A stretch of DNA of 64,000 nucleotides, from the NCBI GenBank assembly GCA_029762625.1, contig JARVGI010000001.1, positions 124,001 through 188,000 of the forward strand, in the 5' to 3' direction. Shown here one piece after another: positions 1 through 64,000 of this stretch. The notes under the pieces are model-generated. The model did not search any database. It saw nothing but the letters and a program-made list of their open reading frames with translations, and had not been told where the DNA came from. The position numbers and the translations under genes are program-made. The stretch comes from Methanomicrobiaceae archaeon. Lineage in GTDB: Archaea > Halobacteriota > Methanomicrobia > Methanomicrobiales > Methanomicrobiaceae. The number at the start of each line of letters is the position of its first letter. Positions within the stretch are counted from its first letter, which is position 1.

Positions 1-2105
1 ATTCGTCCATGATGGCCTGCCCCGTCTGCGGGATCTCTTTCGAGGAGCTCCAGCCGCGGATGTTCTCCTTCAACAGCCCCTTCGGGGCGTGCGAGGAGTG
101 CAACGGCCTCGGGATCCGGATGGAGTTCGACCCCGACCTCATCATCCCCGACAAGCGCACGAACCTGGCGGACGGCGCAATTGCCCTCTATCGCAACTTC
201 CTCGACGGCTACCGCGTCCAGTATGTCGGCGCCGTGGCAAAGCACCACGGCTTCGATATCTTCACACCGATCAAAGACCTCACCGACACGCAGTACACCG
301 CCCTGATGTTCGGCTCGCCGGACCGCATCCGGTTCGACATGCGGATGAAAAACGGCGACGCACGCTGGTCCCACTCAGGTGTCTGGGAGGGCCTGCTCCC
401 CCAGGCCGAACGCCTCTACCGGCAGACCAAATCCGAGTACCGGCGGCGCGAGCTGGAGAAGTTCATGCGCATCTCGCCGTGCCCGAAGTGCAGGGGCCGG
501 CGGCTCCGGGAGAAGGTGCTCGCCGTCAAAATCGCCGGCAAATCCATCGCGGACGTCGCCGACCTCTCCATCGCCGGGTGCATCGCGTTTTTCGAGACCC
601 TCGCCCTCTCCCACAAAGAGGAGGAGATCGCCCGGCAGGTGCTCAAGGAGATCAAATCGCGGCTTGCCTTCCTCGAACAGGTGGGGTTGAACTACCTCAC
701 CCTCTCCCGCAGCGCCGGGACCCTCTCCGGCGGCGAGGCCCAGCGGATCCGGCTCGCCACCCAGATCGGCTCCAACCTGACCGGGGTGCTCTACGTGCTC
801 GACGAACCCTCTATCGGCCTGCACCAGCGGGACAACCACAGGCTCATCGACACCCTGCACAAACTGCGGGACCTCGGCAACACCCTCATCGTGGTGGAGC
901 ACGACGAGGACACCATCCGGCAGGCCGACTACGTGGTGGACATGGGCCCCGGCGCCGGGCTCCACGGCGGGTGGGTGGTGGCGGAGGGTACGCCCTCGGC
1001 GATCGAGGCCGACCCGCAGTCGCTGACCGGGAAGTACCTCAGCGGCAAGATGACCATTCCTCTCCCCGCAACACGCAGGAAGAGCGACCGGTTTGTCCGG
1101 CTCACCGGGTGCCGGGAGAACAACCTCAAGAATATCACCGCGGCGATCCCCATCGGGGTTTTCTCCGTGGTGACCGGCGTCTCCGGGAGCGGAAAATCGA
1201 CGCTCATTTACGACACCCTCTACCGGGCGCTGATGCAGCAACTGCATGCATCGCGCACCGACCCCGGCACCTTCGACGACATAACCTTCGATGCGGAGAT
1301 CGACAAGGTCATCGTTATCGACCAGAGCCCCATCGGCAGGACGCCCCGGTCGAACCCGGCCACCTACACCAAGGTCTTCGACGAGATCAGGAAGGTCTTC
1401 GCGGAAACGAGAGAGGCCAAGATGCGGGGCTACAAGCCGGGCCGCTTCTCCTTCAACGTGAAGGGAGGCCGCTGCGAGGCCTGCAGGGGGGACGGGCTCA
1501 TCAAAATCGAGATGAACTTCCTGCCCGACGTCTACATCGAGTGCGAGGAGTGCAAGGGCACCCGCTACAACCGCGAGACACGCGAGGTGAAGTACCGGGG
1601 CAAATCCATCGCGGACGTGCTCGACATGAGCGTGGAGGAGGCGATGGAGCTCTTCGAGCACCACCCGTCGATCCGGGCGAAGCTCGAGACGCTGGTCCGG
1701 GTGGGCCTCGGCTACATCAAGCTCGGCCAGAGCTCGACGACGCTCTCCGGCGGCGAGGCCCAGCGGATCAAGCTGACCCGCGAGCTCGCCCGGCGGGCAA
1801 CCGGCAGAACGGTCTACCTCCTCGATGAGCCGACCACCGGGCTGCACTTCCACGACGTCAAGAAGCTGATCGCCGTCCTCGACGACCTCGTCGAGAAGGG
1901 CAATACGGTGGTGGTGATCGAGCACAACCTCGACATCATCAAGTCTGCCGACTACATTATCGATATCGGGCCGGAAGGCGGCGACGCCGGAGGGGAGATC
2001 ATCGCTGCCGGCACCCCCGAAGAGGTCGCTGCGGTGAAGACGTCCTACACCGGGACGTTCCTCAAACCCGTACTGAAGCAAACACCGGTGCTGAAAGAGA
2101 CATGA
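1..2105 (+). CDS. uvrA: UvrABC excinuclease subunit A (5' truncated by window edge)
   Basis: The DNA-damage-recognition ATPase of nucleotide excision repair, which loads UvrB at lesions. The reading frame is open to the window edge; about 700 residues are present against a usual ~940, so the first Walker A lies outside. Visible are a CxxC zinc-binding segment at the very start, the first ABC signature [12 protein letters not shown] with its Walker B, a second Walker A (GVSGSGKST), a second zinc finger (CEAC...CEEC) and a second [11 protein letters not shown] signature. This order is diagnostic of UvrA. The stop overlaps the uvrC start by ATGA, so the genes are translationally coupled in the order A-C-B. 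I see no damage in the visible part. Confidence 0.97.
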
Positions 2106-3652
2106 TCGCCACCGACACCCTGCCCGAAGATCCCGGTTGCTACCTTTTTTCCGACGCATCAGGCGCCATCCTCTACATCGGCAAGGCCAAAAACCTCAAA
2201 AAGCGCGTCTCCTCCTACTTCTCGGGCAGGGAGCACGATGCGAAGACCGCGAAGCTCGTCCGGCGGATCGATTCCGTCGATTTCATTGTCACCGGCACCG
2301 AGGTCGAGGCGCTCATCCTGGAAAACACGCTGATCAAACGCCACCAGCCGAAGTTCAACATCGACCTCAAGGACTCCAAGAACTACGCCTACATCCATCT
2401 TTCCGACGACCCCTATCCCCGCATCGGCATCGCCCGGCGGGCGCGGGGCAGGGGGACATTTTTCGGGCCGTTCGTCTCCGCGCGGGAACGGGATTCCGTG
2501 CTGGCGCTGGTGAAAAAGACCTTCGGGCTGCGGTCGTGCCGCAAACTCCCCAAACGGGCCTGCCTCCGCTACCACATGGGCACCTGCAGCGCCCCGTGCA
2601 TCGGATCCATATCCGGGGAGGACTACGCGGACCTCGTCTCCCGTGCGGGCGAGGTGCTGAAGGGGCGGGCAGCGGACCTGCTCGTCGCATTGCGGCGGGA
2701 GATGGAGGAGTATGCGGGGCGGCAGGAGTTCGAGAAAGCCATCAAGCTGCGCGGCCAGATTTCTGCCGTCGAGCACCTCTCCCGCCGCCAGAACATCGTC
2801 CGGCCGAAAGCACTCGACGAGGACGTCATCAACTATCTCGTGCAGGACGGCACCGTCTACCTGATGCTCTTTCACGTGGACCGGGGGACGCTCGCCGACA
2901 AACAGGAATTTGTCTTCGATGCGGGCGAAGAGAGTATCGAGGAGTTCCTCGTCCAGTACTACGCCGAGCAGATGCCACCCTCGGAGGTCATCCTCCCCGA
3001 ACCGCCCGGTGAGGCGATCGAAGGGTTTTTGAGCGGGAGGAAGGGGAAGAAGGTGCGGATCACTGTGCCGCAGCGGGGTGCGAAGAAGGACCTGATCGAC
3101 CTCGTTGAAAAGAACATCGAGATCGCCTTCTTCGGCGACCGCCTGAAGCTCGAGGCCCTCAAACGGGCGGTGGGCCTCCCCGAACTGCCGCACGTCATCG
3201 AGTGCTTCGACATCTCGCACCTCTCGGGGAGCGCGATGGTGGGCTCCATGGTGCAGTTCCGGGAGGGCAGACCGGACAAATCGCACTACCGCAGGTTCAG
3301 GATCAAGACCGTCGAGGGGATCGATGATTTCGCCGCCATCGCCGAAGTGGTGCGCAGGCGGTATGCGCGGCTGGCGGCGGAGGACGGGGAATTCCCCGAC
3401 CTCGTCATCATCGACGGGGGCAAGGGACAGCTTGCGGCGGCGCACGCCGCGCTGGAAGGGCTGGGAGTGAAGATCCCCGTCATCTCCATCGCCAAGCGCG
3501 AGGAGGAGGTCTATGTGCCGGGATTCTCGCTTCCCCTCCCCCTCTCCAGAAAGCAGAAAGCATCGCTGTTCATCCAGGAGATCCGCGATGAGGCGCACCG
3601 GTTCGCCATCGCCTACAACCGTCTCCTGCGCACAAAGGAGGTTATCAAATGA
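2102..3652 (+). CDS. uvrC: UvrABC excinuclease subunit C, without C-terminal HhH domain
   Basis: The incision nuclease of excision repair. The N-terminal GIY-YIG nuclease is clear (GCYLF near residue 12, [14 protein letters not shown] near 24). A UVR motif ([12 protein letters not shown]) near residue 205 should contact UvrB, and the RNase H-like second nuclease domain carries ECFDISH and IDGGKGQL. The protein is 516 residues and stops soon after the RNase H domain (DEAHRFA...), so the tandem helix-hairpin-helix domain that ends bacterial UvrC (about 600 residues) is absent. Its stop overlaps the uvrB start by ATGA, which argues that the short end is the natural one rather than a frameshift. 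Strong RBS-like GGAGG just before the uvrB start lies inside this gene. Confidence 0.96.
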
Positions 3653-5580
3653 CCGAATTCCAGCTGGTCAGCGGGTTCGAGCCCAGAGGGTCGCAGCCCG
3701 CGGCAATCGCGAGGCTCGTCGAGGGGCTTGAACAGGACGAGCGCTACCAGACGCTCCTCGGGGTGACCGGGTCGGGCAAGACCTACACCGTCGCCAACGT
3801 CATCGACGCCGTCCGGAGACCGACGCTGGTCATCGCCCATAACAAGACACTCGCCGCACAGCTGTATAACGAGTTCCGGGAGTTCTTTCCCCGGAACCGG
3901 GTCGAGTACTTCGTCTCCTACTACGATTACTACCAGCCCGAGTCGTATATCCCGAAGAAAGACCAGTACATCGAAAAAGACGCCCAGATAAACCCGAAAA
4001 TCGAGCAGATGCGGCTCTCTGCGACCGCGTCGCTCCTCTCACGACGTGACGTCATCGTCGTCGCCTCGGTCTCGTGCATCTACGGCCTCGGCAACCCGGA
4101 GATCTACCGCGACATGGGGTTCGAGCTGAAGGTAGGCGACCGTATCCGCAGAAACGACCTGCTCTCCCGGCTCGTCGACATGCAGTTCGAGCGAAACGAG
4201 ATGGAGCTGATGCCCGGCAGGTTCCGGGCAAAGGGGGACACCATCGACCTGATCCCGGGCTATATGAACGATATCATCCGCATCGAGCTGTTTGGCGACG
4301 AGATCGAACGGATCGTGGAGATCGAGAAACATTCCGGAAGGGTCAGCGAATCGTTCGGGTACTTCTTCATCTACCCCGCCCGCCACTACGTCATCCCCGA
4401 AGAGGAGAAGGCGAGAGCGGTCGATTCGATCCGCGCCGAGCTCGAGGAGGTGCTCCCCGGTCTCGGCATGCTGGAGGCCCACCGCTTAAAGCAGCGCACC
4501 CTCTACGACGTCGAGATGATCGAGGAGACCGGGTCGTGCAAGGGCATCGAGAACTACTCCCGGCACTTCGACGGGAGACGGCCGGGAGAACAGCCGTACT
4601 GCCTTCTCGACTATTTCCCGGACGATTTCCTGATGGTCATCGACGAGAGCCACCAGACCCTCCCGCAGGTGCGGGGCATGTACCGGGGCGACTACTCGCG
4701 CAAGAAGGCGCTGGTGGAGTACGGGTTCCGCCTCCCCTCGGCATTCGACAACCGCCCGCTGATGTTCGATGAATTCGAGCGGTATATGCGCCGGGTGATA
4801 TTCGTCTCCGCGACCCCCGCCGAGTACGAGGCCACGCATGCCGCCCGGACCGTGGAGCAGATCATCCGGCCCACGGGGCTCGTCGATCCCGAGGTGCTCA
4901 TCCGGCCGATCGAGGGGCAGACCGACGACGTCATGGCCGAGATCAGGGCAACGATCGCCCGGGGGAACCGCTGCCTCGTGACCACCCTTACCAAGAAGCT
5001 CGCCGAGGAGTTCTCGGACTACCTCGCGGAGCAGGGGATCAAAACGCGGTACCTCCACTCCGAGATCGACACCATCGAGCGGACCGAGATTATCCGCCAG
5101 CTCCGCCTCGGCACGTTCGACGTCCTGGTGGGCATCAACCTGCTGCGGGAGGGCCTCGATATCCCCGAGGTGGGGTTCATCGGGATCCTCGACGCCGACA
5201 AGGAAGGGTTCTTACGCGATGCGCGCAGCCTCATCCAGATCATCGGGCGCGCCGCCCGGAACGCCAGCTCGCGGGTGGTGCTGTATGCCGATGTGATGAC
5301 CGATTCGATCACGAAGGCCGTGGCGGAGACCGAGCGGAGGCGGGCGCTCCAGATGGCGTTCAACGAAAAGCACGGCATCATCCCGAAGACGATCGTAAAA
5401 CCCGTCCGTGAAAAGGAGGTGGAGCTCACCGACATACGGCATGTGCCGAAATCGCACATCCCCGATCTGCTCATCGAGCTCGAGGCGGATATGCAGACGG
5501 CCGCGGACGACCTCGACTTCGAGCGTGCCATCACCCTGCGGGACACCATTAAAAAACTCTCCGCGCGGATGGCGCAGTGA
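3649..5580 (+). CDS. uvrB: UvrABC excinuclease subunit B
   Basis: DNA-damage-verifying helicase of excision repair, bridging UvrA and UvrC. It is full length at 643 residues. The Walker A GVTGSGKT is at residues 38-45, the Tyr-rich beta-hairpin that inserts at lesions (SYYDYYQPESYIP) near 90, the helicase motif QIIGRAARN near 530, and a C-terminal UVR domain (DLDFERAITLRDTIKKL) that should pair with the UVR motif of UvrC. It is last in the uvrA-uvrC-uvrB operon and starts inside the uvrC stop. Bacterial-type Uvr systems in mesophilic archaea are generally explained by transfer from bacteria; the codon use here looks like that of the neighbours. Confidence 0.98.
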   Translation: MTEFQLVSGFEPRGSQPAAIARLVEGLEQDERYQTLLGVTGSGKTYTVANVIDAVRRPTLVIAHNKTLAAQLYNEFREFFPRNRVEYFVSYYDYYQPESYIPKKDQYIEKDAQINPKIEQMRLSATASLLSRRDVIVVASVSCIYGLGNPEIYRDMGFELKVGDRIRRNDLLSRLVDMQFERNEMELMPGRFRAKGDTIDLIPGYMNDIIRIELFGDEIERIVEIEKHSGRVSESFGYFFIYPARHYVIPEEEKARAVDSIRAELEEVLPGLGMLEAHRLKQRTLYDVEMIEETGSCKGIENYSRHFDGRRPGEQPYCLLDYFPDDFLMVIDESHQTLPQVRGMYRGDYSRKKALVEYGFRLPSAFDNRPLMFDEFERYMRRVIFVSATPAEYEATHAARTVEQIIRPTGLVDPEVLIRPIEGQTDDVMAEIRATIARGNRCLVTTLTKKLAEEFSDYLAEQGIKTRYLHSEIDTIERTEIIRQLRLGTFDVLVGINLLREGLDIPEVGFIGILDADKEGFLRDARSLIQIIGRAARNASSRVVLYADVMTDSITKAVAETERRRALQMAFNEKHGIIPKTIVKPVREKEVELTDIRHVPKSHIPDLLIELEADMQTAADDLDFERAITLRDTIKKLSARMAQ

Positions 5581-5593
5581 GGTGCGAAAACGC

Positions 5594-6412
5594 CTACGAG
5601 ACATTCTCCCAGAATGCGCTCATCGCTGAAAAGATGCAGGTGCGCAGCCCGTCGAAGTCACAGGAGTCGCTCGCCGCCGCCGCGGCCCCGGTGTCGTCCG
5701 AGAACTCTTCATAGAGACTGCGGCTGATTTCGACCTGTATCCACGGGATCCTCGTTCGCCGGAAATGCGACCGGATGATGAACCCTCCCGGGTACGGGTT
5801 GTTGATCGCCACCTCCCCGAGATCGCCGAACCGTTCGTGGAAGGTCCCGGTAAGTTCGCGGATCCATTCCGGGGGACAGGTGAGGGGACTCCTCCTGTTC
5901 GCCGCCTCGCCCCTCGCATTTCCTGAGTTTCCCAGGCAGATGAGGGGACGTGATTTCCCGGAATCGGGCCACATCAGGGGTGCGAGCGGGAGCATGCTGT
6001 GGCAGTCGAAGGCGATGCCGATCTCGCCGCCCGCCAGCATGTCGCTGATCCGGCGGTGGTAGGGGTAGTAGTAGAGGTGCAGCAGGCGGTTGATGAGATG
6101 CATCCCGGGGAACTGGCCCTGCCGGTAGACCGGTGTCCCGGTTGCCGTCGCCACCTTAAGCACGCCGTCCGGGTTCTTCGGCGGGAGATCGTAGGGCGCC
6201 CGGTTGCAGTCGATGATCGATCGCGCGATGGGCGTCGCCACGACGCCCGCCACCCCGGCCCCGAAATCGTAGATCTCGCGGGTGCGGGGGTCGCTGTTGT
6301 AGGCGATATCCTCTGGGGTGAGCTCCACCCGGTCCTGCACCTCGGGGGGTATCCGGTCGCCGCCGTGGGGGATGGAGATGAGAAAAGGGTAGTACCTGCT
6401 CAGGCTGCACAC
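5594..6412 (-). CDS. N-formylglutamate amidohydrolase family protein
   Basis: A predicted zinc amidohydrolase of the N-formylglutamate deformylase family (histidine-degradation type), here without other hut genes, so the substrate is uncertain. Family landmarks are the early SIPHGG segment, YDFGAG, the DCNRAPYDLPP motif, AFDCHSM with likely metal ligands, and NNPYPGGFI plus a late QVEISRSLY segment. The start is unsure: a longer frame opens at GTG 6472, but its extra 20 residues look non-conserved, so I prefer GTG at 6412, although the GGAAGG before it sits very close. The gene converges with uvrB, with 13 bases between the two stops. Confidence 0.8.
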   Translation of the reverse strand: MCSLSRYYPFLISIPHGGDRIPPEVQDRVELTPEDIAYNSDPRTREIYDFGAGVAGVVATPIARSIIDCNRAPYDLPPKNPDGVLKVATATGTPVYRQGQFPGMHLINRLLHLYYYPYHRRISDMLAGGEIGIAFDCHSMLPLAPLMWPDSGKSRPLICLGNSGNARGEAANRRSPLTCPPEWIRELTGTFHERFGDLGEVAINNPYPGGFIIRSHFRRTRIPWIQVEISRSLYEEFSDDTGAAAAASDSCDFDGLRTCIFSAMSAFWENVS

Positions 6413-6629
6413 TTCCTTCCGGGTCGTCCGGGTGCCGGGTGCACTGCCGAACCGCCGATCGCACGCGGGCACCGGGGATACCGGACGACAGGATATTGCG
6501 TCCCGGTCCTGAAAAACATTCCCCGGCCGATTGCGTGGAGGGGGTGCCGGGCAGGTGGACCGGCGCAGACGGGGCCCTCCGCCGCCGGGGATGAGAGAAA
6601 ATGGGGAATGAAGGGGGTGCTATCCAGGG

Positions 6630-6878
6630 TTACTGATTCTCGTCTTCGCTCTTGATGGAATATGTCGCTTCTATCGGTTCTTCGGATCCATTTTCAGGGA
6701 CGATAAGCCATACGAGGATGTAGATGAGGATGCCCGGGAAGAAGCCGGAGAGTACGGTGATCACGATCCATATCACCCGGACGATATTGGAATCAACATC
6801 GAAGTACTCCCCGATCCCTCCGCAGACCCCGGCCAGCATCCGGTCCGACTTTGAACGTACCAAACGTTTCTCTGCCAT
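6630..6878 (-). CDS. PspC-domain small membrane protein
   Basis: An 82-residue protein with a textbook PspC domain: basic N-terminus, then GVCGGIGEYFDVDSNIVRV and a long hydrophobic stretch (residues ~33-62) ending in PEN. PspC proteins are membrane proteins that in bacteria take part in the phage-shock response to envelope stress; single PspC genes are common in archaea with unknown role. The C-terminal tail of about 20 residues is acidic and probably cytosolic. It stands alone, transcribed toward the amidohydrolase gene with about 220 bases between them; no PspA partner is in the window. Confidence 0.85.
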   Translation of the reverse strand: MAEKRLVRSKSDRMLAGVCGGIGEYFDVDSNIVRVIWIVITVLSGFFPGILIYILVWLIVPENGSEEPIEATYSIKSEDENQ

Positions 6879-6975
6879 GCTATCCCGTTACCCGTTCCTT
6901 GCATATGAGGTTTTCCACGTTGCGTTCATGCCGGGGACGGGTGCCGGGTGCGCTACCGACCGCCGATAAACATAA

Positions 6976-7020
6976 TATTTTTATTATATTACCATTACTA
7001 TATTTTTATTTAACACCCCG
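6976..7020 (+). promoter_or_regulatory. AT-rich promoter region
   Basis: A nearly pure A/T stretch with several overlapping TATA-like elements (TATATT, TATATTTTTATTTAA) between the divergent PspC gene and the gene starting at 7065. It is the likely promoter of the latter, whose start is preceded by GGAGG at 7053-7057. Confidence 0.5.
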
Positions 7021-7064
7021 AATAAACAATGCGGCATACCCCGGATACGGGTGGAGGATGATGC

Positions 7065-7943
7065 ATGATACTCTGTTACGACACCTTTTCAAACGGCTGT
7101 TTCGACACCGGTGATGCGGAAAGCGTCGCAGACTGGTGTTTTTACCAGCAGGGCTCGTTTATGGCGAGAGACCCCCAGTCGCGGCTATCGGTTCGGAAAA
7201 ACCGTCTGGCGGTCGACATACCCCGCTTTTCGCTCGCTTCGACCGGATACCACGACCACATGAAATTCATGGTGTTCCGCAACTGCAGGAACGAGGATAC
7301 CGGGTATCCCGGGTTCAAGGCCCCCGACGGTGCGGCGCTCAGGTGCGACGTCCGGGCACGGTTCATGATGAAAGGCACCGCCGCCAACCCCTACCACGCA
7401 CCGGAAGACGACTTCCGGCTCTCGAGCGGAGTGCTGCTCTCCACGGACTTCGAGACGAACACCTCGTTCGGGTTCGTCATCGCCGGTTCACAGGTATATG
7501 CGCTCTATGAGCGCAGAATTGGCGGTCTCCCGCAGGAAGCCTCATTGTCGATGTTCTGCTACGTAAAACCGGTCCGTGTGATCGAAGCCGGATCCGAGCA
7601 TCTCTACAGCATGCTGTACCACAAGCAGCAGACCACGGCAACGTGGATGATCGATGACGAGCAGGTGTTCGTTTCTCCCCGCTTTGGAAAGAGGCTCCCG
7701 AAAGAGGATGATCAGTATTGCGTGGTCCATGCTCCGGCCGCGCAGGTCACGACCCCGGAGAGCGATCTCGTCGCATCCAACCAGCGTATCTTCGGCGCCG
7801 GCGTCTACACCTTCATGGACGCGGCAATGCGGGACGCACGGAAACTCGTCGATGTCGACAATGCCAATATACCGGCTTCGAAAAAAGTGTTCGGGCAGGG
7901 AGGAGAGCTGATCTTCGGGGATTTCACCGTCTCGATCGAGTGA
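7065..7943 (+). CDS. conserved-looking hypothetical protein, beta-rich
   Basis: Unrecognised 292-residue soluble protein without signal peptide or membrane segment. The start ATG at 7065 has GTGGAGG seven bases upstream; two nearby ATGs at 7058 and 7061 are out of frame. Composition is rich in Phe, Tyr, Val and short polar turns, with alternating hydrophobic stretches such as SFGFVIAGSQVYALYERR and TATWMIDDEQVFVSPRF, which suggests a beta-sandwich of lectin/glucanase shape; it may belong to a DUF6081-like family, but I cannot verify that. It has its own AT-rich promoter and convergent neighbour (FKBP lipoprotein). No catalytic motif is evident. Confidence 0.75.
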   Translation: MILCYDTFSNGCFDTGDAESVADWCFYQQGSFMARDPQSRLSVRKNRLAVDIPRFSLASTGYHDHMKFMVFRNCRNEDTGYPGFKAPDGAALRCDVRARFMMKGTAANPYHAPEDDFRLSSGVLLSTDFETNTSFGFVIAGSQVYALYERRIGGLPQEASLSMFCYVKPVRVIEAGSEHLYSMLYHKQQTTATWMIDDEQVFVSPRFGKRLPKEDDQYCVVHAPAAQVTTPESDLVASNQRIFGAGVYTFMDAAMRDARKLVDVDNANIPASKKVFGQGGELIFGDFTVSIE

Positions 7944-7965
7944 CCCGCACACGGCACCCGCAGGT

Positions 7966-8484
7966 TCAGGCCCCGTCTGCAATCTCGACGAGCTGCACGG
8001 AGAACGTGAGGTTCTTTCCGGCGAGCGGGTGCGTGTTCCGGACCGTGATCGTGGTTTCATCCATCGATGTCACCGCAACCTCCATCACCCGTCCCTCTTC
8101 CGTCACCATTCTCAGGATCTGGCCGACCTGCGGTTCTTTCTGCAGGACAATGCGGTCCCGGTTCAGTTCGAGCGTTCCGGGGCCGTAGGCATCTGCCGCA
8201 AGGGTGGTGAACGCCTTATCCTCTCCGACGCTCATGCCGATGATGGCATCCTCGAATGCAGGGATCATCGAGCCCGCGCCGATGGTGAATTCGAGCGGTT
8301 CCCGGTCCAGGGAACTGTCGAATATCTCGCCGCTGTCGAGCGTTCCGGTGTAATGCACGCGGACGGTGTCGCCGATCGCCGCAGGTGCGGGTGCTGCGTC
8401 CTCTGTGCCGGTGCACCCTGCGGTGATCAGGACGGCGGAGACCATCAGGGCGCACCACAGGCAGGCGATGGCATGACGGTTCAT
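7966..8484 (-). CDS. FKBP-type peptidyl-prolyl isomerase lipoprotein
   Basis: Predicted membrane-anchored prolyl isomerase acting outside the cell. I start it at ATG 8484, preceded by AGGAAG six bases upstream, rather than at the longer frame (8595), whose first 37 residues are polar and non-conserved. The N-terminus is a lipoprotein signal ending LITAGC, with Cys24 the expected lipidated residue, followed by an Ala/Pro linker. The FKBP core shows VRVHYTGTLDSGEIFDSS and a SMIPAFEDAIIGM segment, with an inserted flap domain (residues ~95-150) as in SlyD-type FKBPs and a terminal HPLAGKNLTF. A second, cytosolic FKBP lies at 40792-41544. Confidence 0.88.
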   Translation of the reverse strand: MNRHAIACLWCALMVSAVLITAGCTGTEDAAPAPAAIGDTVRVHYTGTLDSGEIFDSSLDREPLEFTIGAGSMIPAFEDAIIGMSVGEDKAFTTLAADAYGPGTLELNRDRIVLQKEPQVGQILRMVTEEGRVMEVAVTSMDETTITVRNTHPLAGKNLTFSVQLVEIADGA

Positions 8485-8663
8485 TGTGCTTCCTGTGCTG
8501 GCGGGCATGCTTCTCTCTGGTTGGGTATCCTCCCATTTATCCCTGCTGCATTTTCCGTTTGTCCGTTTCGCCTTCTTCGAATCGCGCAGGGTCAAAATTG
8601 CCCCGGAATCGGCGATTTTGGATCACGGTGCCTGCGAGAGGGGTGGACCGGGCAGGAAATGGA

Positions 8664-8681
8664 GGATATCTTCATATATCC
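8664..8681. promoter_or_regulatory. inverted repeat GGATAT-N6-ATATCC
   Basis: A perfect 6-base inverted repeat with a 6-base spacer, the first of two similar palindromes upstream of the AdoMetDC-like gene. The symmetry suggests a dimeric DNA-binding protein; the regulator is unknown. Confidence 0.35.
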
Positions 8682-8756
8682 GTTCATTTGCTATTGTGGC
8701 ATAATTATATCTTTAAATACCAAATCGGTCCTCAATTAGGCGATAAATCTCATATT

Positions 8757-8798
8757 TAAAGGATATGCATCATCGATATCCTTAAATCTGGAATATCC
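8757..8798. promoter_or_regulatory. inverted repeat TTTAAAGGATAT/ATATCCTTAAA plus extra half-site
   Basis: The arms GGATAT (8761-8766) and ATATCC (8776-8781) lie within a longer imperfect palindrome that pairs TTTAAAGGATAT with ATATCCTTAAA around a 9-base spacer, one A being bulged. A further ATATCC follows at 8793-8798, just ahead of a TATA-like TCTATATT. The arrangement is that of an operator beside a promoter for the gene at 8845. Confidence 0.4.
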
Positions 8799-8844
8799 TT
8801 TCTATATTGGAACATTCATCCAGCACATCCCCGAGGTGGGAGCC

Positions 8845-9246
8845 ATGTGTGAAGCAGTGACTGACGCAAGTGTCATCGAGCACTTCAAAACAGGGGGCGC
8901 ATGGGGCCTGTACACCTGTGTCGACCTCAAGGGGTGCAACCCCGAGACCATTCGTAATGCAGACAGAATACGTGCGTTCATCATCGAACTGTGCGACCTC
9001 ATCGACATGAAGCGGTTTGGAGATCCGCAGATCATCCATTTCGGCCCCAATGATCGCGTCGCCGGGTATTCGATGACCCAGCTCATCGAAACATCGCTGA
9101 TTTCGGGACATTTCGCCAACGAATCAAACGCTGCCTACCTTGATATATTCAGCTGCAAGGAGTACGCCCCCACGGTCATGGCGGAATTCTGCAAGGAGTT
9201 CTTCGAGGCCGTCTCGATGACCTACCAGGTCATCATGCGGGAATAA
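8845..9246 (+). CDS. S-adenosylmethionine decarboxylase-like protein
   Basis: A 133-residue protein resembling the small class 1B AdoMet decarboxylases (SpeH), which self-cleave to make a pyruvoyl cofactor for spermidine synthesis. The start is ATG 8845, six bases after GAGGTG; GTG 8836 gives three extra residues. The family core aligns as TSLISGHF...LDIFSC, placing Ser84, His89 and Cys104 with spacings of 5 and 15, the same as I recall for the processing Ser, His and Cys of the T. maritima enzyme. The usual ESHIS is changed to ETSLIS, so activity and self-cleavage are not certain. Agmatinase and aIF5A elsewhere in the window would fit a polyamine role. Confidence 0.75.
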   Translation: MCEAVTDASVIEHFKTGGAWGLYTCVDLKGCNPETIRNADRIRAFIIELCDLIDMKRFGDPQIIHFGPNDRVAGYSMTQLIETSLISGHFANESNAAYLDIFSCKEYAPTVMAEFCKEFFEAVSMTYQVIMRE

Positions 9247-9358
9247 TCCCTCCTCTTTTCTGCGCCCCGCTCCCCGGGACCGGTTTGACGCGGTCGTCGT
9301 ACCACGGCACCATATAAGCCACGTTCCCGTAGCAGGCTCTCCGTGTTATTATTCGACG

Positions 9359-9371
9359 CAATATATTTTAA
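9359..9371 (+). promoter_or_regulatory. TATA-like element of the ion-channel gene
   Basis: CAATATATTTTAA stands about 30 bases upstream of the GTG start at 9396. With the usual archaeal 25-base spacing, transcription would begin within a few bases of the start codon, giving a nearly leaderless message; no Shine-Dalgarno sequence is visible. Confidence 0.45.
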
Positions 9372-9395
9372 TAACGGCAATGCACTAGTGCTGGT

Positions 9396-11243
9396 GTGAC
9401 GCTCCGTGCCCTGGCCCTCCTGATCCTGGTCTGCATACCACCGGGCATCCCGTGCGGGCTCTGTGCATCGCTCGATATCCCGGCGGTTGAAGAACTGAAT
9501 GAAGCCCTCGGGCCCGAACAGGCGGCGATATACCTCCTTCCCGGGCTGCAGGAGGGTCAGACGGTCTATGTCTACGCCGAGGGGGTGTCGGGCAACCTCG
9601 ATCCTTTCGCCGCCATCGCCCCCCCAGATACCCCCCCGGGGCTGAGGGCGAATTTCGATGCGGAGGTCGAGCAGGCTATCGAGGAGGGCAGGGACCCCCT
9701 TCAGGTCGTTCCCGAATTTTCCGACCGCTACTTTCTGGCCTGGGACGATGACGGCGGCGAGGGGTATGACGCCGCCTTCCAGTATACCGTGCCGGATAAA
9801 GGGGACTATATACTGATCGTCACCAACAGCCCCGCAAAATCCGAGACCTTCGGGAGATTTCGCCTCCTCGTCGGGATCGACGCCCCGCAGGTGCTCGCCG
9901 GCGATGCGGCGCCGACGGGGGAGCGCATCGCCGTGCTGAACCAGGAGGCGTCGCAGATAGACGTCGGGGTGCAGGAGGTGCGCGGGAACCTCACCGCAGG
10001 TCAGGCGTCCTGGCAGTATTTCCTCTACCCGGTGGAGGAGGGGGATGTCTTCTACGCCTACATCGAGGTGACCTCCGGCAACCTCGTGCCGATGCTCATC
10101 CTTACGGATTTCGGGGACAAACCGCTTGCCAAGGGCATTCCCGCGAACCGTACGCAGGGCGCGCGGCTGCAGCACACCTTCGGGGACACCTGCTGCAATA
10201 ACATACTGGAAATCGTCGACGTTTTCGGCGGAAGTACCCTGAGACAATACCGCCTTCTGGTGGGCCTCAATGAGCCCGAGGTTCTCACCGGATCGGCCGA
10301 ACCGGGAGGGGAACCGGTCCTCCGGGAACCGATCGTCGTCAAGGTGGGCTTCCAGCTCGACCAGATCACCGGTGTCGACCAGAAAAGTGAAAATTTCGGG
10401 GTGGTCGGCAATATCTGGATGGAGTGGACGGACCCCGAGCTGGCGTTCAGCCCCGACGAATGCAACTGCAACTACAAGCTCTACCGGAGCATCGATGAGT
10501 TCTTGAAAGCGGAGGGGACGCGGTGGCCCGAATTCACCCTCTTCAACCAGCAGGAGCGGCGGTGGACGCAGAACCTCCTGATCCGCGTGACCCCTGACGG
10601 GACGGCGACCTACTTCGAGCGGTTCTGGGTCACGCTGCAGGCACCGGACTTCAATTTCCGGGAGTACCCCTTCGACGAACAGCAGTTCTACGTGCGCATC
10701 GATTCCATCTACGCGGAGACCTTCTTCGTCTACACCCCGTGGGAGGAGCGGACCGCCGTGGGGTCGCAGCTGGGGGAGGAGGAGTGGTACATCACCGCGT
10801 ACAATACCACCATCGACCAGGTCAATTTGACCAACGTCAATTCACGGTATTCGTTCGGGTTCCTGGCACAGCGCCACCTTGAGTTCTACATCCTGCGCAT
10901 TCTCATCCCCATCGGGATCATCATCGTCCTGACCTACATCCCCTTCCTGCTCAAGGACTACGGGAAGCGTGCCGACATCGCCTCGGCGAACCTCCTGCTC
11001 TTCATCGCCTTCAACTTCACCATCGCCAACGATCTCCCGCGGCTGGGGTACCTCACCCTCCTCGATTCACTTCTTGTGACGACTTTTGTGATCAGCGGTC
11101 TGACGGTTGTTTATAATCTCTATCTCAAATGGCTGGCCACACAGGAACAGATGGAGATCGCCGAACGCGTCGATAGGATCATGATCTGGCTCTACCCGCT
11201 GGCCTATATCCTGGCTATTGTGGTGATCCTGCACGTGTTTTAA
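9396..11243 (+). CDS. pentameric ligand-gated ion channel (Cys-loop receptor family) with duplicated extracellular N-terminal region
   Basis: Predicted neurotransmitter-receptor-like channel of 615 residues. A signal peptide (1-24) is followed by two similar beta-rich units; residues 46-79 and 208-240 match (YxLxPxxEGxxxYxYxExxSGNLxP), and each unit ends in RLLVGxxxPxVLxG (near 156 and 286). The ligand-binding domain begins near 312 (VVKVGFQLDQI...WMEWTDPEL) and contains the family YPFDEQQ at 424-430. Four membrane helices follow: M1 ~497-517 with the conserved proline (RILIPIGI), M2 ~527-546, M3 ~553-575 after LPRLGYLTLLDS, and M4 ~593-614. There is no disulfide Cys-loop, as in other prokaryotic members. 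The start is GTG. The N-terminal units resemble PPC-like beta domains, which is inference. Confidence 0.88.
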   Translation: MTLRALALLILVCIPPGIPCGLCASLDIPAVEELNEALGPEQAAIYLLPGLQEGQTVYVYAEGVSGNLDPFAAIAPPDTPPGLRANFDAEVEQAIEEGRDPLQVVPEFSDRYFLAWDDDGGEGYDAAFQYTVPDKGDYILIVTNSPAKSETFGRFRLLVGIDAPQVLAGDAAPTGERIAVLNQEASQIDVGVQEVRGNLTAGQASWQYFLYPVEEGDVFYAYIEVTSGNLVPMLILTDFGDKPLAKGIPANRTQGARLQHTFGDTCCNNILEIVDVFGGSTLRQYRLLVGLNEPEVLTGSAEPGGEPVLREPIVVKVGFQLDQITGVDQKSENFGVVGNIWMEWTDPELAFSPDECNCNYKLYRSIDEFLKAEGTRWPEFTLFNQQERRWTQNLLIRVTPDGTATYFERFWVTLQAPDFNFREYPFDEQQFYVRIDSIYAETFFVYTPWEERTAVGSQLGEEEWYITAYNTTIDQVNLTNVNSRYSFGFLAQRHLEFYILRILIPIGIIIVLTYIPFLLKDYGKRADIASANLLLFIAFNFTIANDLPRLGYLTLLDSLLVTTFVISGLTVVYNLYLKWLATQEQMEIAERVDRIMIWLYPLAYILAIVVILHVF

Positions 11244-11322
11244 TCAGTTCTCGATCTGGATGCCGGTTAGCCTCTGCTGGGCTTCGTGGGAGTAAAATCG
11301 GGATTGGAGGTGTGGATAGCTG

Positions 11323-12426
11323 TCAGGGCCGGATCGAGGGATCCAGGAGCGCCGGAACGGAAACCCCCCGCAGCGCAACCGCAGCGAGCGCCCCCACCAC
11401 GCCCCGCCCGCCGGCGAGGCGCACCCCATAACGGATGGCAATCGCTTCGCAGGTCTCTGTGGACACCCGTTGTGCCCGGGTATCCAATCCATAGGATCGG
11501 AGGCCGTCGGGGATGGTAAAGCCGGTTTTCATGGCGAGCCCCCACTCTTCCGAAATCGACTCGTCCGAGATAAACCGTGACGCTCGATCCATGATCCCAC
11601 CCACGACTCCCGGTTCTGCGGCAAGCTCGATGTAGCTGCAGGAATTTCCGGCGGTCCTTTCTTCGATGCCAGGATACAGCATGACAACCCTGTGCATGAT
11701 GGGAATGATCCCTGGCATTTTCGAGAGGTGCTGCAGCAACGCGATTGCCAGCGCAAAGGTGGCGCCGGCATTCCTTGCATCCGTGTCATCGAGACCGATG
11801 ATCACGTGGGTCAGCGCTCTCGTATAGACCTCGCCCTCGACGGTATCCCCGTAGCGCAGCACATTGACGTTTTCAACCCCCTCGGCCATCGCCATCATCT
11901 CGGTCAGGGAAAACGCAGGACCGCCGGTACACCGGATGTGCTGGATGACGTAGTCGCCCTCCCTCCGCACCCCGACCACGCCCACCGCCGCTTTCGGGTG
12001 GAGGCCGATCTCCGCGGTCCCCTCGCCGAGACGCGCCAGTTCGAACAGCAACGTCCCGTCACGGGCCACCTCGGTGACGACGCCCCCTGCTTTGCGGTGA
12101 TGATAGGTGCAGAACGCGGCACACCCGCCGCTCATGCATTCATGGTAAATGCTCACCAGATTCCCGTCAACAGTGGTGAAAATGCGCTTGCAGACGCTGG
12201 AGAGCATGGCGCTGCTGGCCGCGTACCGGGCGGGGTGTCGTCCCCGTTTTTCCTCTTTCAGGACGACGCACCGCTCCTCGATGAGCCGGTTCACCCAGTC
12301 CTGGGCCGTGCTCCGGGGCATCCGGGTAAGGTCCGAGAGATCGTGCACCGTAAAGCTGCCCGCATCGAGGGTCAGCTGCCGCATTAAATCGAGCAGTTCT
12401 CGTCGTTTCTCAAGTACGCTCGACAT
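11323..12426 (-). CDS. HTH protein with DDTD (TiaS-like / methanogenesis marker 11-like) domain
   Basis: 367-residue protein with a winged-helix-like N-terminus (residues ~1-70: FTVHDLSDLTRMPRSTAQDWVNRL) joined to a larger domain with several cysteines (CMSGGCAAFC) and the motif VIIGLDDTDARNAGATFALA. A DDTD motif of this kind occurs in TiaS, the tRNA-Ile2 agmatidine synthetase, and I believe in methanogenesis marker protein 11; the match to the latter is from memory. The start is ATG 12426, which lies inside the end of hom (17-base overlap), so the two are co-translated. An operonic role in threonine/methionine supply or its control is possible. Function unproven. Confidence 0.65.
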   Translation of the reverse strand: MSSVLEKRRELLDLMRQLTLDAGSFTVHDLSDLTRMPRSTAQDWVNRLIEERCVVLKEEKRGRHPARYAASSAMLSSVCKRIFTTVDGNLVSIYHECMSGGCAAFCTYHHRKAGGVVTEVARDGTLLFELARLGEGTAEIGLHPKAAVGVVGVRREGDYVIQHIRCTGGPAFSLTEMMAMAEGVENVNVLRYGDTVEGEVYTRALTHVIIGLDDTDARNAGATFALAIALLQHLSKMPGIIPIMHRVVMLYPGIEERTAGNSCSYIELAAEPGVVGGIMDRASRFISDESISEEWGLAMKTGFTIPDGLRSYGLDTRAQRVSTETCEAIAIRYGVRLAGGRGVVGALAAVALRGVSVPALLDPSIRP

Positions 12427-13396
12427 GGCAATCACGGATGAAGAGAATATCGGCGATGATGGCGCTCGCGGTTTCACGCGAACCCGCCCCTCTCCCGATA
12501 AGCGTGATCTCGCCCGCCATATCCGTCTCCACGGTCACCGCATTCAGGGTGTCCCTGACCACGAGGGAGTGATCCTTCGAGAGCACGCGGGGCGAGACCT
12601 TGAGTATCCGCTTTTCCGGGATGATTTCTCCGATAAGGCGGATGGTGCAGTTGAGATCCTCGGCAAGGGCGAGGGCATCGGTGGTCAGGCCGTCGATCCC
12701 GGTGATATCCACATCATCGAGGGATGCGTTGAGGCCCCAGATGCTGTTGGCGAGGATGACCAGTTTTATTGCCGCATCGACGCCTTTCACGTCATAGGTG
12801 GGATCGGCCTCCGCATACCCGAGCTCCCGGGCTTCGAGCAGCGCCTGGCTGTAGCTTAAACCCTCGTCGGTCATGCGGGTGAGGATGTAGTTACAGGTGC
12901 CGTTGAATACGCCGTTGAGCGCGGTGATGGTATTGCCCGCAAGGCCGATTTCCAGTGCCTGAATGAGGGGGATCGCCCCGCACACGGTGGCTTCGTACCG
13001 CAGCTGGACATTACGGGATGCCGCCAGCTGCATCAGCGCGTCATACCGGAGAGCGATCGGGCCTTTGTTCGATGTGACGACATGCCTGCCCGCTGCAAGG
13101 GCGCGAGTGATATAGCCGAGCGCGGGGTTTGCGCTGTCGGCATTCGTGGGGGTGACCTCCACCAGCACATCGTACACCCCGGATTCGATAACATCATCCG
13201 CCGTGATTCCCGGGGTTCCGCACAATCCTGTCGTCCGTTTCCGCTCCAGCACATCCCGGATGTCGATCCCGTCGGCGTCGATGATGCCGCTGCGTGAGTC
13301 CGCCACCGCAGTGATGGAAAGACCGAGATCCTTCTCACTCACCGCTTCGGCAATGCCCCTCCCGACGGAGCCGAAGCCCAGCAACGCGATTCTCAT
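12410..13396 (-). CDS. hom: homoserine dehydrogenase
   Basis: NAD(P)-dependent reduction of aspartate semialdehyde to homoserine, on the way to threonine and methionine. At 328 residues it is the short form, without a C-terminal ACT domain. It shows the N-terminal GFGSVGRGIAEAV nucleotide-binding loop, TSNKGPIAL, and the catalytic-domain block GAIPLIQALEIGLAGN...NGTCNYILT. The missing regulatory ACT domain is supplied by a separate gene directly upstream whose stop overlaps this start (ATGA). Downstream it overlaps the HTH/DDTD gene by 17 bases, making a three-gene operon read on the minus strand. Confidence 0.96.
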   Translation of the reverse strand: MRIALLGFGSVGRGIAEAVSEKDLGLSITAVADSRSGIIDADGIDIRDVLERKRTTGLCGTPGITADDVIESGVYDVLVEVTPTNADSANPALGYITRALAAGRHVVTSNKGPIALRYDALMQLAASRNVQLRYEATVCGAIPLIQALEIGLAGNTITALNGVFNGTCNYILTRMTDEGLSYSQALLEARELGYAEADPTYDVKGVDAAIKLVILANSIWGLNASLDDVDITGIDGLTTDALALAEDLNCTIRLIGEIIPEKRILKVSPRVLSKDHSLVVRDTLNAVTVETDMAGEITLIGRGAGSRETASAIIADILFIRDCHVERT

Positions 13397-13887
13397 GGAT
13401 ACTCCTCCAGGGGTTCGATGACAAGGAGACCCTTTTCCCGTGCGACACTGCGCAAAAGATCGATCGCCCTGCCGATCTCTTCCAGCGAGGACGATTTGAG
13501 GGTGATCTTTGCAGACGACGGTTCGTTGATTGCAGGCATCACCATGCCGAGTTCGGCGACCTCCGCCAGTCCCGACGAATCGATCCGATCGACCGTGTCG
13601 GTGAGGTCCGTGTGCATGATATGGCCGATGAGAATGACCGATCTGCGGATCAGAAGCCGTTCTTCGCCGATGCGGACCACGTTCACGCCCTGCGATGTGA
13701 GGGTCTCCACCAGCGATTCGAGTTTGCTGCCGGGAAGGTCAAGCATGATCTGCACATCGATGGTGTCCCCCGGGGCGGCGGAAGGGTCGCGCTGGTGGAT
13801 AATCGCCATGATGTTTCCCTCCACATCAGAAATCGGCTTGAGAGCGGCAATGAGCTGTCCCGGCTTATCCTTCATCTCAAGCTTCAT
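13393..13887 (-). CDS. ACT-domain amino-acid-binding protein, probable regulator of homoserine dehydrogenase
   Basis: A 164-residue protein with an N-terminal ACT fold (MKLEMKDKPGQLIAALKPISDVEGNIMAI) and a second half (residues ~75-164) that may be another ligand-binding domain. ACT domains bind amino acids to control biosynthetic enzymes. Its ATGA overlap with hom, and the short form of Hom, suggest it serves as a detached allosteric subunit, for instance for threonine. I start it at ATG 13887, with AGGT a few bases ahead; a TTG at 13899 is an alternative. It is transcribed divergently from the hydrogenase-type protease gene. Confidence 0.85.
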   Translation of the reverse strand: MKLEMKDKPGQLIAALKPISDVEGNIMAIIHQRDPSAAPGDTIDVQIMLDLPGSKLESLVETLTSQGVNVVRIGEERLLIRRSVILIGHIMHTDLTDTVDRIDSSGLAEVAELGMVMPAINEPSSAKITLKSSSLEEIGRAIDLLRSVAREKGLLVIEPLEEYP

Positions 13888-14030
13888 CGATACCTGCAAT
13901 CCTGTTCACCGGGTACACAGTTGTTGTGCCATGGAGATAAGTCTTTTACACTTGTCCGGATGACATGGTACTCATAATCCCGGGCCGGTGAGCGCCGCAT
14001 CCCGAACCGGCCCCCTGTCCTGTCGGAGGT

Positions 14031-14501
14031 ATGCCTATTCCCTCGCATCGAAGACCCGGAAATGAAACGTCGTGCGTAATCTGCTGCGGAAATCCCTACA
14101 TGGGGAATGATGCGGCAGGCATACGGGTGGGGGAACAGCTCTCCGCCACGCATCCCGAACTTGCGGTGATAGACGGCGGACTCGGGGGCCTTGCCCTCAT
14201 CCCCCTGATGGAAGGGTACGACAGGGTGGTCATCGTGGATGCCATGACCGGATTCGGCAGCCTCGGCGAGGTGCACGTGTTCCTGCAGCCCCCCCCCTCC
14301 TCCCTGTTCCCGATGGCGCTCCACGACGTTGGGATTGCGGAGACGCTCCGGATAGCATCCGCAGTGGGCAGTACCGCAGAGGTGGTGGTCGTCGGGATCG
14401 AAGGGGGAGTAATCGAGGCCTTCAGCGATCGCATGGACCCGGAGGTCGAGGCGGCGGTCGGCGAGGCCTGCCGGACCGTCCTTGCGCTCCTTAAAGAGTG
14501 A
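14031..14501 (+). CDS. hydrogenase maturation protease (HycI/FrhD type)
   Basis: Endopeptidase family that removes the C-terminal extension of [NiFe]-hydrogenase large subunits after nickel insertion. It shows CCGNPYMGNDAAGIRVGEQL near residue 18 with the first metal-binding acid, VIVDAM near 75 and a HDVG segment near 103. The 156-residue length is usual. No hydrogenase gene is in the window, so which enzyme it serves (for example F420-reducing) is unknown. The ATG at 14031 directly follows GGAGGT, too close for a normal Shine-Dalgarno, and no better in-frame start exists. The gene contains a run of nine C at 14289-14297. Confidence 0.85.
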   Translation: MPIPSHRRPGNETSCVICCGNPYMGNDAAGIRVGEQLSATHPELAVIDGGLGGLALIPLMEGYDRVVIVDAMTGFGSLGEVHVFLQPPPSSLFPMALHDVGIAETLRIASAVGSTAEVVVVGIEGGVIEAFSDRMDPEVEAAVGEACRTVLALLKE

Positions 14502-15230
14502 TTACACGGAACCGGGTGCTCCGGTGACAATTTTCATCGCGTCCGCCACGTCGGCGATCAGTTCCCCGGGGATCCCCACGACCATCTCGGAATCCTCGAT
14601 GCCGGAGAACTTCCTTGAGCCGTCACAGCCCATCGAGAAATTGATCTTGCCGGTCATATAGGGCAGCGCCACCGTATCGGCGCACACGGACTGGATGCCT
14701 GCCATTGAGCAGTGGAGCCTGCCGCCCATTCGATAGAGGCATGCCTGTGCGAGCTTGAGCATCATTCTCGGCTGGCCGACGACGAGCACCACATGGGGAT
14801 CGAACGGTGTTTTTTCCAGCGGGGCATATACCGTCGCGTAGGTGGGGGCCTCGGTTCCGCCGGGAACATGCACATTCGGCACCTGGTCGATGGTGCGCAT
14901 GCAGGCTGCCCAGGTGTCGAATTTTCCCAGTTTATAGTAGAATTCGCCGGACTTCAGGCTCTCTGTCAGCTCGCGCAGGCCGATCGCCCATGCACCACCC
15001 ATGCACTGGTGCTTCTCGGCGGTGGCATAGAAAATCCGGCCTTCCTTGCGGGCGATGCTCACCATCATGCAGTGCCGGATCGTCTCATCGATTTCGGGGA
15101 TCCCATCGGGGATCGCCTCCTTGCTCTTGGCGAGCTTGATCGCCACCGGCGATCCGTCGAGGCCGAGGTACTCCGTCAGGGTTTCGGCAACCTCTTCGTA
15201 GGGAACGGACGTTCTCATCTCATCTACCAC
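14502..15230 (-). CDS. DUF169 family protein
   Basis: A 242-residue protein of the DUF169 family (COG2043-like), common in methanogens and anaerobes, of unknown function. Typical features are the N-terminal LTEYLGLDGSPVAIKL, the cysteines in RHCMM, HQCMGGAWAIG and MRTIDQ region, and late SVCADTVALPYMTGKINFSMGCDGSRK. The conserved cysteines suggest a metal or Fe-S site. Start unsure: GTG 15230 or ATG 15218, neither with a strong Shine-Dalgarno. It converges with the protease gene, the two stops being adjacent. Confidence 0.85.
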   Translation of the reverse strand: MVDEMRTSVPYEEVAETLTEYLGLDGSPVAIKLAKSKEAIPDGIPEIDETIRHCMMVSIARKEGRIFYATAEKHQCMGGAWAIGLRELTESLKSGEFYYKLGKFDTWAACMRTIDQVPNVHVPGGTEAPTYATVYAPLEKTPFDPHVVLVVGQPRMMLKLAQACLYRMGGRLHCSMAGIQSVCADTVALPYMTGKINFSMGCDGSRKFSGIEDSEMVVGIPGELIADVADAMKIVTGAPGSV

Positions 15231-15346
15231 GTGACATCACTCCACCAATCAGATTATGGTGTTCGTGCGGACAGGTGATCCGCAGATCATGAAGGATTGC
15301 TCAGCGTACGACACCTTAAGAATTGTTGTTGGCGCAAAGGCATCCG

Positions 15347-16162
15347 TTACAGGCGGCGCAGTTTGCTTTCCACCTTCAAAAAGAAGTTTTTGCCGGCATC
15401 CACAAATATCGCAGGCTGGCTGGCTTTCGAGATGTGCAGGATGCTGCCGGCGGTGAGTTCGGTGGTGTACTGGCCGTCGAGGACGAGCCGTGCGGTTTTT
15501 TCACACTCCAGCTTGATTTCAAGGTTCCGCTCATCGCTGATGAGATGGGGGCGAGAGGAGAGCAGGTAGGGAGCGAGCGGAACGATAAGAAACCCTTCGA
15601 TGCGGGGATCGACAATCGGGCCCCCGGCGCTCATCGCGTATGCCGTCGATCCTGTCGGCGTGCTGACTAAAAGCCCGTCCGCACGGAACCGCTCTGTAAT
15701 GACGCCGTCGATGCCGATGCAGAACCTGAGCATCTTGGCAGGCCGCTGGGTGACGATGACCGCTTCGTTCAGCGCATCCCCGATGGGCTTGCCGTTCACG
15801 TCCAGACTGATCCTCATCCTCGATTCGGTCCGGTACCCTTCGCTGCGGACCCGTTCCAGAAATGCGGGTGCTTCTTCGGGTTCGAGCTCCGTGAGGAACC
15901 CCACCTCTCCCCAGTTGATCCCGATCACCGGGATTTGCGTCGTCATGCGCTGCACCGCAAGGAGCACCGATCCGTCTCCGCCGACCACCACAGCGACATC
16001 GCCCGTCCATGCCGAAGGGTCGGCGCCCGCAACGCCGAGCGCACCGGCGGTCCGCGCTTCGAACTGCACGCTATCTCCTGTGGATGCCAGCTGGTGCGCG
16101 AGCTCTCTCGTGTAGTCGAGTGCGCCCGGATCATCGATTCTGGACATAATCACGACGTTCAT
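15347..16162 (-). CDS. nadK: NAD kinase
   Basis: ATP- or polyphosphate-dependent phosphorylation of NAD to NADP. Motifs are VVVGGDGSVLLAV near residue 63, GINWGEVGFLTEL near 87 and STPTGSTAYAMSAGGPIVDP near 170. I start it at ATG 16162 (271 residues), with AGGTG about seven bases upstream; a GTG at 16171 is in frame. The upstream gene on the same strand is an inositol-monophosphatase family phosphatase that ends only 9 bases before this start. In M. jannaschii NAD kinase is fused to an NADP phosphatase of that family (MJ0917), which supports a functional pairing here. Confidence 0.95.
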   Translation of the reverse strand: MNVVIMSRIDDPGALDYTRELAHQLASTGDSVQFEARTAGALGVAGADPSAWTGDVAVVVGGDGSVLLAVQRMTTQIPVIGINWGEVGFLTELEPEEAPAFLERVRSEGYRTESRMRISLDVNGKPIGDALNEAVIVTQRPAKMLRFCIGIDGVITERFRADGLLVSTPTGSTAYAMSAGGPIVDPRIEGFLIVPLAPYLLSSRPHLISDERNLEIKLECEKTARLVLDGQYTTELTAGSILHISKASQPAIFVDAGKNFFLKVESKLRRL

Positions 16163-16171
16163 CGAGGACAC

Positions 16172-16948
16172 CTACCGGAGATATTCAATGATTTTCAGGT
16201 GAAGGACCCTGTTGGAGGCAACCATCGATTTCCCGACCGTTACCTCTTCAGGAAACGAAATGGGCTCCCCGGTATGGTCCGAGACGACCCCTCCCGCTTC
16301 CTCGCAGATGATCATCCCTGCAGCCGCATCTATCACCCGCAGCGTCTCCCGGACATCGACGAACCCGTCAATCCGTCCGCAGGCGACATAGCAGAGTTCG
16401 AGCGAGGATGCTCCAAGGAGCCGCCACCTGCGGATTTTCTGCCCGAGTCTGAGCACGGTCCCCGGATTGAACTTCCTGCCGTAGACGCTGATGGAACTCT
16501 CTTCGAGGAAGGCCGTGGCCGCCACGTGGATCCGTTTGCCGTTCAGGAACGCTCCCGTCCCTCTCGCCGCAGAAAAGACCTCGTCGTGTGCGAGATCCTT
16601 GACGTAGCCCTCTCGGATCGATCCGCCTTCCGCATAGGCCAGTGATACCGAGTAAAACGGGATTCCTGCAACGGCATTGAAGGTGCCGTCGATGGGATCG
16701 AGAAAGACAGTCCGGTCCCCGGATCCCACCTGCACTTTCCCCTGCTCCTCGCTGATGATCCTGTCGCAGAGGTCGTGTTCCACGAGAAAGTCCACGATCA
16801 GGTCCTCGGCAACCTGATCGATCCGCTTTGTCGGGGTGCCGTCAGCCCCCATTTTTATATAGGCGCCTCCCGACGGATTTCCCACGAGATCCCCGATATG
16901 CTCCTGTACCAGCGTGGCGATCTCATTGCAGGAACGAATAAATGTCAT
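16172..16948 (-). CDS. inositol monophosphatase / fructose-1,6-bisphosphatase family phosphatase (possible NADP phosphatase)
   Basis: A 258-residue lithium-sensitive-phosphatase family member. Metal-binding motifs are SEEQGK near residue 62, FLDPIDGTFNA near 81 and VIDAAAGMIICEEAGG near 205 (the usual WDxAAG is IDAAAG here). Archaeal members act on inositol-1-phosphate, fructose-1,6-bisphosphate and sometimes NADP. Co-transcription with nadK suggests control of the NAD/NADP balance, by analogy with the fused enzyme MJ0917. It is divergent from aIF5A, sharing the promoter region 16949-17027. Confidence 0.88.
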   Translation of the reverse strand: MTFIRSCNEIATLVQEHIGDLVGNPSGGAYIKMGADGTPTKRIDQVAEDLIVDFLVEHDLCDRIISEEQGKVQVGSGDRTVFLDPIDGTFNAVAGIPFYSVSLAYAEGGSIREGYVKDLAHDEVFSAARGTGAFLNGKRIHVAATAFLEESSISVYGRKFNPGTVLRLGQKIRRWRLLGASSLELCYVACGRIDGFVDVRETLRVIDAAAGMIICEEAGGVVSDHTGEPISFPEEVTVGKSMVASNRVLHLKIIEYLR

Positions 16949-16979
16949 TGATCCAGTCTCTCTAATCCTCCTTTACGTT

Positions 16980-16991
16980 GAATTTATTTAA
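16980..16991 (+). promoter_or_regulatory. TATA-like element upstream of aIF5A
   Basis: GAATTTATTTAA in the short divergent region between the phosphatase gene and aIF5A, about 37 bases ahead of the preferred ATG at 17028. Confidence 0.4.
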
Positions 16992-17027
16992 GTTCATTGA
17001 GATATGATACAGGAGAGACTGATCTCT

Positions 17028-17405
17028 ATGAAAGAACAAACGGAAATCGGAAAGCTGAAAGAAGGCCGGTATGTCGTTGTTGATGACGAACCCTGCAAAA
17101 TTCTCTCAATCTCGACCTCGAAGCCGGGAAAACACGGGTCGGCAAAATCGCGTATTGATGTCGTGGGAATTTTTGACGGCATCAAGCGTTCGATCGTGCA
17201 GCCGGTCAGTGCGAAAACCTATATTCCCATCGTGGAGCGCCGCACGGCCCAGATCATCTCAATTGCCGGAAATACCGTCCAGATGATGGACATCAAGGAC
17301 TTCGAGATGTTCGAAATGGAAATTGCCGGCGACAAACTGGCCGGGCTCGAAGCAGGAAAAGAAATCCCCTATATTGCCTCGATGGGCAAGAAGAAGCTCG
17401 ACTAG
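17028..17405 (+). CDS. translation initiation factor aIF5A (hypusine-containing)
   Basis: Archaeal IF5A, the factor that helps ribosomes through difficult peptide bonds and carries hypusine (or deoxyhypusine) made from spermidine. The preferred start ATG 17028 follows AGGAGA by about eleven bases and gives 125 residues; ATG 17004 would add eight. The modification loop STSKPGKHGSAK is at residues 29-40, with Lys35 the expected site. A SH3-like N-terminal half and OB-fold C-terminal half are as usual. The agmatinase gene begins five bases after the stop, pairing a polyamine-dependent factor with a polyamine enzyme. Confidence 0.96.
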   Translation: MKEQTEIGKLKEGRYVVVDDEPCKILSISTSKPGKHGSAKSRIDVVGIFDGIKRSIVQPVSAKTYIPIVERRTAQIISIAGNTVQMMDIKDFEMFEMEIAGDKLAGLEAGKEIPYIASMGKKKLD

Positions 17406-17410
17406 ATTGC

Positions 17411-18271
17411 ATGCCCTTTTGTTCCCATACTTCTTTTGCGGACGCGGATTGCCCCTATGACGATGCCCGGTACGTGCTTTTCGGCGTCCCCTACGACGGC
17501 ACGACCTCGTTTCGCGCCGGAACCCGCGATGGCCCGCGTGCAATCCGCGACGTATCCTACAATTTCGAGACCTATATCGCCGATATCGGCATCGATCTGG
17601 CAGGAGTCCCCATGGCGGATATGGGCGATATCGAGCCCTGGTGCCTCCCGGAGGACGTGGTTGCACAGGTCCGCAGCGCAGCATCACAGCTGCACCGCGA
17701 CGGCAAGGTCCCTATCATGCTCGGCGGTGAGCATTCGGTGACGGTCGGGGCGGTGCAGGCGCTGAAGCCCGACTGCTACGTGGTCGCCGATGCCCATCTC
17801 GATCTCCGCACCGAGTACGGCAACACCCCCTTCAACCACGCCTGTGTCACGAGGCGCGTGGCCGAGGCAGGCGTCGACGAGGTGTTCATCGTCGGCGCAC
17901 GCAGCGGCACGAGGGAGGAATACCAATGTGCCCGGGATCTCCACCTCTATACCGCCGCGGATGTGAGAACGAAGGGGATCGGGGCGGTGATCGGCGACAT
18001 CGCCGCCGCCGTGGATGGTAGAACGGTCTATCTCTCCATCGATGCCGACGCCATCGACTGCTGCCTGACGCCGGGCCTCGGCACCCCTGAGCCTTTCGGC
18101 ATCACCCACTGGGACGTGCGGGACCTCGTGCGGGCGCTCGCTCCGCGTGCCATCGGCTTCGATTACGTGGAGGTCTGCCCGGTCGATGCGGGGCAGACAG
18201 CAGCGGTCGCCGCGAGGATCATCCGCGACTTCATCGCATCCCACTGGAAGGAAACCGGAATATCGACATAA
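17411..18271 (+). CDS. speB: agmatinase / ureohydrolase family enzyme
   Basis: Manganese ureohydrolase converting agmatine to putrescine and urea. The 286 residues carry all expected metal-binding motifs: GGEHSVT near 103, DAHLDLRTEY near 126 and SIDADAID near 211 (this last with the usual D-x-D spacing). The active-site loop HACVTRR and the terminal GFDYVEVCPVDAG also fit. It is five bases downstream of aIF5A and surely in the same transcript, consistent with supplying polyamine for hypusine formation. Arginase or another ureohydrolase specificity cannot be excluded by motif alone. Confidence 0.93.
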   Translation: MPFCSHTSFADADCPYDDARYVLFGVPYDGTTSFRAGTRDGPRAIRDVSYNFETYIADIGIDLAGVPMADMGDIEPWCLPEDVVAQVRSAASQLHRDGKVPIMLGGEHSVTVGAVQALKPDCYVVADAHLDLRTEYGNTPFNHACVTRRVAEAGVDEVFIVGARSGTREEYQCARDLHLYTAADVRTKGIGAVIGDIAAAVDGRTVYLSIDADAIDCCLTPGLGTPEPFGITHWDVRDLVRALAPRAIGFDYVEVCPVDAGQTAAVAARIIRDFIASHWKETGIST

Positions 18272-18322
18272 GGATGCGGATATGCCGGGAATGGGGGGCG
18301 GCGAGTCCCTCATTTCCGGGTG

Positions 18323-19009
18323 CTAGGTGTTCGTATTCTGCGGCACCTTGATGGTGACGGTATAGGACTGGACGAACCTCGTCGTGATGATGAAATAGTA
18401 GTTTCTCTGTCCCTCGTAGAACTTCTCCTTCCACGGCCGCGGGTCGGTGTCCTTCCAGAGGCGGGAGTCGAGGATGCCCGGGTTGATGATCCGCACAAAC
18501 CGGTTGGGATCGTTTGCGTCCATGACCTGGATATTGATGCCCGGGAAGACGGATCCCGGCTCGGTCATCGGCTCCACCGTATAGTGCAGCTCCCAGCAGG
18601 GGAAGGGGATGGTGATAATCTCGGTAGTCCCGCTCCATTTGCCCTTGATGGTTGCATAGGTGACCATGGTAGAAGTGGAAGGGGGGGGCGAGAACGGGAT
18701 GTTCGCACTGATCCGTCCCTGCCCTTCGATATCATGATGGTAGGTGGCGGGATTCACAAATCCCACCTTGTGGACCGATCCGTCCCACACAGGCGTCGGG
18801 GTCGGGATGCGGGTCGGTGCGGGGGTTGGCGGCCTGGAGAGAACCTCTATGGGGGTTGCGGTGGGCGCTGGCGTCTCCTCCCCGGCAAAAAAAGGTATCA
18901 TGCTTCCGATGTCCGTGTCTCCCTCCGACAGCAGTGGTTTGACGCCGAACGAGAGGGCGAGCACGATGATGACGGCAAGAGCGATGGGAGCAATATCCCG
19001 CCATTCCAT
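18323..19009 (-). CDS. membrane-anchored hypothetical protein with Pro/Thr stalk
   Basis: Unrecognised 228-residue protein. A hydrophobic segment at residues ~8-24 (IAPIALAVIIVLALSFGV) acts as anchor or signal. Residues ~45-75 are a Pro/Thr-rich stalk (TPAPTATPIEV...PTPAPTRIPTPTP) typical of surface proteins in this group, followed by a beta-rich domain of about 150 residues (HYTVEPMTEPGSVFPGINIQV, YYFIITTRFVQSYTVTIKV). It is divergent from arlB, 361 bases away, and convergent with agmatinase. A run of eight G at 18681-18688 lies in the gene. Surface or ligand-binding role only inferred. Confidence 0.75.
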   Translation of the reverse strand: MEWRDIAPIALAVIIVLALSFGVKPLLSEGDTDIGSMIPFFAGEETPAPTATPIEVLSRPPTPAPTRIPTPTPVWDGSVHKVGFVNPATYHHDIEGQGRISANIPFSPPPSTSTMVTYATIKGKWSGTTEIITIPFPCWELHYTVEPMTEPGSVFPGINIQVMDANDPNRFVRIINPGILDSRLWKDTDPRPWKEKFYEGQRNYYFIITTRFVQSYTVTIKVPQNTNT

Positions 19010-19370
19010 ACCATTGCTATGGCATCTCGTGCTATTTTAATGCATACCTTTTTAAAGCCCCGGCCGATTCGCCCGTCCGTGCGATATACTCGACGATGAA
19101 CCGCTTTCCGGATTGGATTCATGCTGGTGTCCTGCGGATGAGGAAACCACGGGTATGCAATATGGTTATTCCCAATGGTCAATCACATATGATGAACAGG
19201 AAGGATAATCTTTAATACTATTTTGCGGATGTGCCCGTATTTTCGGGTTTTCGCCAGGTTACTTAAGAACCTTTCTGCATTCAATAAACAAAGTATATAA
19301 ATGATTTCTATCTTTATATTTATCATGAATATTGGAGGGATCCGATATTCGTTTGAATGGAGGCATTGCA
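19010..19370 (+). other. 361-base intergenic region upstream of the archaellin gene
   Basis: Between the divergent surface protein gene and arlB. It becomes very AT-rich from about 19195 on, with a strong TATA-like element at 19294-19302. The expected transcript has a leader of nearly 50 bases, unusual beside the short leaders elsewhere in the window, and includes TTGGAGGGATCC at 19332-19343 and the Shine-Dalgarno GGAGG at 19360-19364. Confidence 0.55.
19294..19302 (+). promoter_or_regulatory. TATA box of arlB
   Basis: TATATAAAT preceded by the purine-rich AAACAAAG that could act as BRE. It is the best TATA match in the window, fitting the high expression expected for archaellin. Confidence 0.6.
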
Positions 19371-19931
19371 ATGCGAAAATTCATGAACAGAGAAGAAGCA
19401 TTCACAGGTCTTGAGGCCGCCATCGTGCTGATCGCGTTCGTCGTGGTCGCCGCGGTCTTCAGTTACGTCGTTCTCGGCGCCGGGTTCTTCACAACACAGA
19501 AGAGCCAGGAGGTCGTTGCCAGCGGTGTTTCGCAGGCATCGTCCAGCATGCAGATCCTCGGTGATGTGTATGGACTTGGAAATGGCACTGAACTCGGAGC
19601 TGTTCAGTTCACCCTTGGATTGACCGCCGGTGGTTCTGCCATCGACATGGAAAAAACAACCCTTGTCTGGTCCACTTCCGAAACCGTGGAGACGCTCGCG
19701 TTTAATACAAGTGCCAGTGCTGGAAATTGGGCAATCATCGAGAAAAATAATGGTGATGATGATAATCTGCTTGAAGACTACGAGCAGTTCGTGATCAAAG
19801 CCATGCCGAGTAACGGTATCGGTGTCAACACGAACTTCAAGCTGGAAATTCGGCCCTCTATCGGTGCGACCATCGCCATTGACGAGAAGGTTCCGCCGCA
19901 GGTCGATCCGGTCATGGACCTGACCAGATAA
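19371..19931 (+). CDS. arlB: archaellin (flagellin), filament subunit
   Basis: The structural subunit of the archaellum filament, 186 residues before processing. The start ATG 19371 has GGAGG eight bases ahead; an upstream in-frame start at 19332 lacks conserved residues. The N-terminus is a class III signal: short charged leader with NREEAFTG, then LEAAIVLIAFVVVAAVFSYVV, so the prepilin-peptidase (ArlK/FlaK) should cut after the glycine at about residue 13. The rest is beta-rich with Asn/Ser/Thr sites suited to N-glycosylation (NGT, NTS). It is the only archaellin copy here, small for the family, and has its own promoter; a T-rich stretch follows the stop. Confidence 0.95.
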   Translation: MRKFMNREEAFTGLEAAIVLIAFVVVAAVFSYVVLGAGFFTTQKSQEVVASGVSQASSSMQILGDVYGLGNGTELGAVQFTLGLTAGGSAIDMEKTTLVWSTSETVETLAFNTSASAGNWAIIEKNNGDDDNLLEDYEQFVIKAMPSNGIGVNTNFKLEIRPSIGATIAIDEKVPPQVDPVMDLTR

Positions 19932-19933
19932 TT

Positions 19934-19964
19934 TCCCCTTCTTTTTCGCCGTCCGATCGGACGG
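19934..19964 (+). terminator. arlB terminator region with T-run and palindrome
   Basis: A T-rich tract (CTTCTTTTT, 19938-19946) immediately after the arlB stop, followed by the perfect palindrome CCGTCCGATCGGACGG. Archaeal termination usually needs only the T-run; the palindrome may instead be an operator or a processing signal. A strong stop here would explain high filament-subunit and low motor-gene expression. Confidence 0.5.
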
Positions 19965-20203
19965 TTGACCGGAGTGTCCGATTGCGGCGTGGTTTCCTGC
20001 GGGACAGTGCGCTTTCAATGATCGAGCGGGTTCCCTCTCCGGGGAAGTGTATTTAACTGCGAAGTGTATGGTTAATCAATAGTGTATATCACAGGGCGGC
20101 GTCGCCCCTGCCGCACTCATTGGCTCGAACCTCATTTTACTGTAACTTTACCAAAAAAGGATGCAATTTGGAGGGATTCCTTCACCGTAGAGTTACGCAA
20201 AGC

Positions 20204-20213
20204 ATTTAAATAA
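20204..20213 (+). promoter_or_regulatory. TATA-like element of the arlCDE-GFHIJ operon
   Basis: ATTTAAATAA about 30 bases before the ATG at 20238, suggesting leaderless transcription of the motor operon from a promoter separate from that of arlB. Confidence 0.5.
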
Positions 20214-20237
20214 TGAACTGGAAACCATATCATTAAT

Positions 20238-21074
20238 ATGGCGATCAATCAGGCGCAGGTGGACCATATTATCAGCACCGCATCCGCCGACGACCCCGAG
20301 GTGCAGATGCAGCGGCTGCAGGATGATGTGGACCTCATCAAAAAATCCATTAAAAAGCTCCTCATCGATATCCGTGACCGGATGAACGAGCTGGAGAACC
20401 CCTTCGTGCTCGGGGCCAATCTTCCCGGTGCTCCGGCACAGCATTCGCACACCCAGAGCGGCGAGAAAACGAAGGAGAGCACCCCCGCAGAGGAGCTCGA
20501 ACCCGAGGTTCCGGCGCAAAAAACGGTGCAGCAATCCCCGCAGATCGCGGCCCTGGGCCCCGTCCAGGAGCTGCACGCTCACGCACCGCCCATGGGGATC
20601 GGTGCCGGCCAGCTGGCTGCCGACGAGCAGCTCCTCCACAGCATCAGGCAGCAGCTGGAGAAGGAGCACACACCTGCACCTGCCGCCAGCGAAAAACTGC
20701 GCCTGCACAAGATTCATCGCCTCTTCGACTGGACCGGGAGGATGGTCAAAAAGTACGGTCACGACCGCCTGGAGATCATGATCGAGTCCTATACCGCCAT
20801 GGGCTACATCTCGAAAGACGCCTGCGCCCAGATAAAGGAAATCACCCGCCTGATGCCGGAATCGCTCGGTGAATCGCATGAGATCAGTTCGAACGCCTAC
20901 GTCTCCGAGCTCTACGTCCTCAACCGCATTCTCGACCCCGGCGACCAGTCGCTCGACCGGGACATGATCGAGGTGCTGATGGACAAGCAGCAGACCCCCG
21001 GAACGGGGAAGAACGCTGAGGGGAAAGTGCGGGAACCCGGCGAAGACTGGATCGACGTGCTTGAAAGGATCTGA
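20238..21074 (+). CDS. archaellum motor scaffold protein ArlC/D/E fusion
   Basis: Cytosolic scaffold of the archaellum motor that receives the chemotaxis signal through CheF and CheY. The 278 residues comprise an N-terminal coiled-coil region (ArlC/ArlE-like, MQRLQDDVDLIKKSIKKLL, residues ~22-60), a disordered Pro/Glu/Ala-rich linker (~70-145) and the conserved ArlD/E domain (KLRLHKIHRLFDWTGRMV...GYISKDACAQIKEI, ~150-215) followed by LNRILDPGDQSLDRDMIEVLMDK. A single fused gene replaces the separate arlC, arlD and arlE of other euryarchaea. It opens the motor operon and is followed three bases later by the next gene. Confidence 0.87.
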   Translation: MAINQAQVDHIISTASADDPEVQMQRLQDDVDLIKKSIKKLLIDIRDRMNELENPFVLGANLPGAPAQHSHTQSGEKTKESTPAEELEPEVPAQKTVQQSPQIAALGPVQELHAHAPPMGIGAGQLAADEQLLHSIRQQLEKEHTPAPAASEKLRLHKIHRLFDWTGRMVKKYGHDRLEIMIESYTAMGYISKDACAQIKEITRLMPESLGESHEISSNAYVSELYVLNRILDPGDQSLDRDMIEVLMDKQQTPGTGKNAEGKVREPGEDWIDVLERI

Positions 21075-21077
21075 CGG

Positions 21078-21575
21078 ATGTCGAGCGATACATTCACCAC
21101 CGCAATATTTTTAATTGCCGCAGTGCTCGCCGCAGCAGTCCTAGTGAACGCATTTTTTCCCGCGATCTACTCGGCCTCGAGCACCTTTACCAAATCGTCG
21201 CAGAGCGCCGACGAGCGGTTGCGCACCGACATCAAGATCATCAACACCTTCTCGGGTGCGGGGACCCGAGCGGCACACGTCTGGATAAAGAATATCGGGT
21301 CGACCCGCATCCCGGAAACCAGTATCGGGAACGCCAACATCTTCGTGGGTGCGCCTGCCGATTTTGAAATGGTCGCCTATACGGCAGGGGAGCCGGCAAA
21401 CCACCAGTGGACCTTCACCATCATCGAGGACGCCAACCGGTACTGGGACGCGGGGGAGACGATCTGCATCGAGGTCAGCAGCGACAAAATCCCCGCAGGA
21501 AGCACCGACGTGGTGTACTTTCAGATCGTGCTTCCCAGCGGCGTGCTGCGGACAGAAGAATTTACCGTGAGTTGA
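21078..21575 (+). CDS. arlG: archaellum stator-type protein, ArlG-like
   Basis: A 165-residue membrane-anchored protein: residues ~9-30 form one hydrophobic helix (TAIFLIAAVLAAAVLVNAFFP) and the rest is a beta-sandwich domain on the outside (RLRTDIKIINTFSG, HVWIKNIGSTRIPE). ArlF and ArlG together form the filament that ties the rotating motor to the S-layer. The assignment as ArlG rather than ArlF rests on the AIFLIAAV type N-terminus and on its neighbour looking like ArlF; the two could be swapped. The gene starts three bases after arlCDE. Confidence 0.75.
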   Translation: MSSDTFTTAIFLIAAVLAAAVLVNAFFPAIYSASSTFTKSSQSADERLRTDIKIINTFSGAGTRAAHVWIKNIGSTRIPETSIGNANIFVGAPADFEMVAYTAGEPANHQWTFTIIEDANRYWDAGETICIEVSSDKIPAGSTDVVYFQIVLPSGVLRTEEFTVS

Positions 21576-21581
21576 TGTGGC

Positions 21582-22058
21582 ATGGGCCTGGGATCGCTGA
21601 TTGCATCGGCAGTCGCCATCACCCTGCTGGTGATCACGGCCTATGTGATCATCGGCGGGACGATCGCCACCGCGGAGATCGTCTCTCTCGCCCAGGATGA
21701 ACATGCACGCACCCTGCAGAAAGCCATACGGACCTCCATTGACATCGTGCAGGTGGACGTCGATGCAAATGCCTCGGTGGTGAACGTGGATGTCTATAAC
21801 GCGGGAAGCGAGATCATCGCCGATTTCGACCGTATGGACGTGTTCGTCATCTATGACGCCGAACCGCAGTACGTATCCGTCGGGACCGGGCCCGGCACAT
21901 GGAGTCGGGGCGCGATCACCCCCGACGCCGTCCACCCGGGCCAGCTCGATCCGGGAGAGACCGTCACCATCTCCATTGCCTACACCGGCGGCGACCCGCC
22001 CGCATGGGTGCAGGTAACGACGGGCAACGGTGTCTGTGATTCGGCATACGTGACCTGA
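21582..22058 (+). CDS. arlF: archaellum stator protein, ArlF-like
   Basis: 158 residues with an N-terminal membrane helix (GSLIASAVAITLLVITAYVII) followed by a heptad-like stretch (residues ~25-50) and an extracellular immunoglobulin-like beta domain (DVDANASVVNVDVYNAGSE). This layout is that of ArlF, which binds the S-layer and anchors the motor. It sits between the ArlG-like gene and arlH. Low overall conservation makes the F/G naming tentative, but membership of the stator pair is well supported by order and topology. Confidence 0.75.
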   Translation: MGLGSLIASAVAITLLVITAYVIIGGTIATAEIVSLAQDEHARTLQKAIRTSIDIVQVDVDANASVVNVDVYNAGSEIIADFDRMDVFVIYDAEPQYVSVGTGPGTWSRGAITPDAVHPGQLDPGETVTISIAYTGGDPPAWVQVTTGNGVCDSAYVT

Positions 22059-22072
22059 AGGGAGGAATACAA

Positions 22073-22819
22073 ATGGGAGATAGCAGGGGGACGGGAATCG
22101 GGGACCTTCTCGGGGGGGACGATAAAAACATCCTCTCGACCGGAAACCCCGAGATCGACAAAAAACTCGCGGACGGCCTGCCGCTCGAATCCCTCACGCT
22201 CATCGAGGGGGAGAACGATACCGGGAAGAGCGTCATGACCCAGCAGATCATCTGGGGGGCGATGAAGGGGGGCATGGATGTCGACCTCTACACCTCGGAG
22301 AACACCTCCAAGAGTTTTATCAACCAGATGGAGTCGATGAGCCTCGACATCTCCGACTATTTCGCCTGGGGGCATCTGCGCATTTTTCCGATGCATATCA
22401 CCGGGTTCAAATGGTCGGAGGACGAGATGCAGGATGTGCTGATGCGGATCATCCGGCACATGAAGACAAGCAAGGCCGGGGTCATCGTGATCGACTCGCT
22501 CACCCTGATCACCGAATATACCGGGCAGGCCGACATCCTCACCTTCCTGACGAGCTGCAAAAATCTGGTCGACCACGGAAAGACCATCCTGATCACCCTG
22601 CACACGTATGCCTTCGAAGAGGACACCCTCGTCCGCATCCGCTCCATCTGCGACGCCCACCTGTTCATGAAAAAGGCCCTCGTGGGGGACAAGTACGTGA
22701 TGGTCATGGAGGTGGTCAAGGTCCGCGGGGCCCGCAAGACCACCGGCAATATCGTTTCGTTTGAGGTCCACCCGGGCTACGGCATGAAGATCATCCCGAT
22801 TTCGATGGCGAAGGTGTAG
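22073..22819 (+). CDS. arlH: archaellum motor regulator ATPase ArlH
   Basis: KaiC/RecA-like ATP-binding protein that docks on ArlI and is thought to switch between assembly and rotation. At 248 residues, the Walker A variant GENDTGKS is at 46-53 and the Walker B-like GVIVIDSLTLI near 140. The start follows GGAGGAAT with good spacing. Order arlF-arlH-arlI-arlJ matches other euryarchaea. The Walker A lacks the second glycine of the strict consensus, as is usual in ArlH. Confidence 0.94.
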   Translation: MGDSRGTGIGDLLGGDDKNILSTGNPEIDKKLADGLPLESLTLIEGENDTGKSVMTQQIIWGAMKGGMDVDLYTSENTSKSFINQMESMSLDISDYFAWGHLRIFPMHITGFKWSEDEMQDVLMRIIRHMKTSKAGVIVIDSLTLITEYTGQADILTFLTSCKNLVDHGKTILITLHTYAFEEDTLVRIRSICDAHLFMKKALVGDKYVMVMEVVKVRGARKTTGNIVSFEVHPGYGMKIIPISMAKV

Positions 22820-22822
22820 TGT

Positions 22823-24685
22823 ATGAGTTCACTGAGTGCTGCGATCAGTCTCCCGTTCAAGCCCGAGATCCTCGACGACGAAAACGATTATTCCGAGAAT
22901 ATCGAGTCCTGTGCACTCTACCGGATGCTCCCGGCCAATGCGCGGGAGTACGTCACCCAGAGTCCGCACCTCCTCGAGTACCTCCTGATGTTCCCGGTGA
23001 ACACCTTCGGCATCCCGCTCTTTTTCTCGGAGCTCAAGCGCGACCTGAAATCAATGGAGAATCCCAATATCATCTACCCGGTCAACGATATGACCTTCGT
23101 CCACATCTTTCCGGACGAAAACGACGTGCGCAACTATTACATCCCCATCGAACCGTCGTTTTTACACAGCGTTGCAGAATGTTTCTCGCTTGTCGAAAAG
23201 CGGCTGGTCGACCTGATCGATGCCCTCGATGAAGACCCGGTGACCGACGAGGAACGCATCGGCGTGCTCAGGCGGGCGCTCCGGGAGATCATCTACGTCA
23301 AACAGCCGGGAGAATCCATCGAGAGCATATTTTCGGAAAGGGAGGAGAAAAAAAAGGTGAAGAACCGGATCGTGGAGTTCCTCAATACCGATTTCACGGC
23401 AAAAAAGGCGTTCGAGAAGCAGAAGGTCCCTGCAGGGGTCGACGTGCTCCCCGACGGCAGGATCGTCCTCTCCTCACAGGAATTCCGGTCGCTCGAGTAC
23501 CTGATCATCCGGGACAAGATCGACATGGGCATCCTCAAGCCGTTTCTCGACGACCCCTACATCGAGGATATCACCTGCGACGGCGTGGGCCCCATCTTCA
23601 TCGAGCACAAGATTTTCAAGGGGCTCAAATCCGCGGTGGAGTTCAGGGAATCGCATGAAATCGATGAATTCGTGATAAAAATGGCGGAGCGCATCAAGCG
23701 GCCGCTCACCTACCGCAACCCCATCGTCGATGCCACGCTCCCCGACGGCTCGCGTATCAACATCGTCTACGGAACGGAGATCAGCAAACACGGGAGCAAT
23801 TTCACCATCCGCAAGGTGTCCGAAGAGCCGGCGAGCATCCTGCAGCTGATCGACTGGAAGACCACCGATTATATGGTCGCCGGCTATCTCTGGATCTGCA
23901 TCGAGTTCGGGATGTCCCTCTTTATGAGCGGGGAGACGGCGAGCGGAAAGACGACGAGCCTGAACGCCATCACCACTTTCATCCCGCCGGAAAACAAGAT
24001 CATCACCATCGAAGACACTCCCGAACTGACCGTCCCCCATAAAAACTGGAGCCGTGAAGTGTCGAAAGGAAAGGGGAAGGGTGAAGGCGAGGGATCGGAT
24101 GTCACCATGTTCGATCTCCTCAAAGCCGCCCTTCGCCAGCGCCCGAACCAGATCCTGGTGGGGGAAATACGCGGGGCGGAAGGGTCGGTGGCCTTCGGCG
24201 CAATGCAGACCGGACACCCGGTGATGAGCACCTTCCACGCGGCATCGGTGGAAAAGCTCATCCAGCGTCTCTGCGGAGACCCCATCAATATCCCGAAAAC
24301 GCACGTCGACAACTTAAATATCGTGATCATCCAGAGCGCGGTCCGCCGCCCGGACGGGAGCATGGTGCGCAGGATGCTATCCATCAACGAGCTGGTCGGC
24401 TATAACCCCGAAACACAGGGGTTCTCCTTCGTCTGCATGTTCCAGTGGGACCCGGTGACCGACACGTTCATCTGGACCGGCAAAGGGAGCAGTTTCCTCC
24501 TTGAAAACAAGATCGCCACGATGCTCGGCATCCCGGAGCATAAACGCTCGGATATCTATTTTGAGGTCGAAAAGCGGGCAAAAATCCTGGAACGTCTCCA
24601 TAAAGCGGGGTATACCGGGTTCTGGGATCTCTACCACATGATGACCAAGATTAAAAAACAGGGGCTCCTCAAGATCGAGATCTGA
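22823..24685 (+). CDS. arlI: archaellum assembly and rotation ATPase ArlI
   Basis: Type IV-pilus-type secretion ATPase that drives filament assembly and rotation. Of 620 residues, the N-terminal ~230 form the extended domain; the catalytic domain has SGETASGKTTSLNAI (Walker A, near 370), the Asp box IEDTPELTVPH, the Walker B region NQILVGEIRGAE near 445 and a His-containing HPVMSTFHAAS. A short insertion of lysine/glycine repeats (KGKGKGEGEG) lies near residue 417 between these motifs. It starts three bases after arlH and is followed directly by arlJ. Confidence 0.96.
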   Translation: MSSLSAAISLPFKPEILDDENDYSENIESCALYRMLPANAREYVTQSPHLLEYLLMFPVNTFGIPLFFSELKRDLKSMENPNIIYPVNDMTFVHIFPDENDVRNYYIPIEPSFLHSVAECFSLVEKRLVDLIDALDEDPVTDEERIGVLRRALREIIYVKQPGESIESIFSEREEKKKVKNRIVEFLNTDFTAKKAFEKQKVPAGVDVLPDGRIVLSSQEFRSLEYLIIRDKIDMGILKPFLDDPYIEDITCDGVGPIFIEHKIFKGLKSAVEFRESHEIDEFVIKMAERIKRPLTYRNPIVDATLPDGSRINIVYGTEISKHGSNFTIRKVSEEPASILQLIDWKTTDYMVAGYLWICIEFGMSLFMSGETASGKTTSLNAITTFIPPENKIITIEDTPELTVPHKNWSREVSKGKGKGEGEGSDVTMFDLLKAALRQRPNQILVGEIRGAEGSVAFGAMQTGHPVMSTFHAASVEKLIQRLCGDPINIPKTHVDNLNIVIIQSAVRRPDGSMVRRMLSINELVGYNPETQGFSFVCMFQWDPVTDTFIWTGKGSSFLLENKIATMLGIPEHKRSDIYFEVEKRAKILERLHKAGYTGFWDLYHMMTKIKKQGLLKIEI

Positions 24686-24686
24686 T

Positions 24687-26288
24687 ATGTTCAAACAGAC
24701 CGTGGAATCACTCAGGGCGAAAAACGGCGGCTCTCTCCCCTTCGAAAGCACGTTCGCAAGCATCAGGCAGAAGCTGGATGACGTGCTGGAGAACAAACGC
24801 ATGGGTGGCGACATCCTCTTCATGACCACCTATATGGCCGCCATCACGACTGCCCAGGTTTCGCGGCCGGAAATTTTTTCAAAGACGTCGACCCGGATAG
24901 AGTACGTCTCGTCAAAATACATCGAAAAAGTGGAGTTCTTTGTCAAAAAATGGAATTACAGATACGCGCAGGCGTTGCGTCTCGTGGCGGAACGGTGCCG
25001 GAACGCCATCCTGCGCAGTATGCTGAACCGGTATGCAAACGCCATCGACTCCGGTGTCCCCGACGACGAATTCCTGACGCTCGAACTATCCACGGTGCGC
25101 AGCGTCTACCGCAACACCTTCGAGCAGGGATTCGAGATGCTCAAAAAGTGGGGCGATGCCTACATCGCCATGATGCTCTCAGGGACCATCGTGGGGATCA
25201 TCATCATGGTCTCGGTGGCCATCTATTCTCCCGATGACATCGATGCCACCCTCAATATGTCCTACGCCATCATCCTGATGATCTCCGTCTTCGGCATCAC
25301 CACCATGTACCGGTCCATCCCCGAGGATTCAAAGACCCACGGTCTTCCCGGACAGGGCTCGCACGAACAGATGATGATTCGGAGCCTCGAACGGGTGATC
25401 GTTCCGGTAGCGCTGGTGAGTGCAGTCCTGCTCGCGCTGGCGGGTATCAATGCAGGCCTCATCGCCATCTTCGTGGGAGTGCTGTTTGCCCCGCTCGGCA
25501 TCATCGCCCTGAAGGACGACATGTATATCCAGAGGCGTGACGAGGACTTCACCGTGTTCCTGCGCGGACTGGGGTCGATTATGGGGGGCAAGGGGCTCAC
25601 CACGACGTATGCGCTTGCGGAGGTGGACCGCAAATCGCTTGAAGTGCTGGGATCGTTTGTCGATGCGGCCTATTCGAAGCTGAACCTCGGCCTCAGTGAT
25701 GCGCTGGTCTGGGAGCGGTTTATCCGGGATTCGGGCAGCAATCTCATTTACAAGTACCTCAACATTTTCCGGGACTCCATTGCACTGGGAGGGTCCCCTG
25801 CCGATATCGGCAAGATTGTCAGCTCCTCGATGCTCGAGATGGTGCTCCTCCGCAAAAAACGCGAGATGCTCACGACCAGTTTCATCGTGCTCCTGATCCC
25901 CATGCACGTGGCGATGGTGGCGATCTTTGCCTTCCTCTACCACATTCTCCTGACCATGTCCCATGCAGTCCAGGAGGTGATGACGGCCTTCGAGGAGACC
26001 AGCACCGGGGCGCTGAGCGGGGGCAGCGGTTCTTTGGGCGGTTCGATGGCGGATTCGATGAATATCTTCGTCAACTTTCCCGAGGATACGATGGGCATGT
26101 ACCTTATCATCACCCTGTTCATGATCACCGTGTCCAATATCCTTGCGGGAAAAGTGGTGAAAGGCGGTGACCGTTCGATGCTCTACTTCTTTGGAAGCGT
26201 CCTGTTCGCCCTCACCGGCATCGTGTATATCGTGACGCCCATCGTCGTCGAGTCCTATTTCCAGATACCCGCGTATGGAGCGATTTAG
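24687..26288 (+). CDS. arlJ: archaellum membrane platform protein ArlJ
   Basis: Polytopic core of the motor, equivalent to PilC/GspF, binding ArlI on the cytosolic side. The 533 residues hold an N-terminal soluble part (~1-150), a pair of membrane helices near 155-210, two more near 235-270, a second cytosolic domain (RRDEDFTVFLRGLGSIMGGKG..., near 280-400) and three further helices to the C-terminus. The duplicated T2SF-like cytosolic domains and position after arlI make the call secure. It ends with TAG directly before the ATG of the acidic protein gene. Confidence 0.94.
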   Translation: MFKQTVESLRAKNGGSLPFESTFASIRQKLDDVLENKRMGGDILFMTTYMAAITTAQVSRPEIFSKTSTRIEYVSSKYIEKVEFFVKKWNYRYAQALRLVAERCRNAILRSMLNRYANAIDSGVPDDEFLTLELSTVRSVYRNTFEQGFEMLKKWGDAYIAMMLSGTIVGIIIMVSVAIYSPDDIDATLNMSYAIILMISVFGITTMYRSIPEDSKTHGLPGQGSHEQMMIRSLERVIVPVALVSAVLLALAGINAGLIAIFVGVLFAPLGIIALKDDMYIQRRDEDFTVFLRGLGSIMGGKGLTTTYALAEVDRKSLEVLGSFVDAAYSKLNLGLSDALVWERFIRDSGSNLIYKYLNIFRDSIALGGSPADIGKIVSSSMLEMVLLRKKREMLTTSFIVLLIPMHVAMVAIFAFLYHILLTMSHAVQEVMTAFEETSTGALSGGSGSLGGSMADSMNIFVNFPEDTMGMYLIITLFMITVSNILAGKVVKGGDRSMLYFFGSVLFALTGIVYIVTPIVVESYFQIPAYGAI

Positions 26289-27596
26289 ATGAAAACGGCA
26301 ACACGCAGAATCATTCTTCTTGTGACCTCGGTACTTGCGGGCGGCGTGCTTGTTCCGTTCGACGCACCGGTGTACCTTGTGCTCCTCAATACCGTCATGG
26401 TGGGGTGCATCATGCTCATCCTGCTGGGAATGGTCCGGGTATCGAAGGGCGGAACGAAGACCGGTGAGGCACCACCCGCACCGGAGCCGAAGGAGAAACC
26501 GAAACAACGTTCACTCGATCCGGGGGCACGCCTTGGCGCATTAAGGCAACGAATCGCAAACCGGAAGCCGGCGGCAGCACCCGCAAAAGAAAGGGTCGCC
26601 TCACGACGCCCCCGTCGGGCGGGGATCCACTCGCATCTCTGCGGCGCGGTCTCGGCCATCTCGGCAAGCCTGCAGGCGTGGCGGAACAAGGAGAAAGAGA
26701 CCGAGAAGATCGACTCCCTCCTTGACCGGGCATTAGCGGATCCCCTCGCCGATGACTTTCCCACCTTCGATCACCTCGCCGCCGGCGGGGATCACACCGA
26801 TGCATCCGACGTGGAAGAGCGTATCGCGCAAAAGATCGATAAACTGACCTCGCTCACCCCCGACGAGCTCAAACACCTCGAAACCGAGGTGCACGAGAAA
26901 CTGTTCGGCGAGGAAGAGGGTTCTTCCGATGCATTCGCCTTTGACGGCGGCGAAATCTCCGGATTTGATCTTCCGGTAGCCGGTGAAACCCTGCATGAGG
27001 AGTCCGACTTTGACGAGGAGGACATCACCGCTCTCGATTCCATCGATCTCCCCGAAGGCGGTGAATTTCCGGGTCCGGGATCCGGATCTCCGGGCGATAT
27101 GTCGTTGAGCGATGCATTCCCCGACCTGCCGTACGGCGAGGAGGAACCCTCTGCCAATACGGCCGATATCGATCCTTCCGAACTGGATCATATCGGCGAT
27201 CTCTCGGATATGGGATTCGGTGACGAGGATCTCGCCGACCTCGAGAGCATCGATCTCGGTGACATTGAGCCTGAGGCGGGTGAAAGAGAGGAAGACGACG
27301 AAGAAGCGCCGTTCGATGCCGGTGACCATGACCCCCGGCTCATTGCAGTGGAAGCGCCGGGAGCGGGGGATCCGGATACGGGCCCTGATCCCGGCACCGA
27401 CGATGATGTCGGCTCATTCGGGTTCGGGGGGGACGAGGACGCGGACATCATGCAGATGCTCAAGCAGGAGACCCGGCGCCCCCGGGTTGTCCAGGACGCA
27501 AGTCTCCTGCGGGATCTCAAGGACGTCGATGTGGATGCCCGCGAACTCGTCGATGAACTCGAATCTGTCCTCAATACGCTGAATAAAAAATCATAG
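26289..27596 (+). CDS. acidic membrane-anchored protein between archaellum and chemotaxis genes, function unknown
   Basis: Unrecognised 435-residue protein. Two hydrophobic helices (residues ~7-25 and ~28-47) anchor it, and a short basic segment (~50-110, rich in Lys, Arg and Pro) precedes a long, very acidic and probably disordered region (~150-395) with loosely repeated units of the form D-E-D-x-x-x-L-(D/E)-S-I-D-L. It ends in a helix-forming segment (VVQDASLLRDLKDVDVDARELVDELESVLNTL). The ATG abuts the arlJ stop, so it is in the motor operon, with cheF 33 bases downstream. A tether or docking platform is a guess from place and composition. Confidence 0.8.
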   Translation: MKTATRRIILLVTSVLAGGVLVPFDAPVYLVLLNTVMVGCIMLILLGMVRVSKGGTKTGEAPPAPEPKEKPKQRSLDPGARLGALRQRIANRKPAAAPAKERVASRRPRRAGIHSHLCGAVSAISASLQAWRNKEKETEKIDSLLDRALADPLADDFPTFDHLAAGGDHTDASDVEERIAQKIDKLTSLTPDELKHLETEVHEKLFGEEEGSSDAFAFDGGEISGFDLPVAGETLHEESDFDEEDITALDSIDLPEGGEFPGPGSGSPGDMSLSDAFPDLPYGEEEPSANTADIDPSELDHIGDLSDMGFGDEDLADLESIDLGDIEPEAGEREEDDEEAPFDAGDHDPRLIAVEAPGAGDPDTGPDPGTDDDVGSFGFGGDEDADIMQMLKQETRRPRVVQDASLLRDLKDVDVDARELVDELESVLNTLNKKS

Positions 27597-27629
27597 GGCC
27601 CTGTCGCCAGTATACCGGAGAGATCTGCC

Positions 27630-28439
27630 ATGAAAGAAGTTCCTGTAAAAATCGAAGTCGAAAACAGATGGGTTGTATCGAAGATCGGTATCGGCGAGGA
27701 CAGGATTCACCTCCATGATCCGGTGAATCTGGACATTCCCCTCAAATCAATTGTCGACATCGAGGAGAAGAAAAACACCCTGCGTATCGAGGTAAAGGGA
27801 ACACCTCCCACCGGGTACAGGGTGGCTTCCGTCCCAAAAGTCCTCACCGCCCTGAAAAGGGTCGTCATCATGTCCTGCACCGCCTACCGGCTGATGGCGT
27901 ATTTCATGTCCCCCGCGGTCAGGGGCGGGGTGCTGGTGAAAGATGCGAAATGGGAGAAGGGAGCGATCGCAGTGCTGAAAACGGGCATCTGGTTTGTGAG
28001 CCAGCAGAAGCAGATAAGCATCCCCCTCGGGGACGTCTCCGGCATCGAACTCACGACGCGGGAGGTGAATGGCAAAAAGACCGATGTGGTCAAGATCGAT
28101 CATGTCGAGAGCGGCGGCGTGAGTACGTCATACGTGCTCTGCCCGCTCACCACCCTCCAGATCCTCTACAATTTCCTGAAAGATGCGACAAAAGAGATGG
28201 ATATGAATGGAGACGAGCTCGGTCCAGTGGCGGCGCAGGTGTCCATGCTGGTATACAGCGGCATGGACTCGAGTGCGATCGAGAAAATGCTCTCCATTTC
28301 CAACGACGAGCTCGAATCGGTGTTTGACACCCTGCTCGACCTCGGGATCGTGGAGGTCGTCTGCACCCGCCGGGAGGTGCAACTCACGACGAAAGGGGTC
28401 CGTTTCGTGACGGATGCGGCGAAGCATCCTTCCAATTGA
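27630..28439 (+). CDS. cheF: archaeal chemotaxis adaptor CheF
   Basis: Archaea-specific protein that links CheY to the archaellum scaffold ArlCDE. The 269 residues show the family layout: an N-terminal beta-rich region (VVSKIGIGEDRIHL...LKSIVDIEEKK), a middle similar unit (GIWFVSQQKQISIPLGDVSGIELTTREV, suggesting an internal duplication of a PH-like fold) and a C-terminal winged-helix-like end (MDSSAIEKMLSISNDELESVFDTLLDLGIVEV). GGAGAGAT precedes the start. It is 33 bases after the acidic protein and 59 before cheY. Confidence 0.9.
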   Translation: MKEVPVKIEVENRWVVSKIGIGEDRIHLHDPVNLDIPLKSIVDIEEKKNTLRIEVKGTPPTGYRVASVPKVLTALKRVVIMSCTAYRLMAYFMSPAVRGGVLVKDAKWEKGAIAVLKTGIWFVSQQKQISIPLGDVSGIELTTREVNGKKTDVVKIDHVESGGVSTSYVLCPLTTLQILYNFLKDATKEMDMNGDELGPVAAQVSMLVYSGMDSSAIEKMLSISNDELESVFDTLLDLGIVEVVCTRREVQLTTKGVRFVTDAAKHPSN

Positions 28440-28461
28440 CAGAAATACTTTTCGCACGATA

Positions 28462-28470
28462 TTTATACTA
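28462..28470 (+). promoter_or_regulatory. TATA-like element of cheY
   Basis: TTTATACTA within an AT-rich pocket that begins at the cheF stop, about 30 bases upstream of the cheY ATG; suggests the che genes have an internal promoter beside read-through from the motor operon. Confidence 0.45.
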
Positions 28471-28498
28471 TTTCATCAGAAATTACATCTGGTGTTCA

Positions 28499-28861
28499 AT
28501 GGGAAGAATTCTGATTGTCGATGACACGATGTTCATGCGGACACTCGTAAAAAATATTCTTTTTTCAGGGGGCCACGATGTCGTCGGGGAGGCCGAAGAC
28601 GGCGTACAGGCGGTGGAGATGTATCAGAAACTCAAACCCGATCTCGTGACCATGGACGTGGTGATGCCCCGGATGAACGGCATCGAAGCCCTCAAATCGA
28701 TAAGGGCCGCGGACCCCAAAGCACGGGTGATCATGTGTACTGCGGTGGGGCAGGAACAGATGGTCAAACTGGCAATCAAGAACGGTGCAAAGGGGTACAT
28801 CGTCAAGCCGTTCCAGGCACCGAAAGTGGTCGAAGAAGTCAACAATGTTCTCAACCCATGA
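28499..28861 (+). CDS. cheY: chemotaxis response regulator CheY
   Basis: Single-domain receiver of 120 residues. MGRILIVDDTMFMRT opens the domain with the acidic pair, the phosphorylation site is the Asp in VTMDVVMPRMNG near residue 55, followed by the conserved Thr in MCTAVG and the Lys in YIVKPFQ. The true start is ATG 28499; an upstream in-frame extension to 28436 has no family residues. When phosphorylated by CheA it should bind CheF and switch archaellum rotation. It overlaps the region of cheB start with two bases between them. Confidence 0.96.
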   Translation: MGRILIVDDTMFMRTLVKNILFSGGHDVVGEAEDGVQAVEMYQKLKPDLVTMDVVMPRMNGIEALKSIRAADPKARVIMCTAVGQEQMVKLAIKNGAKGYIVKPFQAPKVVEEVNNVLNP

Positions 28862-28862
28862 T

Positions 28863-29888
28863 ATGATTCGTGTGCTCGTGGTCGATGACTCGGTATTCAT
28901 GCGCACGGTTCTCGCCGAACTCCTCGCGAAAGATCCGGATATCGATGTGGTGGGCACGGCATCCGACGGTCGCGATGCTCTCGTCAAGATAGAGGAGCTT
29001 GCCCCCGATGTCGTGACCCTCGACATCCAGATGCCGAACATGGACGGACTGGCGACCCTTGAGGCGCTCTCCTCGAAAAACCATGGACCCAAAGTGCTCA
29101 TGCTCAGCTCCCTTGCCGCGAGTGAAGCGGAGATCACGCAAAAAGCACTTTCTCTCGGTGCTGACGATTTCATGCTCAAACCGAGAAACCTCAGCATCCT
29201 GAAAACGGTTGAACCCGAGCTGACGACAAAAATCAAGCACCTTCTTTCCATTCCTCCCACTATACAAACGGATGCGGTTGTGAGCGATCCCGCCCGGTGT
29301 GCGGTGCTGGTAGGGTCGTCTGCGGGCGGTCCGCCGATGCTCGATATGCTCGTGTCCTCGCTGAAACCGGAGCTGCGAGCGTCGTTTGTGATCACACAGC
29401 ATATGCCGGAAGGATTCACCGCCGCTCTCGCCCACCGGCTGAACCGGGTCTCCGCCCTCCCGGTTCATGAGACGCAAAACGGTGAAATCCTGAAATGCGG
29501 TAATATCCTCGTTTCCAGAGGGGGGTATCATACGGTCATATCGGAAACCCTCACCCCTGACGGGAGGCATGCAGGACGGGTGGTTCATTCCCGCTCCCCC
29601 CCCCTGCATGCCGTCCGGCCGGCGGTGGACACAACCTTTTCCTCAGGCGCGAAGGCCTTCGGCGATAGGACGATCTCGGTATTATTGAGTGGTATGGGCC
29701 GCGATGGCGGAGAGGGAATGCGGGCGGTGAAGGATGCTGGCGGCACGACGATCGTTGTCCGTGAAGAGGACTGCCTCGTGTACGGCATGGCGCGATCCGC
29801 CCTTGAGACTGGAAGCGTGGATATGGTGGTGCCTTTCAAAGACCTGCCGGGCCGGATCATGAAGGCCGTGGCCAGAATTGGGGGATGA
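28863..29888 (+). CDS. cheB: protein-glutamate methylesterase / receiver CheB
   Basis: Chemotaxis adaptation enzyme that removes methyl groups from receptors. An N-terminal receiver (MIRVLVVDDSVFMRT, Asp in VTLDIQMPN near 55) is joined by a linker to a methylesterase with the catalytic Ser in VGSSAGGPPML (near 150), His in ITQHMPEGF and Asp in SGMGRDGGEGM near 278. The 341-residue length is normal. Start ATG 28863. No CheR methyltransferase is in the window. A run of nine C occurs at 29596-29604 within the gene. Confidence 0.96.
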   Translation: MIRVLVVDDSVFMRTVLAELLAKDPDIDVVGTASDGRDALVKIEELAPDVVTLDIQMPNMDGLATLEALSSKNHGPKVLMLSSLAASEAEITQKALSLGADDFMLKPRNLSILKTVEPELTTKIKHLLSIPPTIQTDAVVSDPARCAVLVGSSAGGPPMLDMLVSSLKPELRASFVITQHMPEGFTAALAHRLNRVSALPVHETQNGEILKCGNILVSRGGYHTVISETLTPDGRHAGRVVHSRSPPLHAVRPAVDTTFSSGAKAFGDRTISVLLSGMGRDGGEGMRAVKDAGGTTIVVREEDCLVYGMARSALETGSVDMVVPFKDLPGRIMKAVARIGG

Positions 29889-29892
29889 AACG

Positions 29893-31755
29893 ATGGACGC
29901 TACTCCCTATCGAACCCTGTTTGTTGCTGAATCCCGGGAAAATCACGAAAATCTCGTAAAAAATCTGCTTCTCCTTGAAGAGTGCAGCGACGATGCCGCA
30001 ATCGATGAAATATTCCGTTCGGCCCACACCCTGAAAGGGATGTCGGCATCGATGGGATTTGCGGAAATGGAGCGTCTCTGCCACTCGATGGAGGATGTAT
30101 TCCAGCTCCTGCGCACGGGGCAGCTCGCCCCGGCCCCTCGCCTCATCGATGTGCTCCTCGCCTGCACCGACCGCATTGAGGAGATGATCGACGACATCGA
30201 GAGCGGCGGTGACAGTTCGGGCATTTCATCGGTGAGTCTTGTACGGGACCTGCGCGAGGTGGCGGAGGGAGAGGCCGACGACGGCGATCCCGCACAGGAA
30301 TCCTGCGAGGAATACGTGGTGACCGTCACCCTCGATCCGGCGTGCTCCATGCAGGACGTGCGGGCCATGCTCATTCTCCAGAACCTGGAGGAACTGGGGG
30401 AAATCCGCTCGGTGGTGCCCGCCGTTGAAGCGATCGAGGAGGGCACCTTCGCGGGAACGTTCACCGTTGCCCTCGGGACCGATGCCGGCAGGGACGCCGT
30501 GCGCAGTGCGGTATCGCATTCCGAAGTGGTCGGGGTCGCGTTCCGGGGTGACGGCGAACACGGACCCGCGCCTGAAGCGGGCCCGTCATCCGACGAGATA
30601 TCGCCGCGCACCGAGAAGTCCAGGGAAGTGAAAAATCTCCGTGTGGATATCCACCGGCTCGACCAGATGATGAACCTCGTCGAGGATCTGGTGATCAACG
30701 GGGGCCGCCTGAAGCAGGTGGCGAAAAAATACCAGATCAAGGAGATGGACGAAGCGCTCGCCATGGTCAGCCGGTCGGTCTCCGACCTGCAGAACCTCAC
30801 GATGCATATCCGGATGATCCCGCTCAACCAGATCTTCAACCGCTTCCCCCGCGTGGTGCGCGACGTCGCCCACCACGACGGCAAGGAGGTGAATTTCACC
30901 ATGGAGGGCGGCGAGACCGAGCTCGACCGGAGCGTGATGGACGGCCTGAGCGATCCCCTCCTGCACCTCATCCGCAATGCGGTCAACCACGGCATCGAAA
31001 CGCCGGACGAGCGGATCGCCGCCGGAAAACCGGCGAAGGGGAACGTGGTGCTCACCGCCTGGAGGGAGCAGGGCACCGTGGTGATCGAGCTTGCGGACGA
31101 CGGTGCGGGCATTGACCGGGAGAAGGTGCTCGGAAAGGCAATCGAGAAAGACCTCATATCTCCCGAGTATGCGGAAACCCTCAAGGATGAAGAGATTGTC
31201 AATTTCCTCTTCGCACCGGGGTTCAGCACGGCGGCGGAGGTCACCGACATCAGCGGCCGCGGCGTGGGTCTCGATGTGGTCAAGAGCACGATCGAATCAT
31301 TGAACGGCTCCATCCGCGTCGAGACCAGACCGGGGGACGGGACGCGCTTTCGGCTGATCCTGCCGCCCACGATGGCCATCGTCGAGGTCATGATGGTGCG
31401 GATCAACCGGAAGCGTTGCGCCATCCCCATCAGCGCCGTGGTCGAGGTCGCCAGCGCGGACCCGAAGAACGTGCACAGGATAGGGGACAGCGAGGCAATC
31501 TTGCTGCGCGACGAAGTCCTCCAGATCTATACGCTCGAGGAGATGTTCGGACGGTCAGATCTCCTCGACATCGTCGTGGTCGTCCAGTACCAGGGAAGGA
31601 AATGCTGCATCCCGGTTGATGCGGTGGAAGGGCAGCAGGAGGTCGTCGTCAAGCCCGTCGGCCACGTCATCGGCTCCTGTCGCGGGGTGGGCGGCGTCAC
31701 CATCCCCGGCGACGGGGATGTGGTCCCGATTCTCGATGTGAATACCATGATCTAA
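29893..31755 (+). CDS. cheA: chemotaxis histidine kinase CheA
   Basis: Sensor kinase that phosphorylates CheY and CheB. The 620 residues hold an Hpt domain with the phosphorylated His45 (SAHTLKGM), a P2-like CheY-binding region (~140-220), dimerisation helices (NLRVDIHRLDQMMNLVEDLVINGGRL), the ATP-binding block (LIRNAVNHGIE, ADDGAGID, GFSTAAEVTDISGRGVGLDVV) and a C-terminal CheW-like domain ending at residue 620. ATG 29893 follows GGGGGAT; a TTG at 29878 is less likely. No CheW gene or chemoreceptor lies in the window. Confidence 0.96.
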   Translation: MDATPYRTLFVAESRENHENLVKNLLLLEECSDDAAIDEIFRSAHTLKGMSASMGFAEMERLCHSMEDVFQLLRTGQLAPAPRLIDVLLACTDRIEEMIDDIESGGDSSGISSVSLVRDLREVAEGEADDGDPAQESCEEYVVTVTLDPACSMQDVRAMLILQNLEELGEIRSVVPAVEAIEEGTFAGTFTVALGTDAGRDAVRSAVSHSEVVGVAFRGDGEHGPAPEAGPSSDEISPRTEKSREVKNLRVDIHRLDQMMNLVEDLVINGGRLKQVAKKYQIKEMDEALAMVSRSVSDLQNLTMHIRMIPLNQIFNRFPRVVRDVAHHDGKEVNFTMEGGETELDRSVMDGLSDPLLHLIRNAVNHGIETPDERIAAGKPAKGNVVLTAWREQGTVVIELADDGAGIDREKVLGKAIEKDLISPEYAETLKDEEIVNFLFAPGFSTAAEVTDISGRGVGLDVVKSTIESLNGSIRVETRPGDGTRFRLILPPTMAIVEVMMVRINRKRCAIPISAVVEVASADPKNVHRIGDSEAILLRDEVLQIYTLEEMFGRSDLLDIVVVVQYQGRKCCIPVDAVEGQQEVVVKPVGHVIGSCRGVGGVTIPGDGDVVPILDVNTMI

Positions 31756-31766
31756 GGAGTGAATGC

Positions 31767-32375
31767 ATGGAATTATCTGCACAACAAATGGATCAACTCA
31801 AGGAACTGGGGAATATCGGTGCATCTCATGCCGCAACGTCCCTCTCCCAGATGCTGATGAGCCCGATCGACATGACGGTCCCGGAGGTGATGCTCATCGA
31901 TATTTCCGATATCGCCACCCATATCAGGGACGAAATCGCCGCCATCGTAATATTCGAGATTCAGGGCGAGATTTCCCCCGGCGGCTACGTCGGCCTGTAC
32001 ATGCCGAGGGAATCTGCGGTCCGGCTTACGAACACGATGCTCGGCACGACCGATATGGACCGGGAATTCAATGAGATGGACGAAAGCGCACTTCTTGAAG
32101 TGGGCAATATCATGATATCGCAGTTTCTCGACGCCACTGCAACCCTGCTTGATATCATCATGATCCCGTCCCCTCCTGATATCGCCATCGACATGGCACA
32201 TGCGGTGTTCGAAACCATTCTCTCCCAGGTCGCGAGCGACATAAACAATGTCATCCTGTTCAGGACCGATCTCAGGAGCACAGTGCACGAGATCCGGGGC
32301 GCAATTATCCTGATGCCCAATTGCACCACGCTCAACGAGATCCTCATGCTGCTTGAACGGTTGATGCACGGGTGA
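31767..32375 (+). CDS. cheC: CheY-P phosphatase CheC
   Basis: Member of the CheC/CheX/FliY family that dephosphorylates CheY-P. Its 202 residues show the duplicated active-site helices with E-x-x-N: DQLKELGNIGASHAATSLS near residue 7 and DESALLEVGNIMISQFLDA near 107. GGAGTGA precedes the start. It is followed by cheD with a GTGA overlap, and CheD is known to bind CheC and raise its activity, so the coupling is meaningful. Confidence 0.94.
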   Translation: MELSAQQMDQLKELGNIGASHAATSLSQMLMSPIDMTVPEVMLIDISDIATHIRDEIAAIVIFEIQGEISPGGYVGLYMPRESAVRLTNTMLGTTDMDREFNEMDESALLEVGNIMISQFLDATATLLDIIMIPSPPDIAIDMAHAVFETILSQVASDINNVILFRTDLRSTVHEIRGAIILMPNCTTLNEILMLLERLMHG

Positions 32376-32893
32376 GGCATCTGAACACAAAGAGCATTGA
32401 TCTGCCGGCACCACCTGCGCTCCCGCAGCAGTGCGTCAACGTGGGGATTGGCGCCTACCATACGGGGACCTGCGCCATGACCGCGATCGGCCTCGGCTCG
32501 TGCATCGCGCTCGTGCTCCACGACACGAGACATGCTGTCGGTGCATGTGCGCACATCATGCTTCCCGAGAGCGGCGGAAAAACCGACCGCCCGGGAAAGT
32601 ACGCGGATACGGCGATCCCCCTGCTCATCGGGGAATTGACCGCACTGGGGGGGGTGAAACGCTCCTTTGTTGCAAAAATCACCGGCGGAGCGAGCATGTT
32701 TTCAAATTTCCAGGGAAAGCTCAATATCGGTGAGCGCAACATCGAAGCGGTGCGGGCGCACCTCGAGGCGCACGGCATCCCGGTTGCGGCTGAAGATATT
32801 GGTGGCACGGTGGGAAGAACACTCCACTACAACCCGGCAAACGGCGGGAACATTTCTGTGAAAAGAGCGGATGGGTCGTGCAGAGAATTTTAG
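32372..32893 (+). CDS. cheD: chemoreceptor glutamine deamidase CheD
   Basis: Deamidates glutamines of chemoreceptors and partners with CheC. The 173 residues carry the catalytic Cys in GLGSCIALVLHD (near 48), the His in GACAHIMLPES and a later Thr-containing KITGGASMF. It begins with GTG inside the cheC stop. The C-terminal RTLHYNPANGG is typical. The next gene, a secreted propeller protein, begins 16 bases before its stop. Confidence 0.94.
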   Translation: MRHLNTKSIDLPAPPALPQQCVNVGIGAYHTGTCAMTAIGLGSCIALVLHDTRHAVGACAHIMLPESGGKTDRPGKYADTAIPLLIGELTALGGVKRSFVAKITGGASMFSNFQGKLNIGERNIEAVRAHLEAHGIPVAAEDIGGTVGRTLHYNPANGGNISVKRADGSCREF

Positions 32894-34053
32894 TCAGCGT
32901 CCTCGGCATCGTGCTTCTTCTGGCCGTACCCGTATCCTCCTCTATCATCCTCTTCTCGCCGGGTTCTGATTCGCTCTCCTCCCTCGGCGTCAGGGACATC
33001 ACCGACGGGCCGGGAACTACGGTTCTCCTTGCGACCGACAACGGAAGGTCAATCTTCAACGGCACGTGGGAGATCGTGCATGTCAACCGGGCGGAGTACC
33101 AGCGCGGTCCGCTCGGCGATTTCGTGACCGCCCTTGCATACGACCATCACATGCGCCTCTGGATCGGGTACTCAAACGGCCTCCAGATCCTTGAGGGATC
33201 GGCCTATACCACCATCACCGACCAGCAGCTGCTGAAAAACCTGGCAATAAACGATCTCCGGCGACGAGGCGATGAAATGTGGGTTGCCACGGGCCATGCA
33301 GGGCTGCACCGGTATCGCGACGGAACATGGACGTGGTTTCGCCCGCACGGCGCGAGCGGGCTCGGGAGCTATGAAATTCGCAGCATGGCGGTCGATTACG
33401 TGACCGGTGCCCTCTATTGCGCTGCAGACGACGGAGCGATGTGGCTATTCGAGGATTCCAGCGCTACCTTTTCCCGGGTCGGAAATTGCGATATCGTTCT
33501 CTGCGCTCCGAGATCGCTCGTGAGCTGTCCCTTCGGCGGGATTGCGTGCTTCAATGCCACGGCGGTGTACCGGGTCGGCCCCGACCGCCGGGTACAGCTG
33601 CTCGCAAACGCCACGGATCTGCCCTGGCACACGGTGTCGATCACCGACATCGCGTTCATGGACGACGGCACGCTGGTCATCGGCACCGACAGGGGGATCG
33701 TGTTCTGGCACAATGGCACGGCAACGCGCGTGCTCACGCAGAAGGACGGTATCGGAGACCAGATGATCAAACGCGTCTACGTGGACAATGCTGGCCGGAT
33801 ATGGTTTTTCAACCGTGTATATGCAGGGATGGTCATCCCCGAAGCGGCAGATGACCCCCTCGTCATCGCCGCGCCCACTGCTGCTCCCGCGCCCCTGCCC
33901 CCCGGGCCCTGCGGCAATGCCACGCCAGCACCCGATGAACGGCCCGCCGAGAGCTCGGGTGAAAAATCTCCCGCCTCTCTTCCGGCGACGATTATCGATG
34001 CGATTCGATCGGCCCTCGAAGCATTCTTCGGCATGTTCGCCGGCGCGGCATGA
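32878..34053 (+). CDS. secreted beta-propeller protein coupled to cheD
   Basis: 391-residue protein with a signal peptide (RILVSVLGIVLLLAVPVSSS) and a repeated blade pattern like that of Reg_prop sensor domains: MRLWIGYSNGLQIL, EMWVATGHAGLHRYRDGTW, ALYCAADDGAMWLFED, TLVIGTDRGIVFWHNG, GRIWFFNRVYAG. After the propeller (~30-320) comes a Pro/Ala-rich linker (~325-365) and a final amphipathic helix (IIDAIRSALEAFFGMF). It starts with GTG inside cheD (16-base overlap), so it is translated with the chemotaxis operon. Unlike bacterial propeller sensors it has no kinase or receiver. Function unknown. Confidence 0.75.
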   Translation: MQRILVSVLGIVLLLAVPVSSSIILFSPGSDSLSSLGVRDITDGPGTTVLLATDNGRSIFNGTWEIVHVNRAEYQRGPLGDFVTALAYDHHMRLWIGYSNGLQILEGSAYTTITDQQLLKNLAINDLRRRGDEMWVATGHAGLHRYRDGTWTWFRPHGASGLGSYEIRSMAVDYVTGALYCAADDGAMWLFEDSSATFSRVGNCDIVLCAPRSLVSCPFGGIACFNATAVYRVGPDRRVQLLANATDLPWHTVSITDIAFMDDGTLVIGTDRGIVFWHNGTATRVLTQKDGIGDQMIKRVYVDNAGRIWFFNRVYAGMVIPEAADDPLVIAAPTAAPAPLPPGPCGNATPAPDERPAESSGEKSPASLPATIIDAIRSALEAFFGMFAGAA

Positions 34054-34061
34054 CGAGACCG

Positions 34062-35255
34062 TCATTCTTTTTCGCGAATCAGCTCCATTGCGTAGGAATC
34101 AATGGACTCGAAAAAGGCTTTTTTTGCTTTCCGTGCGTGTTCCTCGTCCCCGGAGAGGATTTCCCGGGCCAGATATTCCAGAGGGATGAGATAATAGGTG
34201 AGTGACCTGAAACGCCCCTTCATCTCCTTCAGGTGCGCCATTGCCTCCCTCTTTTCATTTTTCAACACGAAAAAGGCGAAATCAAGGAGATGAACGAGGT
34301 GGAGCGGCATATCCTTTTCAAGTGCCAGATCCCGGTACGCGGTATAGGAGGATGCGCTTGCAGAGAGCAGCGAGAGTTTGATCCCGTAGTACACCGGTTC
34401 GAGTAGTGCGGGATACTGCTGCCGCATCTGCCTGACCACCCCCGCCGCACCGACACCGTCCCGGTCCTCGAGCCTGAGGGCAAAATGCTCCCGCAGGAAA
34501 AACATATCGTTGAAAAACTTCTCCGTGGCAACATTGATCAATTTCCTGCGCATATCCTCGTTGCGATCTTTTTTTGCCTTTTCAAGCCCGACCATGGGAA
34601 ACCAGCGCTCATTGGGAAGCCATTCAAGGGACCGCGCGATCATCATCCAGAACGCCTCCTTCATCAGCGGGCTGTCCCTGATATCCAGCTGCCGGAGGCG
34701 GTAGATTGGCGGCTTCACCCGGGCAAGATCCAGCAGCTGTTCACGGGCGTAGAGCTCCATCTCGCTCGGGGGACGTTTGCCGTTCACCGTAGCGACCGCC
34801 GATTCCTGCTTCGAGAGTTGATAGTAGCAATAGGCGATATAAAACCCGATACGCGCGTCGTATTTCCAGAAATTGCTCAGGTAACTGATGGATTCCCGGT
34901 ATTTTCCGACGCTCATCAGTTTCAGGCCGGCGAGAATATTCAGGCTGGCTTTGCCGCCTTTTTTCCGCTTCCACCGGTTCGCATTGTCAGTGAGACGCTC
35001 GATGAACCCGATGTCCGATGCCTTCGGGCTTGTCTCCAGGATGCGGTAGGCGATATCATCGATATATTCGTCATATGCGGCATCGTCAAGATCGGGAAAC
35101 GATTGATCCAGTGCGGAGATGACGTGGCCGAAAAATACGGGAAGATTGGAATCGATTTTCGAGATGTTCTTCTCGATGTACAGCGAGAGGTCTTTTTTCA
35201 TCACATCGAGTTTTTCGTACCGTATGGCATCCGTTACTTTCTCACCATTGACCAT
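34062..35255 (-). CDS. conserved-looking alpha-helical hypothetical protein
   Basis: Unrecognised 397-residue soluble protein, almost wholly helical by composition, with many aromatic and charged residues. Stretches such as AGLKLMSVGKYRESISYLSNFWKYD and FYIAYCYYQLSKQESAV have the look of TPR-type helix pairs, so a helical-repeat scaffold is likely. It converges with the propeller gene, leaving 8 bases between stops. The ATG at 35255 has no strong Shine-Dalgarno; an internal Met (MKKDLSLYIEK) is an alternative. It may still be tied to motility by position, but nothing shows this. Confidence 0.75.
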   Translation of the reverse strand: MVNGEKVTDAIRYEKLDVMKKDLSLYIEKNISKIDSNLPVFFGHVISALDQSFPDLDDAAYDEYIDDIAYRILETSPKASDIGFIERLTDNANRWKRKKGGKASLNILAGLKLMSVGKYRESISYLSNFWKYDARIGFYIAYCYYQLSKQESAVATVNGKRPPSEMELYAREQLLDLARVKPPIYRLRQLDIRDSPLMKEAFWMMIARSLEWLPNERWFPMVGLEKAKKDRNEDMRRKLINVATEKFFNDMFFLREHFALRLEDRDGVGAAGVVRQMRQQYPALLEPVYYGIKLSLLSASASSYTAYRDLALEKDMPLHLVHLLDFAFFVLKNEKREAMAHLKEMKGRFRSLTYYLIPLEYLAREILSGDEEHARKAKKAFFESIDSYAMELIREKE

Positions 35256-35560
35256 GGCTTACCACGCAACCGCACGCTGAAAGCTGGCAGGTCTCTTGCC
35301 GGCACAGGGACGCAAAAACCCGGCATGGCTGTCCTTGGGGCCCTATCGAATGCGCCCGTTGCGGGAGATCGGAAAAACCCGTGTCAGACAGGATGATATC
35401 CAAAATCCAGCATATTCTTTTGTCATGTAAAAATTATTAACTATTCTCATTCTTCCACGCGAGTGGCCCCGCCGGCAGGTCCGCGGTGAATGGTGCACGG
35501 CAGAATAATCGATGCCTGGAAGATCCCCGGCCGATGCAGGCCGCCGACGTTCGCCCGGAA
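35256..35560 (-). other. 305-base intergenic region between two minus-strand genes
   Basis: Mostly GC-rich, with one AT-rich pocket at about 35413-35450 containing GTTAATAATTTTTAC on the minus strand, which could be the ABCE1 terminator (T5) or a TATA-like element for the gene at 35255. No credible ORF or RNA gene was seen. Confidence 0.4.
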
Positions 35561-37333
35561 TCATTTCTTGGACACGTCAGCGTAGTAGTACTCGCCGATG
35601 GAGCGCTGCTCCCGGTCGAGGAAGGACCCGGGTTTGTTGATGCGTGGCCGTCCGGATTTGTCCCGCCGGAACGTCACCTCGAGCTCGGTGAGGAAATGGT
35701 TCATTCCCTCCTTCATATCGAAGGGGCCGAGCGCCTCGCCCTGTTTTCCCGGCTCGCCGTCGAACACCAGCAGGCGTTCGCTGATCATGTCGATCAGGTA
35801 GATATCGTGATCGATCACGAGGATGCCCGAATCCTTTCCCTCTGCGAATTTTTTCAGCATCCGCGCGAGTTTTACCCGCTGTTCGACATCGAGGTGGGCG
35901 CTCGGCTCGTCGAGGATATAGAGGTCAGCGTCCTGGCTCAGGCAGAGAGCGATGGCCACCCGCTGCAGTTCGCCGCCGCTCAGGGTGTCAACGCTCGACT
36001 GGAGGATGGGGTGCAGGGAGAGCGGTTCGAGAATTTCGTGCAGGTAGAAGGAGCTGTCGAACCGGTTCGTGGCCTGCCGGAGCAGCATCTCTACGGGGTC
36101 GGAGGAAGCCGGCTTGATATACTGCGGTTTGTAGGATACCTTGAGGGTTTTTTCCATGGTCCCCTCGTCCGGCTCCTCCGCACCGGCAAGCAGTTTTGCA
36201 AACGTACTCTTGCCGATGCCGTTGGCGCCGACCACGCCGAGCACCTCCCCGTGCCTGATATCCCCTCCCCCCACGGTGAGGGAGAATGCCCCGAAGGATT
36301 TTTTCATCGCGGGGAATGCAAAAAGCACCTCGCGGGTGACGCCGCGTGTATGGGAGCGCTCCTCGAACACCACCTCGTACTCGCGGAACCGGACGTTCTC
36401 CTCGTGGAGAAAGCCTTCGAGGTACTGGTTGATCCCGACGCGGACGCCTTTGGGGCGCGTGAGAATACCGAACACCGCTGGTTTTCCGTAACCGACGTGT
36501 ACCATGTCCGCGAGCATGTCGAGGATGGCGAGATCGTGCTCGACGATGATGACGGGGCGGTCTTTCGCCAGTTCCCGGATGAGCTTTGCGGCGGTCATCC
36601 TCTGGTAGATATCGAGGTACGGGGTGATTTCGTCGAGGAAATAGAAATCCGCGTCCCGTGCAAGACAGGCGGCGATGGCCATGCGCTGCAGTTCGCCCCC
36701 GCTCAATGCGCTGATGGGGCGCTCCACGAGGGATCGGAGCCCGAGTTCGTCGACATAGGCCTCGAGTACCCCCCGTTCGTCGGTCGAAGCGAGCAGCTCC
36801 CCGACCGTGCCCGCAAACACCTTCGGGATGTAGTCGATGTACTGTGGTTTGAGCGCGGTCTTCACCTTCCCCTCCGAGACCATCTGAAGATAGTCGAAGA
36901 GCTCGGTCCCCGTATAGGCCCGGAGAATCCCCTGCCACGAAGGCTCCTCGTCGAACCTCCCCTGGTTGGGGATCATCTGGCCGCCCAGGATATTCACCGC
37001 CGTACTCTTTCCGATGCCGTTCGCTCCCAGAATGCCGATAACCTTCCCTTCAAGGGGAATTGCCATGCCGTAGAGGGCAAACCCGTTCTGCCCGTACCGG
37101 TGGGTCGGGTGCTCGAGTTCTTCCGGCAGGGTGACGATATCGATGGCCACAAACGGGCATTTTTTCACGCATATCCCGCACCCGACGCAGAGCTCCTCCG
37201 AGATGGCGGCCTTGCCGTCCTCTCCGATAACCACCGTCTCGTCCCCTGTCCGCACCCTCGGGCAGTAGAGAATGCACTCGGTGCCGCATTTTTTGGGGTG
37301 GCACCTATCCTTATGAACAACCGCGATGCGCAT
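35561..37333 (-). CDS. ribosome recycling ATPase ABCE1 / Rli1
   Basis: Fe-S ABC-type ATPase that splits ribosomes after termination together with aPelota or aRF1. The 590 residues begin with two ferredoxin-like clusters (CHPKKCGTECILYC and CVGCGICVKKCP), then two nucleotide-binding domains, each with Walker A GANGIGKST, an LSGGELQR signature and a Walker B (FYFLDEITPYLD and LYILDEPSAHLD). The hinge region is present. Its partner aPelota lies 2.3 kb away on the other strand. The EMC6-like gene upstream ends 6 bases before its start, suggesting co-transcription. Confidence 0.97.
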   Translation of the reverse strand: MRIAVVHKDRCHPKKCGTECILYCPRVRTGDETVVIGEDGKAAISEELCVGCGICVKKCPFVAIDIVTLPEELEHPTHRYGQNGFALYGMAIPLEGKVIGILGANGIGKSTAVNILGGQMIPNQGRFDEEPSWQGILRAYTGTELFDYLQMVSEGKVKTALKPQYIDYIPKVFAGTVGELLASTDERGVLEAYVDELGLRSLVERPISALSGGELQRMAIAACLARDADFYFLDEITPYLDIYQRMTAAKLIRELAKDRPVIIVEHDLAILDMLADMVHVGYGKPAVFGILTRPKGVRVGINQYLEGFLHEENVRFREYEVVFEERSHTRGVTREVLFAFPAMKKSFGAFSLTVGGGDIRHGEVLGVVGANGIGKSTFAKLLAGAEEPDEGTMEKTLKVSYKPQYIKPASSDPVEMLLRQATNRFDSSFYLHEILEPLSLHPILQSSVDTLSGGELQRVAIALCLSQDADLYILDEPSAHLDVEQRVKLARMLKKFAEGKDSGILVIDHDIYLIDMISERLLVFDGEPGKQGEALGPFDMKEGMNHFLTELEVTFRRDKSGRPRINKPGSFLDREQRSIGEYYYADVSKK

Positions 37334-37339
37334 GGGATC

Positions 37340-37711
37340 TCACTGCAGAAAAATGGTGCTGGTAAGGAGCAGCGTCCATGAGATAAACCACAGGGAAAAT
37401 GTCATGAACGCCTGGTAAAACCAGTCCTTTCCTCCAAGGGCGGTATAGTCGATTTTGGCGATCATGAATATATGCCGCTGAAAGACAATCCCTGCAAGGA
37501 GGATGAGCACGCCGATGATTGCATTGGGTTGTGAGCCCGTGGCGGGATCCACCTGGCCGGCAAAGATGAACGACGCGATTCCCGCCAGAATTCCCATCAT
37601 GCAGGCGATGGCCGTCCGGATGATCCGTTCGTTGTGCGCTGCCCTCTTGTCAACCTGCGCAGGCGTGCCGGCGCTTTCCACAACCGCCTCGTTTGGGTTC
37701 TCGTCACTCAT
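37340..37711 (-). CDS. EMC6-like small membrane protein
   Basis: 123 residues starting at ATG 37711 with GGTG six bases upstream; the longer frame to 37975 runs over the divergent gene and has no hydrophobic character. It has a polar N-terminal tail (~30 residues), then three hydrophobic helices (~38-60, 67-87, 100-121) with NAIIGVLILLAGIVFQRHI and FSLWFISWTLLLTST. The shape and the polar Asn/Gly in the helices recall archaeal homologues of EMC6, part of a membrane-protein insertase; that link is from memory and tentative. Lying next to ABCE1 and RqcH, it would fit co-translational membrane work. Confidence 0.6.
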   Translation of the reverse strand: MSDENPNEAVVESAGTPAQVDKRAAHNERIIRTAIACMMGILAGIASFIFAGQVDPATGSQPNAIIGVLILLAGIVFQRHIFMIAKIDYTALGGKDWFYQAFMTFSLWFISWTLLLTSTIFLQ

Positions 37712-37767
37712 CTGGACACCAGTGCAGTATTTTTTAGTACTCAGACCATATGTAAGTTGGTATATCA

Positions 37768-39663
37768 ATGGCGACACTGCAGGGAATGAGCGGGATCGAT
37801 GTCCGGTGCATGGTCTTTGAGCTGCGCTCCCACCTTCCGCTCTGGGTAGGGAAAATCTACCAGTACGATCCGAAAATTCTGGGGTTCCGGTTGAACGGGG
37901 AGGAAAAGGCCCGGTACCAGTTTGTGATCGAGGCCGGCCGGCGTGCGCACCTGACCGGGGAACTCCCTCCCGCACCCCCGAACCCGTCGGGATTCTCGAT
38001 GCTGCTGAGAAAATATCTCCTCGGCGGAAAGATCCTCGATATCAGGCAGCACGGGCTCGAGAGAATTGTCGAATTCGTCGTGGGGAAACGCGATACCACC
38101 TACCACCTCGTGGTCGAACTCTTCGATGCCGGAAACGTCGTGCTCTGCGACGAGGAGTACCGTATCATCAAGCCGCTCTGGCACCACCGATTCCGCACCC
38201 GGGAGGTGGTGCCGGGGGCGGTGTACGTCTTTTCCGGCCCTTCGAACGCGGACCGGACGGAGGAGGAGATCGCCTCTTTGCTGAAGGATTCGGACCGCGA
38301 TCTCGTCAGGACCCTCGCCACAGCTCTGTTTCTCGGGGGATCGTACGCTGAGGAGATGTGCAGGATCACCGGACTTGACAGGGAAACGCCTGCAGCTGCA
38401 GCGGACGCGGGAAAAGTGCACGCGGCCTACCGGCGGCTGCTTGCGCTCGCGGAAGGCGGGGGACGGGCGGTCGTCGACGCCTCCGGGTGCTGGATTGTGC
38501 CGGAGGACGCCCGCGGGGAGGGGCGGGAATTTACGGGTTTTCACGAGGCGCTGGACGCCTTCTATCCACGCGTCGAGGGCCGTGCCGACAAGGAGGCGGC
38601 CCCCCGGCTCAGCCGCGAGGAGCGGATACGCAGGCAGCAGCAGGATGCGGTTGCAAAGTTCGAGAAACGAATCGAGCGCCTCGAGATAGCCGTCGAAGCG
38701 ATCTATGAGAACTACGCGCTGGTCAGCGACATTATCCGCACCCTCGACCAGGCCAGCAGGGAGCGGTCGTGGCAGGAGATCGAAACGATTCTCAAGCAAA
38801 GCGATAATTCGGTTGCAAAGGCTATCCGGGCAATTCACCCGGCGGACGCGGCGGTGGAGCTCGATCTCGGGGTACCGGTGAAGATTTTCGTCCACGACTC
38901 CCTTGAGGCGAATGTAGGGCGCTACTACGACCAGATAAAAAAATTCAGGCGGAAGCGGGAAGGCGCCCTCGCCGCCATGGAGCAGTCGTTCGAGGTAAAA
39001 CCCTCGAAGAAGAAGGAGTACGTCTTTCTCAAACCCCGCTGGTACCACCGCTTCCGCTGGTGCCACACTCACGACGGCGTGCTGCTGCTCGGGGGGCGCG
39101 ATGCCTCCCAGAACGAGGATCTCGTCAGGCGGTACATGGAAGGGGGCGACACTTTTCTCCACGCCGATGTCCACGGGGCGGGCGTCGTCCTGGTCAAGGG
39201 GGAGACAGGACACATGGACGAAGCGGCGCAATTCGCGGCTTCCTACTCGAACGCGTGGAAAGCAGGGCATTTTTCTGCCGACGTGTATGCCGCACGCCCG
39301 GAGCAGGTGAGCAAGACACCCGAGCCCGGCGAATACGTGAGCAGGGGCTCGTTCATCGTCCGGGGAGAACGGACGTATTTCCGCAATGTGCCGCTGGGCG
39401 TGGCGATCGGTATCCAGGTCGAGCCCGTTGTTGCCGTGATCGGCGGCCCGGTGAGTGCGGTGGCAGAAAAGGCAAAGGTATGGGTCGTGCTCGCTCCGGG
39501 ACAGTACAGCCCGAACGATACGGCCAAAAAGGTGCTCCGCGCCCTCCGGCAGGGCCTTGCGGAAGACGAGGTCCGGGCCCTCAAGCGCGTACTGAATACG
39601 GAGCAGGTCGCCGGATTTGTGCCGCCGGGCGGATCGGATATCGTGGAGCTACATGAAGGCTGA
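37768..39663 (+). CDS. rqcH: RqcH/NEMF-type ribosome quality control protein
   Basis: NFACT-family protein that binds stalled large ribosomal subunits and, in bacteria and eukaryotes, adds alanine or threonine tails. Of 631 residues, the N-terminal NFACT-N (FbpA-like) domain covers ~1-300 (DVRCMVFELRS...YQYDPKILGFRLNG), a long coiled-coil (RIRRQQQDAVAKFEKRIERLEIAVE..., ~285-420) follows, and the NFACT-R domain carries GGRDASQNEDLVRRYM and FLHADVHGAGVVLVKG with AAQFAASYSNAWK after. It is divergent from the EMC6-like gene and overlaps pelA by 11 bases. Confidence 0.93.
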   Translation: MATLQGMSGIDVRCMVFELRSHLPLWVGKIYQYDPKILGFRLNGEEKARYQFVIEAGRRAHLTGELPPAPPNPSGFSMLLRKYLLGGKILDIRQHGLERIVEFVVGKRDTTYHLVVELFDAGNVVLCDEEYRIIKPLWHHRFRTREVVPGAVYVFSGPSNADRTEEEIASLLKDSDRDLVRTLATALFLGGSYAEEMCRITGLDRETPAAAADAGKVHAAYRRLLALAEGGGRAVVDASGCWIVPEDARGEGREFTGFHEALDAFYPRVEGRADKEAAPRLSREERIRRQQQDAVAKFEKRIERLEIAVEAIYENYALVSDIIRTLDQASRERSWQEIETILKQSDNSVAKAIRAIHPADAAVELDLGVPVKIFVHDSLEANVGRYYDQIKKFRRKREGALAAMEQSFEVKPSKKKEYVFLKPRWYHRFRWCHTHDGVLLLGGRDASQNEDLVRRYMEGGDTFLHADVHGAGVVLVKGETGHMDEAAQFAASYSNAWKAGHFSADVYAARPEQVSKTPEPGEYVSRGSFIVRGERTYFRNVPLGVAIGIQVEPVVAVIGGPVSAVAEKAKVWVVLAPGQYSPNDTAKKVLRALRQGLAEDEVRALKRVLNTEQVAGFVPPGGSDIVELHEG

Positions 39664-40678
39664 ATTCGGTGAATTGAAAAAAAATTCGGGGGAGATCCGG
39701 CTCTTTCCCGAATCGCTCGATGATCTCTGGCACCTGAAACACCTCGTCCGGGCTGGCGATCGTGTGGTTGCGACCACCTTCCGGAGCATGGATGCGGCCA
39801 CGGACAAACTACGCCCGGAAAAATCCGAAAAAAAGCCCGTGAGGCTCGGGATACAGGTGCAGAAGGTTGAATTCCACCGCCACGCCAGCCGGCTCCGCAT
39901 CAGCGGCGTAATCGAGCACGGCGTCGACGAGGGATTCCACCATACCCTCAACGTGGAGTCGGGTTACGAGATCTCCGTGATCAAAGACTGGAAACCCACC
40001 GATCTCGAGCGCATCGACCGTGCGGTGAAGGCTTCGTCGGCCGGGGTGACCTACGTGGTCAGCATCGAGGAAGGCGAGGCCCAGATATTTCGCATACGAC
40101 AGTTCGGGCCAGAACCGGTGAATACCATCACCGTCGGCAGCGCCAAGCGCGAGGGGATGGACGGGCGGGGGATGCTGTTTGCCGAGGTCGCCTCCTCCCT
40201 CGCGGAGATCAGCGGCCCGGTGGTCATTGCCGGACCGGGGTTTGTGAAAGATGATCTCATGGCATTTGTGCGCGCGCATGATCCCGATCTGGCATCCCGG
40301 TGCGTGCTTGCGGACACGAGGAGGGTGGGGCATGGTGCGGTGCAGGAGGTCATCGGGCAGGGCGTGCTGGACCGGATCACCGAGGACGTGCAGCTCGCCC
40401 GTGAAGTGCGGCTGATGGACGAGCTGCTCAGGCGCATCGGCACCGGCGGCGCTGCCGCCTACGGGACAGAAGAGGTGCGGACCGCGATCGATTTCGGGGC
40501 GGTCGAGGAGGTTCTGGTCTGCGACGAGATGATGCTCGATGCCGAAGTGGAAGCCCTTCTAGAGCGGGCAGAATCGGTGCGGGCGACGGTCGTGGTCTTT
40601 TCCACCGCATTCGAGCCCGGCGAACAGCTCATGGCCCTGGGGGGCATTGCGGCGCTGTTGCGGTTTCCGGTCCGGTAA
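39653..40678 (+). CDS. pelA: mRNA surveillance protein aPelota
   Basis: eRF1-like ribosome rescue factor of 341 residues. The start ATG 39653 lies inside rqcH; the longer frame from 39617 is non-conserved. The Pelota N-terminal Sm-like domain shows GEIRLFPESLDDLWHLKHLVRAGDRV, and the central and C-terminal eRF1-like domains show YVVSIEEGEAQIFRIRQFGP, VIAGPGFVKDDL and DEVLVCDEMMLDAEVE-type segments; there is no GGQ motif, as expected for Pelota. Translational coupling with rqcH and nearness to ABCE1 bring three rescue factors together. Confidence 0.96.
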   Translation: MKAEFGELKKNSGEIRLFPESLDDLWHLKHLVRAGDRVVATTFRSMDAATDKLRPEKSEKKPVRLGIQVQKVEFHRHASRLRISGVIEHGVDEGFHHTLNVESGYEISVIKDWKPTDLERIDRAVKASSAGVTYVVSIEEGEAQIFRIRQFGPEPVNTITVGSAKREGMDGRGMLFAEVASSLAEISGPVVIAGPGFVKDDLMAFVRAHDPDLASRCVLADTRRVGHGAVQEVIGQGVLDRITEDVQLAREVRLMDELLRRIGTGGAAAYGTEEVRTAIDFGAVEEVLVCDEMMLDAEVEALLERAESVRATVVVFSTAFEPGEQLMALGGIAALLRFPVR

Positions 40679-40771
40679 TTCCGTTTTTCGCCCCACCCCG
40701 GCAGGCCGGCCCCGGGTTGAGGCAGTGGCGTGATGCCGCAACGAAACGCCGCGCATCCGCCCGTGGAGCGG

Positions 40772-40791
40772 GATAAAAAAATGGGAAAAAA
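40772..40791 (-). terminator. oligo-T terminator of the FKBP gene
   Basis: Two T-runs on the minus strand (T6 at 40786-40791, T7 at 40775-40781) directly after the FKBP stop, separated by CCCA. Consecutive T-tracts are the usual intrinsic terminator in archaea. Confidence 0.6.
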
Positions 40792-41544
40792 TTATTCTCC
40801 CGGTTCTTCGGTTATCGTCGGTTCGGGTACCTCTTCGGGCTCGTCGGTGGCTTCCTCGACCGGTTCCGCGGCCTCTTCGGCCTGTGCCGGGCGCGTGAAC
40901 ACCTCTTTGAGGATAACCTCATCCACCCCGTCGAGGTATTCGAAGATCTGGTGGACGGCCATTCCCCTGCCCATCAGCCACCGGCGGTCGTAGGTGATCC
41001 CGGGGGGGAGCAGGACGGTGAGCACGCCACCGGCGAGCTCGACCTCCATGTCGCGGCCCGAAAAGAGGTTGATAAGGGCTTTCGCCCGTTCCACTGCATC
41101 CTCGATGGAATCCTCGATCGTGAAGGTATACTGGAGTGTCTTTCCTGCCAGCGGGTGGTTGAAGTCGACCACGGCGCGCTTGCCGACCACATTGACCACC
41201 ACTCCCTCGCGCCCTTCTGAGCTGACGCGCGTGCCCACGGTGGGTTTTTCAGGAAAATCCTTTACCGGAGCGGATCGCACGAGGGTATCGTCGCGCGGGC
41301 CGTACGCCTTTTCGGGGGGGATCTCGATCTCGCCCTCGAAGCCGACCTCTTTTCCGATGATCGCCTCGTCGAGCCCGGCGATCACGTGCATACTTCCTGC
41401 ACGGACGACAATGGGTCCGTAGGATTTCTGAGGGCTGTAGATGCCGTTTTCTTTGGCCTTCTCATCATCCGTCGTATCGAAGACCTCATCATCCACCAAT
41501 CCCGTATAGGATATTTTAACAAAGTCACCTTCCTGAACTGTCAT
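40792..41544 (-). CDS. cytosolic FKBP-type peptidyl-prolyl isomerase, long archaeal form
   Basis: A 250-residue prolyl isomerase/chaperone. The FKBP core (~1-155) shows FVKISYTGLVDDEVFDTTDD, HVIAGLDEAIIGKEVG and, after the inserted flap domain (~85-130), NHPLAGKTLQYTFTIE. A C-terminal domain (~160-225) is that of the FKBP26 archaeal type, with a long acidic tail of Glu/Pro/Thr (~225-250). No signal peptide is present, so it acts in the cytosol, unlike the lipoprotein FKBP at 7966. Poly-T follows the stop. It converges with pelA. Confidence 0.94.
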   Translation of the reverse strand: MTVQEGDFVKISYTGLVDDEVFDTTDDEKAKENGIYSPQKSYGPIVVRAGSMHVIAGLDEAIIGKEVGFEGEIEIPPEKAYGPRDDTLVRSAPVKDFPEKPTVGTRVSSEGREGVVVNVVGKRAVVDFNHPLAGKTLQYTFTIEDSIEDAVERAKALINLFSGRDMEVELAGGVLTVLLPPGITYDRRWLMGRGMAVHQIFEYLDGVDEVILKEVFTRPAQAEEAAEPVEEATDEPEEVPEPTITEEPGE

Positions 41545-41600
41545 GCATACACCTGAACTATATTAAATCGAGAACTACCTACAAAATAATTTTGACGCTT

Positions 41601-42128
41601 ATGTATGAAATTGAAGCAAAGGTACGGGTTGATGACCTCGCCGCGGTCCGCAGAAGCCTGACCGAGCACCATGCGATCCCCGCCGGCGAAGAATCGCAGA
41701 TTGACGTCTACTACAACGCACCGCACCGGGATTTTGCCGCCACGGATGAGGCGCTGCGCGTCCGCTATGCCGGGGATGTTCCGGAGATCACCTACAAGGG
41801 GCCCAAACTCGCCTCGTCGGGGATGAAAGCCCGCAGGGAGATCACGGTTGGGGTTGATTCGGGGGAGCGCTTCGAGGAGGTCCTGACCCTTCTCGGATTT
41901 TCGCGTGTTGCAGCGGTCGTCAAGCGCCGCGAGGAATACCACTGGCAGGGTGCCACAATCGCCCTCGATTCAGTTGAAGGGCTCGGTACCTTCGTGGAGA
42001 TCGAGGTGATGACCGAAGGCGACCGGGACGCTGCACAAGCCCATATTCATGAACTGGAAAGGATGCTGGGGGTGCAGGGCACCCATATCACCGATTCGTA
42101 CCTGGAGCTGATCATGGCGAAACGGTGA
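41601..42128 (+). CDS. CYTH-domain protein (class IV adenylate cyclase CyaB-like)
   Basis: A 175-residue triphosphate-tunnel enzyme. The N-terminal EIEAKV is the ExExK signature, with later basic and acidic residues expected (LRVRYAG, ITYKGPK, KRREEY, IALDSVEGLGTFVEIEV). Family members hydrolyse triphosphate or make cAMP; archaeal CyaB-like proteins are mostly uncharacterised, so no activity is claimed. Start ATG 41601; a TTG at 41592 is upstream. It is divergent from the FKBP gene, and its 3' end overlaps the minus-strand phosphoesterase by 17 bases. Confidence 0.88.
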   Translation: MYEIEAKVRVDDLAAVRRSLTEHHAIPAGEESQIDVYYNAPHRDFAATDEALRVRYAGDVPEITYKGPKLASSGMKARREITVGVDSGERFEEVLTLLGFSRVAAVVKRREEYHWQGATIALDSVEGLGTFVEIEVMTEGDRDAAQAHIHELERMLGVQGTHITDSYLELIMAKR

Positions 42129-42759
42129 GCAGATCGATGGTGAACTCTTTCGCGGCATCCCCGAAATGGATGAACGCGCAGTCGCCTTCGGATGCCATGC
42201 CCGGGTTGACCACCGTCACCCCGCCGCACTCCCGGATCCCCTTTTCTTCATGAATGTGCCCGCAGCACACCAGGTCGAAGTCCTCCATGTGCGCTCGCAT
42301 ACTGCTGCTTCCCACATGCATATCGCCGATGCAGTCGAGCGTCTCCAGTGGCGGAGCGTGTGCAACGAGCACGTTGTGTACGTTTTGTTTCATCCTTTTC
42401 TTGGCTTTGACGAGAAGTTCATCGATCTCCTCCTCGCTGAGTTCAAACGGCGTGTCGAAGGGCGTGGGGTTGGATGCACCGATTCCCGTGAACGTAATGG
42501 CTCCAATATCGATCGACGACCCGTGCAGGCAGACCGCGTCGGATCGTTCGATAACATCCAGAATATCCCTTGGATCGCAGTTCCCGGGAACGACAAAGCA
42601 CGGCATTTCGAATTTCGCAAGGAGGTCTTTTGCACCCTCCGCAGGGCCGCAGTCGGTCAGATCCCCTGCGATGAGTACCATGTCCGGATTCAGTCCGATA
42701 AATCTGTCAATATGCTCGTAATTACCGTGCAAATCCGAGAGAAGGAGCACATTAATCAT
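42112..42759 (-). CDS. metallophosphoesterase (YfcE/MJ0936-like)
   Basis: A calcineurin-type phosphoesterase of 215 residues with the whole metal-binding set: LSDLHGNYEH near residue 8, AGDLTDCG near 31, PGNCD near 55, HAPP near 130 and CGHIHEEK near 160. Archaeal relatives cleave cyclic dinucleotides or model phosphodiesters; the natural substrate is unknown. Start at ATG 42759 is chosen for the family MINVLLLSDLHG start. It follows the radical SAM gene by 11 bases in an operon and overlaps the CYTH gene end tail to tail. Confidence 0.9.
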   Translation of the reverse strand: MINVLLLSDLHGNYEHIDRFIGLNPDMVLIAGDLTDCGPAEGAKDLLAKFEMPCFVVPGNCDPRDILDVIERSDAVCLHGSSIDIGAITFTGIGASNPTPFDTPFELSEEEIDELLVKAKKRMKQNVHNVLVAHAPPLETLDCIGDMHVGSSSMRAHMEDFDLVCCGHIHEEKGIRECGGVTVVNPGMASEGDCAFIHFGDAAKEFTIDLLTVSP

Positions 42760-42770
42760 GGGTATACATC

Positions 42771-43904
42771 TCAATTCTTCTTAAAAAACCTTGCCTCGGG
42801 GGCGATCCACGACCCGGTCGCCTTTCCCTTCAGGGCGAGCCTGCCGAGGGTTTTCTGTGTTTCGGGAAGTATCGGTCCCGGCGGCTGCCCTGCAAGAGGG
42901 GTGCCGGGGAGCGGTGTGAAGTGGTGTGCGTGCACCTGCCCGTACCGCGCCACCCACTCGACGAGTTCGAGCGTCGCTCGCTGGTCTTCCTCCGTCTCGC
43001 ACGGGAATCCCACGATCACGTCCACCACGGGGACAAGATCGAATTCACGGCAGAGCTCCACCGCACGGATTACATCCGCCACCGAATGCCCCCGCCTGAT
43101 CGCTGCGAGCACGCCATCGCTTCCGGACTGTGCGCCGAAATGGACCTTTCTGTTCGCGCAGTACCGGCAGACGAGATCGAGCGATTCTGGGGTGACGAAC
43201 TCGGGGCGCACCTCGCTTGGAAACGTGGCGAGGTAGACGGCGTTGTCCAGCGCCCTGAGAAGGCGTTCGAGCTTCTCGAAGCGGGGGTGGATGCCGTCCG
43301 ACCCGTAGGCGAATGCATTCGGGCTGATGAACCGGGCATCCCGGTAGCAGGAGGCGGCGCGGGCGACGGCGTCGATCGAGCGGTGCCGCATCGACCTGCC
43401 GAACATCCTCGGTGTCTGGCAGTATGTGCACCCGTACGGGCACCCCCTGCTGATTTCGATATATCCTCGCACCTTCGAAAAAGGGGCAAATGCATCGAGC
43501 CGGACGCAGGAGTCGGCAGGGCGGACGGTGTGGGCGGTCGCCACGCCGGGCGGGGGGGCGGTGGTGCCGTCCCGCAACCTCTCGAGGAGGAGGGGGAGGG
43601 TTCGTTCCCCCTCCCCGATGACGGCATAGTCGGCGTAGGTGCACACCTCGCCGGGGCATGCCGTGGCATGCGGCCCCCCCACCACCGTGATGCAGTCGGC
43701 ATCCCTGATCTCGTCGCGGAAATGCGGCTCGATAATCGAATTCAGGCTGTAGCAGGTGATCTCTGCCGCCGGCCGGTCGACGGCTTCGAGGTGAATGCCG
43801 TAGAGTTCGCATGCGGCATAGAGAGCGGCATACGAATTGTTCGTGCCTTTTATGGTTCTCCAGTTGACCTGCATGGGATTTGTGGGCAACACTGGCGGGG
43901 GCAT
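42771..43904 (-). CDS. B12-binding/radical SAM domain protein (MJ_1487-like)
   Basis: Radical SAM enzyme of 377 residues. An N-terminal cobalamin-binding-like region (~1-120: YAALYAACELYGIHLEAV, CITVVGGPHATACP) precedes the catalytic core with the cluster motif RGCPYGCTYCQTP near 150. The layout resembles the methanogen family of B12-binding/radical SAM proteins of the MJ_1487 type, whose reaction is unknown. A conserved-looking ISPNAFAYGSDG is after the cluster. It lies between the aconitase-X small subunit and the phosphoesterase in an operon. Confidence 0.85.
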   Translation of the reverse strand: MPPPVLPTNPMQVNWRTIKGTNNSYAALYAACELYGIHLEAVDRPAAEITCYSLNSIIEPHFRDEIRDADCITVVGGPHATACPGEVCTYADYAVIGEGERTLPLLLERLRDGTTAPPPGVATAHTVRPADSCVRLDAFAPFSKVRGYIEISRGCPYGCTYCQTPRMFGRSMRHRSIDAVARAASCYRDARFISPNAFAYGSDGIHPRFEKLERLLRALDNAVYLATFPSEVRPEFVTPESLDLVCRYCANRKVHFGAQSGSDGVLAAIRRGHSVADVIRAVELCREFDLVPVVDVIVGFPCETEEDQRATLELVEWVARYGQVHAHHFTPLPGTPLAGQPPGPILPETQKTLGRLALKGKATGSWIAPEARFFKKN

Positions 43905-43923
43905 AATCCGGGTGCGCCGGGGT

Positions 43924-44328
43924 TCACGCCCCCATCCTGAGCGACCCTTCGGTGCCGTCGACCGTGGCGGTCGTGCCGCTCTTCAGTTCGGCGAACGGGA
44001 TTTCCGGGCGATCGATCATCGGGATGCCGGCGATGATCGCCCCCACAGCGACGATGGGCTCGGCCTCATGGTTGATGATGGCGGCGGGCGCGTTCCCGTT
44101 CCGCTGCAGGGCGTACATGACATAGGAGCCGACCGTCGATCCCTTCCCGAAGGGAAAAGCGAGGACCGTGTCCGCGATCGATCTGCCCTCGAGCGGGTGC
44201 CCCTGCTCGATGACCACGCCGGATTCTGGGTCCACGCCGGAGAGGAACGATAGTGCCGCATCAGTCACCAGCAGCGGCCCTGTCCCCGTCCCCTTCGCAA
44301 TCGGCCGGGCCCGGATTATCACTTCCAT
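43924..44328 (-). CDS. aconitase X swivel subunit (DUF126), phosphomevalonate dehydratase small subunit
   Basis: 134-residue protein starting MEVIIRARPIAKG at ATG 44328; the longer frame from 44511 runs antisense to PAN and is not real. It has SGVDPESGVVIEQGHPLEGRSI, VLAFPFGKGSTVGSYVMYAL and IINHEAEPIVAVGAI, the hallmarks of DUF126. In archaea this is the small subunit of the enzyme that dehydrates phosphomevalonate in the archaeal mevalonate pathway to isoprenoids. The large subunit gene is not in the window. It heads the minus-strand operon with the radical SAM gene and is divergent from PAN. Confidence 0.88.
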   Translation of the reverse strand: MEVIIRARPIAKGTGTGPLLVTDAALSFLSGVDPESGVVIEQGHPLEGRSIADTVLAFPFGKGSTVGSYVMYALQRNGNAPAAIINHEAEPIVAVGAIIAGIPMIDRPEIPFAELKSGTTATVDGTEGSLRMGA

Positions 44329-44365
44329 ACCACATAAATGGTGTGAGAATGAAGTATATATTGCC

Positions 44366-45523
44366 ATGGACGAGACCATCTTCAACACGTCGGGCGGCGA
44401 TGTCGACCTTTCCAGCCTGCAGATGCAGGACCTGAAGGCAAAACTGCTCGATTTGAAAATGAAAAATGATCTCCTGCACAAAGAGAACAACCAGCTCAAG
44501 CGGGAAAACAATCAGCTGAAGCGTCCTCCGCTCTTCGTTGCCGTGGTGCTCGATATCCTTGACAGCGGCGAGGTGTATCTCCGGCAGCAGGGAAACAACC
44601 AGGAATACATCTCCCAGGCGATCGACGAACTTCGCGACGAACTAAAACCGGGGGTGAAGGTCGCCGTCAACAATACCCTCTCCATCGTCAGGACCATCGG
44701 CAATACATTCGACACCCGCGTGCGGGTGATGGAGCTTGATGAATCACCGGAGGTCACATTTGAGCAGATTGGAGGGTTGAAGCAGGAGATCGAAGAGGTC
44801 CGTGAAGCTGTGGAATACCCCCTCACCAGGCCCGACATCTTCAAGCGGATCGGTGTGGAACCGCCGAAGGGAATCCTGCTCCACGGCCCACCGGGCACCG
44901 GCAAGACGCTCATCGCCAAAGCGGTCGCCCACCAGGCAAACGCCGTGTTCATCCGCATGTCGGGAAGCGAGCTCGTGCACAAGTTCATCGGGGAGGGTGC
45001 GCAGATGGTGCGCGAACTCTTCACCCTCGCGCGGGAGCGTGCCCCGTCCATCGTGTTCATCGATGAAATCGATGCGATCGGCAGCACGAGGACACAGGAC
45101 GGGACATCGGGAAGTGCGGAGGTGCAGCGCACCCTGATGCAGCTCCTCGCGGAGATGGACGGCTTTAACAACCGCGGCAACGTGCGGATCATGGCCGCCA
45201 CCAACCGCGTCGACATGCTCGACCCTGCCCTACTCAGGCCGGGCAGATTCGACCGTCTCCTTGAAATCCCCCTGCCCGACGAGGATTCCCGAAAGCAGAT
45301 CCTCAAAATCCATTCGGCGAAGATGACCCTTGACTCGGTGGACTTCGACGAACTTGTCCGGCTGACGGAACAGGCCACCGGTGCGGAACTGCAGGCAATC
45401 TGCCGGGAGGCCGGGATGATGGCGGTGCGGCGGGAGGCCGACCGGCTGGAGATGAAGGATTTCGTGGCCGCGGTGAAAAAGGTAAAACACAAATCCTGTG
45501 CCGAGGATAGAATGTTTCTGTAA
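44366..45523 (+). CDS. proteasome-activating nucleotidase (PAN), copy 1
   Basis: AAA+ unfoldase that feeds substrates to the 20S proteasome. The 385 residues have an N-terminal coiled-coil (~15-52), the OB domain (~55-120) and the AAA module with [28 protein letters not shown] and [20 protein letters not shown] (second region of homology). The usual C-terminal HbYX docking tail is replaced by Met-Phe-Leu. TATA-like AAGTATATATTG lies just before the ATG. A second PAN at 45963 converges with it. Confidence 0.96.
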   Translation: MDETIFNTSGGDVDLSSLQMQDLKAKLLDLKMKNDLLHKENNQLKRENNQLKRPPLFVAVVLDILDSGEVYLRQQGNNQEYISQAIDELRDELKPGVKVAVNNTLSIVRTIGNTFDTRVRVMELDESPEVTFEQIGGLKQEIEEVREAVEYPLTRPDIFKRIGVEPPKGILLHGPPGTGKTLIAKAVAHQANAVFIRMSGSELVHKFIGEGAQMVRELFTLARERAPSIVFIDEIDAIGSTRTQDGTSGSAEVQRTLMQLLAEMDGFNNRGNVRIMAATNRVDMLDPALLRPGRFDRLLEIPLPDEDSRKQILKIHSAKMTLDSVDFDELVRLTEQATGAELQAICREAGMMAVRREADRLEMKDFVAAVKKVKHKSCAEDRMFL

Positions 45524-45524
45524 C

Positions 45525-45956
45525 ATGTTACTCCTCCTCGTCCAGCGAGAGGCAACAGACCTCTATTCAACTCTTTTAACCTCGGAAACGAGCAGAAATA
45601 TTCTCAGATTTTACCGGCCGAAGAAGCTCGACTACGGTGTGTCCATCACCTGCGTATCGCTGGGAAGCCTGCTCTCCCTTACCTCGGAACTGCGCTGGTA
45701 CCTGCGCCGGTACGTGCAGGAAGCCATCGTCGAGATTGCCCCTGGCGAGTGCTATACGCTTTCCCTCGCCGAAGAGATCTATCTGCGGCTGGAAGCCCAC
45801 GAGGAGGCCCGGGACTACAAAAAGCGCCTCTACATACGTGAAGGATCGGTGGCTGCGGTGGCGTGGCCGGAATGCGACGAGGACGCTGACGGATCGGAGG
45901 GGGCGGATACGGTCCTTGACGTCTGGTGCAGCGAATCCGAATTTAACCAGGATTAA
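45525..45956 (+). CDS. DUF5804-like protein downstream of PAN
   Basis: 143-residue protein beginning one base after the PAN stop; the frame extends upstream inside PAN but ATG 45525 gives a family-like start. It resembles the haloarchaeal DUF5804 family, with TSETSRNILRFYRPK and VSLGSLLSLTSELRWYLRRYVQEAIVEI matching what I remember of that family (RETARDAL..., VSLGSAVSLLNDLNWYLVRF). Function unknown. It is very likely translated with PAN copy 1, and its last codons lie six bases from the end of PAN copy 2. The C-terminal ~40 residues are acidic. Confidence 0.7.
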   Translation: MLLLLVQREATDLYSTLLTSETSRNILRFYRPKKLDYGVSITCVSLGSLLSLTSELRWYLRRYVQEAIVEIAPGECYTLSLAEEIYLRLEAHEEARDYKKRLYIREGSVAAVAWPECDEDADGSEGADTVLDVWCSESEFNQD

Positions 45957-45962
45957 AAAAGA

Positions 45963-47201
45963 TTAGGCGAACATGGCACCGAACGTGGTGCCAAGATGGT
46001 TCCTGTTGAAGTCGAGCCCGACCTTTTCGATGGCCCGGAGGAAATCGTCCTGCGTGACGACTTCCCTGTCCGCACGGATGGCGTACATGCCCGCCTCGGT
46101 GCAGATCGCCTTGAGGTCGGATCCGTTTTTCCCCTCGGTGAGCCGGGAAATTTCGTCGAGATTGACACTTTCATCGAGGTTCATGCTCGCGGTGTGGATC
46201 CTGAGTATCGAGAGGCGCCCCTCGAAATCGGGCAGCGGGATCTCGATGATGCGGTCGAACCTGCCGGGCCTGAGCAGGGCGCGGTCGAGGATATCGATGC
46301 GGTTGGTCGCGCCGATGATCTTGACCTCTCCCCTGCTTTCGAACCCGTCCATCTCCGCGAGGAGCTGCATCAGGGTGCGCTGCACCTCGCGGTCGCCCGA
46401 GGTGGTGCTCTCGGACCGGTGGGCGCCGATGGCGTCGATTTCATCGATGAAGATGATGGACGGGGACTGCTTTTTTGCATGCTCGAAGAGCTCGCGCACG
46501 AGCCGGGCGCCCTCCCCGATATACTTCTGCACGAGCTCCGAGCCCACCACGCGGAGGAAGTAGGCATTCGTCTCGTGGGCAACCGCCTTGGCGAGCAGGG
46601 TCTTGCCGGTGCCCGGAGGCCCGTAGAGCAGCACTCCCTTCGGCGGCTCGATCCCGACCGTCTTGAAGAGGTCGGGCTTCTTCAAGGGCAGCTCGACGGC
46701 TTCCTGTATTTCAGTGATCTGCTGGCCGAGACCGCCGATATCCCCGTAGGTCTCATGCGGGGCCTCCATGACCTCCATCCCGTATACCGCGGCATCGTAG
46801 GACTGGGGCAGCACTTCCACGATGGCAAGGGACTGCTGGTTGAGGGAGCAGCGGATCCCCGGTTTGAGGGATTCCGGTTCGATAAAATTCGACGTTCGAA
46901 CCAGGAAACGGGGGCCCGCGCTACTGCGGATGATCACCCGGTTCGAGTCGATGACGTCGGTGATGGTGCCGATGATGAGAGGAGGGCTGCGCAGCTGTTC
47001 GATTTCGCTTTTCAGCTTTCGGATTTCTCGCTCGTATCGTATTTTCTGGGTTTCGATGTACCTCTTTTCAGATTCCAGCTGGCGCACCTGCTCGCGCAGC
47101 TCCATATTGCGGCTCTCGAGATTGGAGATCCTCTCGAGTAAATATTTGGCTATGTCCTCCTCGTTGTGAGAATCCGGAGTGTGCTTGGGGTTTTCTCCCA
47201 T
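45963..47201 (-). CDS. proteasome-activating nucleotidase (PAN), copy 2
   Basis: Second PAN paralogue of 412 residues, starting at ATG 47201 with AGGAGA just upstream. It has a longer coiled-coil (~15-80: [26 protein letters not shown]...), an OB domain (~85-150) and the AAA module with [24 protein letters not shown] and [20 protein letters not shown]. The tail is Met-Phe-Ala, again Phe instead of the Tyr of HbYX. It is divergent from MBF1 with a shared 58-base promoter region. The coiled-coil and tail differ from copy 1, suggesting different substrates or mixed hexamers. Confidence 0.95.
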
Positions 47202-47259
47202 CTGTCTCCTCAAATAGATATATAGGTATAAATGACTATAAAGATGTTTGCAGATTGAC
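47202..47259. promoter_or_regulatory. divergent promoter region, PAN copy 2 and MBF1
   Basis: 58-base AT-rich interval containing TATATAGGTATAAATGAC and TATACCTATATATC on the two strands; it must hold both promoters, which overlap. Confidence 0.5.
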
Positions 47260-47751
47260 ATGCAATGTGAATTATGCGGGGCTCAAATTCGAGCAGCCCC
47301 AAAAATTGTCCGTATTGAAGGTGCAGAACTGCGGGTATGCGGCCAGTGCGCACGGCTGGGGACCGAGGTGCACCGCCCGCCGGCGCGCCCCGGTGCGCAC
47401 CGAAAGACGCCGGGCGCTCCCGCCGCTCCCCAGCGACGAAGGCCGCGCGATGTTTTTGACCTGATGGAAGGGGAGATTGTCGATGATTATTCCGACCGGA
47501 TACGCACCTCCCGCATGCAGAAAGGGTGGACCCAGAAAGACCTCGCCATGCGGATCAAGGAAAAGGAACTCCTTGTAAAAAAGCTCGAGAAGGGCGACCT
47601 CATCCCTGAGGATGATGTTCGGAAGAAATTGGAGCAGGTGCTCGGCATCAGTCTCCTCGACACCGCATCTGACGACCTCTCCGCGGATACGGGCGGCACG
47701 CTTACGACGACATTCGGCGACCTCATCAAGATTAAAAAGGGTGACAGGTAG
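47260..47751 (+). CDS. multiprotein bridging factor 1 (MBF1)-like transcription factor
   Basis: Archaeal MBF1 homologue of 163 residues: an N-terminal zinc ribbon (CELCGA...CGQC), a Pro/Arg-rich linker (~40-65) and a Cro/XRE-type helix-turn-helix (~80-135: [31 protein letters not shown]). MBF1 joins transcription factors to TBP in eukaryotes; in archaea it also binds the small ribosomal subunit. The start ATG 47260 fits the short leader left by the divergent promoter; TTG 47248 is an alternative. No downstream operon partner; TPI begins 210 bases later. Confidence 0.93.
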
Positions 47752-47961
47752 GAGGCCGACCCTCCCCTGTCCATCCCGCATCGACAGCGGTTTGGTTCGG
47801 ACCGGAGATGCCGGCATGGCTCTTCTCTCTCGTATTGGAGCACGCGTGCGCCCGCGTGCCGATGCCGGTCCTGCCGAATTGTCCGGGGCCTGCAAAAACC
47901 CCGTGCGGGAGGAGAAAGATAGATAACGGGAAGCGCGAAGTATACTCCTGAGTTGAATGGT

Positions 47962-48630
47962 ATGAGCGCTCCCCTGATCATCATCAATTTCAAGGTCTAC
48001 AACGAAGGGTTCGGGCAGAACGCCCACCGTATTGCGGCTGCCGCGGAGGAGGTCTCCGAAGAAAGCGGGGTAAGGATAGGCGTGGCCCCGAATTTCATGG
48101 AGATCCACCCGATGAGCAACCACTTCAGGATACCCGTGTATGCGCAGCATGTGGACGGGGTGGCGCCGGGGGCCTCTACCGGCCATATCCTCGCCGGCGC
48201 AGTGAGAGCTGCGGGGGCGTTCGGGACCCTCATCAACCATTCCGAACGGCGGCTCACCCTCGCCGACATCGAGGCTGCAGTCGAGGCTGCACAGGCCGCA
48301 CGCCTCGAGACGGTCGTCTGCACCAACAACGCTCCCACGAGCGCCGCGGCTGCCTCGTTCGCCCCGGATTATATCGCCATCGAACCTCCCAAACTGATTG
48401 GGACGGGAGTTTCCGTCTCCAGGGCGGATCCCGATATCATCGAAGGGTCGGTACAGGCAGTACACGCCGTGAACCCAGAGGTGAAGGTGCTGACCGGTGC
48501 GGGGATCAGCACGGGCGAGGACGTGAAAATCGCTCTGGACCTCGGAACCTCGGGGGTGCTGCTGGCATCCGGCGTCGTCAAAGCCGGGGATCCCGCAAAG
48601 GTACTGCGGGATCTGGTCTCGCTCATTTGA
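47962..48630 (+). CDS. tpiA: triosephosphate isomerase, archaeal short form
   Basis: Interconverts dihydroxyacetone phosphate and glyceraldehyde-3-phosphate. The 222 residues are the compact archaeal length. NFKVYNEG holds the catalytic Lys, NHSERRLT the His, [14 protein letters not shown] the Glu, and [10 protein letters not shown] with [14 protein letters not shown] the phosphate-binding loops. ATG 47962 is preferred to TTG 47953. The 210-base gap upstream is GC-rich with only a weak TATA-like GAAGTATACT near 47938; nothing else was recognised in it. Converges with the HTH-CBS gene. Confidence 0.96.
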
Positions 48631-48632
48631 GG

Positions 48633-49187
48633 CTACAGGACGAGCGATATCAGATCGTGCTTGGTGATCACCCCGATTACCTTTCCTTTTTCCACCACGA
48701 GCACCGCATGGTGGTGCTGGAGGATATGGACCACACTGTCGATATCCACCGATGGCGGGACGGTGGGAAAGCCCTCCTCCATGAAATCCTTCACCATATT
48801 GACCTGGTGCTTCTGGAGCCTTCCCTCTTCGATGGCGTTAATGATGGCGGATTCGGAGATGCATCCCACCGGTACCCCCTCCTCGATCACGGGTATCTGG
48901 GAGATGCTGTTGTGTTCCATAATCTCAACGGCTCTCGTTACGGTCTCTGCGGGCGCGACACTCAGTACCGGCGTATGCATGAAATCGATGGCGGTTATTG
49001 TGGAACGTTCGGCTTTTTTGAGAACTTCGACGATTTTGGTAAGTGTACTCACTCTCGGATCGACGGTGCCTGCCTCGATGCGGGCAACCATGGACTGGCT
49101 TATTGACGCAGCCTTCGCCACGTCGGACTGGCGCAACCCAAGCATCACCCGCTTTGACTTCAGTTCAGCTGGCGTAGGTATCTGCAT
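48633..49187 (-). CDS. HTH-CBS transcriptional regulator
   Basis: A 184-residue protein with an XRE-type helix-turn-helix at ~8-58 (LRQSDVAKAASISQSMVARIEAG) and two CBS domains at ~65-122 (FMHTPVLSVAPAETVTRAVEIM) and ~128-184. CBS pairs bind adenosine nucleotides such as AMP, ATP or AdoMet, so this is probably an energy- or AdoMet-sensing regulator. TATA-like TATATTAATATGG lies about 25-35 bases upstream of its start on the minus strand. Its target is unknown; it lies between TPI and the RNase P RNA gene. Confidence 0.92.
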   Translation of the reverse strand: MQIPTPAELKSKRVMLGLRQSDVAKAASISQSMVARIEAGTVDPRVSTLTKIVEVLKKAERSTITAIDFMHTPVLSVAPAETVTRAVEIMEHNSISQIPVIEEGVPVGCISESAIINAIEEGRLQKHQVNMVKDFMEEGFPTVPPSVDIDSVVHILQHHHAVLVVEKGKVIGVITKHDLISLVL

Positions 49188-49255
49188 TGCATTACTGTTG
49201 GTGATATTACCATATTAATATAATGCAAAGAAAATAGCGATCCGTGGAATCATGA

Positions 49256-49590
49256 GTGGGAGGAGTAAGCCCCCTTCTGTTCGTTGCGGCATTCAGCTTT
49301 GCGCCGTACCCGGACGGATACCGGACGATCCATATGTCCTGTTCCGGCTTGCACCCGCAGGGATTCACCGTTCCAGCGATTCCCACTGGTACGCTCAGCG
49401 AGTTAACTCGCGCTCGCAGCGCTTCTCGCCCTTGTGGGGCTCGGTCGCATCATCGCTGGCAGTGGGGCGTGTCGTTTCTGTGCCAGAGCCATGACTCTCG
49501 CCATCCGCACTTGCATGCGGCTGCGTGTCCGGAGGGTGGGGGGACTTTCCTCAGCGGCATATGCGCCACCGTCGGCCGCACTCTCCCTCT
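49256..49590 (-). ncRNA. rnpB: RNase P RNA (archaeal type A)
   Basis: Catalytic RNA that trims tRNA 5' ends. Read on the minus strand, the conserved CR-I GCTGAGGAAAGTCC is near 49541-49555; then come CAGAAACGACACGCC (CR-II/III), GGTGAATCCCTGCGGGTGCAAGCC (P8-P9 and CR-IV regions) and the 3' core AACAGAAGGGGGCTTACTCC (CR-V) near 49260-49280. A 5' GGGAG and 3' CTCCC can pair as P1. These blocks and their order identify RNase P RNA. Ends are approximate; a TATA-like element overlaps 49591-49602, which would put the start at or somewhat inside 49590. ORFs across this stretch on both strands are chance frames. Confidence 0.93.
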
Positions 49591-49602
49591 CATATTATAT
49601 TT
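49591..49602. promoter_or_regulatory. shared bidirectional TATA-like element, rnpB and AMMECR1
   Basis: CATATTATATTT, read as AAATATAATATG on the other strand. It is the only AT-rich element between the RNase P RNA gene and the AMMECR1 start. For AMMECR1 the 25-base rule puts transcription at the ATG (49625); for rnpB it puts it around 49570-49575. Confidence 0.5.
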
Positions 49603-49624
49603 GGTCGGCCAGATAATTATTGTA

Positions 49625-50188
49625 ATGGTTGTATTAACTGAGAAAGAAGGTGAACTCGCGCTCCTGCTGGCCCGTCGCGCACTGGAAACCGCGATCGCCC
49701 GCGCCCCCGAAGAGTCCGTCACACTGCCCCCGGTATTTTCCGAAAACCGCGGGGTATTTGTTACCCTGAAGAAAAAAGGCGAACTCCGGGGCTGTATCGG
49801 CTATCCCGACCCGGTGTATCCTCTCGGTCAGGCGATACGCGCGGCTGCAGTCGCCGCGGCGACCGAAGACCCGCGCTTTCCCCCCGTCTCCCCCGACGAA
49901 CTTGAGGCCCTCGCCATCGAGGTGACCGTCCTTACCCCTCCCGCAAAGCTGCTGTGCGCCGCCTGCGACAGGGACCGCGCGATCGAGGTGGGGCGGCACG
50001 GCATTCTCATTGCCGGGCACGGGTGCCAGGGCCTGCTGCTCCCGCAGGTCGCCACTGAATACAGGTGGGACAGTGCGACATTTCTCGATCATACCTGCAT
50101 GAAAGCCGGTCTCCCTCCCGGGTACTGGCGGCACGAGGAGACCGAAGTTATGGTCTTTGAAGGACAGATAATTACAGAACAGCGGTAA
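49625..50188 (+). CDS. AMMECR1-domain protein
   Basis: 187-residue member of the AMMECR1 family found in archaea and eukaryotes, of unknown activity. The motif [14 protein letters not shown] near residue 53 is diagnostic, with [19 protein letters not shown] and [33 protein letters not shown] downstream. ATG 49625 gives the family length; the longer frame to 49256 runs through RNase P RNA. It lies two bases before tgtA, so it is in the archaeosine operon, which hints at a link to RNA modification. Confidence 0.93.
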
Positions 50189-50190
50189 CC

Positions 50191-51642
50191 ATGGCCATCC
50201 ACTTTGAAGTACTCCAGAAAGATATTGCCGGGCGGGTCGGCAGGCTCCGCGTGGGCGAAAAAACTGTTAAAACACCGTTTCTTTTTCCGGTGATCAACCC
50301 CCATATCCAGATTATCACGCCGGGCGAGATGCAGGAGATGGGCGTCGAGGCGCTCATCACCAACGCCTATATCTTTTACAAAAGCAAGGAATTCCGGGAA
50401 CGGGCGCTTGCCGGGGGACTCCATGCAATTCTGGATTTCGACGGCGTCATCATGACCGATTCGGGGGCATTCCAGCAATCCGTCTACGGCGACGTCGATA
50501 TCGGCAACCTCGAGACGGTCCGCTTCCAGAACGCCATCGGCAGCGAAATCATCGTACCCCTCGATATCGCCACGCCGCCGGATGCGGACCACGAACAGGC
50601 GCGGGAGGACCTCGATACCACGTGCGCACGCATCGCCGAAGCGCTCGAGGAGGTGCCGGCAGGGCACCTTGCCGCGCCGGTGCAGGGCGGGCGGTATGCC
50701 GACCTCCGCCGCATGGCCGGGGAGAGGATCAGGGAATTCGCCGCCCCGTTCTGCCCGATAGGCGCGGTGGTGCCCCTGATGGAGTCCTACCGCTACAGCG
50801 ACCTCGTCCGCGTGGTGATGGCCGCGAAGCAGGGACTGTCGCCCGCCGCGTGCGTGCACCTCTTCGGCGCCGGCCACCCGTCGATGTTCGCGCTCGCCGT
50901 GGCGATGGGGTGCGATGCGTTCGATTCGGCCGCATACGCGCTCTATGCCCGTGAAGGGCGGTACATGACCCCGCGGGGGAGCATGAAACTCGACGAACTC
51001 AACGGGCTGCCCTGCGCCTGTACGGTGTGCCGCACCCACACCGCGCGGGAGCTGCAGAAAGCGCCCGACAGGGAACGCCTGCTCGCGCTCCATAACCTCC
51101 ACGTCTCCCTTGCGGAGATCGAGCGGATACGCCAGGCGATCCAGGACGGCACCCTGTGGGAGCTGGTCGACGACCGGTGCAGGAACCATCCCCGGCTCCT
51201 GGGCGGCTACCGGACCCTGCTCGGCTACGGCGACCGGCTGGAGCAGCAGGATCGAGTATCGAAGCGGCGCTTTTTCTACCGGGGAAGCGAGAGCTGCGGG
51301 CGTTCGGAGGTCATGCGCTACCAGGCACGCATCGGGCGGATTGCTCTCGGGCCACGGGTGCGCATCGTGGTCGATGAGCACCGGGGATGCTCAGGGGAGG
51401 ACGTGCTCTCGTTCCGGCCCCCGTTCGGCCCGTATCCGGCGGCTCTCGCGGAGACCTTTCCGGTGGGGCAGTCCGAAATCCCGGACTGGGACGAAGACAT
51501 GGTCGGTGCAGGCTGTGCGGGCATCGCCGCCCTCATCAGATCCCACCCCGAAACAGTGTTCGAGATCGAGTGCGAGGACCGCTGGAGGCCGGTGGTGACA
51601 GCTGCGCTGCAGGATCAGGAGGAAGGTTTTGTCATTCTTTGA
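50191..51642 (+). CDS. tgtA: archaeosine tRNA-guanine transglycosylase
   Basis: Inserts preQ0 in place of guanine-15 in tRNA, the first step of archaeosine formation. Of 483 residues, the TIM-barrel has [14 protein letters not shown] near 90 with the substrate-binding Asp, [10 protein letters not shown], and the zinc site CACTVC...H near 273. The C-terminal C1/C2 region is present but no PUA domain follows; instead the next gene carries a PUA domain. It overlaps arcS by 14 bases. Confidence 0.95.
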
Positions 51643-53272
51643 AGCGAAAAAACGGGATATTTGTGCCCGCATCGGTGTGTTCGAACATGGCGGGATGAAA
51701 CTGTCGTCGCCCGCGGCAGTCGACGCTGAAACGATATTTCCCGAGCTCGGCGTGGTGCGGCACACCAACGTGCCGCTCGCCGCCGGAGAAAGGTTCACCT
51801 CCGAGTATCTCCACCGCTACCGCGACCTTGTCGCGGGGCACCCGCTCTCGGATGCAGTCGCGCCCTCAGGCGCCTGCATCGTTGCGGAAAACTGGCACAC
51901 CGTGATGGACAACCCGTCTGCGTTCGTGGATATGCTCGCGAACCTGAAACGGCGGCATCCGCCCGACACGCTCTGGTACGCTCCCGCGGCCGCCCTCCCC
52001 TCGACGGTGGCGGTTCTCGTGTATGCCGGCTTCGATCTCTTTGATTTTGTGGGAGTGGACCTGAAAACCGCACAGGGGTATTTCTGCACGCCGGAAGGGG
52101 AGTTTTCGGCGGACGAGTGGATGGATGCGGGCACCTGCTCCTGTGCCGGGTGCCGGTCAGGCGATCTCGGGGAGCACAACCGCACCGCGCTCAGAGAAGA
52201 GATCGCCCTCGCAACAAAGATGATCGCGAGGGGGACGCTGCGAGAGTTCATCGAAGGGCGGTGCCGCAGCCGCGCGGCCTCCGTGGCAGCACTCCGGCTG
52301 TTCGATGCCAGCTACGAGTACCTCGAACCACGTGCGCCCGTGGCGCGGGAAGGGGCTCTTCTGGCCGCTTCCGGCGAATCGCTCCGCAGGCCCGAGGTCG
52401 TCCGGTTCGGGAAGCGTGTCGTTGACCGTTTTGTCCCCACGCGGACGGATGTGGCGGTGCTCCTGCCCTGTTCCGCGAAAAAACCCTACTCGATCTCGCA
52501 AAGCCACCACAAATTCCAGAACGCCGTTCGGAACCGGGGCCACGAGCTCATCCTCACCTCGCCCCTCGGGCTCGTCCCCCGGGAGCTGGAGGCGGTCTAC
52601 CCCGCCGCCCATTACGATGTCCCGGTGAGCGGGTACTGGGACCGGGAGGAGCAGTGCATCATCGCATCGGTCCTTGCCCGCTATCTTGCGCGCCATGGCT
52701 ACGCACGGGTCATCGCCCACCTCGAGGGGGGGAGCATGGATATCGCACGGATCGCCGCGGCAAGGGCGGGGATCGAGCTCGAGGAGACCTGCTCCGGCCG
52801 CCCGACAGACCCCGCCTCCTTAGACCGGCTTGCGGAGGCGCTCGACGGCGAGCGCGCGATTCGTCCCGATACCATCAAAGGAACGGTATCGTGGCAGTTC
52901 GGGATCGATATCCCGACAGGGGACCTGCAGGTGCGGGGCAAGCCATGGCGTCGCCTCGTGGTGCGGGGGAGGGACCAGGTGTTTTCCATCGATGCGGCGA
53001 CCGGGCTCTTTCGCCCGACCTTTGCCGGGTGGCAGCTGCTCGGGGACTGCTACCGCGTAGCGATCGACGATTTCATCCCGCAGGGGGATATTCTTGCACC
53101 GGGCGTAATCGGGGCAGACGACGCCATACGGGAGGGCGATGAGGTGTTCGTGGTCGGCAGGAGAGCGGTGGCGACGGGCAGGGCCGCGATGGGTGCCGAC
53201 GAGATGCGTCGTTCGTCGCGGGGCGTTGCGGTAAAAGTCCGGAAAGTGCAAAAACGTGCCGTTGAGGACTGA
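51629..53272 (+). CDS. arcS: archaeosine synthase ArcS (TgtA2)
   Basis: Second enzyme of archaeosine synthesis: it modifies preQ0 at position 15. The 547 residues have a degenerate TGT-like N-terminal domain with a zinc site (CSCAGCRSG), the ArcS core motif [17 protein letters not shown] near 285, and a C-terminal PUA domain (~455-540: [14 protein letters not shown]...[17 protein letters not shown]). It starts with TTG, six bases after AGGAGG inside tgtA. The shared transcript with tgtA supports the assignment. Confidence 0.93.
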
Positions 53273-53461
53273 TCTGTCCTGCAACGGTATGTTCTTCGCT
53301 TTTCCCCGGGCAGAAGGACGGGTGGCGTAGTAAACTTCTTTCCATTGCGAAGAGAAACTATTTCTGAAAGGGAGAAACGACCAGCTGGATGAATGATGGA
53401 CCGTGCACGGTAGAGAACCACAGCCTTCTGCATACCAATATGACTTTTTTCCCGGAATGGA

Positions 53462-54322
53462 GTGACCGAATTGTACGCAATAACACGTGCAACAGAGATT
53501 GCCGACAAGATTTTTGAATTCTGGATAACGGCTCCCCATGTGGCCCGCCATGCACGGGCAGGGCAGTTCGTGGTGCTGAGAATCGACGAGCAGGGGGAGC
53601 GCATCCCCCTCACCATCTCGGCGGTGGAGGATGACCGTATCCGCGTGGTGTTCATGGCGGTGGGAAAGACCACCACCCAGCTCTCCTCGCTCCGGGCGGG
53701 GGACGCCATCCGGGATGTCGCCGGGCCCCTCGGCAAACCCAGCGAGATCGAACGGTACGGCACCTGCATGGTGATCGGCGGCGGGGTGGGCATCGCCTGC
53801 ACCCCGATCATCGCACAGGAGCTGAAAGAAGCAGGAAACAGGGTCGTCGGCGTCATCGGCGCCCGGAACGAAAGCCTGCTCATCCTTGAAGACGAGCTGC
53901 GCGCCGCCTGCGACGAGCTCGTCGTCTGCACCGACGACGGAAGCCGGGGCTTCCACGGCTTTCCTGCCGACATCCTCAAGCAGCGGCTCGAGGAGGACGC
54001 ACCCGAAGCCGTCTGGATCATCGGCCCGGCCATCATGATGAAGATCACCTCCGGCGCTACAAAACCCTACGGCGTCAAAACGTTTGTCAGCCTCAACCCC
54101 ATCATGGTCGACGGCACCGGGATGTGTGGTTCATGCCGCGTCACGGTGGGGGGCGAGACGAAATTCGCCTGCGTCGACGGCCCTGAATTCGACGCGCATC
54201 TGGTTGATTTCGACGAGCTGATGCAGCGGCAGCGTATCTACACGGCGCAGGAGAAGGAGGCCATGGAGCGCTACCATGAACACACCTGCCGGTGCGCGGA
54301 GGGGGAAGCGCGCCATGAGTAA
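53462..54322 (+). CDS. ferredoxin:NADP reductase-like FAD/NAD-binding subunit (NfnA/SudB-like)
   Basis: A 286-residue dihydroorotate-dehydrogenase-electron-transfer-type flavoprotein. The FAD-binding beta-barrel (~1-95: AGQFVVLRIDEQGERIPLTI), the NAD-binding fold (GGGVGIACTPIIAQEL) and a C-terminal [2Fe-2S] site (CGSCRVTVGGETKFACVDGPEF) are all present. With the next gene it forms the NfnAB/SudAB pair, which moves electrons between ferredoxin and NAD(P)H. The start is GTG 53462 or TTG 53471, the latter with GGAGTG six bases ahead. The pair is 189 bases after arcS. Confidence 0.88.
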   Translation: MTELYAITRATEIADKIFEFWITAPHVARHARAGQFVVLRIDEQGERIPLTISAVEDDRIRVVFMAVGKTTTQLSSLRAGDAIRDVAGPLGKPSEIERYGTCMVIGGGVGIACTPIIAQELKEAGNRVVGVIGARNESLLILEDELRAACDELVVCTDDGSRGFHGFPADILKQRLEEDAPEAVWIIGPAIMMKITSGATKPYGVKTFVSLNPIMVDGTGMCGSCRVTVGGETKFACVDGPEFDAHLVDFDELMQRQRIYTAQEKEAMERYHEHTCRCAEGEARHE

Positions 54323-55670
54323 GCGCCCCGCGCAGGAGAGGATCCGGGATTTTGGCGAGGTGGATCTGGGGCTTTCCGCCGAAGAGGCGGTCGCCGAGGC
54401 CTCCCGGTGCCTGCAGTGCAAAAAACCCACATGCGTCGAGGGGTGCCCGGTCACTATCGACATCCCGCAATTTCTCGAGCAGATTGCGGCGGGCGACTTC
54501 CGCGAGGCGGCCCGCACCATCAAACAGGAGAATATGCTGCCGGCGATATGCGGCCGCGTCTGTCCACAGGAGACACAGTGCGAAGGGGTGTGCATCCTCG
54601 GCGTCAAGGACAGGCCCATCTCCATCGGCTCCCTCGAGCGGTTTGTGGCCGACTGGGAGTACGACCACGGCGTCGAGCTGCCCGGGGTGGCCCCGTCCAC
54701 GGGAAAACGGGTAGCGGTCGTCGGATCGGGCCCTGCAGGGCTTACCGCTGCGGCAGAGCTCGCCCGGGCGGGGCATTCGGTCACCATCTTCGAATCATTG
54801 CACGAGGCGGGGGGCGTGCTCACCTACGGGATCCCGTCGTTCCGCCTCCCCAAGGACGTCGTGGCACGCGAGATCGAGCAGGTGCTCGCCCTCGGCGTCG
54901 ACCTGAAACTCAACCACCTCGTGGGCAGGAGCGTGCCCGTCGACGAGCTGCTTGGGTTCGATGCCGTGGTGCTGGGCACGGGGGCGGGACTGCCCTACTT
55001 TATGAGGATCGAGGGCGAAAACCTCAACGGGGTTTACTCGGCCAACGAGTACCTGACCCGCGTCAACCTGATGCACGCTGACCGGTTCCCCGACTTCGAT
55101 ACCCCCGTCGTACGGGCGAGCCGTGTCGCCGTAGTGGGCGCAGGAAACGTGGCGATGGACGCCGCCCGCGTCGCCCGAAGGCTTGGAGCAAAGGTCTTTC
55201 TGGTGTACCGGCGTCGCGAGGAGGATTTCCCCGCACGGGCCGCGGAGATCGAGAACGCGAAGGAGGAAGGGATCGAATTCGTGACCTGTGCCAATCCGGT
55301 GAGGATCCTCGGCGGGCCGACGGTGACCGGCATCGAGTGCGTCCGCATGGAGATGTGCGAGCCGGACCGGAGCGGAAGGCCGACGCCGCGTCCCATCGAG
55401 GGGAGCTCCTTTGCCCTCGACGTGGACGTCGTCATCGAGGCTATCGGGCAGGGGCCAAACCCCCTCCTCCTCCACCTCATCCCCGGTCTTGCGATCGGTG
55501 AAAGGGGCAATGTAGAGGTGGATGATGAGGGACGGACCTCGCTTGCGCGCGTCTATGCGGCCGGCGATGTCGCCACCGGCGCCGCAACCGTGATATGGGC
55601 GATGGGGGCGGCAAAACAGGCAGCGCAGCGGGCTGCCCGGGCGATCGAGAAGATGCTTGAAGAATCATGA
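54315..55670 (+). CDS. glutamate synthase small-chain-like flavoprotein (NfnB/SudA-like)
   Basis: FAD-dependent subunit of 451 residues. The N-terminus holds the Fe-S-binding cysteines (CLQCKKPTCVEGCPV, then ICGRVCPQETQCEGVC), followed by the FAD-binding VVGSGPAGLTAAAELARAGH and the NADPH-binding VVGAGNVAMDAARVARRLGA with a GAATVIWAMGAAK tail. Without a glutamate synthase large subunit nearby and with NfnA/SudB directly upstream (8-base overlap), it is better named as the partner of that subunit. Electron bifurcation is possible but not proven by sequence. Confidence 0.88.
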   Translation: MSKRPAQERIRDFGEVDLGLSAEEAVAEASRCLQCKKPTCVEGCPVTIDIPQFLEQIAAGDFREAARTIKQENMLPAICGRVCPQETQCEGVCILGVKDRPISIGSLERFVADWEYDHGVELPGVAPSTGKRVAVVGSGPAGLTAAAELARAGHSVTIFESLHEAGGVLTYGIPSFRLPKDVVAREIEQVLALGVDLKLNHLVGRSVPVDELLGFDAVVLGTGAGLPYFMRIEGENLNGVYSANEYLTRVNLMHADRFPDFDTPVVRASRVAVVGAGNVAMDAARVARRLGAKVFLVYRRREEDFPARAAEIENAKEEGIEFVTCANPVRILGGPTVTGIECVRMEMCEPDRSGRPTPRPIEGSSFALDVDVVIEAIGQGPNPLLLHLIPGLAIGERGNVEVDDEGRTSLARVYAAGDVATGAATVIWAMGAAKQAAQRAARAIEKMLEES

Positions 55671-56188
55671 GCGAAGATGTGTCATTCATACGGGAGCGGG
55701 AGCAGGTGCTCCTGCTTGCAGAGGTCGAAGGGAGGGAAATCCTGGATATCGGCGCGGGGCCGCTGGCGCGGATCGCCGTCGCCCGCCATGACTGCTTTGT
55801 CACCTCCGTCGACATCTCGAAAGAAGCACTGGAGGAAGCCGAACAGGACGCCGTGGAGCACGGGGTGGCGGAAAAGATCAGCTTCGAACAGGAAGACGCC
55901 GCGGATCTCTCCTATGGCGACGAAACGTTCGACATCGGGATCTGCTTCTGTGCGCTCCACCACATCCCGGAAAAGATGCGAGAACCGGTGGTGCTCGAGC
56001 TCTTCAGGGTGGTCTACGAACGGATGGTCATCGCCGAGTTCACCCCGGAGGAATTCGGGAAGTTTCACGCCGATTCATCCCACGCCCCTGTCGATCTCGC
56101 ATGGCTCGAGGAGGTTCTCTCGGGGCTCGGCGAGGTTTCCGTCCACCCTCTCGGCACAATCAACGCCTACGTCATCAGGAAACGCTAG
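55667..56188 (+). CDS. class I SAM-dependent methyltransferase
   Basis: A 173-residue methyltransferase overlapping the flavoprotein gene by ATGA. Motif I is LDIGAGPLARIAV near residue 26, motif II VTSVDISKEALEEAE, and motif IV TFDIGICFCALHHIPE. The UbiE/Methyltransf_11 type has broad substrates, so no specific one is named. Its coupling to the flavoprotein pair suggests a small-molecule or cofactor methylation in the same pathway. Confidence 0.9.
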   Translation: MSEDVSFIREREQVLLLAEVEGREILDIGAGPLARIAVARHDCFVTSVDISKEALEEAEQDAVEHGVAEKISFEQEDAADLSYGDETFDIGICFCALHHIPEKMREPVVLELFRVVYERMVIAEFTPEEFGKFHADSSHAPVDLAWLEEVLSGLGEVSVHPLGTINAYVIRKR

Positions 56189-56201
56189 GCTCTTTCATTT
56201 T

Positions 56202-56528
56202 TCAGGTGAAAAAATTCAACCCGAACAGCCAGCCCGCATACACCAGCTGGATGGTGAATGCGGTGGCGCAGACCACGGTGCCGTACAGGGGGGTCGGCAT
56301 GATCGCATTCAACCGGTCCGAAATCGATACAAACCCCCAGAGGAGCGCTATTTTCGGGATGATAAGGAGCAGGAGGTAAAGCGCGGGCGTACCGGTAAAG
56401 GGCGCGAAGAGGGGGTTGAGTTCGTAAAAATAGGGGGAAAAAAGGGCTCCGAAGAGGGAGATAAGAATATCAAGGCTGAAGAGGGCGATAATCCCCGTGA
56501 GAAACACCGACTGCAGGGGCGTGTGCAT
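56202..56528 (-). CDS. small three-helix membrane protein (DUF5658-like)
   Basis: Unrecognised 108-residue membrane protein with three hydrophobic helices (~7-33, 47-68, 80-104) and a polar NPLF motif after the first (FYELNPLFAPF), which recalls DUF5658-type proteins; not verified. It converges with the methyltransferase, 13 bases between stops. Start ATG 56528 without a strong Shine-Dalgarno. Confidence 0.65.
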   Translation of the reverse strand: MHTPLQSVFLTGIIALFSLDILISLFGALFSPYFYELNPLFAPFTGTPALYLLLLIIPKIALLWGFVSISDRLNAIMPTPLYGTVVCATAFTIQLVYAGWLFGLNFFT

Positions 56529-56628
56529 CCACGAGGGGAATGGGGGGCACGAATATTATATTTATCGGCGAATAAATTGGAGGGGGTCTGCAGTGTGGCG
56601 AGGCCTCTGCCGCGGACCCCGGATGCGC

Positions 56629-57708
56629 CTATCCCGGCGAATACGTGATCCGGATGCCCTGGTTGTCGACCCGAGTGCTGATCGCCGTCTCAAGGCCGAT
56701 TGACCGGAGGAACGCCACGGTCTCCTCCACGCTTCGTTCGGTGACGACGGCGATGGAGGGGCCGACAGAGCTCATTCCGACGAATTCGAATCCCGCATCC
56801 CTGATCTTGCTCATATAATGGTAGATCGCGAAGCTGTGGTGCTCGACCTCCGCTCGCTTTGAACCGCGGAACTCGATCTCCCACACGATATCCCCTATCG
56901 TTTCGAGGTCGCCGCGTTCGAGGGCGGGGACGAGGTCCATGAGGATGAGGTAGGCCTTGAGCTCGCGGTCGCGGTAATCGAGCGATCTCGCCCGGTTCAT
57001 GAGGAGATCGAATTCCTTCTCACCGGCAGACGAGATATCGCTCGGGGGAATGCCAATGACGACGTTTTTCCCGTCAGCAAAGGGCCGCTGCGACACCAGC
57101 GTCAGTTCATCGCCCATCACGGCCATCCCCCCGTAGGTGGCGACCGCGGGGCCCACCCCCGTCTCGAATCCCGGCGTGATCCGGCCGTCGAGCGTTTCTT
57201 CCACGTAGTTGTTTCCGATAAGAAGCCTGAGCTGCAGGTCTGTCAGGGGCGATCCGAGGGCGGCATTCATTGCCTGCGCAACCGCCACGAGGACGGTGCT
57301 GGTCGACCCGAGGCCGACATGCTGGTGCTCGTGGTCCCTCGCCTTTATCCGGAATCCACCCTCGTATCCGACGGTCTGCCTGAACACCTCCACAAAGTGG
57401 CGGAGAATGGGTTCACGGGCATAGTCAATCTCAAACCCGGTGAGAGTGCATTCAACCTCCGCGGTGCAGTATATCTGGATGGCAAACCCGATCCCGCCAC
57501 CGCCGGGCCGATCAGGGGCAAAACGGTTCATATCCAGAACGCTCAGGTGGATTCTGGCGGGTGCGGTCGTCGTCACGGTCCCCGGGAACGGGATGAGATC
57601 ATAGGTGTCCTCGAATCCCAGTGTCTTGATGCATTCACCGGGATGGAACGGGTGGAAATCGTACTCCACCAGATCCAGGTCCCCTCCCCTGATTTTCATT
57701 TTCGGCAT
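56629..57708 (-). CDS. beta-ribofuranosylaminobenzene 5'-phosphate synthase (methanopterin pathway)
   Basis: GHMP-kinase-fold enzyme that joins 4-aminobenzoate or 4-hydroxybenzoate to PRPP for methanopterin biosynthesis. The 359 residues have TTTAPARIHLSVLDMN near 45, a substrate loop GGGGIGFAIQI, HVGLGSTSTVLVAVAQAMN as the GHMP motif, and the C-terminal GMSSVGPSIAVV. About 35 residues before the GHMP start form an extra N-terminal stretch. I start it at ATG 57708; TTG 57717 is three codons upstream. It is 23 bases after the DUF2148 gene in the same direction. Confidence 0.85.
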   Translation of the reverse strand: MPKMKIRGGDLDLVEYDFHPFHPGECIKTLGFEDTYDLIPFPGTVTTTAPARIHLSVLDMNRFAPDRPGGGGIGFAIQIYCTAEVECTLTGFEIDYAREPILRHFVEVFRQTVGYEGGFRIKARDHEHQHVGLGSTSTVLVAVAQAMNAALGSPLTDLQLRLLIGNNYVEETLDGRITPGFETGVGPAVATYGGMAVMGDELTLVSQRPFADGKNVVIGIPPSDISSAGEKEFDLLMNRARSLDYRDRELKAYLILMDLVPALERGDLETIGDIVWEIEFRGSKRAEVEHHSFAIYHYMSKIRDAGFEFVGMSSVGPSIAVVTERSVEETVAFLRSIGLETAISTRVDNQGIRITYSPG

Positions 57709-57731
57709 GATAATCAATTCCGCAGAATGTG

Positions 57732-58283
57732 TCAGTGGGTACGGTCGAAGAAGATATTCTTACCTGATGCCTTGAGCGGGACGGCGTAGGCGACGGTGCA
57801 GCCCTCAAGCCACCCGAGCATCAGCGCTCCCACTCCCCCGGAATACATGATCCGGTTGTCAACGTTGTGGATGCTGGCCGTCTTTACCGCCGAGCCGAGC
57901 GCAATTCCGATATCGGCCATGCGTATCACGCAGTTCGGTCCGGAAAACGGGATGCCTCCTTGAGCCGGGGTCACCGGGGCTGCGATCATCTCCTCGCAGG
58001 TGGCATACCCGCACCCTCCGCAGTTCAGTCCCGTGTGAACCCGCCCTTTTGCCCCGATGAGCAGGCAGGCGTCGCTGTCCTCGATGTTGCCGGCGTCCCG
58101 GAGGAAAAATGAGAATCCGCGTTCCTCCCCGAACGCCCGCATCGCCCGGGCAAGCGTGCCGAGTTCGTCTCCGCTTATGACTTGCGTGACGAGGACGTCG
58201 GTTCCTTTTCCCTTGGGAGCGGTCCGTGCGGCGAGTTCCATGAGCCGGGCGACAACCACCACGGCGCTCTCTTCTCCGCCCAT
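57732..58283 (-). CDS. DUF2148 ferredoxin-like protein
   Basis: 183-residue protein of the DUF2148 family, with the cysteine cluster NCGGCGYATCEEM (~90) characteristic of an iron-sulphur site. Common in methanogens and other strict anaerobes; function unknown. I start it at ATG 58283 (GGAGTG about ten bases upstream on the minus strand); a longer frame to 58448 overlaps the divergent kinase-like gene. It is in an operon with RFAP synthase. Confidence 0.85.
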   Translation of the reverse strand: MGGEESAVVVVARLMELAARTAPKGKGTDVLVTQVISGDELGTLARAMRAFGEERGFSFFLRDAGNIEDSDACLLIGAKGRVHTGLNCGGCGYATCEEMIAAPVTPAQGGIPFSGPNCVIRMADIGIALGSAVKTASIHNVDNRIMYSGGVGALMLGWLEGCTVAYAVPLKASGKNIFFDRTH

Positions 58284-58424
58284 GGCGGAACGTGGCACTC
58301 CAAAGGGTAAATAGATGTTTGTTTGCGGGAATACACCGCATCGGGCGCTTGCTGGCAATCTATTGAAGTCGGTGACGGCGCCATGCACGCTACCACGTGA
58401 TACCCACTGCTGCCGAAATCGCAG

Positions 58425-59229
58425 GTGCCGAGAGTTGCCGCCGTCCATGACCTGCCGGGGTTCGGGCGGACGTCGCTCACTCTCGGAATTCCCCTACTCT
58501 CCACGATGGGCGTGCATGTCTGTCCTCTTCCCACCGCAGTGCTTTCGACCCATACGGGCGGATTTACCGATTATTCCATCAGGGATCTCACGGCATTCAT
58601 GGAAGAGTGCATCCTTCACTGGAACCGGCTCGGCATCGTATTCGATGCGGTCTATAGCGGGTTTCTCGGGTCCCCGAAGCAGATGGACCTTGTTGCCGCC
58701 TTCATCGCCGCACAATCAGACGATGACCCGCTCGTCGTGAACGATCCCGTGATGGGCGATAAAGGGTCCACATATGGGCCCATTAGCGGGGAGAAGGCGA
58801 CGCGCATGCCACAGTACATCCATCATGCGGACATCATCACCACCAACCTGACGGAAGCGGCGTTTCTGCTCGACGAGCCCGACCGGGAGGATGCCGGCGA
58901 ACATGAGGTCATGGACTGGATCCTCCGGCTCAGCGACATGGGGCCCGGCACCGTCATCGTGACCAGTGCTCCCGATCCGTCATCAAAGAAACGGACATCG
59001 GTGCTCGCCTGTGACCGGGCGGACGGGAGGTACTGGAAGGTTGCCTGCGACTATATACCGGCAAATTGCCCGGGCACCGGCGATGCATTCGCCAGTGTCG
59101 TCGTGGGCAGCATCATGCAGGGTGACATCCGGGCACGCCCATCCTGCGAGGGAGGGGGTCTTTCTCGAACGGGTGCTTGATACCCTGAAAGGGCCGGTGG
59201 TGGCGGGCAGTTACGAACTGATGGCGTGA
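58425..59229 (+). pseudogene. pyridoxamine kinase-like gene with internal deletion and frameshift
   Basis: A PdxY/pyridoxal kinase-family sequence opening with GTG (RVAAVHDLPGFGRTSL) and carrying NDPVMGDKGSTYG and the anion-hole motif PGTGDAFASVVVGSIMQG. After that the frame from 58425 ends early at 59180 with unrelated residues. The expected C-terminus (HPAREGVFLERVLDTLK...GSYELMA) continues in the +1 frame to 59229. Roughly 20-30 residues normally found between the motifs are missing. So the gene has a small deletion plus frameshift near 59125-59143. It may be a true pseudogene, or a sequence or assembly error. Confidence 0.75.
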
Positions 59230-59433
59230 TCGGGTCGCTGCCATCCGATGCCTCCGCCATACCCCGGCGGTTCTCTTTACCGGTGCGCATCTCCAGCGCC
59301 CCCCCGCCTCGAAACGCAAGGAGTGCAGGACAACCATTTCCGTGCGTTTTCCTCTCCGTACTGGTCCGGGATGCGGGCATTTCTATACAATGCAAAAGTA
59401 TAATACATAAAAAATAGTTAATCATAGCATCCC

Positions 59434-60141
59434 ATGCGGATTCTTGAAAAATTCAATCCCAGAAAGCGCCTCTTTTGTGCTCTCGATCTCTATCATGAAG
59501 GGAACAGCCACGCGAAAATGGGGCATTACGACGAGGCGTTGCAGTGCTACGATCTCTCGATACAGAACAATCCCCGGGATGCCAATGTATGGACCAGCAG
59601 GGGGATCCTGCTCGCCGGTTCCGAGGATTTCAAGGCTGCGGTACAATCGTTCGATCAGGCGCTCCGCATCGATCCGATGAATGCCCGGGCACTGAAACAC
59701 AAGGCCAAAGCGATGCTCAGGACGGGTGATTTCCAGCGGGCCCTCATATGCTGCAGGGAAGCACTCGACCTCAACCCGAACTCCGTCTCCCTGTGGGTGA
59801 TGAACGGCCTTGCGAACTACGGGATTGCAAACTACCGGGAATCAATCCGCTGCTACGACCGGGCGCTGAAACGCGACCCCCAGTCGCTCTCTGCGGTGAT
59901 CAACAAGGGAATTGCGCTCAACAAGGCAGGGAAGTATCAGGAAGCGCACGCATGCTTCGACCTCGCGCGGCGTATCGATCCCGGCCTTCCGGCCATCTAC
60001 ACCAACAAGGCCATCTCGTTCTACTACCAGAAGAACTACCCCCAGGCGCTTCGCTGCATCGAATGGACGCTTGAAATCGATCCCGAAAACGAGCGGGCGA
60101 AGTCCCTGCACCGGATACTCCAGTCCGGTCATGCAGCATGA
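59434..60141 (+). CDS. tetratricopeptide repeat protein
   Basis: A 235-residue soluble protein made of about six TPR units of 34 residues (YHEGNSHAKMGHYDEALQCYDLSIQNNPRD, VWTSRG..., and so on to the end). TPRs mediate protein-protein contacts; no enzymatic domain is seen. An AT-rich pocket with TATA-like AAGTATAATAC lies at 59396-59405 about 30 bases upstream. The 200-base gap before it holds no gene that I can support. Confidence 0.92.
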   Translation: MRILEKFNPRKRLFCALDLYHEGNSHAKMGHYDEALQCYDLSIQNNPRDANVWTSRGILLAGSEDFKAAVQSFDQALRIDPMNARALKHKAKAMLRTGDFQRALICCREALDLNPNSVSLWVMNGLANYGIANYRESIRCYDRALKRDPQSLSAVINKGIALNKAGKYQEAHACFDLARRIDPGLPAIYTNKAISFYYQKNYPQALRCIEWTLEIDPENERAKSLHRILQSGHAA

Positions 60142-60163
60142 GTGCGCACACCGGAAAAAACAG

Positions 60164-60448
60164 TTAAAAATCGGATAATATCGATTCGAAATCGAGTATT
60201 TTCGGGCTTCCCGGCTCTTTTGCCTCTTCTATGCAGGTAATGATCCTCTCGATGACTTCGTTTTCACTGCGCGGCACTTTGCCCTGCAGCACGTTATCGA
60301 GCGCCCTGCTGTGGTAGATGACATGCTGGAGGCGCACGTCTTTATAGCCGACTACGGCGACGATGGCATTGGATCGTTGATCAGAAGTGATGGAGATGAT
60401 ATTATCGACATTCACATAATCGTCTTTCAATGATTTTACCCATACCAT
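60164..60448 (-). CDS. small hypothetical protein
   Basis: Unrecognised 94-residue protein, MVWVKSLKDDYVNVDNIISI... with an alternating hydrophobic pattern (IVAVVGYKDVRLQHVIY) then a helical C-terminus. It could be a small PH/Sm-like fold, but this is a guess. Start at ATG 60448; a longer frame to 60472 exists. It converges with the TPR gene, 22 bases between stops. Confidence 0.6.
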   Translation of the reverse strand: MVWVKSLKDDYVNVDNIISITSDQRSNAIVAVVGYKDVRLQHVIYHSRALDNVLQGKVPRSENEVIERIITCIEEAKEPGSPKILDFESILSDF

Positions 60449-60531
60449 GCTGGGTATATTAAAAATGAGCATAAATTTTAGTTCCGATCTGCAACCGGAA
60501 AAGAGACCGGGCCCGAATGCAAAAAAAAGAT

Positions 60532-61236
60532 CTATTTTTTATATTCACGCTGTGCGTAGGAATATTTTGCCGATTCGCCACCGCTTGCCACGATATAGAT
60601 CCATTCCCAGAGCGATTTCAGGGTGCCGAACTGTTCGTACCGCCGCATGGAAAACCCCACCTTCATTGCCGGGTTGAGCACCACGCTGCCACGGTACTTC
60701 ATCCTGCGGGCGATTTCGAGGTCGTCCCCGGCATCGATGCAACGGTACATGCCTGCGGCAAGAAAGGCCTCGCGGTCAAACGCGGTGTTGCACCCGAGCG
60801 TGTAGTATATGGTGCCGGTCAGGTACCCGAGCTTTGAGAAGAGGTTGGCGAAATGCAGGGACAGCCGGTGTTTCAGGCCCGGCTCGATCGGGTAGACGTA
60901 GCCGTAAAGCTGGACGATGCCCTCATCGAGGGCAAAAGAGCGTTCAATCTCTTCCAGCCAGTTTTCGGGGATGAAGCAATCCGCATCGGTGGTGGCGATG
61001 ATGGTGCCGCGGGCCAGTTTCGCACCGTCATTGCGCGCCCCACCCACCTTCTCGCTGGTCTGGATGACCACCCGGTCGGCATACGGTTCGGCGAGTTCCC
61101 GCGTCCGGTCCTGTGAATTGCCGTCCACGACGATGATCTCGTAGGTTTCCCGGGGCAGGGTCTGGGTGGAGAGGGAGGCAAGACACCGCTCAATGTTTTC
61201 CGCTTCATTGTAGGTTGGAACGATTACCGAAATCAT
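60532..61236 (-). CDS. family 2 glycosyltransferase
   Basis: GT-A fold glycosyltransferase of 234 residues: MISVIVPTYNEAENIERCLASL, IVVDGNSQDRT, ATTDADCF (DxD metal site) and an EWIYIVASGG tail. It starts inside the stop of the GT4 gene (ATGA overlap). With the GT4 and the flavoprotein upstream it forms a surface-glycan or protein-glycosylation operon; the sugar is unknown. No clear membrane anchor. Confidence 0.92.
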   Translation of the reverse strand: MISVIVPTYNEAENIERCLASLSTQTLPRETYEIIVVDGNSQDRTRELAEPYADRVVIQTSEKVGGARNDGAKLARGTIIATTDADCFIPENWLEEIERSFALDEGIVQLYGYVYPIEPGLKHRLSLHFANLFSKLGYLTGTIYYTLGCNTAFDREAFLAAGMYRCIDAGDDLEIARRMKYRGSVVLNPAMKVGFSMRRYEQFGTLKSLWEWIYIVASGGESAKYSYAQREYKK

Positions 61237-62210
61237 GACTCCACCAGTTCGCAGTAAAGTGCACGGTGCTGCTCTGCAATACACCGGATGTCAAACCGCC
61301 CGGTGAATGCCCGCGCCGCTGCGGCAAGGGCGCGAAGCGCACCATCATCAGCTATCTGCCGGGCGGCTTCATCAACATTGCCAAAATATGCAAGGTTTTC
61401 GCCGAAAATCTCCCGGAATTCAGGGATATCCCGTGCCACGACGGGAAGTCCGCAGGAAAGCGCCTCGAGGTTCACGAGCCCGAAGGTCTCGGCATACGAC
61501 GGCATGAAAAAGATGTCGGCGGCGCTGTAGGCGGATACGATGTCGGGGACAAACCCGGTAAACAGCATATTCTCCCCGCACTTCTTCTTCATCTGCTGTA
61601 TTTTAAAATAGTCCTTCGAACCCATCCCGTAGGGGAATCCGCCCACCCAGACCCAGAGAAGGTCCGGAAACCGCATGGAAAGCTCCATCACATCATAGAT
61701 CCCTTTTCTCGGCGTCTGCTGGGCAACGGTGAGAACTACCGGTGCATCGTCATCGATACCGTGGGCCTCCCTGAACTCCTTTGCTTTTTTCCCATCGTGC
61801 GAAAACATCTCCCTGTCCACGCCGTTCGGGATCAGCGTCGTGGGCACGCCGGGGACCATGGCCGCAATCTCCTGCTGGCAGATCTCCGAGATGGTGATGA
61901 TATGGTCGAACGAGCGGTAGATTTTCGGGTAGAGTGAATTGATGACATTGTGGAAGGCGACATTGTCCTCGTTGATGCGGGGCGTCGAATGGGCGGTAAG
62001 CACGGAACAGCCGCGGTTCATTTTTTCATTGGAGAGGGCGAGCGGGCCGAAGGTATGGTAATGCACCACATCGAAGGTGTTGCTCATCGCATTGTAGCTG
62101 ACATCGACGGACATGTCGTGCAGCAGTGCTTTATAGAGCGTTTTTGCGGCTGTAGCGCAGCCGATGTACTTGAAAAAGAGCATATCCTCGACGAAAAAAT
62201 TGACGTTCAT
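61233..62210 (-). CDS. family 4 glycosyltransferase
   Basis: GT-B glycosyltransferase of 325 residues. It has HYHTFGPLALSNEKMN, the interdomain PNGVDREMF, VLTVAQQTPRKGI, and the donor-binding FMPSYAETFGLVNLEALSCGLPVVA with the E-x7-E arrangement. Start at ATG 62210, overlapping the flavoprotein stop as ATGA; a longer frame to 62249 lies inside that gene. It belongs to the three-gene glycan operon. Confidence 0.93.
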   Translation of the reverse strand: MNVNFFVEDMLFFKYIGCATAAKTLYKALLHDMSVDVSYNAMSNTFDVVHYHTFGPLALSNEKMNRGCSVLTAHSTPRINEDNVAFHNVINSLYPKIYRSFDHIITISEICQQEIAAMVPGVPTTLIPNGVDREMFSHDGKKAKEFREAHGIDDDAPVVLTVAQQTPRKGIYDVMELSMRFPDLLWVWVGGFPYGMGSKDYFKIQQMKKKCGENMLFTGFVPDIVSAYSAADIFFMPSYAETFGLVNLEALSCGLPVVARDIPEFREIFGENLAYFGNVDEAARQIADDGALRALAAAARAFTGRFDIRCIAEQHRALYCELVES

Positions 62211-63520
62211 GGAACCGCCTTCACGAACTCGAACGCTTTGCGGATACATGCATCCATATTCAGGTACTCGAACTCGGCAAATCGTCCCACCAGATCGATC
62301 CCCTGATCCCTGATATAGGTTCGGACGGTCTCGATATTGTCCCGGTACTCGAGATCGTAGACGACATAGGCAAAGTCCTCGCGTTCCACCGCGTGGTAGA
62401 CGACACTCTCTGCGCTTTCGATGAGCCCCATGCGGACAAGCCCCTCCACCACATGGTCGACCACCTCGTCGTCGGAGAGCGCCGATACGGCATCCCCTTC
62501 GTTGCAGGTGATCTCCGCGAGGATCGACGAGCAGCCCTCCGGGGCGACGTCGGTGCTGTAATTCGAGGGAAACGAGACGCGGTTGAAAGATCCGAGGTCA
62601 TGCTGGGGGACATAGAGCCAGGAATATTCGACAACCCCCCCCGTAATCCCGATGCACACGGAGATCAGGGAATTGTAGCGCAACCCCTCGCAGGCCTTCC
62701 GGCATGCCTCGGGCACGCCGTCCATACAGGCGAGAAGGTGCTGGACGGGTATGGTGGAAATGCACCGGTCCGCCTCGATCGACTCCGTCCCGTCGCTCAC
62801 GATTACCCCGTTCCCTCTCCTCCATACCGACGCGACCTCGAAGCCCGTGACGATACGATCCTGCACCGGTGCGGCCATCGCCCTGACCAGCGCCTCGATG
62901 CCCCCGCGGACCGGGTAGGAGAAGACTGCCTGGTGGGTGTAGCCTTCGGTTTCGATGCCTATTGCGGATTTGACGATATCCTCCACGGGAGGACGCGGGA
63001 TGCGCCCGTCCACCCAGTGCAGCGACATCTTCTCCGCAGGGTAATTCCAGATCTTTTCATTGTACGGCACCATGTAGAGTTCGGCAATCCCCCTGCCGAA
63101 CGTGGCGTAGATCCACTCGCGGAAATTGCGGGGCGGCGGGATCTCGCCTTTCTCGACCGCAATCAGGGTGCGGATATATTCATTGAGGCAGAAGAAGCAG
63201 TCCTCTTTCGGCAGGTCGGAAAGGCCGTTTTCAAAGGGGTATTTCACAAAATTTCCCTTATAGAATATTTTGGTGTTCCGGCGGCGCTCATCGCGGTTGT
63301 CCCCCAGCACCTCGCGCATGAACGAGAGGACTTCCAGATCCCTGCTGAATATGATATGGGACCCGCCGATATCGAAGGTAAACCCCTCCGATGTTCTCGA
63401 ACGGCAGAGACCCCCGATGGTATCCTCACGTTCGAGGACAACGACGTCTTCACCCTTCTCCGCGAGAAGCCTTGCAAGGGTGACGCCGGTCAGCCCGCCG
63501 CCTAAAATTGCCCATCTCAC
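62207..63520 (-). CDS. FAD-dependent UDP-galactopyranose mutase/protoporphyrinogen oxidase-like protein
   Basis: 437-residue amine-oxidase-type flavoprotein starting with GTG. The N-terminus is a Rossmann FAD site (AILGGGLTGVTLARLLAEKGEDVVVLERED...GGLCRS), and the C-terminal part (LVGRFAEFEYLNMDACI) matches the terminal FAD contact of UDP-galactopyranose mutase-like proteins. Position at the head of two glycosyltransferase genes favours a sugar-nucleotide role over haem synthesis. True UGM activity is not certain. Confidence 0.85.
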   Translation of the reverse strand: MRWAILGGGLTGVTLARLLAEKGEDVVVLEREDTIGGLCRSRTSEGFTFDIGGSHIIFSRDLEVLSFMREVLGDNRDERRRNTKIFYKGNFVKYPFENGLSDLPKEDCFFCLNEYIRTLIAVEKGEIPPPRNFREWIYATFGRGIAELYMVPYNEKIWNYPAEKMSLHWVDGRIPRPPVEDIVKSAIGIETEGYTHQAVFSYPVRGGIEALVRAMAAPVQDRIVTGFEVASVWRRGNGVIVSDGTESIEADRCISTIPVQHLLACMDGVPEACRKACEGLRYNSLISVCIGITGGVVEYSWLYVPQHDLGSFNRVSFPSNYSTDVAPEGCSSILAEITCNEGDAVSALSDDEVVDHVVEGLVRMGLIESAESVVYHAVEREDFAYVVYDLEYRDNIETVRTYIRDQGIDLVGRFAEFEYLNMDACIRKAFEFVKAVP

Positions 63521-63587
63521 GATACTATTTTCGGCGCGTCCTCATAAAAAAGTGTTTAATTTCACCGGCAGACACCGGGAAAAAACG

Positions 63588-64000
63588 TCATCTCGGCTGG
63601 ATGAACCAGCCCGTGCAGGTGCTATCGAGAATGCCGGAATCGTTTTTCGCCGTGAGAAGGCTGACTGTGACCATGGCAACGAAGGAGAGGACGAGCGCAT
63701 AGAAGCTGAAATGCATCGGCACGGGTGTGACGTACTGGTGCCAGTAGCCGAATACCCCGGCACTCACCAGCCCGATGCTCATGCTGGCGATGGCCCCCTG
63801 CCGGGTCGCTCCCCTCCAGTAAAGCCCTGCAAGCAGCGGCACGGCAAAAGTGGCAAGCATCACGCCGATTCCCATCCATATCAGCCATGCCAGCATGGGC
63901 GGCGGGTTCACCGCAAGCAGAAGCGTCCCTCCTGCCGCAGCCACCACCGAGACTTTGCTGACCATGAGCACCTCCTTGTCCGAGGCAGAAGGCCGGAGGA
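63588..64000 (-). CDS. sodium:solute symporter, C-terminal part (truncated by window edge)
   Basis: The frame is open to the window end; about 137 residues of the C-terminus are seen, with three or more hydrophobic helices (MVSKVSVVAAAGGTLLLAV, MLAWLIWMGIGVMLATFAVPLLAGLYW, HFSFYALVLSFVAMVTVSLL). The pattern and the SDKEVLMVSK...LLAGLYWRGATRQGA segment are typical of SSS-family carriers (proline permease-like). The substrate cannot be told from the tail. The downstream 67 bases to the FAD gene are AT-rich. Confidence 0.8.
   Translation of the reverse strand, partial: LRPSASDKEVLMVSKVSVVAAAGGTLLLAVNPPPMLAWLIWMGIGVMLATFAVPLLAGLYWRGATRQGAIASMSIGLVSAGVFGYWHQYVTPVPMHFSFYALVLSFVAMVTVSLLTAKNDSGILDSTCTGWFIQPR

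Follow-up and report, generated by a model that had tools for sequence, protein, structure and literature searches.

A probable DeCLIC-type pentameric ligand-gated ion channel in the genome of a methanogenic archaeon

The window that we analysed, a 64,000-nucleotide stretch of one contig from a Methanomicrobiaceae archaeon, contains a gene for a predicted subunit of a pentameric ligand-gated ion channel (pLGIC), which we assign, with a probability of roughly 0.85, to the type represented by DeCLIC. DeCLIC comes from a Desulfofustis-related deltaproteobacterium (PDB 6v4a, 6v4s, 7q3g/h, 9ev1-9eva, 9ftg-9ftj) and has the domain order NTD1-NTD2-ECD-TMD (PMC12664993, PMC9897478). The first-pass annotation of this DNA described the channel correctly: it is real, well conserved and well formed. 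Its kind is already known in structure, and the new part, as judged from sequence comparison, is an archaeal clade with intact calcium sites. We found no publication on DeCLIC in archaea or on such a channel in Methanoculleus or in methanogens, although absence from the literature searched does not mean that the channel is undescribed.

Predicted fold and match to DeCLIC

The channel gene (Table 1) is present as a single copy in the 2.2 Mb genome searched. The AT-rich stretch aatatattttaataa, about 25-30 bases before the GTG start, is a possible TATA box of the gene. Hydrophobicity predicts the signal peptide that had been noticed in the first-pass annotation, and the corresponding residues 1-26 have low confidence in the AlphaFold2 model.

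Table 1. Positions of the channel gene and its parts in the window
Feature	Position	Strand	Remarks
Whole channel subunit gene	9396..11243	+	ORF exact at these positions; GTG start; 615 aa
Possible archaeal TATA box	9360..9374	+	AT-rich aatatattttaataa; read in the sequence, possible only
Predicted signal peptide, residues about 1-25	9396..9470	+	Hydrophobic segment 1-28, Kyte-Doolittle maximum 2.22
NTD1, residues about 27-170	9474..9905	+	Acidic beta-rich lobe, two inserted helices
NTD2, residues about 186-300	9951..10295	+	Second beta-rich lobe, related to NTD1, without helical insert and without DDD loop
Ligand-binding-type extracellular domain, residues about 305-493	10308..10874	+	Pfam PF02931, E 2.8e-13
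Four membrane helices, residues 495-614	10878..11237	+	AlphaFold2 helices; M2 with D527 (2'), L534 (9'), F541 (16')

Several comparisons point to a pLGIC, as had been proposed. Of the two Pfam profiles named as a check in the first-pass annotation, Neur_chan_LBD matched residues 310-470 (E 2.8e-13, 50.2 bits against a cut-off of 26), and Neur_chan_memb gave no significant match to the channel protein (E 7). A phmmer search of the PDB aligned sTeLIC to residues 310-611 (E 7.6e-82) and GLIC to residues 306-614 (E about 1e-24), and the ligand-binding and membrane parts, including the M2 pore motif and the M2-M3 loop and through M4, aligned to GLIC, sTeLIC and DeCLIC. The AlphaFold2 model, a monomer built from 18 sequences with a mean pLDDT of 81.6, has beta-rich N-terminal units at residues 30-161 and 191-291, a beta-rich binding domain at residues 313-493 and four helices at residues 495-518, 522-546, 555-582 and 586-614. 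Residues 310-615, for which the annotation had staked its reading on a pLGIC match and a four-helix bundle, thus contain both the Neur_chan_LBD match and the modelled helices.

The assignment to the DeCLIC type comes from the whole chain. Residues 42-611 match DeCLIC 49-631 in one stretch (E 1.4e-131, phmmer against the PDB) with 39% identity over 568 aligned residues. By domain, the identity is 33% in NTD1, 30% in NTD2, 48% in the binding domain and 43% in the membrane domain, the NTD lobes being the most diverged parts. The first 20 PDB matches of the model in Foldseek are all DeCLIC (best E 1.8e-65; TM 0.70-0.71 over 602 columns), and the whole-chain r.m.s.d. of 6.6 between the monomer model and DeCLIC does not establish the relative placement of the domains. 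The archaeal channel shares its binding and membrane domains with sTeLIC (PDB 6fl9), at 44% identity by fold alignment, but the solved sTeLIC chain lacks the NTD lobes. GLIC of Gloeobacter, annotated as proton gated, has the pLGIC core in common at about 23% identity in the fold alignment and is likewise without the NTD. The N-terminal duplication ahead of the binding domain, which had been called unusual, is therefore the known DeCLIC architecture, matched over its full length.

The two tandem, mutually similar extracellular units reported in the first-pass annotation are a true internal duplication of homologous domains. NTD1 and NTD2 match each other already as single sequences (BLASTP, E 1.4e-6), and their profiles of 18 rows each align in hhalign with 99.5% probability, E 4.5e-22 and 33% identity over 106 columns, compared with a best E of 0.014 among column-shuffled controls (n=60). 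The same kind of profile-profile comparison found no relation between NTD1 and the ligand-binding domain (E 0.9). In the model, the helices 83-96 and 101-112 are inserted in NTD1; this insert and the WDDDGG calcium loop of NTD1 are absent from NTD2 in the profile alignment, and the two lobes of DeCLIC differ in the same way. NTD1 is strongly acidic, with 27 Asp/Glu against 7 Lys/Arg. The authors of the DeCLIC structures also describe its two NTD lobes as largely homologous (PMC12664993).

Calcium sites, pore and vestibule

Four calcium sites have been described in DeCLIC (PMC12664993): site 1 (D76, P77, D123, D124, Y129) and the weaker site 2 (D124, G126, G128) in NTD1, site 3 at the subunit interface of the binding domain (E347, P434, F436, L477), and the weaker site 4, also at the subunit interface (Q476, G478, E480). 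When mapped through the alignment, all 14 residues named around these sites are identical in the archaeal channel, in which they are D69, P70, D118, D119, G121, G123 and Y124 for sites 1 and 2, and E332, P417, F419, Q458, L459, G460 and E462 for sites 3 and 4. They include every one of the side-chain ligands D76, D123, D124, E347 and E480 of DeCLIC, and its loop F glutamates E479 and E481 are likewise kept. Because D69, P70, D118 and D119 are invariant across 33 distinct family sequences and the LGEEE loop is present in every archaeal row, the calcium site in NTD1 is the best conserved of the family, and in archaea the interface site has the DeCLIC form. In the deep group, the five rows from Chloroflexota carry GEDE instead, with the proline absent.

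The pore gates are also shared. L554 (9') and F561 (16') of DeCLIC are identical in the archaeal channel, whereas E547 (2') is conservatively replaced by Asp. In the family alignment, the 9' Leu is invariant, a single row has Trp for the 16' Phe, and 2' is always acidic, either Asp or Glu. The outer vestibule of DeCLIC is narrowed by N405 (PMC9897478); this position varies across the family and is Arg 388 in the archaeal channel, a replacement that could alter ion access. Besides its archaeal host, the archaeal channel thus differs from DeCLIC in the 2' Asp and Arg 388, and shares with it the domain order, the named calcium-site residues, the M2 gates and a CxC motif in the binding domain. This motif (C356/C358, positions 10461-10469) is kept in DeCLIC and nearly all DeCLIC-type sequences, but three sequences, all from the same family (L027, L029, L030), have lost it.

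Possible gating mechanism

DeCLIC is inhibited by calcium and has been described as conducting upon calcium depletion, and its NTDs appear to accelerate gating. However, it remains closed in calcium-free cryo-EM structures (PMC9897478, PMC12664993), and its authors caution that its true trigger is unsettled. Because the calcium-site and the 9' and 16' gate residues are identical, the most likely mechanism for the archaeal channel is that of DeCLIC, namely a homopentameric cation channel which extracellular calcium would close and the NTD lobes would tune. The single gene copy makes a homopentamer the simplest assembly. By this analogy, five identical subunits would form the pore, and the signal peptide would direct the binding domain and both jelly-roll lobes to the outer side of the membrane, beneath the cell envelope layer. 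The channel would be kept shut by calcium in the NTD1 lobe and at the subunit interfaces, where the loop F glutamates and the beta1-beta2 glutamate would bind it. Upon loss of calcium, perhaps combined with another cue (a pH change, for instance), the lobes would loosen, and cations could then pass a pore gated by the Leu 9' and Phe 16' rings, with an acidic ring at its inner mouth. The N-terminal lobes would be mobile and tune the gating. The first-pass annotation had suggested that the extra domains gate, shield or sense a different ligand; homology narrows these options to lobes that probably bind calcium and tune gating. Homopentamer assembly, calcium inhibition, cation selectivity and the physiological role are all transferred by analogy, and we give calcium removal an even chance of being the main trigger.

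Only somewhat less plausible is a DeCLIC-like channel opened by protons or by a small-molecule agonist from the surroundings of the methanogen, in which calcium is only a structural stabiliser of lobes and interfaces. The data of the DeCLIC authors do not distinguish a structural from a functional role of interfacial calcium, and a further signal may be needed (PMC9897478). Some DeCLIC entries in the PDB also bear titles that describe an open state at pH 5, and sTeLIC, the next relative, is titled as alkaline-pH gated. On the other hand, there is no candidate ligand for such gating, and no conserved partner gene adjoins the channel gene beyond its own genus.

Host, gene neighbourhood and distribution

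The host is a methanogenic archaeon, since the genome has matches to MCR alpha and the named relatives of the channel belong to Methanoculleus and other Methanomicrobiales; the archaeal origin given in the first-pass annotation thus holds. The MCR alpha matches lie at two places (C3:3561-3962 and C28:71279-71680), perhaps reflecting two MCR isoenzymes. An archaeal 16S model found no match in the genome, though control genomes matched, so that the assembly probably lacks the rRNA.

Upstream of the channel gene are an S-adenosylmethionine decarboxylase gene and, on the other strand, one for an FKBP-type isomerase; downstream and convergent are a TiaS-like gene and a homoserine dehydrogenase gene. 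These neighbours suggest no ligand, and among the orthologue loci compared they recur only at two same-genus loci. The window locus does not have the arrangement of the Methanoculleus-type loci (L003, L004, L062, L071), where the order AI-2E-family transporter, channel, lactate/malate dehydrogenase tends to be conserved, with one conserved gene lacking a Pfam match between the transporter and dehydrogenase genes. At another locus (G059, L064 5460-6569), the gene immediately upstream of the DeCLIC-type channel, in the same orientation, encodes a CLC-type chloride channel. Searches for the channel on plasmids and in viral contigs found none, and thus give no sign of a mobile carrier.

Archaeal pLGICs had been called rare in the first-pass annotation. 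This does not agree with the 27 of 232 genomes of the order, in six of 40 genera, that have a DeCLIC-type match (E below 1e-100), nor with 25 further genomes of the order with a weak match to the C-terminal half. The frames of the latter are about 290-530 residues long, mostly shorter than the channel, and probably encode pLGICs of other types. Among 394 sampled genomes of the phylum, a few outside the order also have DeCLIC-type members (G461, G384, G307), and bacterial cousins are found in Chloroflexota and in a single gammaproteobacterial bin. In archaea, pLGICs are already on record from Methanosarcina, Thaumarchaeota and other Euryarchaeota (PMC4795631), where, in the accessible portion of that source, the pLGIC core only is analysed and DeCLIC-type NTDs are not described.

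It is improbable that the gene is a transferred copy, recent or in decay, that serves no function in the archaeon. The distribution is indeed patchy, with only its own genus represented within the family of the window among the genomes listed, and two loci show damage. In the same-genus orthologue at L009 5878-7721 (matching G002), a frame break near residue 306 divides the gene; either a sequencing error or true damage to the gene may explain this. In G033, a decayed NTD1 fragment (L036 1372-1719) adjoins a small membrane-protein gene resembling one upstream of the intact channel of that genome (L068 6896-7312), and is a remnant of a duplicated channel locus. However, almost all of the 27 genomes with a DeCLIC-type channel have intact frames, and the calcium and pore residues are kept over deep divergence. 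Moreover, the sequences of the order are not scattered among bacteria but form, together with Methanotrichaceae L007, a group of 24 rows with support of 100/99, outside which fall L059 and L060, two sequences of a different family of the phylum; the tree has midpoint rooting only, which does not settle the direction of transfer. Contamination of the archaeal bin by a bacterial contig, conceivable as foreign contigs can occur in bins and bacterial cousins exist, is very unlikely, with the gene inside a long contig beside the TiaS-like gene, the same flanks in two further genomes of the genus and closest relatives that are all archaeal (53-79%).

The DeCLIC architecture, structurally described so far from one bacterial protein, persists, with intact calcium sites, across a broad archaeal clade. 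The many diverged natural versions in methanogens offer a means to ask whether calcium is the regulator, and the clade opens a way to study rapid ion signalling in archaea. We propose, tentatively and with considerable doubt, that this lineage-wide branch may serve as a calcium or pH sensor at the methanogen surface, admitting cations as external calcium drops, and that Arg 388 may have re-tuned its vestibule. If true, archaea would have a signalling channel whose modulatory domain is defined.

Follow-up and report, generated by a model that had tools for sequence, protein, structure and literature searches.

Results

The locus and the gene behind arlJ

The window analyzed here, the whole stretch of 64,000 nucleotides, carries an archaellum and chemotaxis locus whose genes (coordinates on the forward strand) follow the order archaellin (19332–19931; PF01917 match at 19398–19880, 126 bits), a gene for an ArlDE-like switch protein (20238–21074; PF04659, 3.9e-4, just under the cut-off), an arlG-like gene (21078–21575; best NCBIfam match ArlG, 1e-11, below the cut-off), an arlF-like gene (21582–22058; PF01917; best NCBIfam match ArlF, 2.6e-8, below the cut-off), arlH (22073–22819; NF052589, 267 bits), the motor ATPase gene arlI (22823–24685; NF058587, 742 bits), the platform protein gene arlJ (24687–26288; NF004703, 703 bits), the arlJ-follower gene (hereafter X), cheF (27630–28439; PF04283, 3.9e-15), cheY, cheB, cheA, cheC, and cheD. 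As set out in the text of PMC1914349 and PMC12488501, arlG before arlF is the defining order of the fla2/arl2 type, and the locus is assigned to the arl2 type because the arlG-like gene precedes the arlF-like gene. On the 3' side of cheD lies a gene with weak matches to Reg_prop/WD40 propellers (32878–34053, forward strand), relatives of which are present in 36 of the 53 fetched loci of the order and stand directly behind X in four cheF-less loci (L083, L098, L102, and L110).

X is an open reading frame of 435 amino acids (26289–27596, forward strand) belonging to a family kept behind arlJ. As described in the initial annotation, its ATG at 26289 abuts the arlJ stop codon, which ends at 26288, and the cheF start at 27630 comes 33 bases past its own stop. 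A GGAG within the 3' end of arlJ (26277–26280, forward strand), 8 bases from the ATG, may act as its ribosome-binding site.

Searches of Pfam and NCBIfam with X returned nothing above the cut-offs (a weak match to EzrA, E = 0.008, was far below), a sequence-profile search of PDB chains returned none at E = 0.1, and there was no match to the CheF domain PF04283. PF04659 and PF05377, to which arl1 proteins match strongly, unlike X, gave no match at E = 0.1. In the main text of the literature searched (including PMC4858521, PMC1914349, PMC2666748, PMC8978795, PMC12488501, and PMC9126983) no gene after arlJ is named; a figure legend in PMC1914349 describes unnamed genes annotated as hypothetical, and X may be drawn unlabelled in that figure. 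Its initial placement outside the known Arl/Che set thus holds for the family libraries and literature searched: the rotary machine is already known, and X appears to be an undescribed component in that literature.

Protein anatomy

X begins with a predicted transmembrane (TM) hairpin (residues 3–45; 26295–26423, forward strand, as for all segments below), indicated by two peaks of hydrophobicity (residues 8 and 28) and by helices at residues 3–21 and 28–45 (pLDDT about 80–87) in an AF2 model that had a mean pLDDT of 59.4 and a pTM of 0.24 and from which only helices were used. A linker of basic composition follows (residues 51–140; 26439–26708; 20 K/R against 9 D/E over residues 66–150), then a conserved KIDxLLD motif (residues 137–147; 26697–26729), in which D142 is kept in at least 90% of 52 sequences, and a mostly disordered acidic arm (residues 148–371; 26730–27401) with 66 D/E against 7 K/R over residues 151–360 and low pLDDT over most of its length. 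The protein ends in a two-helix module (residues 372–433; 27402–27587) with AF2 helices at 384–395, 404–408, and 417–433 and with R408 invariant in the 52 sequences. By the positive-inside rule, the hairpin is predicted to lie in the membrane with the arm in the cytosol. Mean column identity in the alignment of 52 is 21%; the C-terminal module is the conserved part, and the arm and membrane part are variable.

Hydropathy, composition, and AF2 all agree with the two N-terminal helices, basic patch, acidic middle, and helical C-terminus first noticed by the initial annotation. The D-E-D...L-x-S-I-D-L repeats reported with them fared less well: the motif exists, with SIDL at residues 251 and 320, but as just two copies and not as a repeat array, and a looser version occurs 0–2 times per protein in the 52 homologues.

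Comparison with known archaellum and switch proteins

ArlCDE (FlaC, FlaD/E), the proteins of the switch ring, are like X encoded in the same locus and are thought to be cytosolic motor parts, and haloarchaeal ArlCE, judged by eye, share with X a hydrophobic start and acidic repeats; X differs in having no PF04659/PF05377 match and in a window that already has an ArlDE-like gene. When X was compared by hhalign with the ArlDE-like family found in these loci, P was 0.12–0.59 (0.5 for Chloroflexota), and a C-terminal shuffle test of the X groups against ArlDE-like proteins gave 1, 46, 7, and 16 of 100, the first of these out of register. These profile comparisons found no homology between X and the ArlDE-like family. 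The idea that X supplies the missing ArlC of arl2 was rejected, as FlaC domains of arl1 loci look different, and an ArlC-like NPFV stretch seen by eye in the ArlDE-like protein of the window counts against it as well. CheF (PF04283) adjoins X in the locus and differs from it in domain, and X is kept where CheF was not found.

Two ArlCE proteins that carry FlaC and Fla_DE domains (L236, 3636–5156; L239, 9990–11510) open with a hydrophobic stretch, which may be their own membrane anchor, and continue into acidic DDEFGDF-type repeats. In L236, an arl1-type, haloarchaeal-looking locus, a MinD/ParA-type ATPase with an acidic tail is encoded behind arlJ (10471–11472).

Conservation within the order

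A search with X alone produced matches in 46 of 60 relatives, and when the loci were read one by one an X-type open reading frame lay directly behind arlJ in every genome with a strong arlJ, whether full or split (55/55). Of these frames 52 were taken as intact; the others were cut by a contig end (G053), frameshifted through sequencing error or true mutation in a one-contig genome (G041, locus L096), or, in a second one-contig genome (G008), split by an insertion with arlJ intact, a natural disruption of X. The G008 insertion (L065, about 11000–12745) spans about 1.7 kb at 35% GC and carries a transposase-like open reading frame of 436 residues on the other strand. No X match was found in the five genomes lacking a full or split strong arlJ (G006, G011, G047, G049, and G052), two of which are incomplete assemblies.

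The second draw comprised 392 genomes from the phylum, 83 of which belong to the order; among these 83, X was present in 68/68 with arlJ and 0/15 without, the latter spread over several genera. The 52-member profile includes many second-draw genomes, though not, for example, G181, G184, G193, and G202. Among all the loci read, not just those of the order, X lies upstream of arlJ in G189, and one gene stands between arlJ and X in G109 and G150. That X is a real, conserved gene is confirmed, an open reading frame in the same place in 55 loci being beyond chance, and both draws bear out the conservation on which the initial annotation had made its reading depend.

Relatives outside the order

Outside the order, the 52-member profile had weak matches in 15 genomes, and in the 13 that were fetched the matches lay at the end of arlJ, except for a second match in G299 (L146, about 8700–8850, minus strand), a stray copy of the C-terminal module only, several kb from the arl genes. 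Twelve distant relatives were aligned (198–372 amino acids), each with one N-terminal TM segment, an ExIDxxL-type motif similar to KIDxLLD, and a C-terminal module as in X. Aligned by hhalign, the order and the twelve matched with a probability of 97.8 (E = 1.1e-12, 62 columns; 0/100 shuffles), placing the two-helix module in common between the order and other Halobacteriota-type genomes. The name of the order and the labels Methanosarcina and ANME-1 used for genome groups are our presumptions, partly from gene content; Chloroflexota names are those of the records.

A profile built from the twelve matched 97 of the 392 genomes, of which 37 lie outside the order, and the two profiles together marked 105 genomes, all with an arlJ match at 1e-40 or better. 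Outside the order, 36 of the 64 genomes with a strong arlJ (E below 1e-100) were marked, and the 37th marked genome, G286, has a split arlJ. Neither profile matched any of the 125 genomes with only a weaker, arl1-like arlJ or the 134 without arlJ; weaker matches are read by us as arl1-type from the bimodal scores. Ten arl1-like loci were also read directly, and in none did the module lie behind arlJ.

Among the 28 unmarked arl2-type genomes, 20 were read by hand and each had an open reading frame behind arlJ, with a good C-terminal HMM match in G192a (E = 1.7e-6) and G378 (E = 3.5e-7) and weak or no matches in the others. For the followers of group f10 the HMM ranking was mixed, another open reading frame scoring best in several loci. 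In G259, X seemed to be fused to a response regulator, a reading rejected because the frame crosses an assembly gap of N.

Candidates in Chloroflexota

A query with the Litorilinea aerophila archaellin retrieved 57 Chloroflexota loci, 19 of which had ArlJ and ArlH and 18 of which extend past arlJ. A follower lay within about 70 bases of arlJ in all 18, and the candidates keep this place in loci without a CheF match; by eye, TM segments stand at the start in 14/18 and a similar helical stretch at the end in all. No convincing match emerged from a direct HMM search of the Chloroflexota loci, and full-length hhalign comparisons with f10, the Methanosarcina-type second loci, and the Chloroflexota followers gave low probabilities (P 0.0008–0.38), the best Chloroflexota match to A1 falling in the N-terminus. 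When the C-terminal 75 columns were compared for the ten pairs of five groups, the value was reached by 0–2 of 100 shuffles, mostly in matching register, in a test whose shuffling destroys helix periodicity; it supports the homology of the f10, Methanosarcina-type, and Chloroflexota followers without proving it. On this basis relatives of X apparently exist in some bacteria. Followers with no clear TM segment occur among the candidates in f10, in the Methanosarcina-type second loci, and in four Chloroflexota loci, and amphipathic N-termini in these followers were mostly not above shuffles. In G405, one of two arl loci encodes an X with a TM segment.

X and the chemotaxis genes

CheF connects signalling to the motor, as described in the text of PMC9126983. 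All six arlJ-bearing relatives with no CheF match (G028, G036, G043, G048, G053, and G058) keep X behind arlJ. The five intact copies from these genomes have net charges of −29 to +4, compared to −17 to −97 for the other correctly read copies; four of the five belong to one family, and acidic candidates with no CheF match were found in f10. CheF-dependence as the main role was rejected on the persistence of X in these six relatives, and the chemotaxis half of the initial proposal finds no support as the main role. Because X is kept without cheF and, within the order, is lost whenever arlJ is lost, it very probably serves the archaellum and not CheF alone.

The gene after X or its candidate differs by lineage, encoding a HisKA-domain protein in L144 (9296–9967), an FHA-GAF-HATPase protein in L269 (18154–19836), and, judged by sequence, a response-regulator-like protein in 7 of 12 f10 loci.

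Discussion

X is very probably a component of the archaellum. That it is a fast-evolving hypothetical gene riding in the operon with no archaellum function is very improbable: the low overall identity and the single genome in which an insertion splits X are of the kind a passenger would show, but co-loss with arlJ in several genera and a C-terminal module conserved across families argue against it.

As to what it does, a membrane part linked by a variable arm to a conserved tip suggests a tether from the membrane platform to a cytosolic motor part, a leading reading that we hold tentatively, at slightly under even odds. X would be an accessory part of motors of the arl2 type (arlG before arlF), its gene lying immediately after arlJ, with its N-terminal hairpin in the membrane beside ArlJ and its flexible acidic arm extending into the cytosol, where the C-terminal two-helix module may dock on a conserved part of the motor such as the ArlCDE-like ring, ArlH, or ArlI; such docking would tie the cytosolic ring to the membrane platform. 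The initial annotation had proposed a scaffold or docking tether, and the anatomy (an anchor, a disordered arm, and a conserved terminal module) fits it, which gives that proposal partial support; we infer both the docking partner and the tether function. If the candidates with no clear TM segment are true relatives, anchoring would not be a universal function, as these would have no clear membrane segment.

ArlX (FlaX) of Thermoproteota is similar to X in having a membrane segment and a cytosolic part and in belonging to arl2-type motors; it differs in that arlX lies between arlB and arlG and not behind arlJ, and the likeness is by description, not sequence. According to the text of PMC8978795, ArlX encircles the motor as a ring and stabilises ArlJ, the TM segment of ArlX is missing from ArlCDE, and an anchor in the cytoplasm has been proposed. 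X is one candidate for this link.

The strongest alternative, if an unlikely one, is that X is an assembly partner that stabilises ArlJ or aids its insertion or assembly and plays no part once the motor runs. X adjoins arlJ, with which it is probably translationally coupled, the two are lost together, the membrane segment of X stands next to a membrane protein, and the text of PMC8978795 reports that in Sulfolobus the stability of ArlJ depends on ArlX; against this, it is the cytosolic C-terminal module that is conserved while the membrane part varies. Rather more doubtful is a chemotaxis docking site, in which the acidic arm or the C-terminal module would bind CheF or another phospho-signalling protein. 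In this locus and in most relatives cheF comes straight after X, phospho-signalling genes follow in two other loci and response-regulator-like genes in most f10 loci, and the intact cheF-less copies in the order are less acidic, but X is kept in all six relatives with no CheF match, and the charge difference is offset by the four copies that form one family and by the acidic candidates elsewhere with no CheF match. A role in anchoring the motor to the polar cap, or in positioning it at the pole, seems less probable still. X is predicted to be membrane-bound with a long disordered arm, and the polar cap is described in PMC8978795 as a euryarchaeal structure near the motor of unknown protein content, but X is absent from arl1-type genomes, and the texts of PMC1914349 and PMC8978795 place the cap in arl1-type Pyrococcus and Thermococcus.

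Returning to X as a tether, a bolder extension, which we rate on the unlikely side, would make the arlJ follower an ancestral and obligatory part of every archaellum of the arl2 type that uses ArlCDE, common to Halobacteriota and archaellated Chloroflexota, and the missing connection to the membrane by which the cytosolic ring is kept against the turning ArlJ, in the role that ArlX has in Thermoproteota. Should the Chloroflexota candidates prove to be true relatives, X would have travelled between archaea and bacteria together with the archaellum. X also offers a marker gene that tells arl2 from arl1 loci. The list of archaellum parts has been regarded as close to complete. The text of PMC8978795 leaves open what keeps the cytosolic ArlCDE ring in place during rotation of ArlJ, and X would provide a direct handle on that question.
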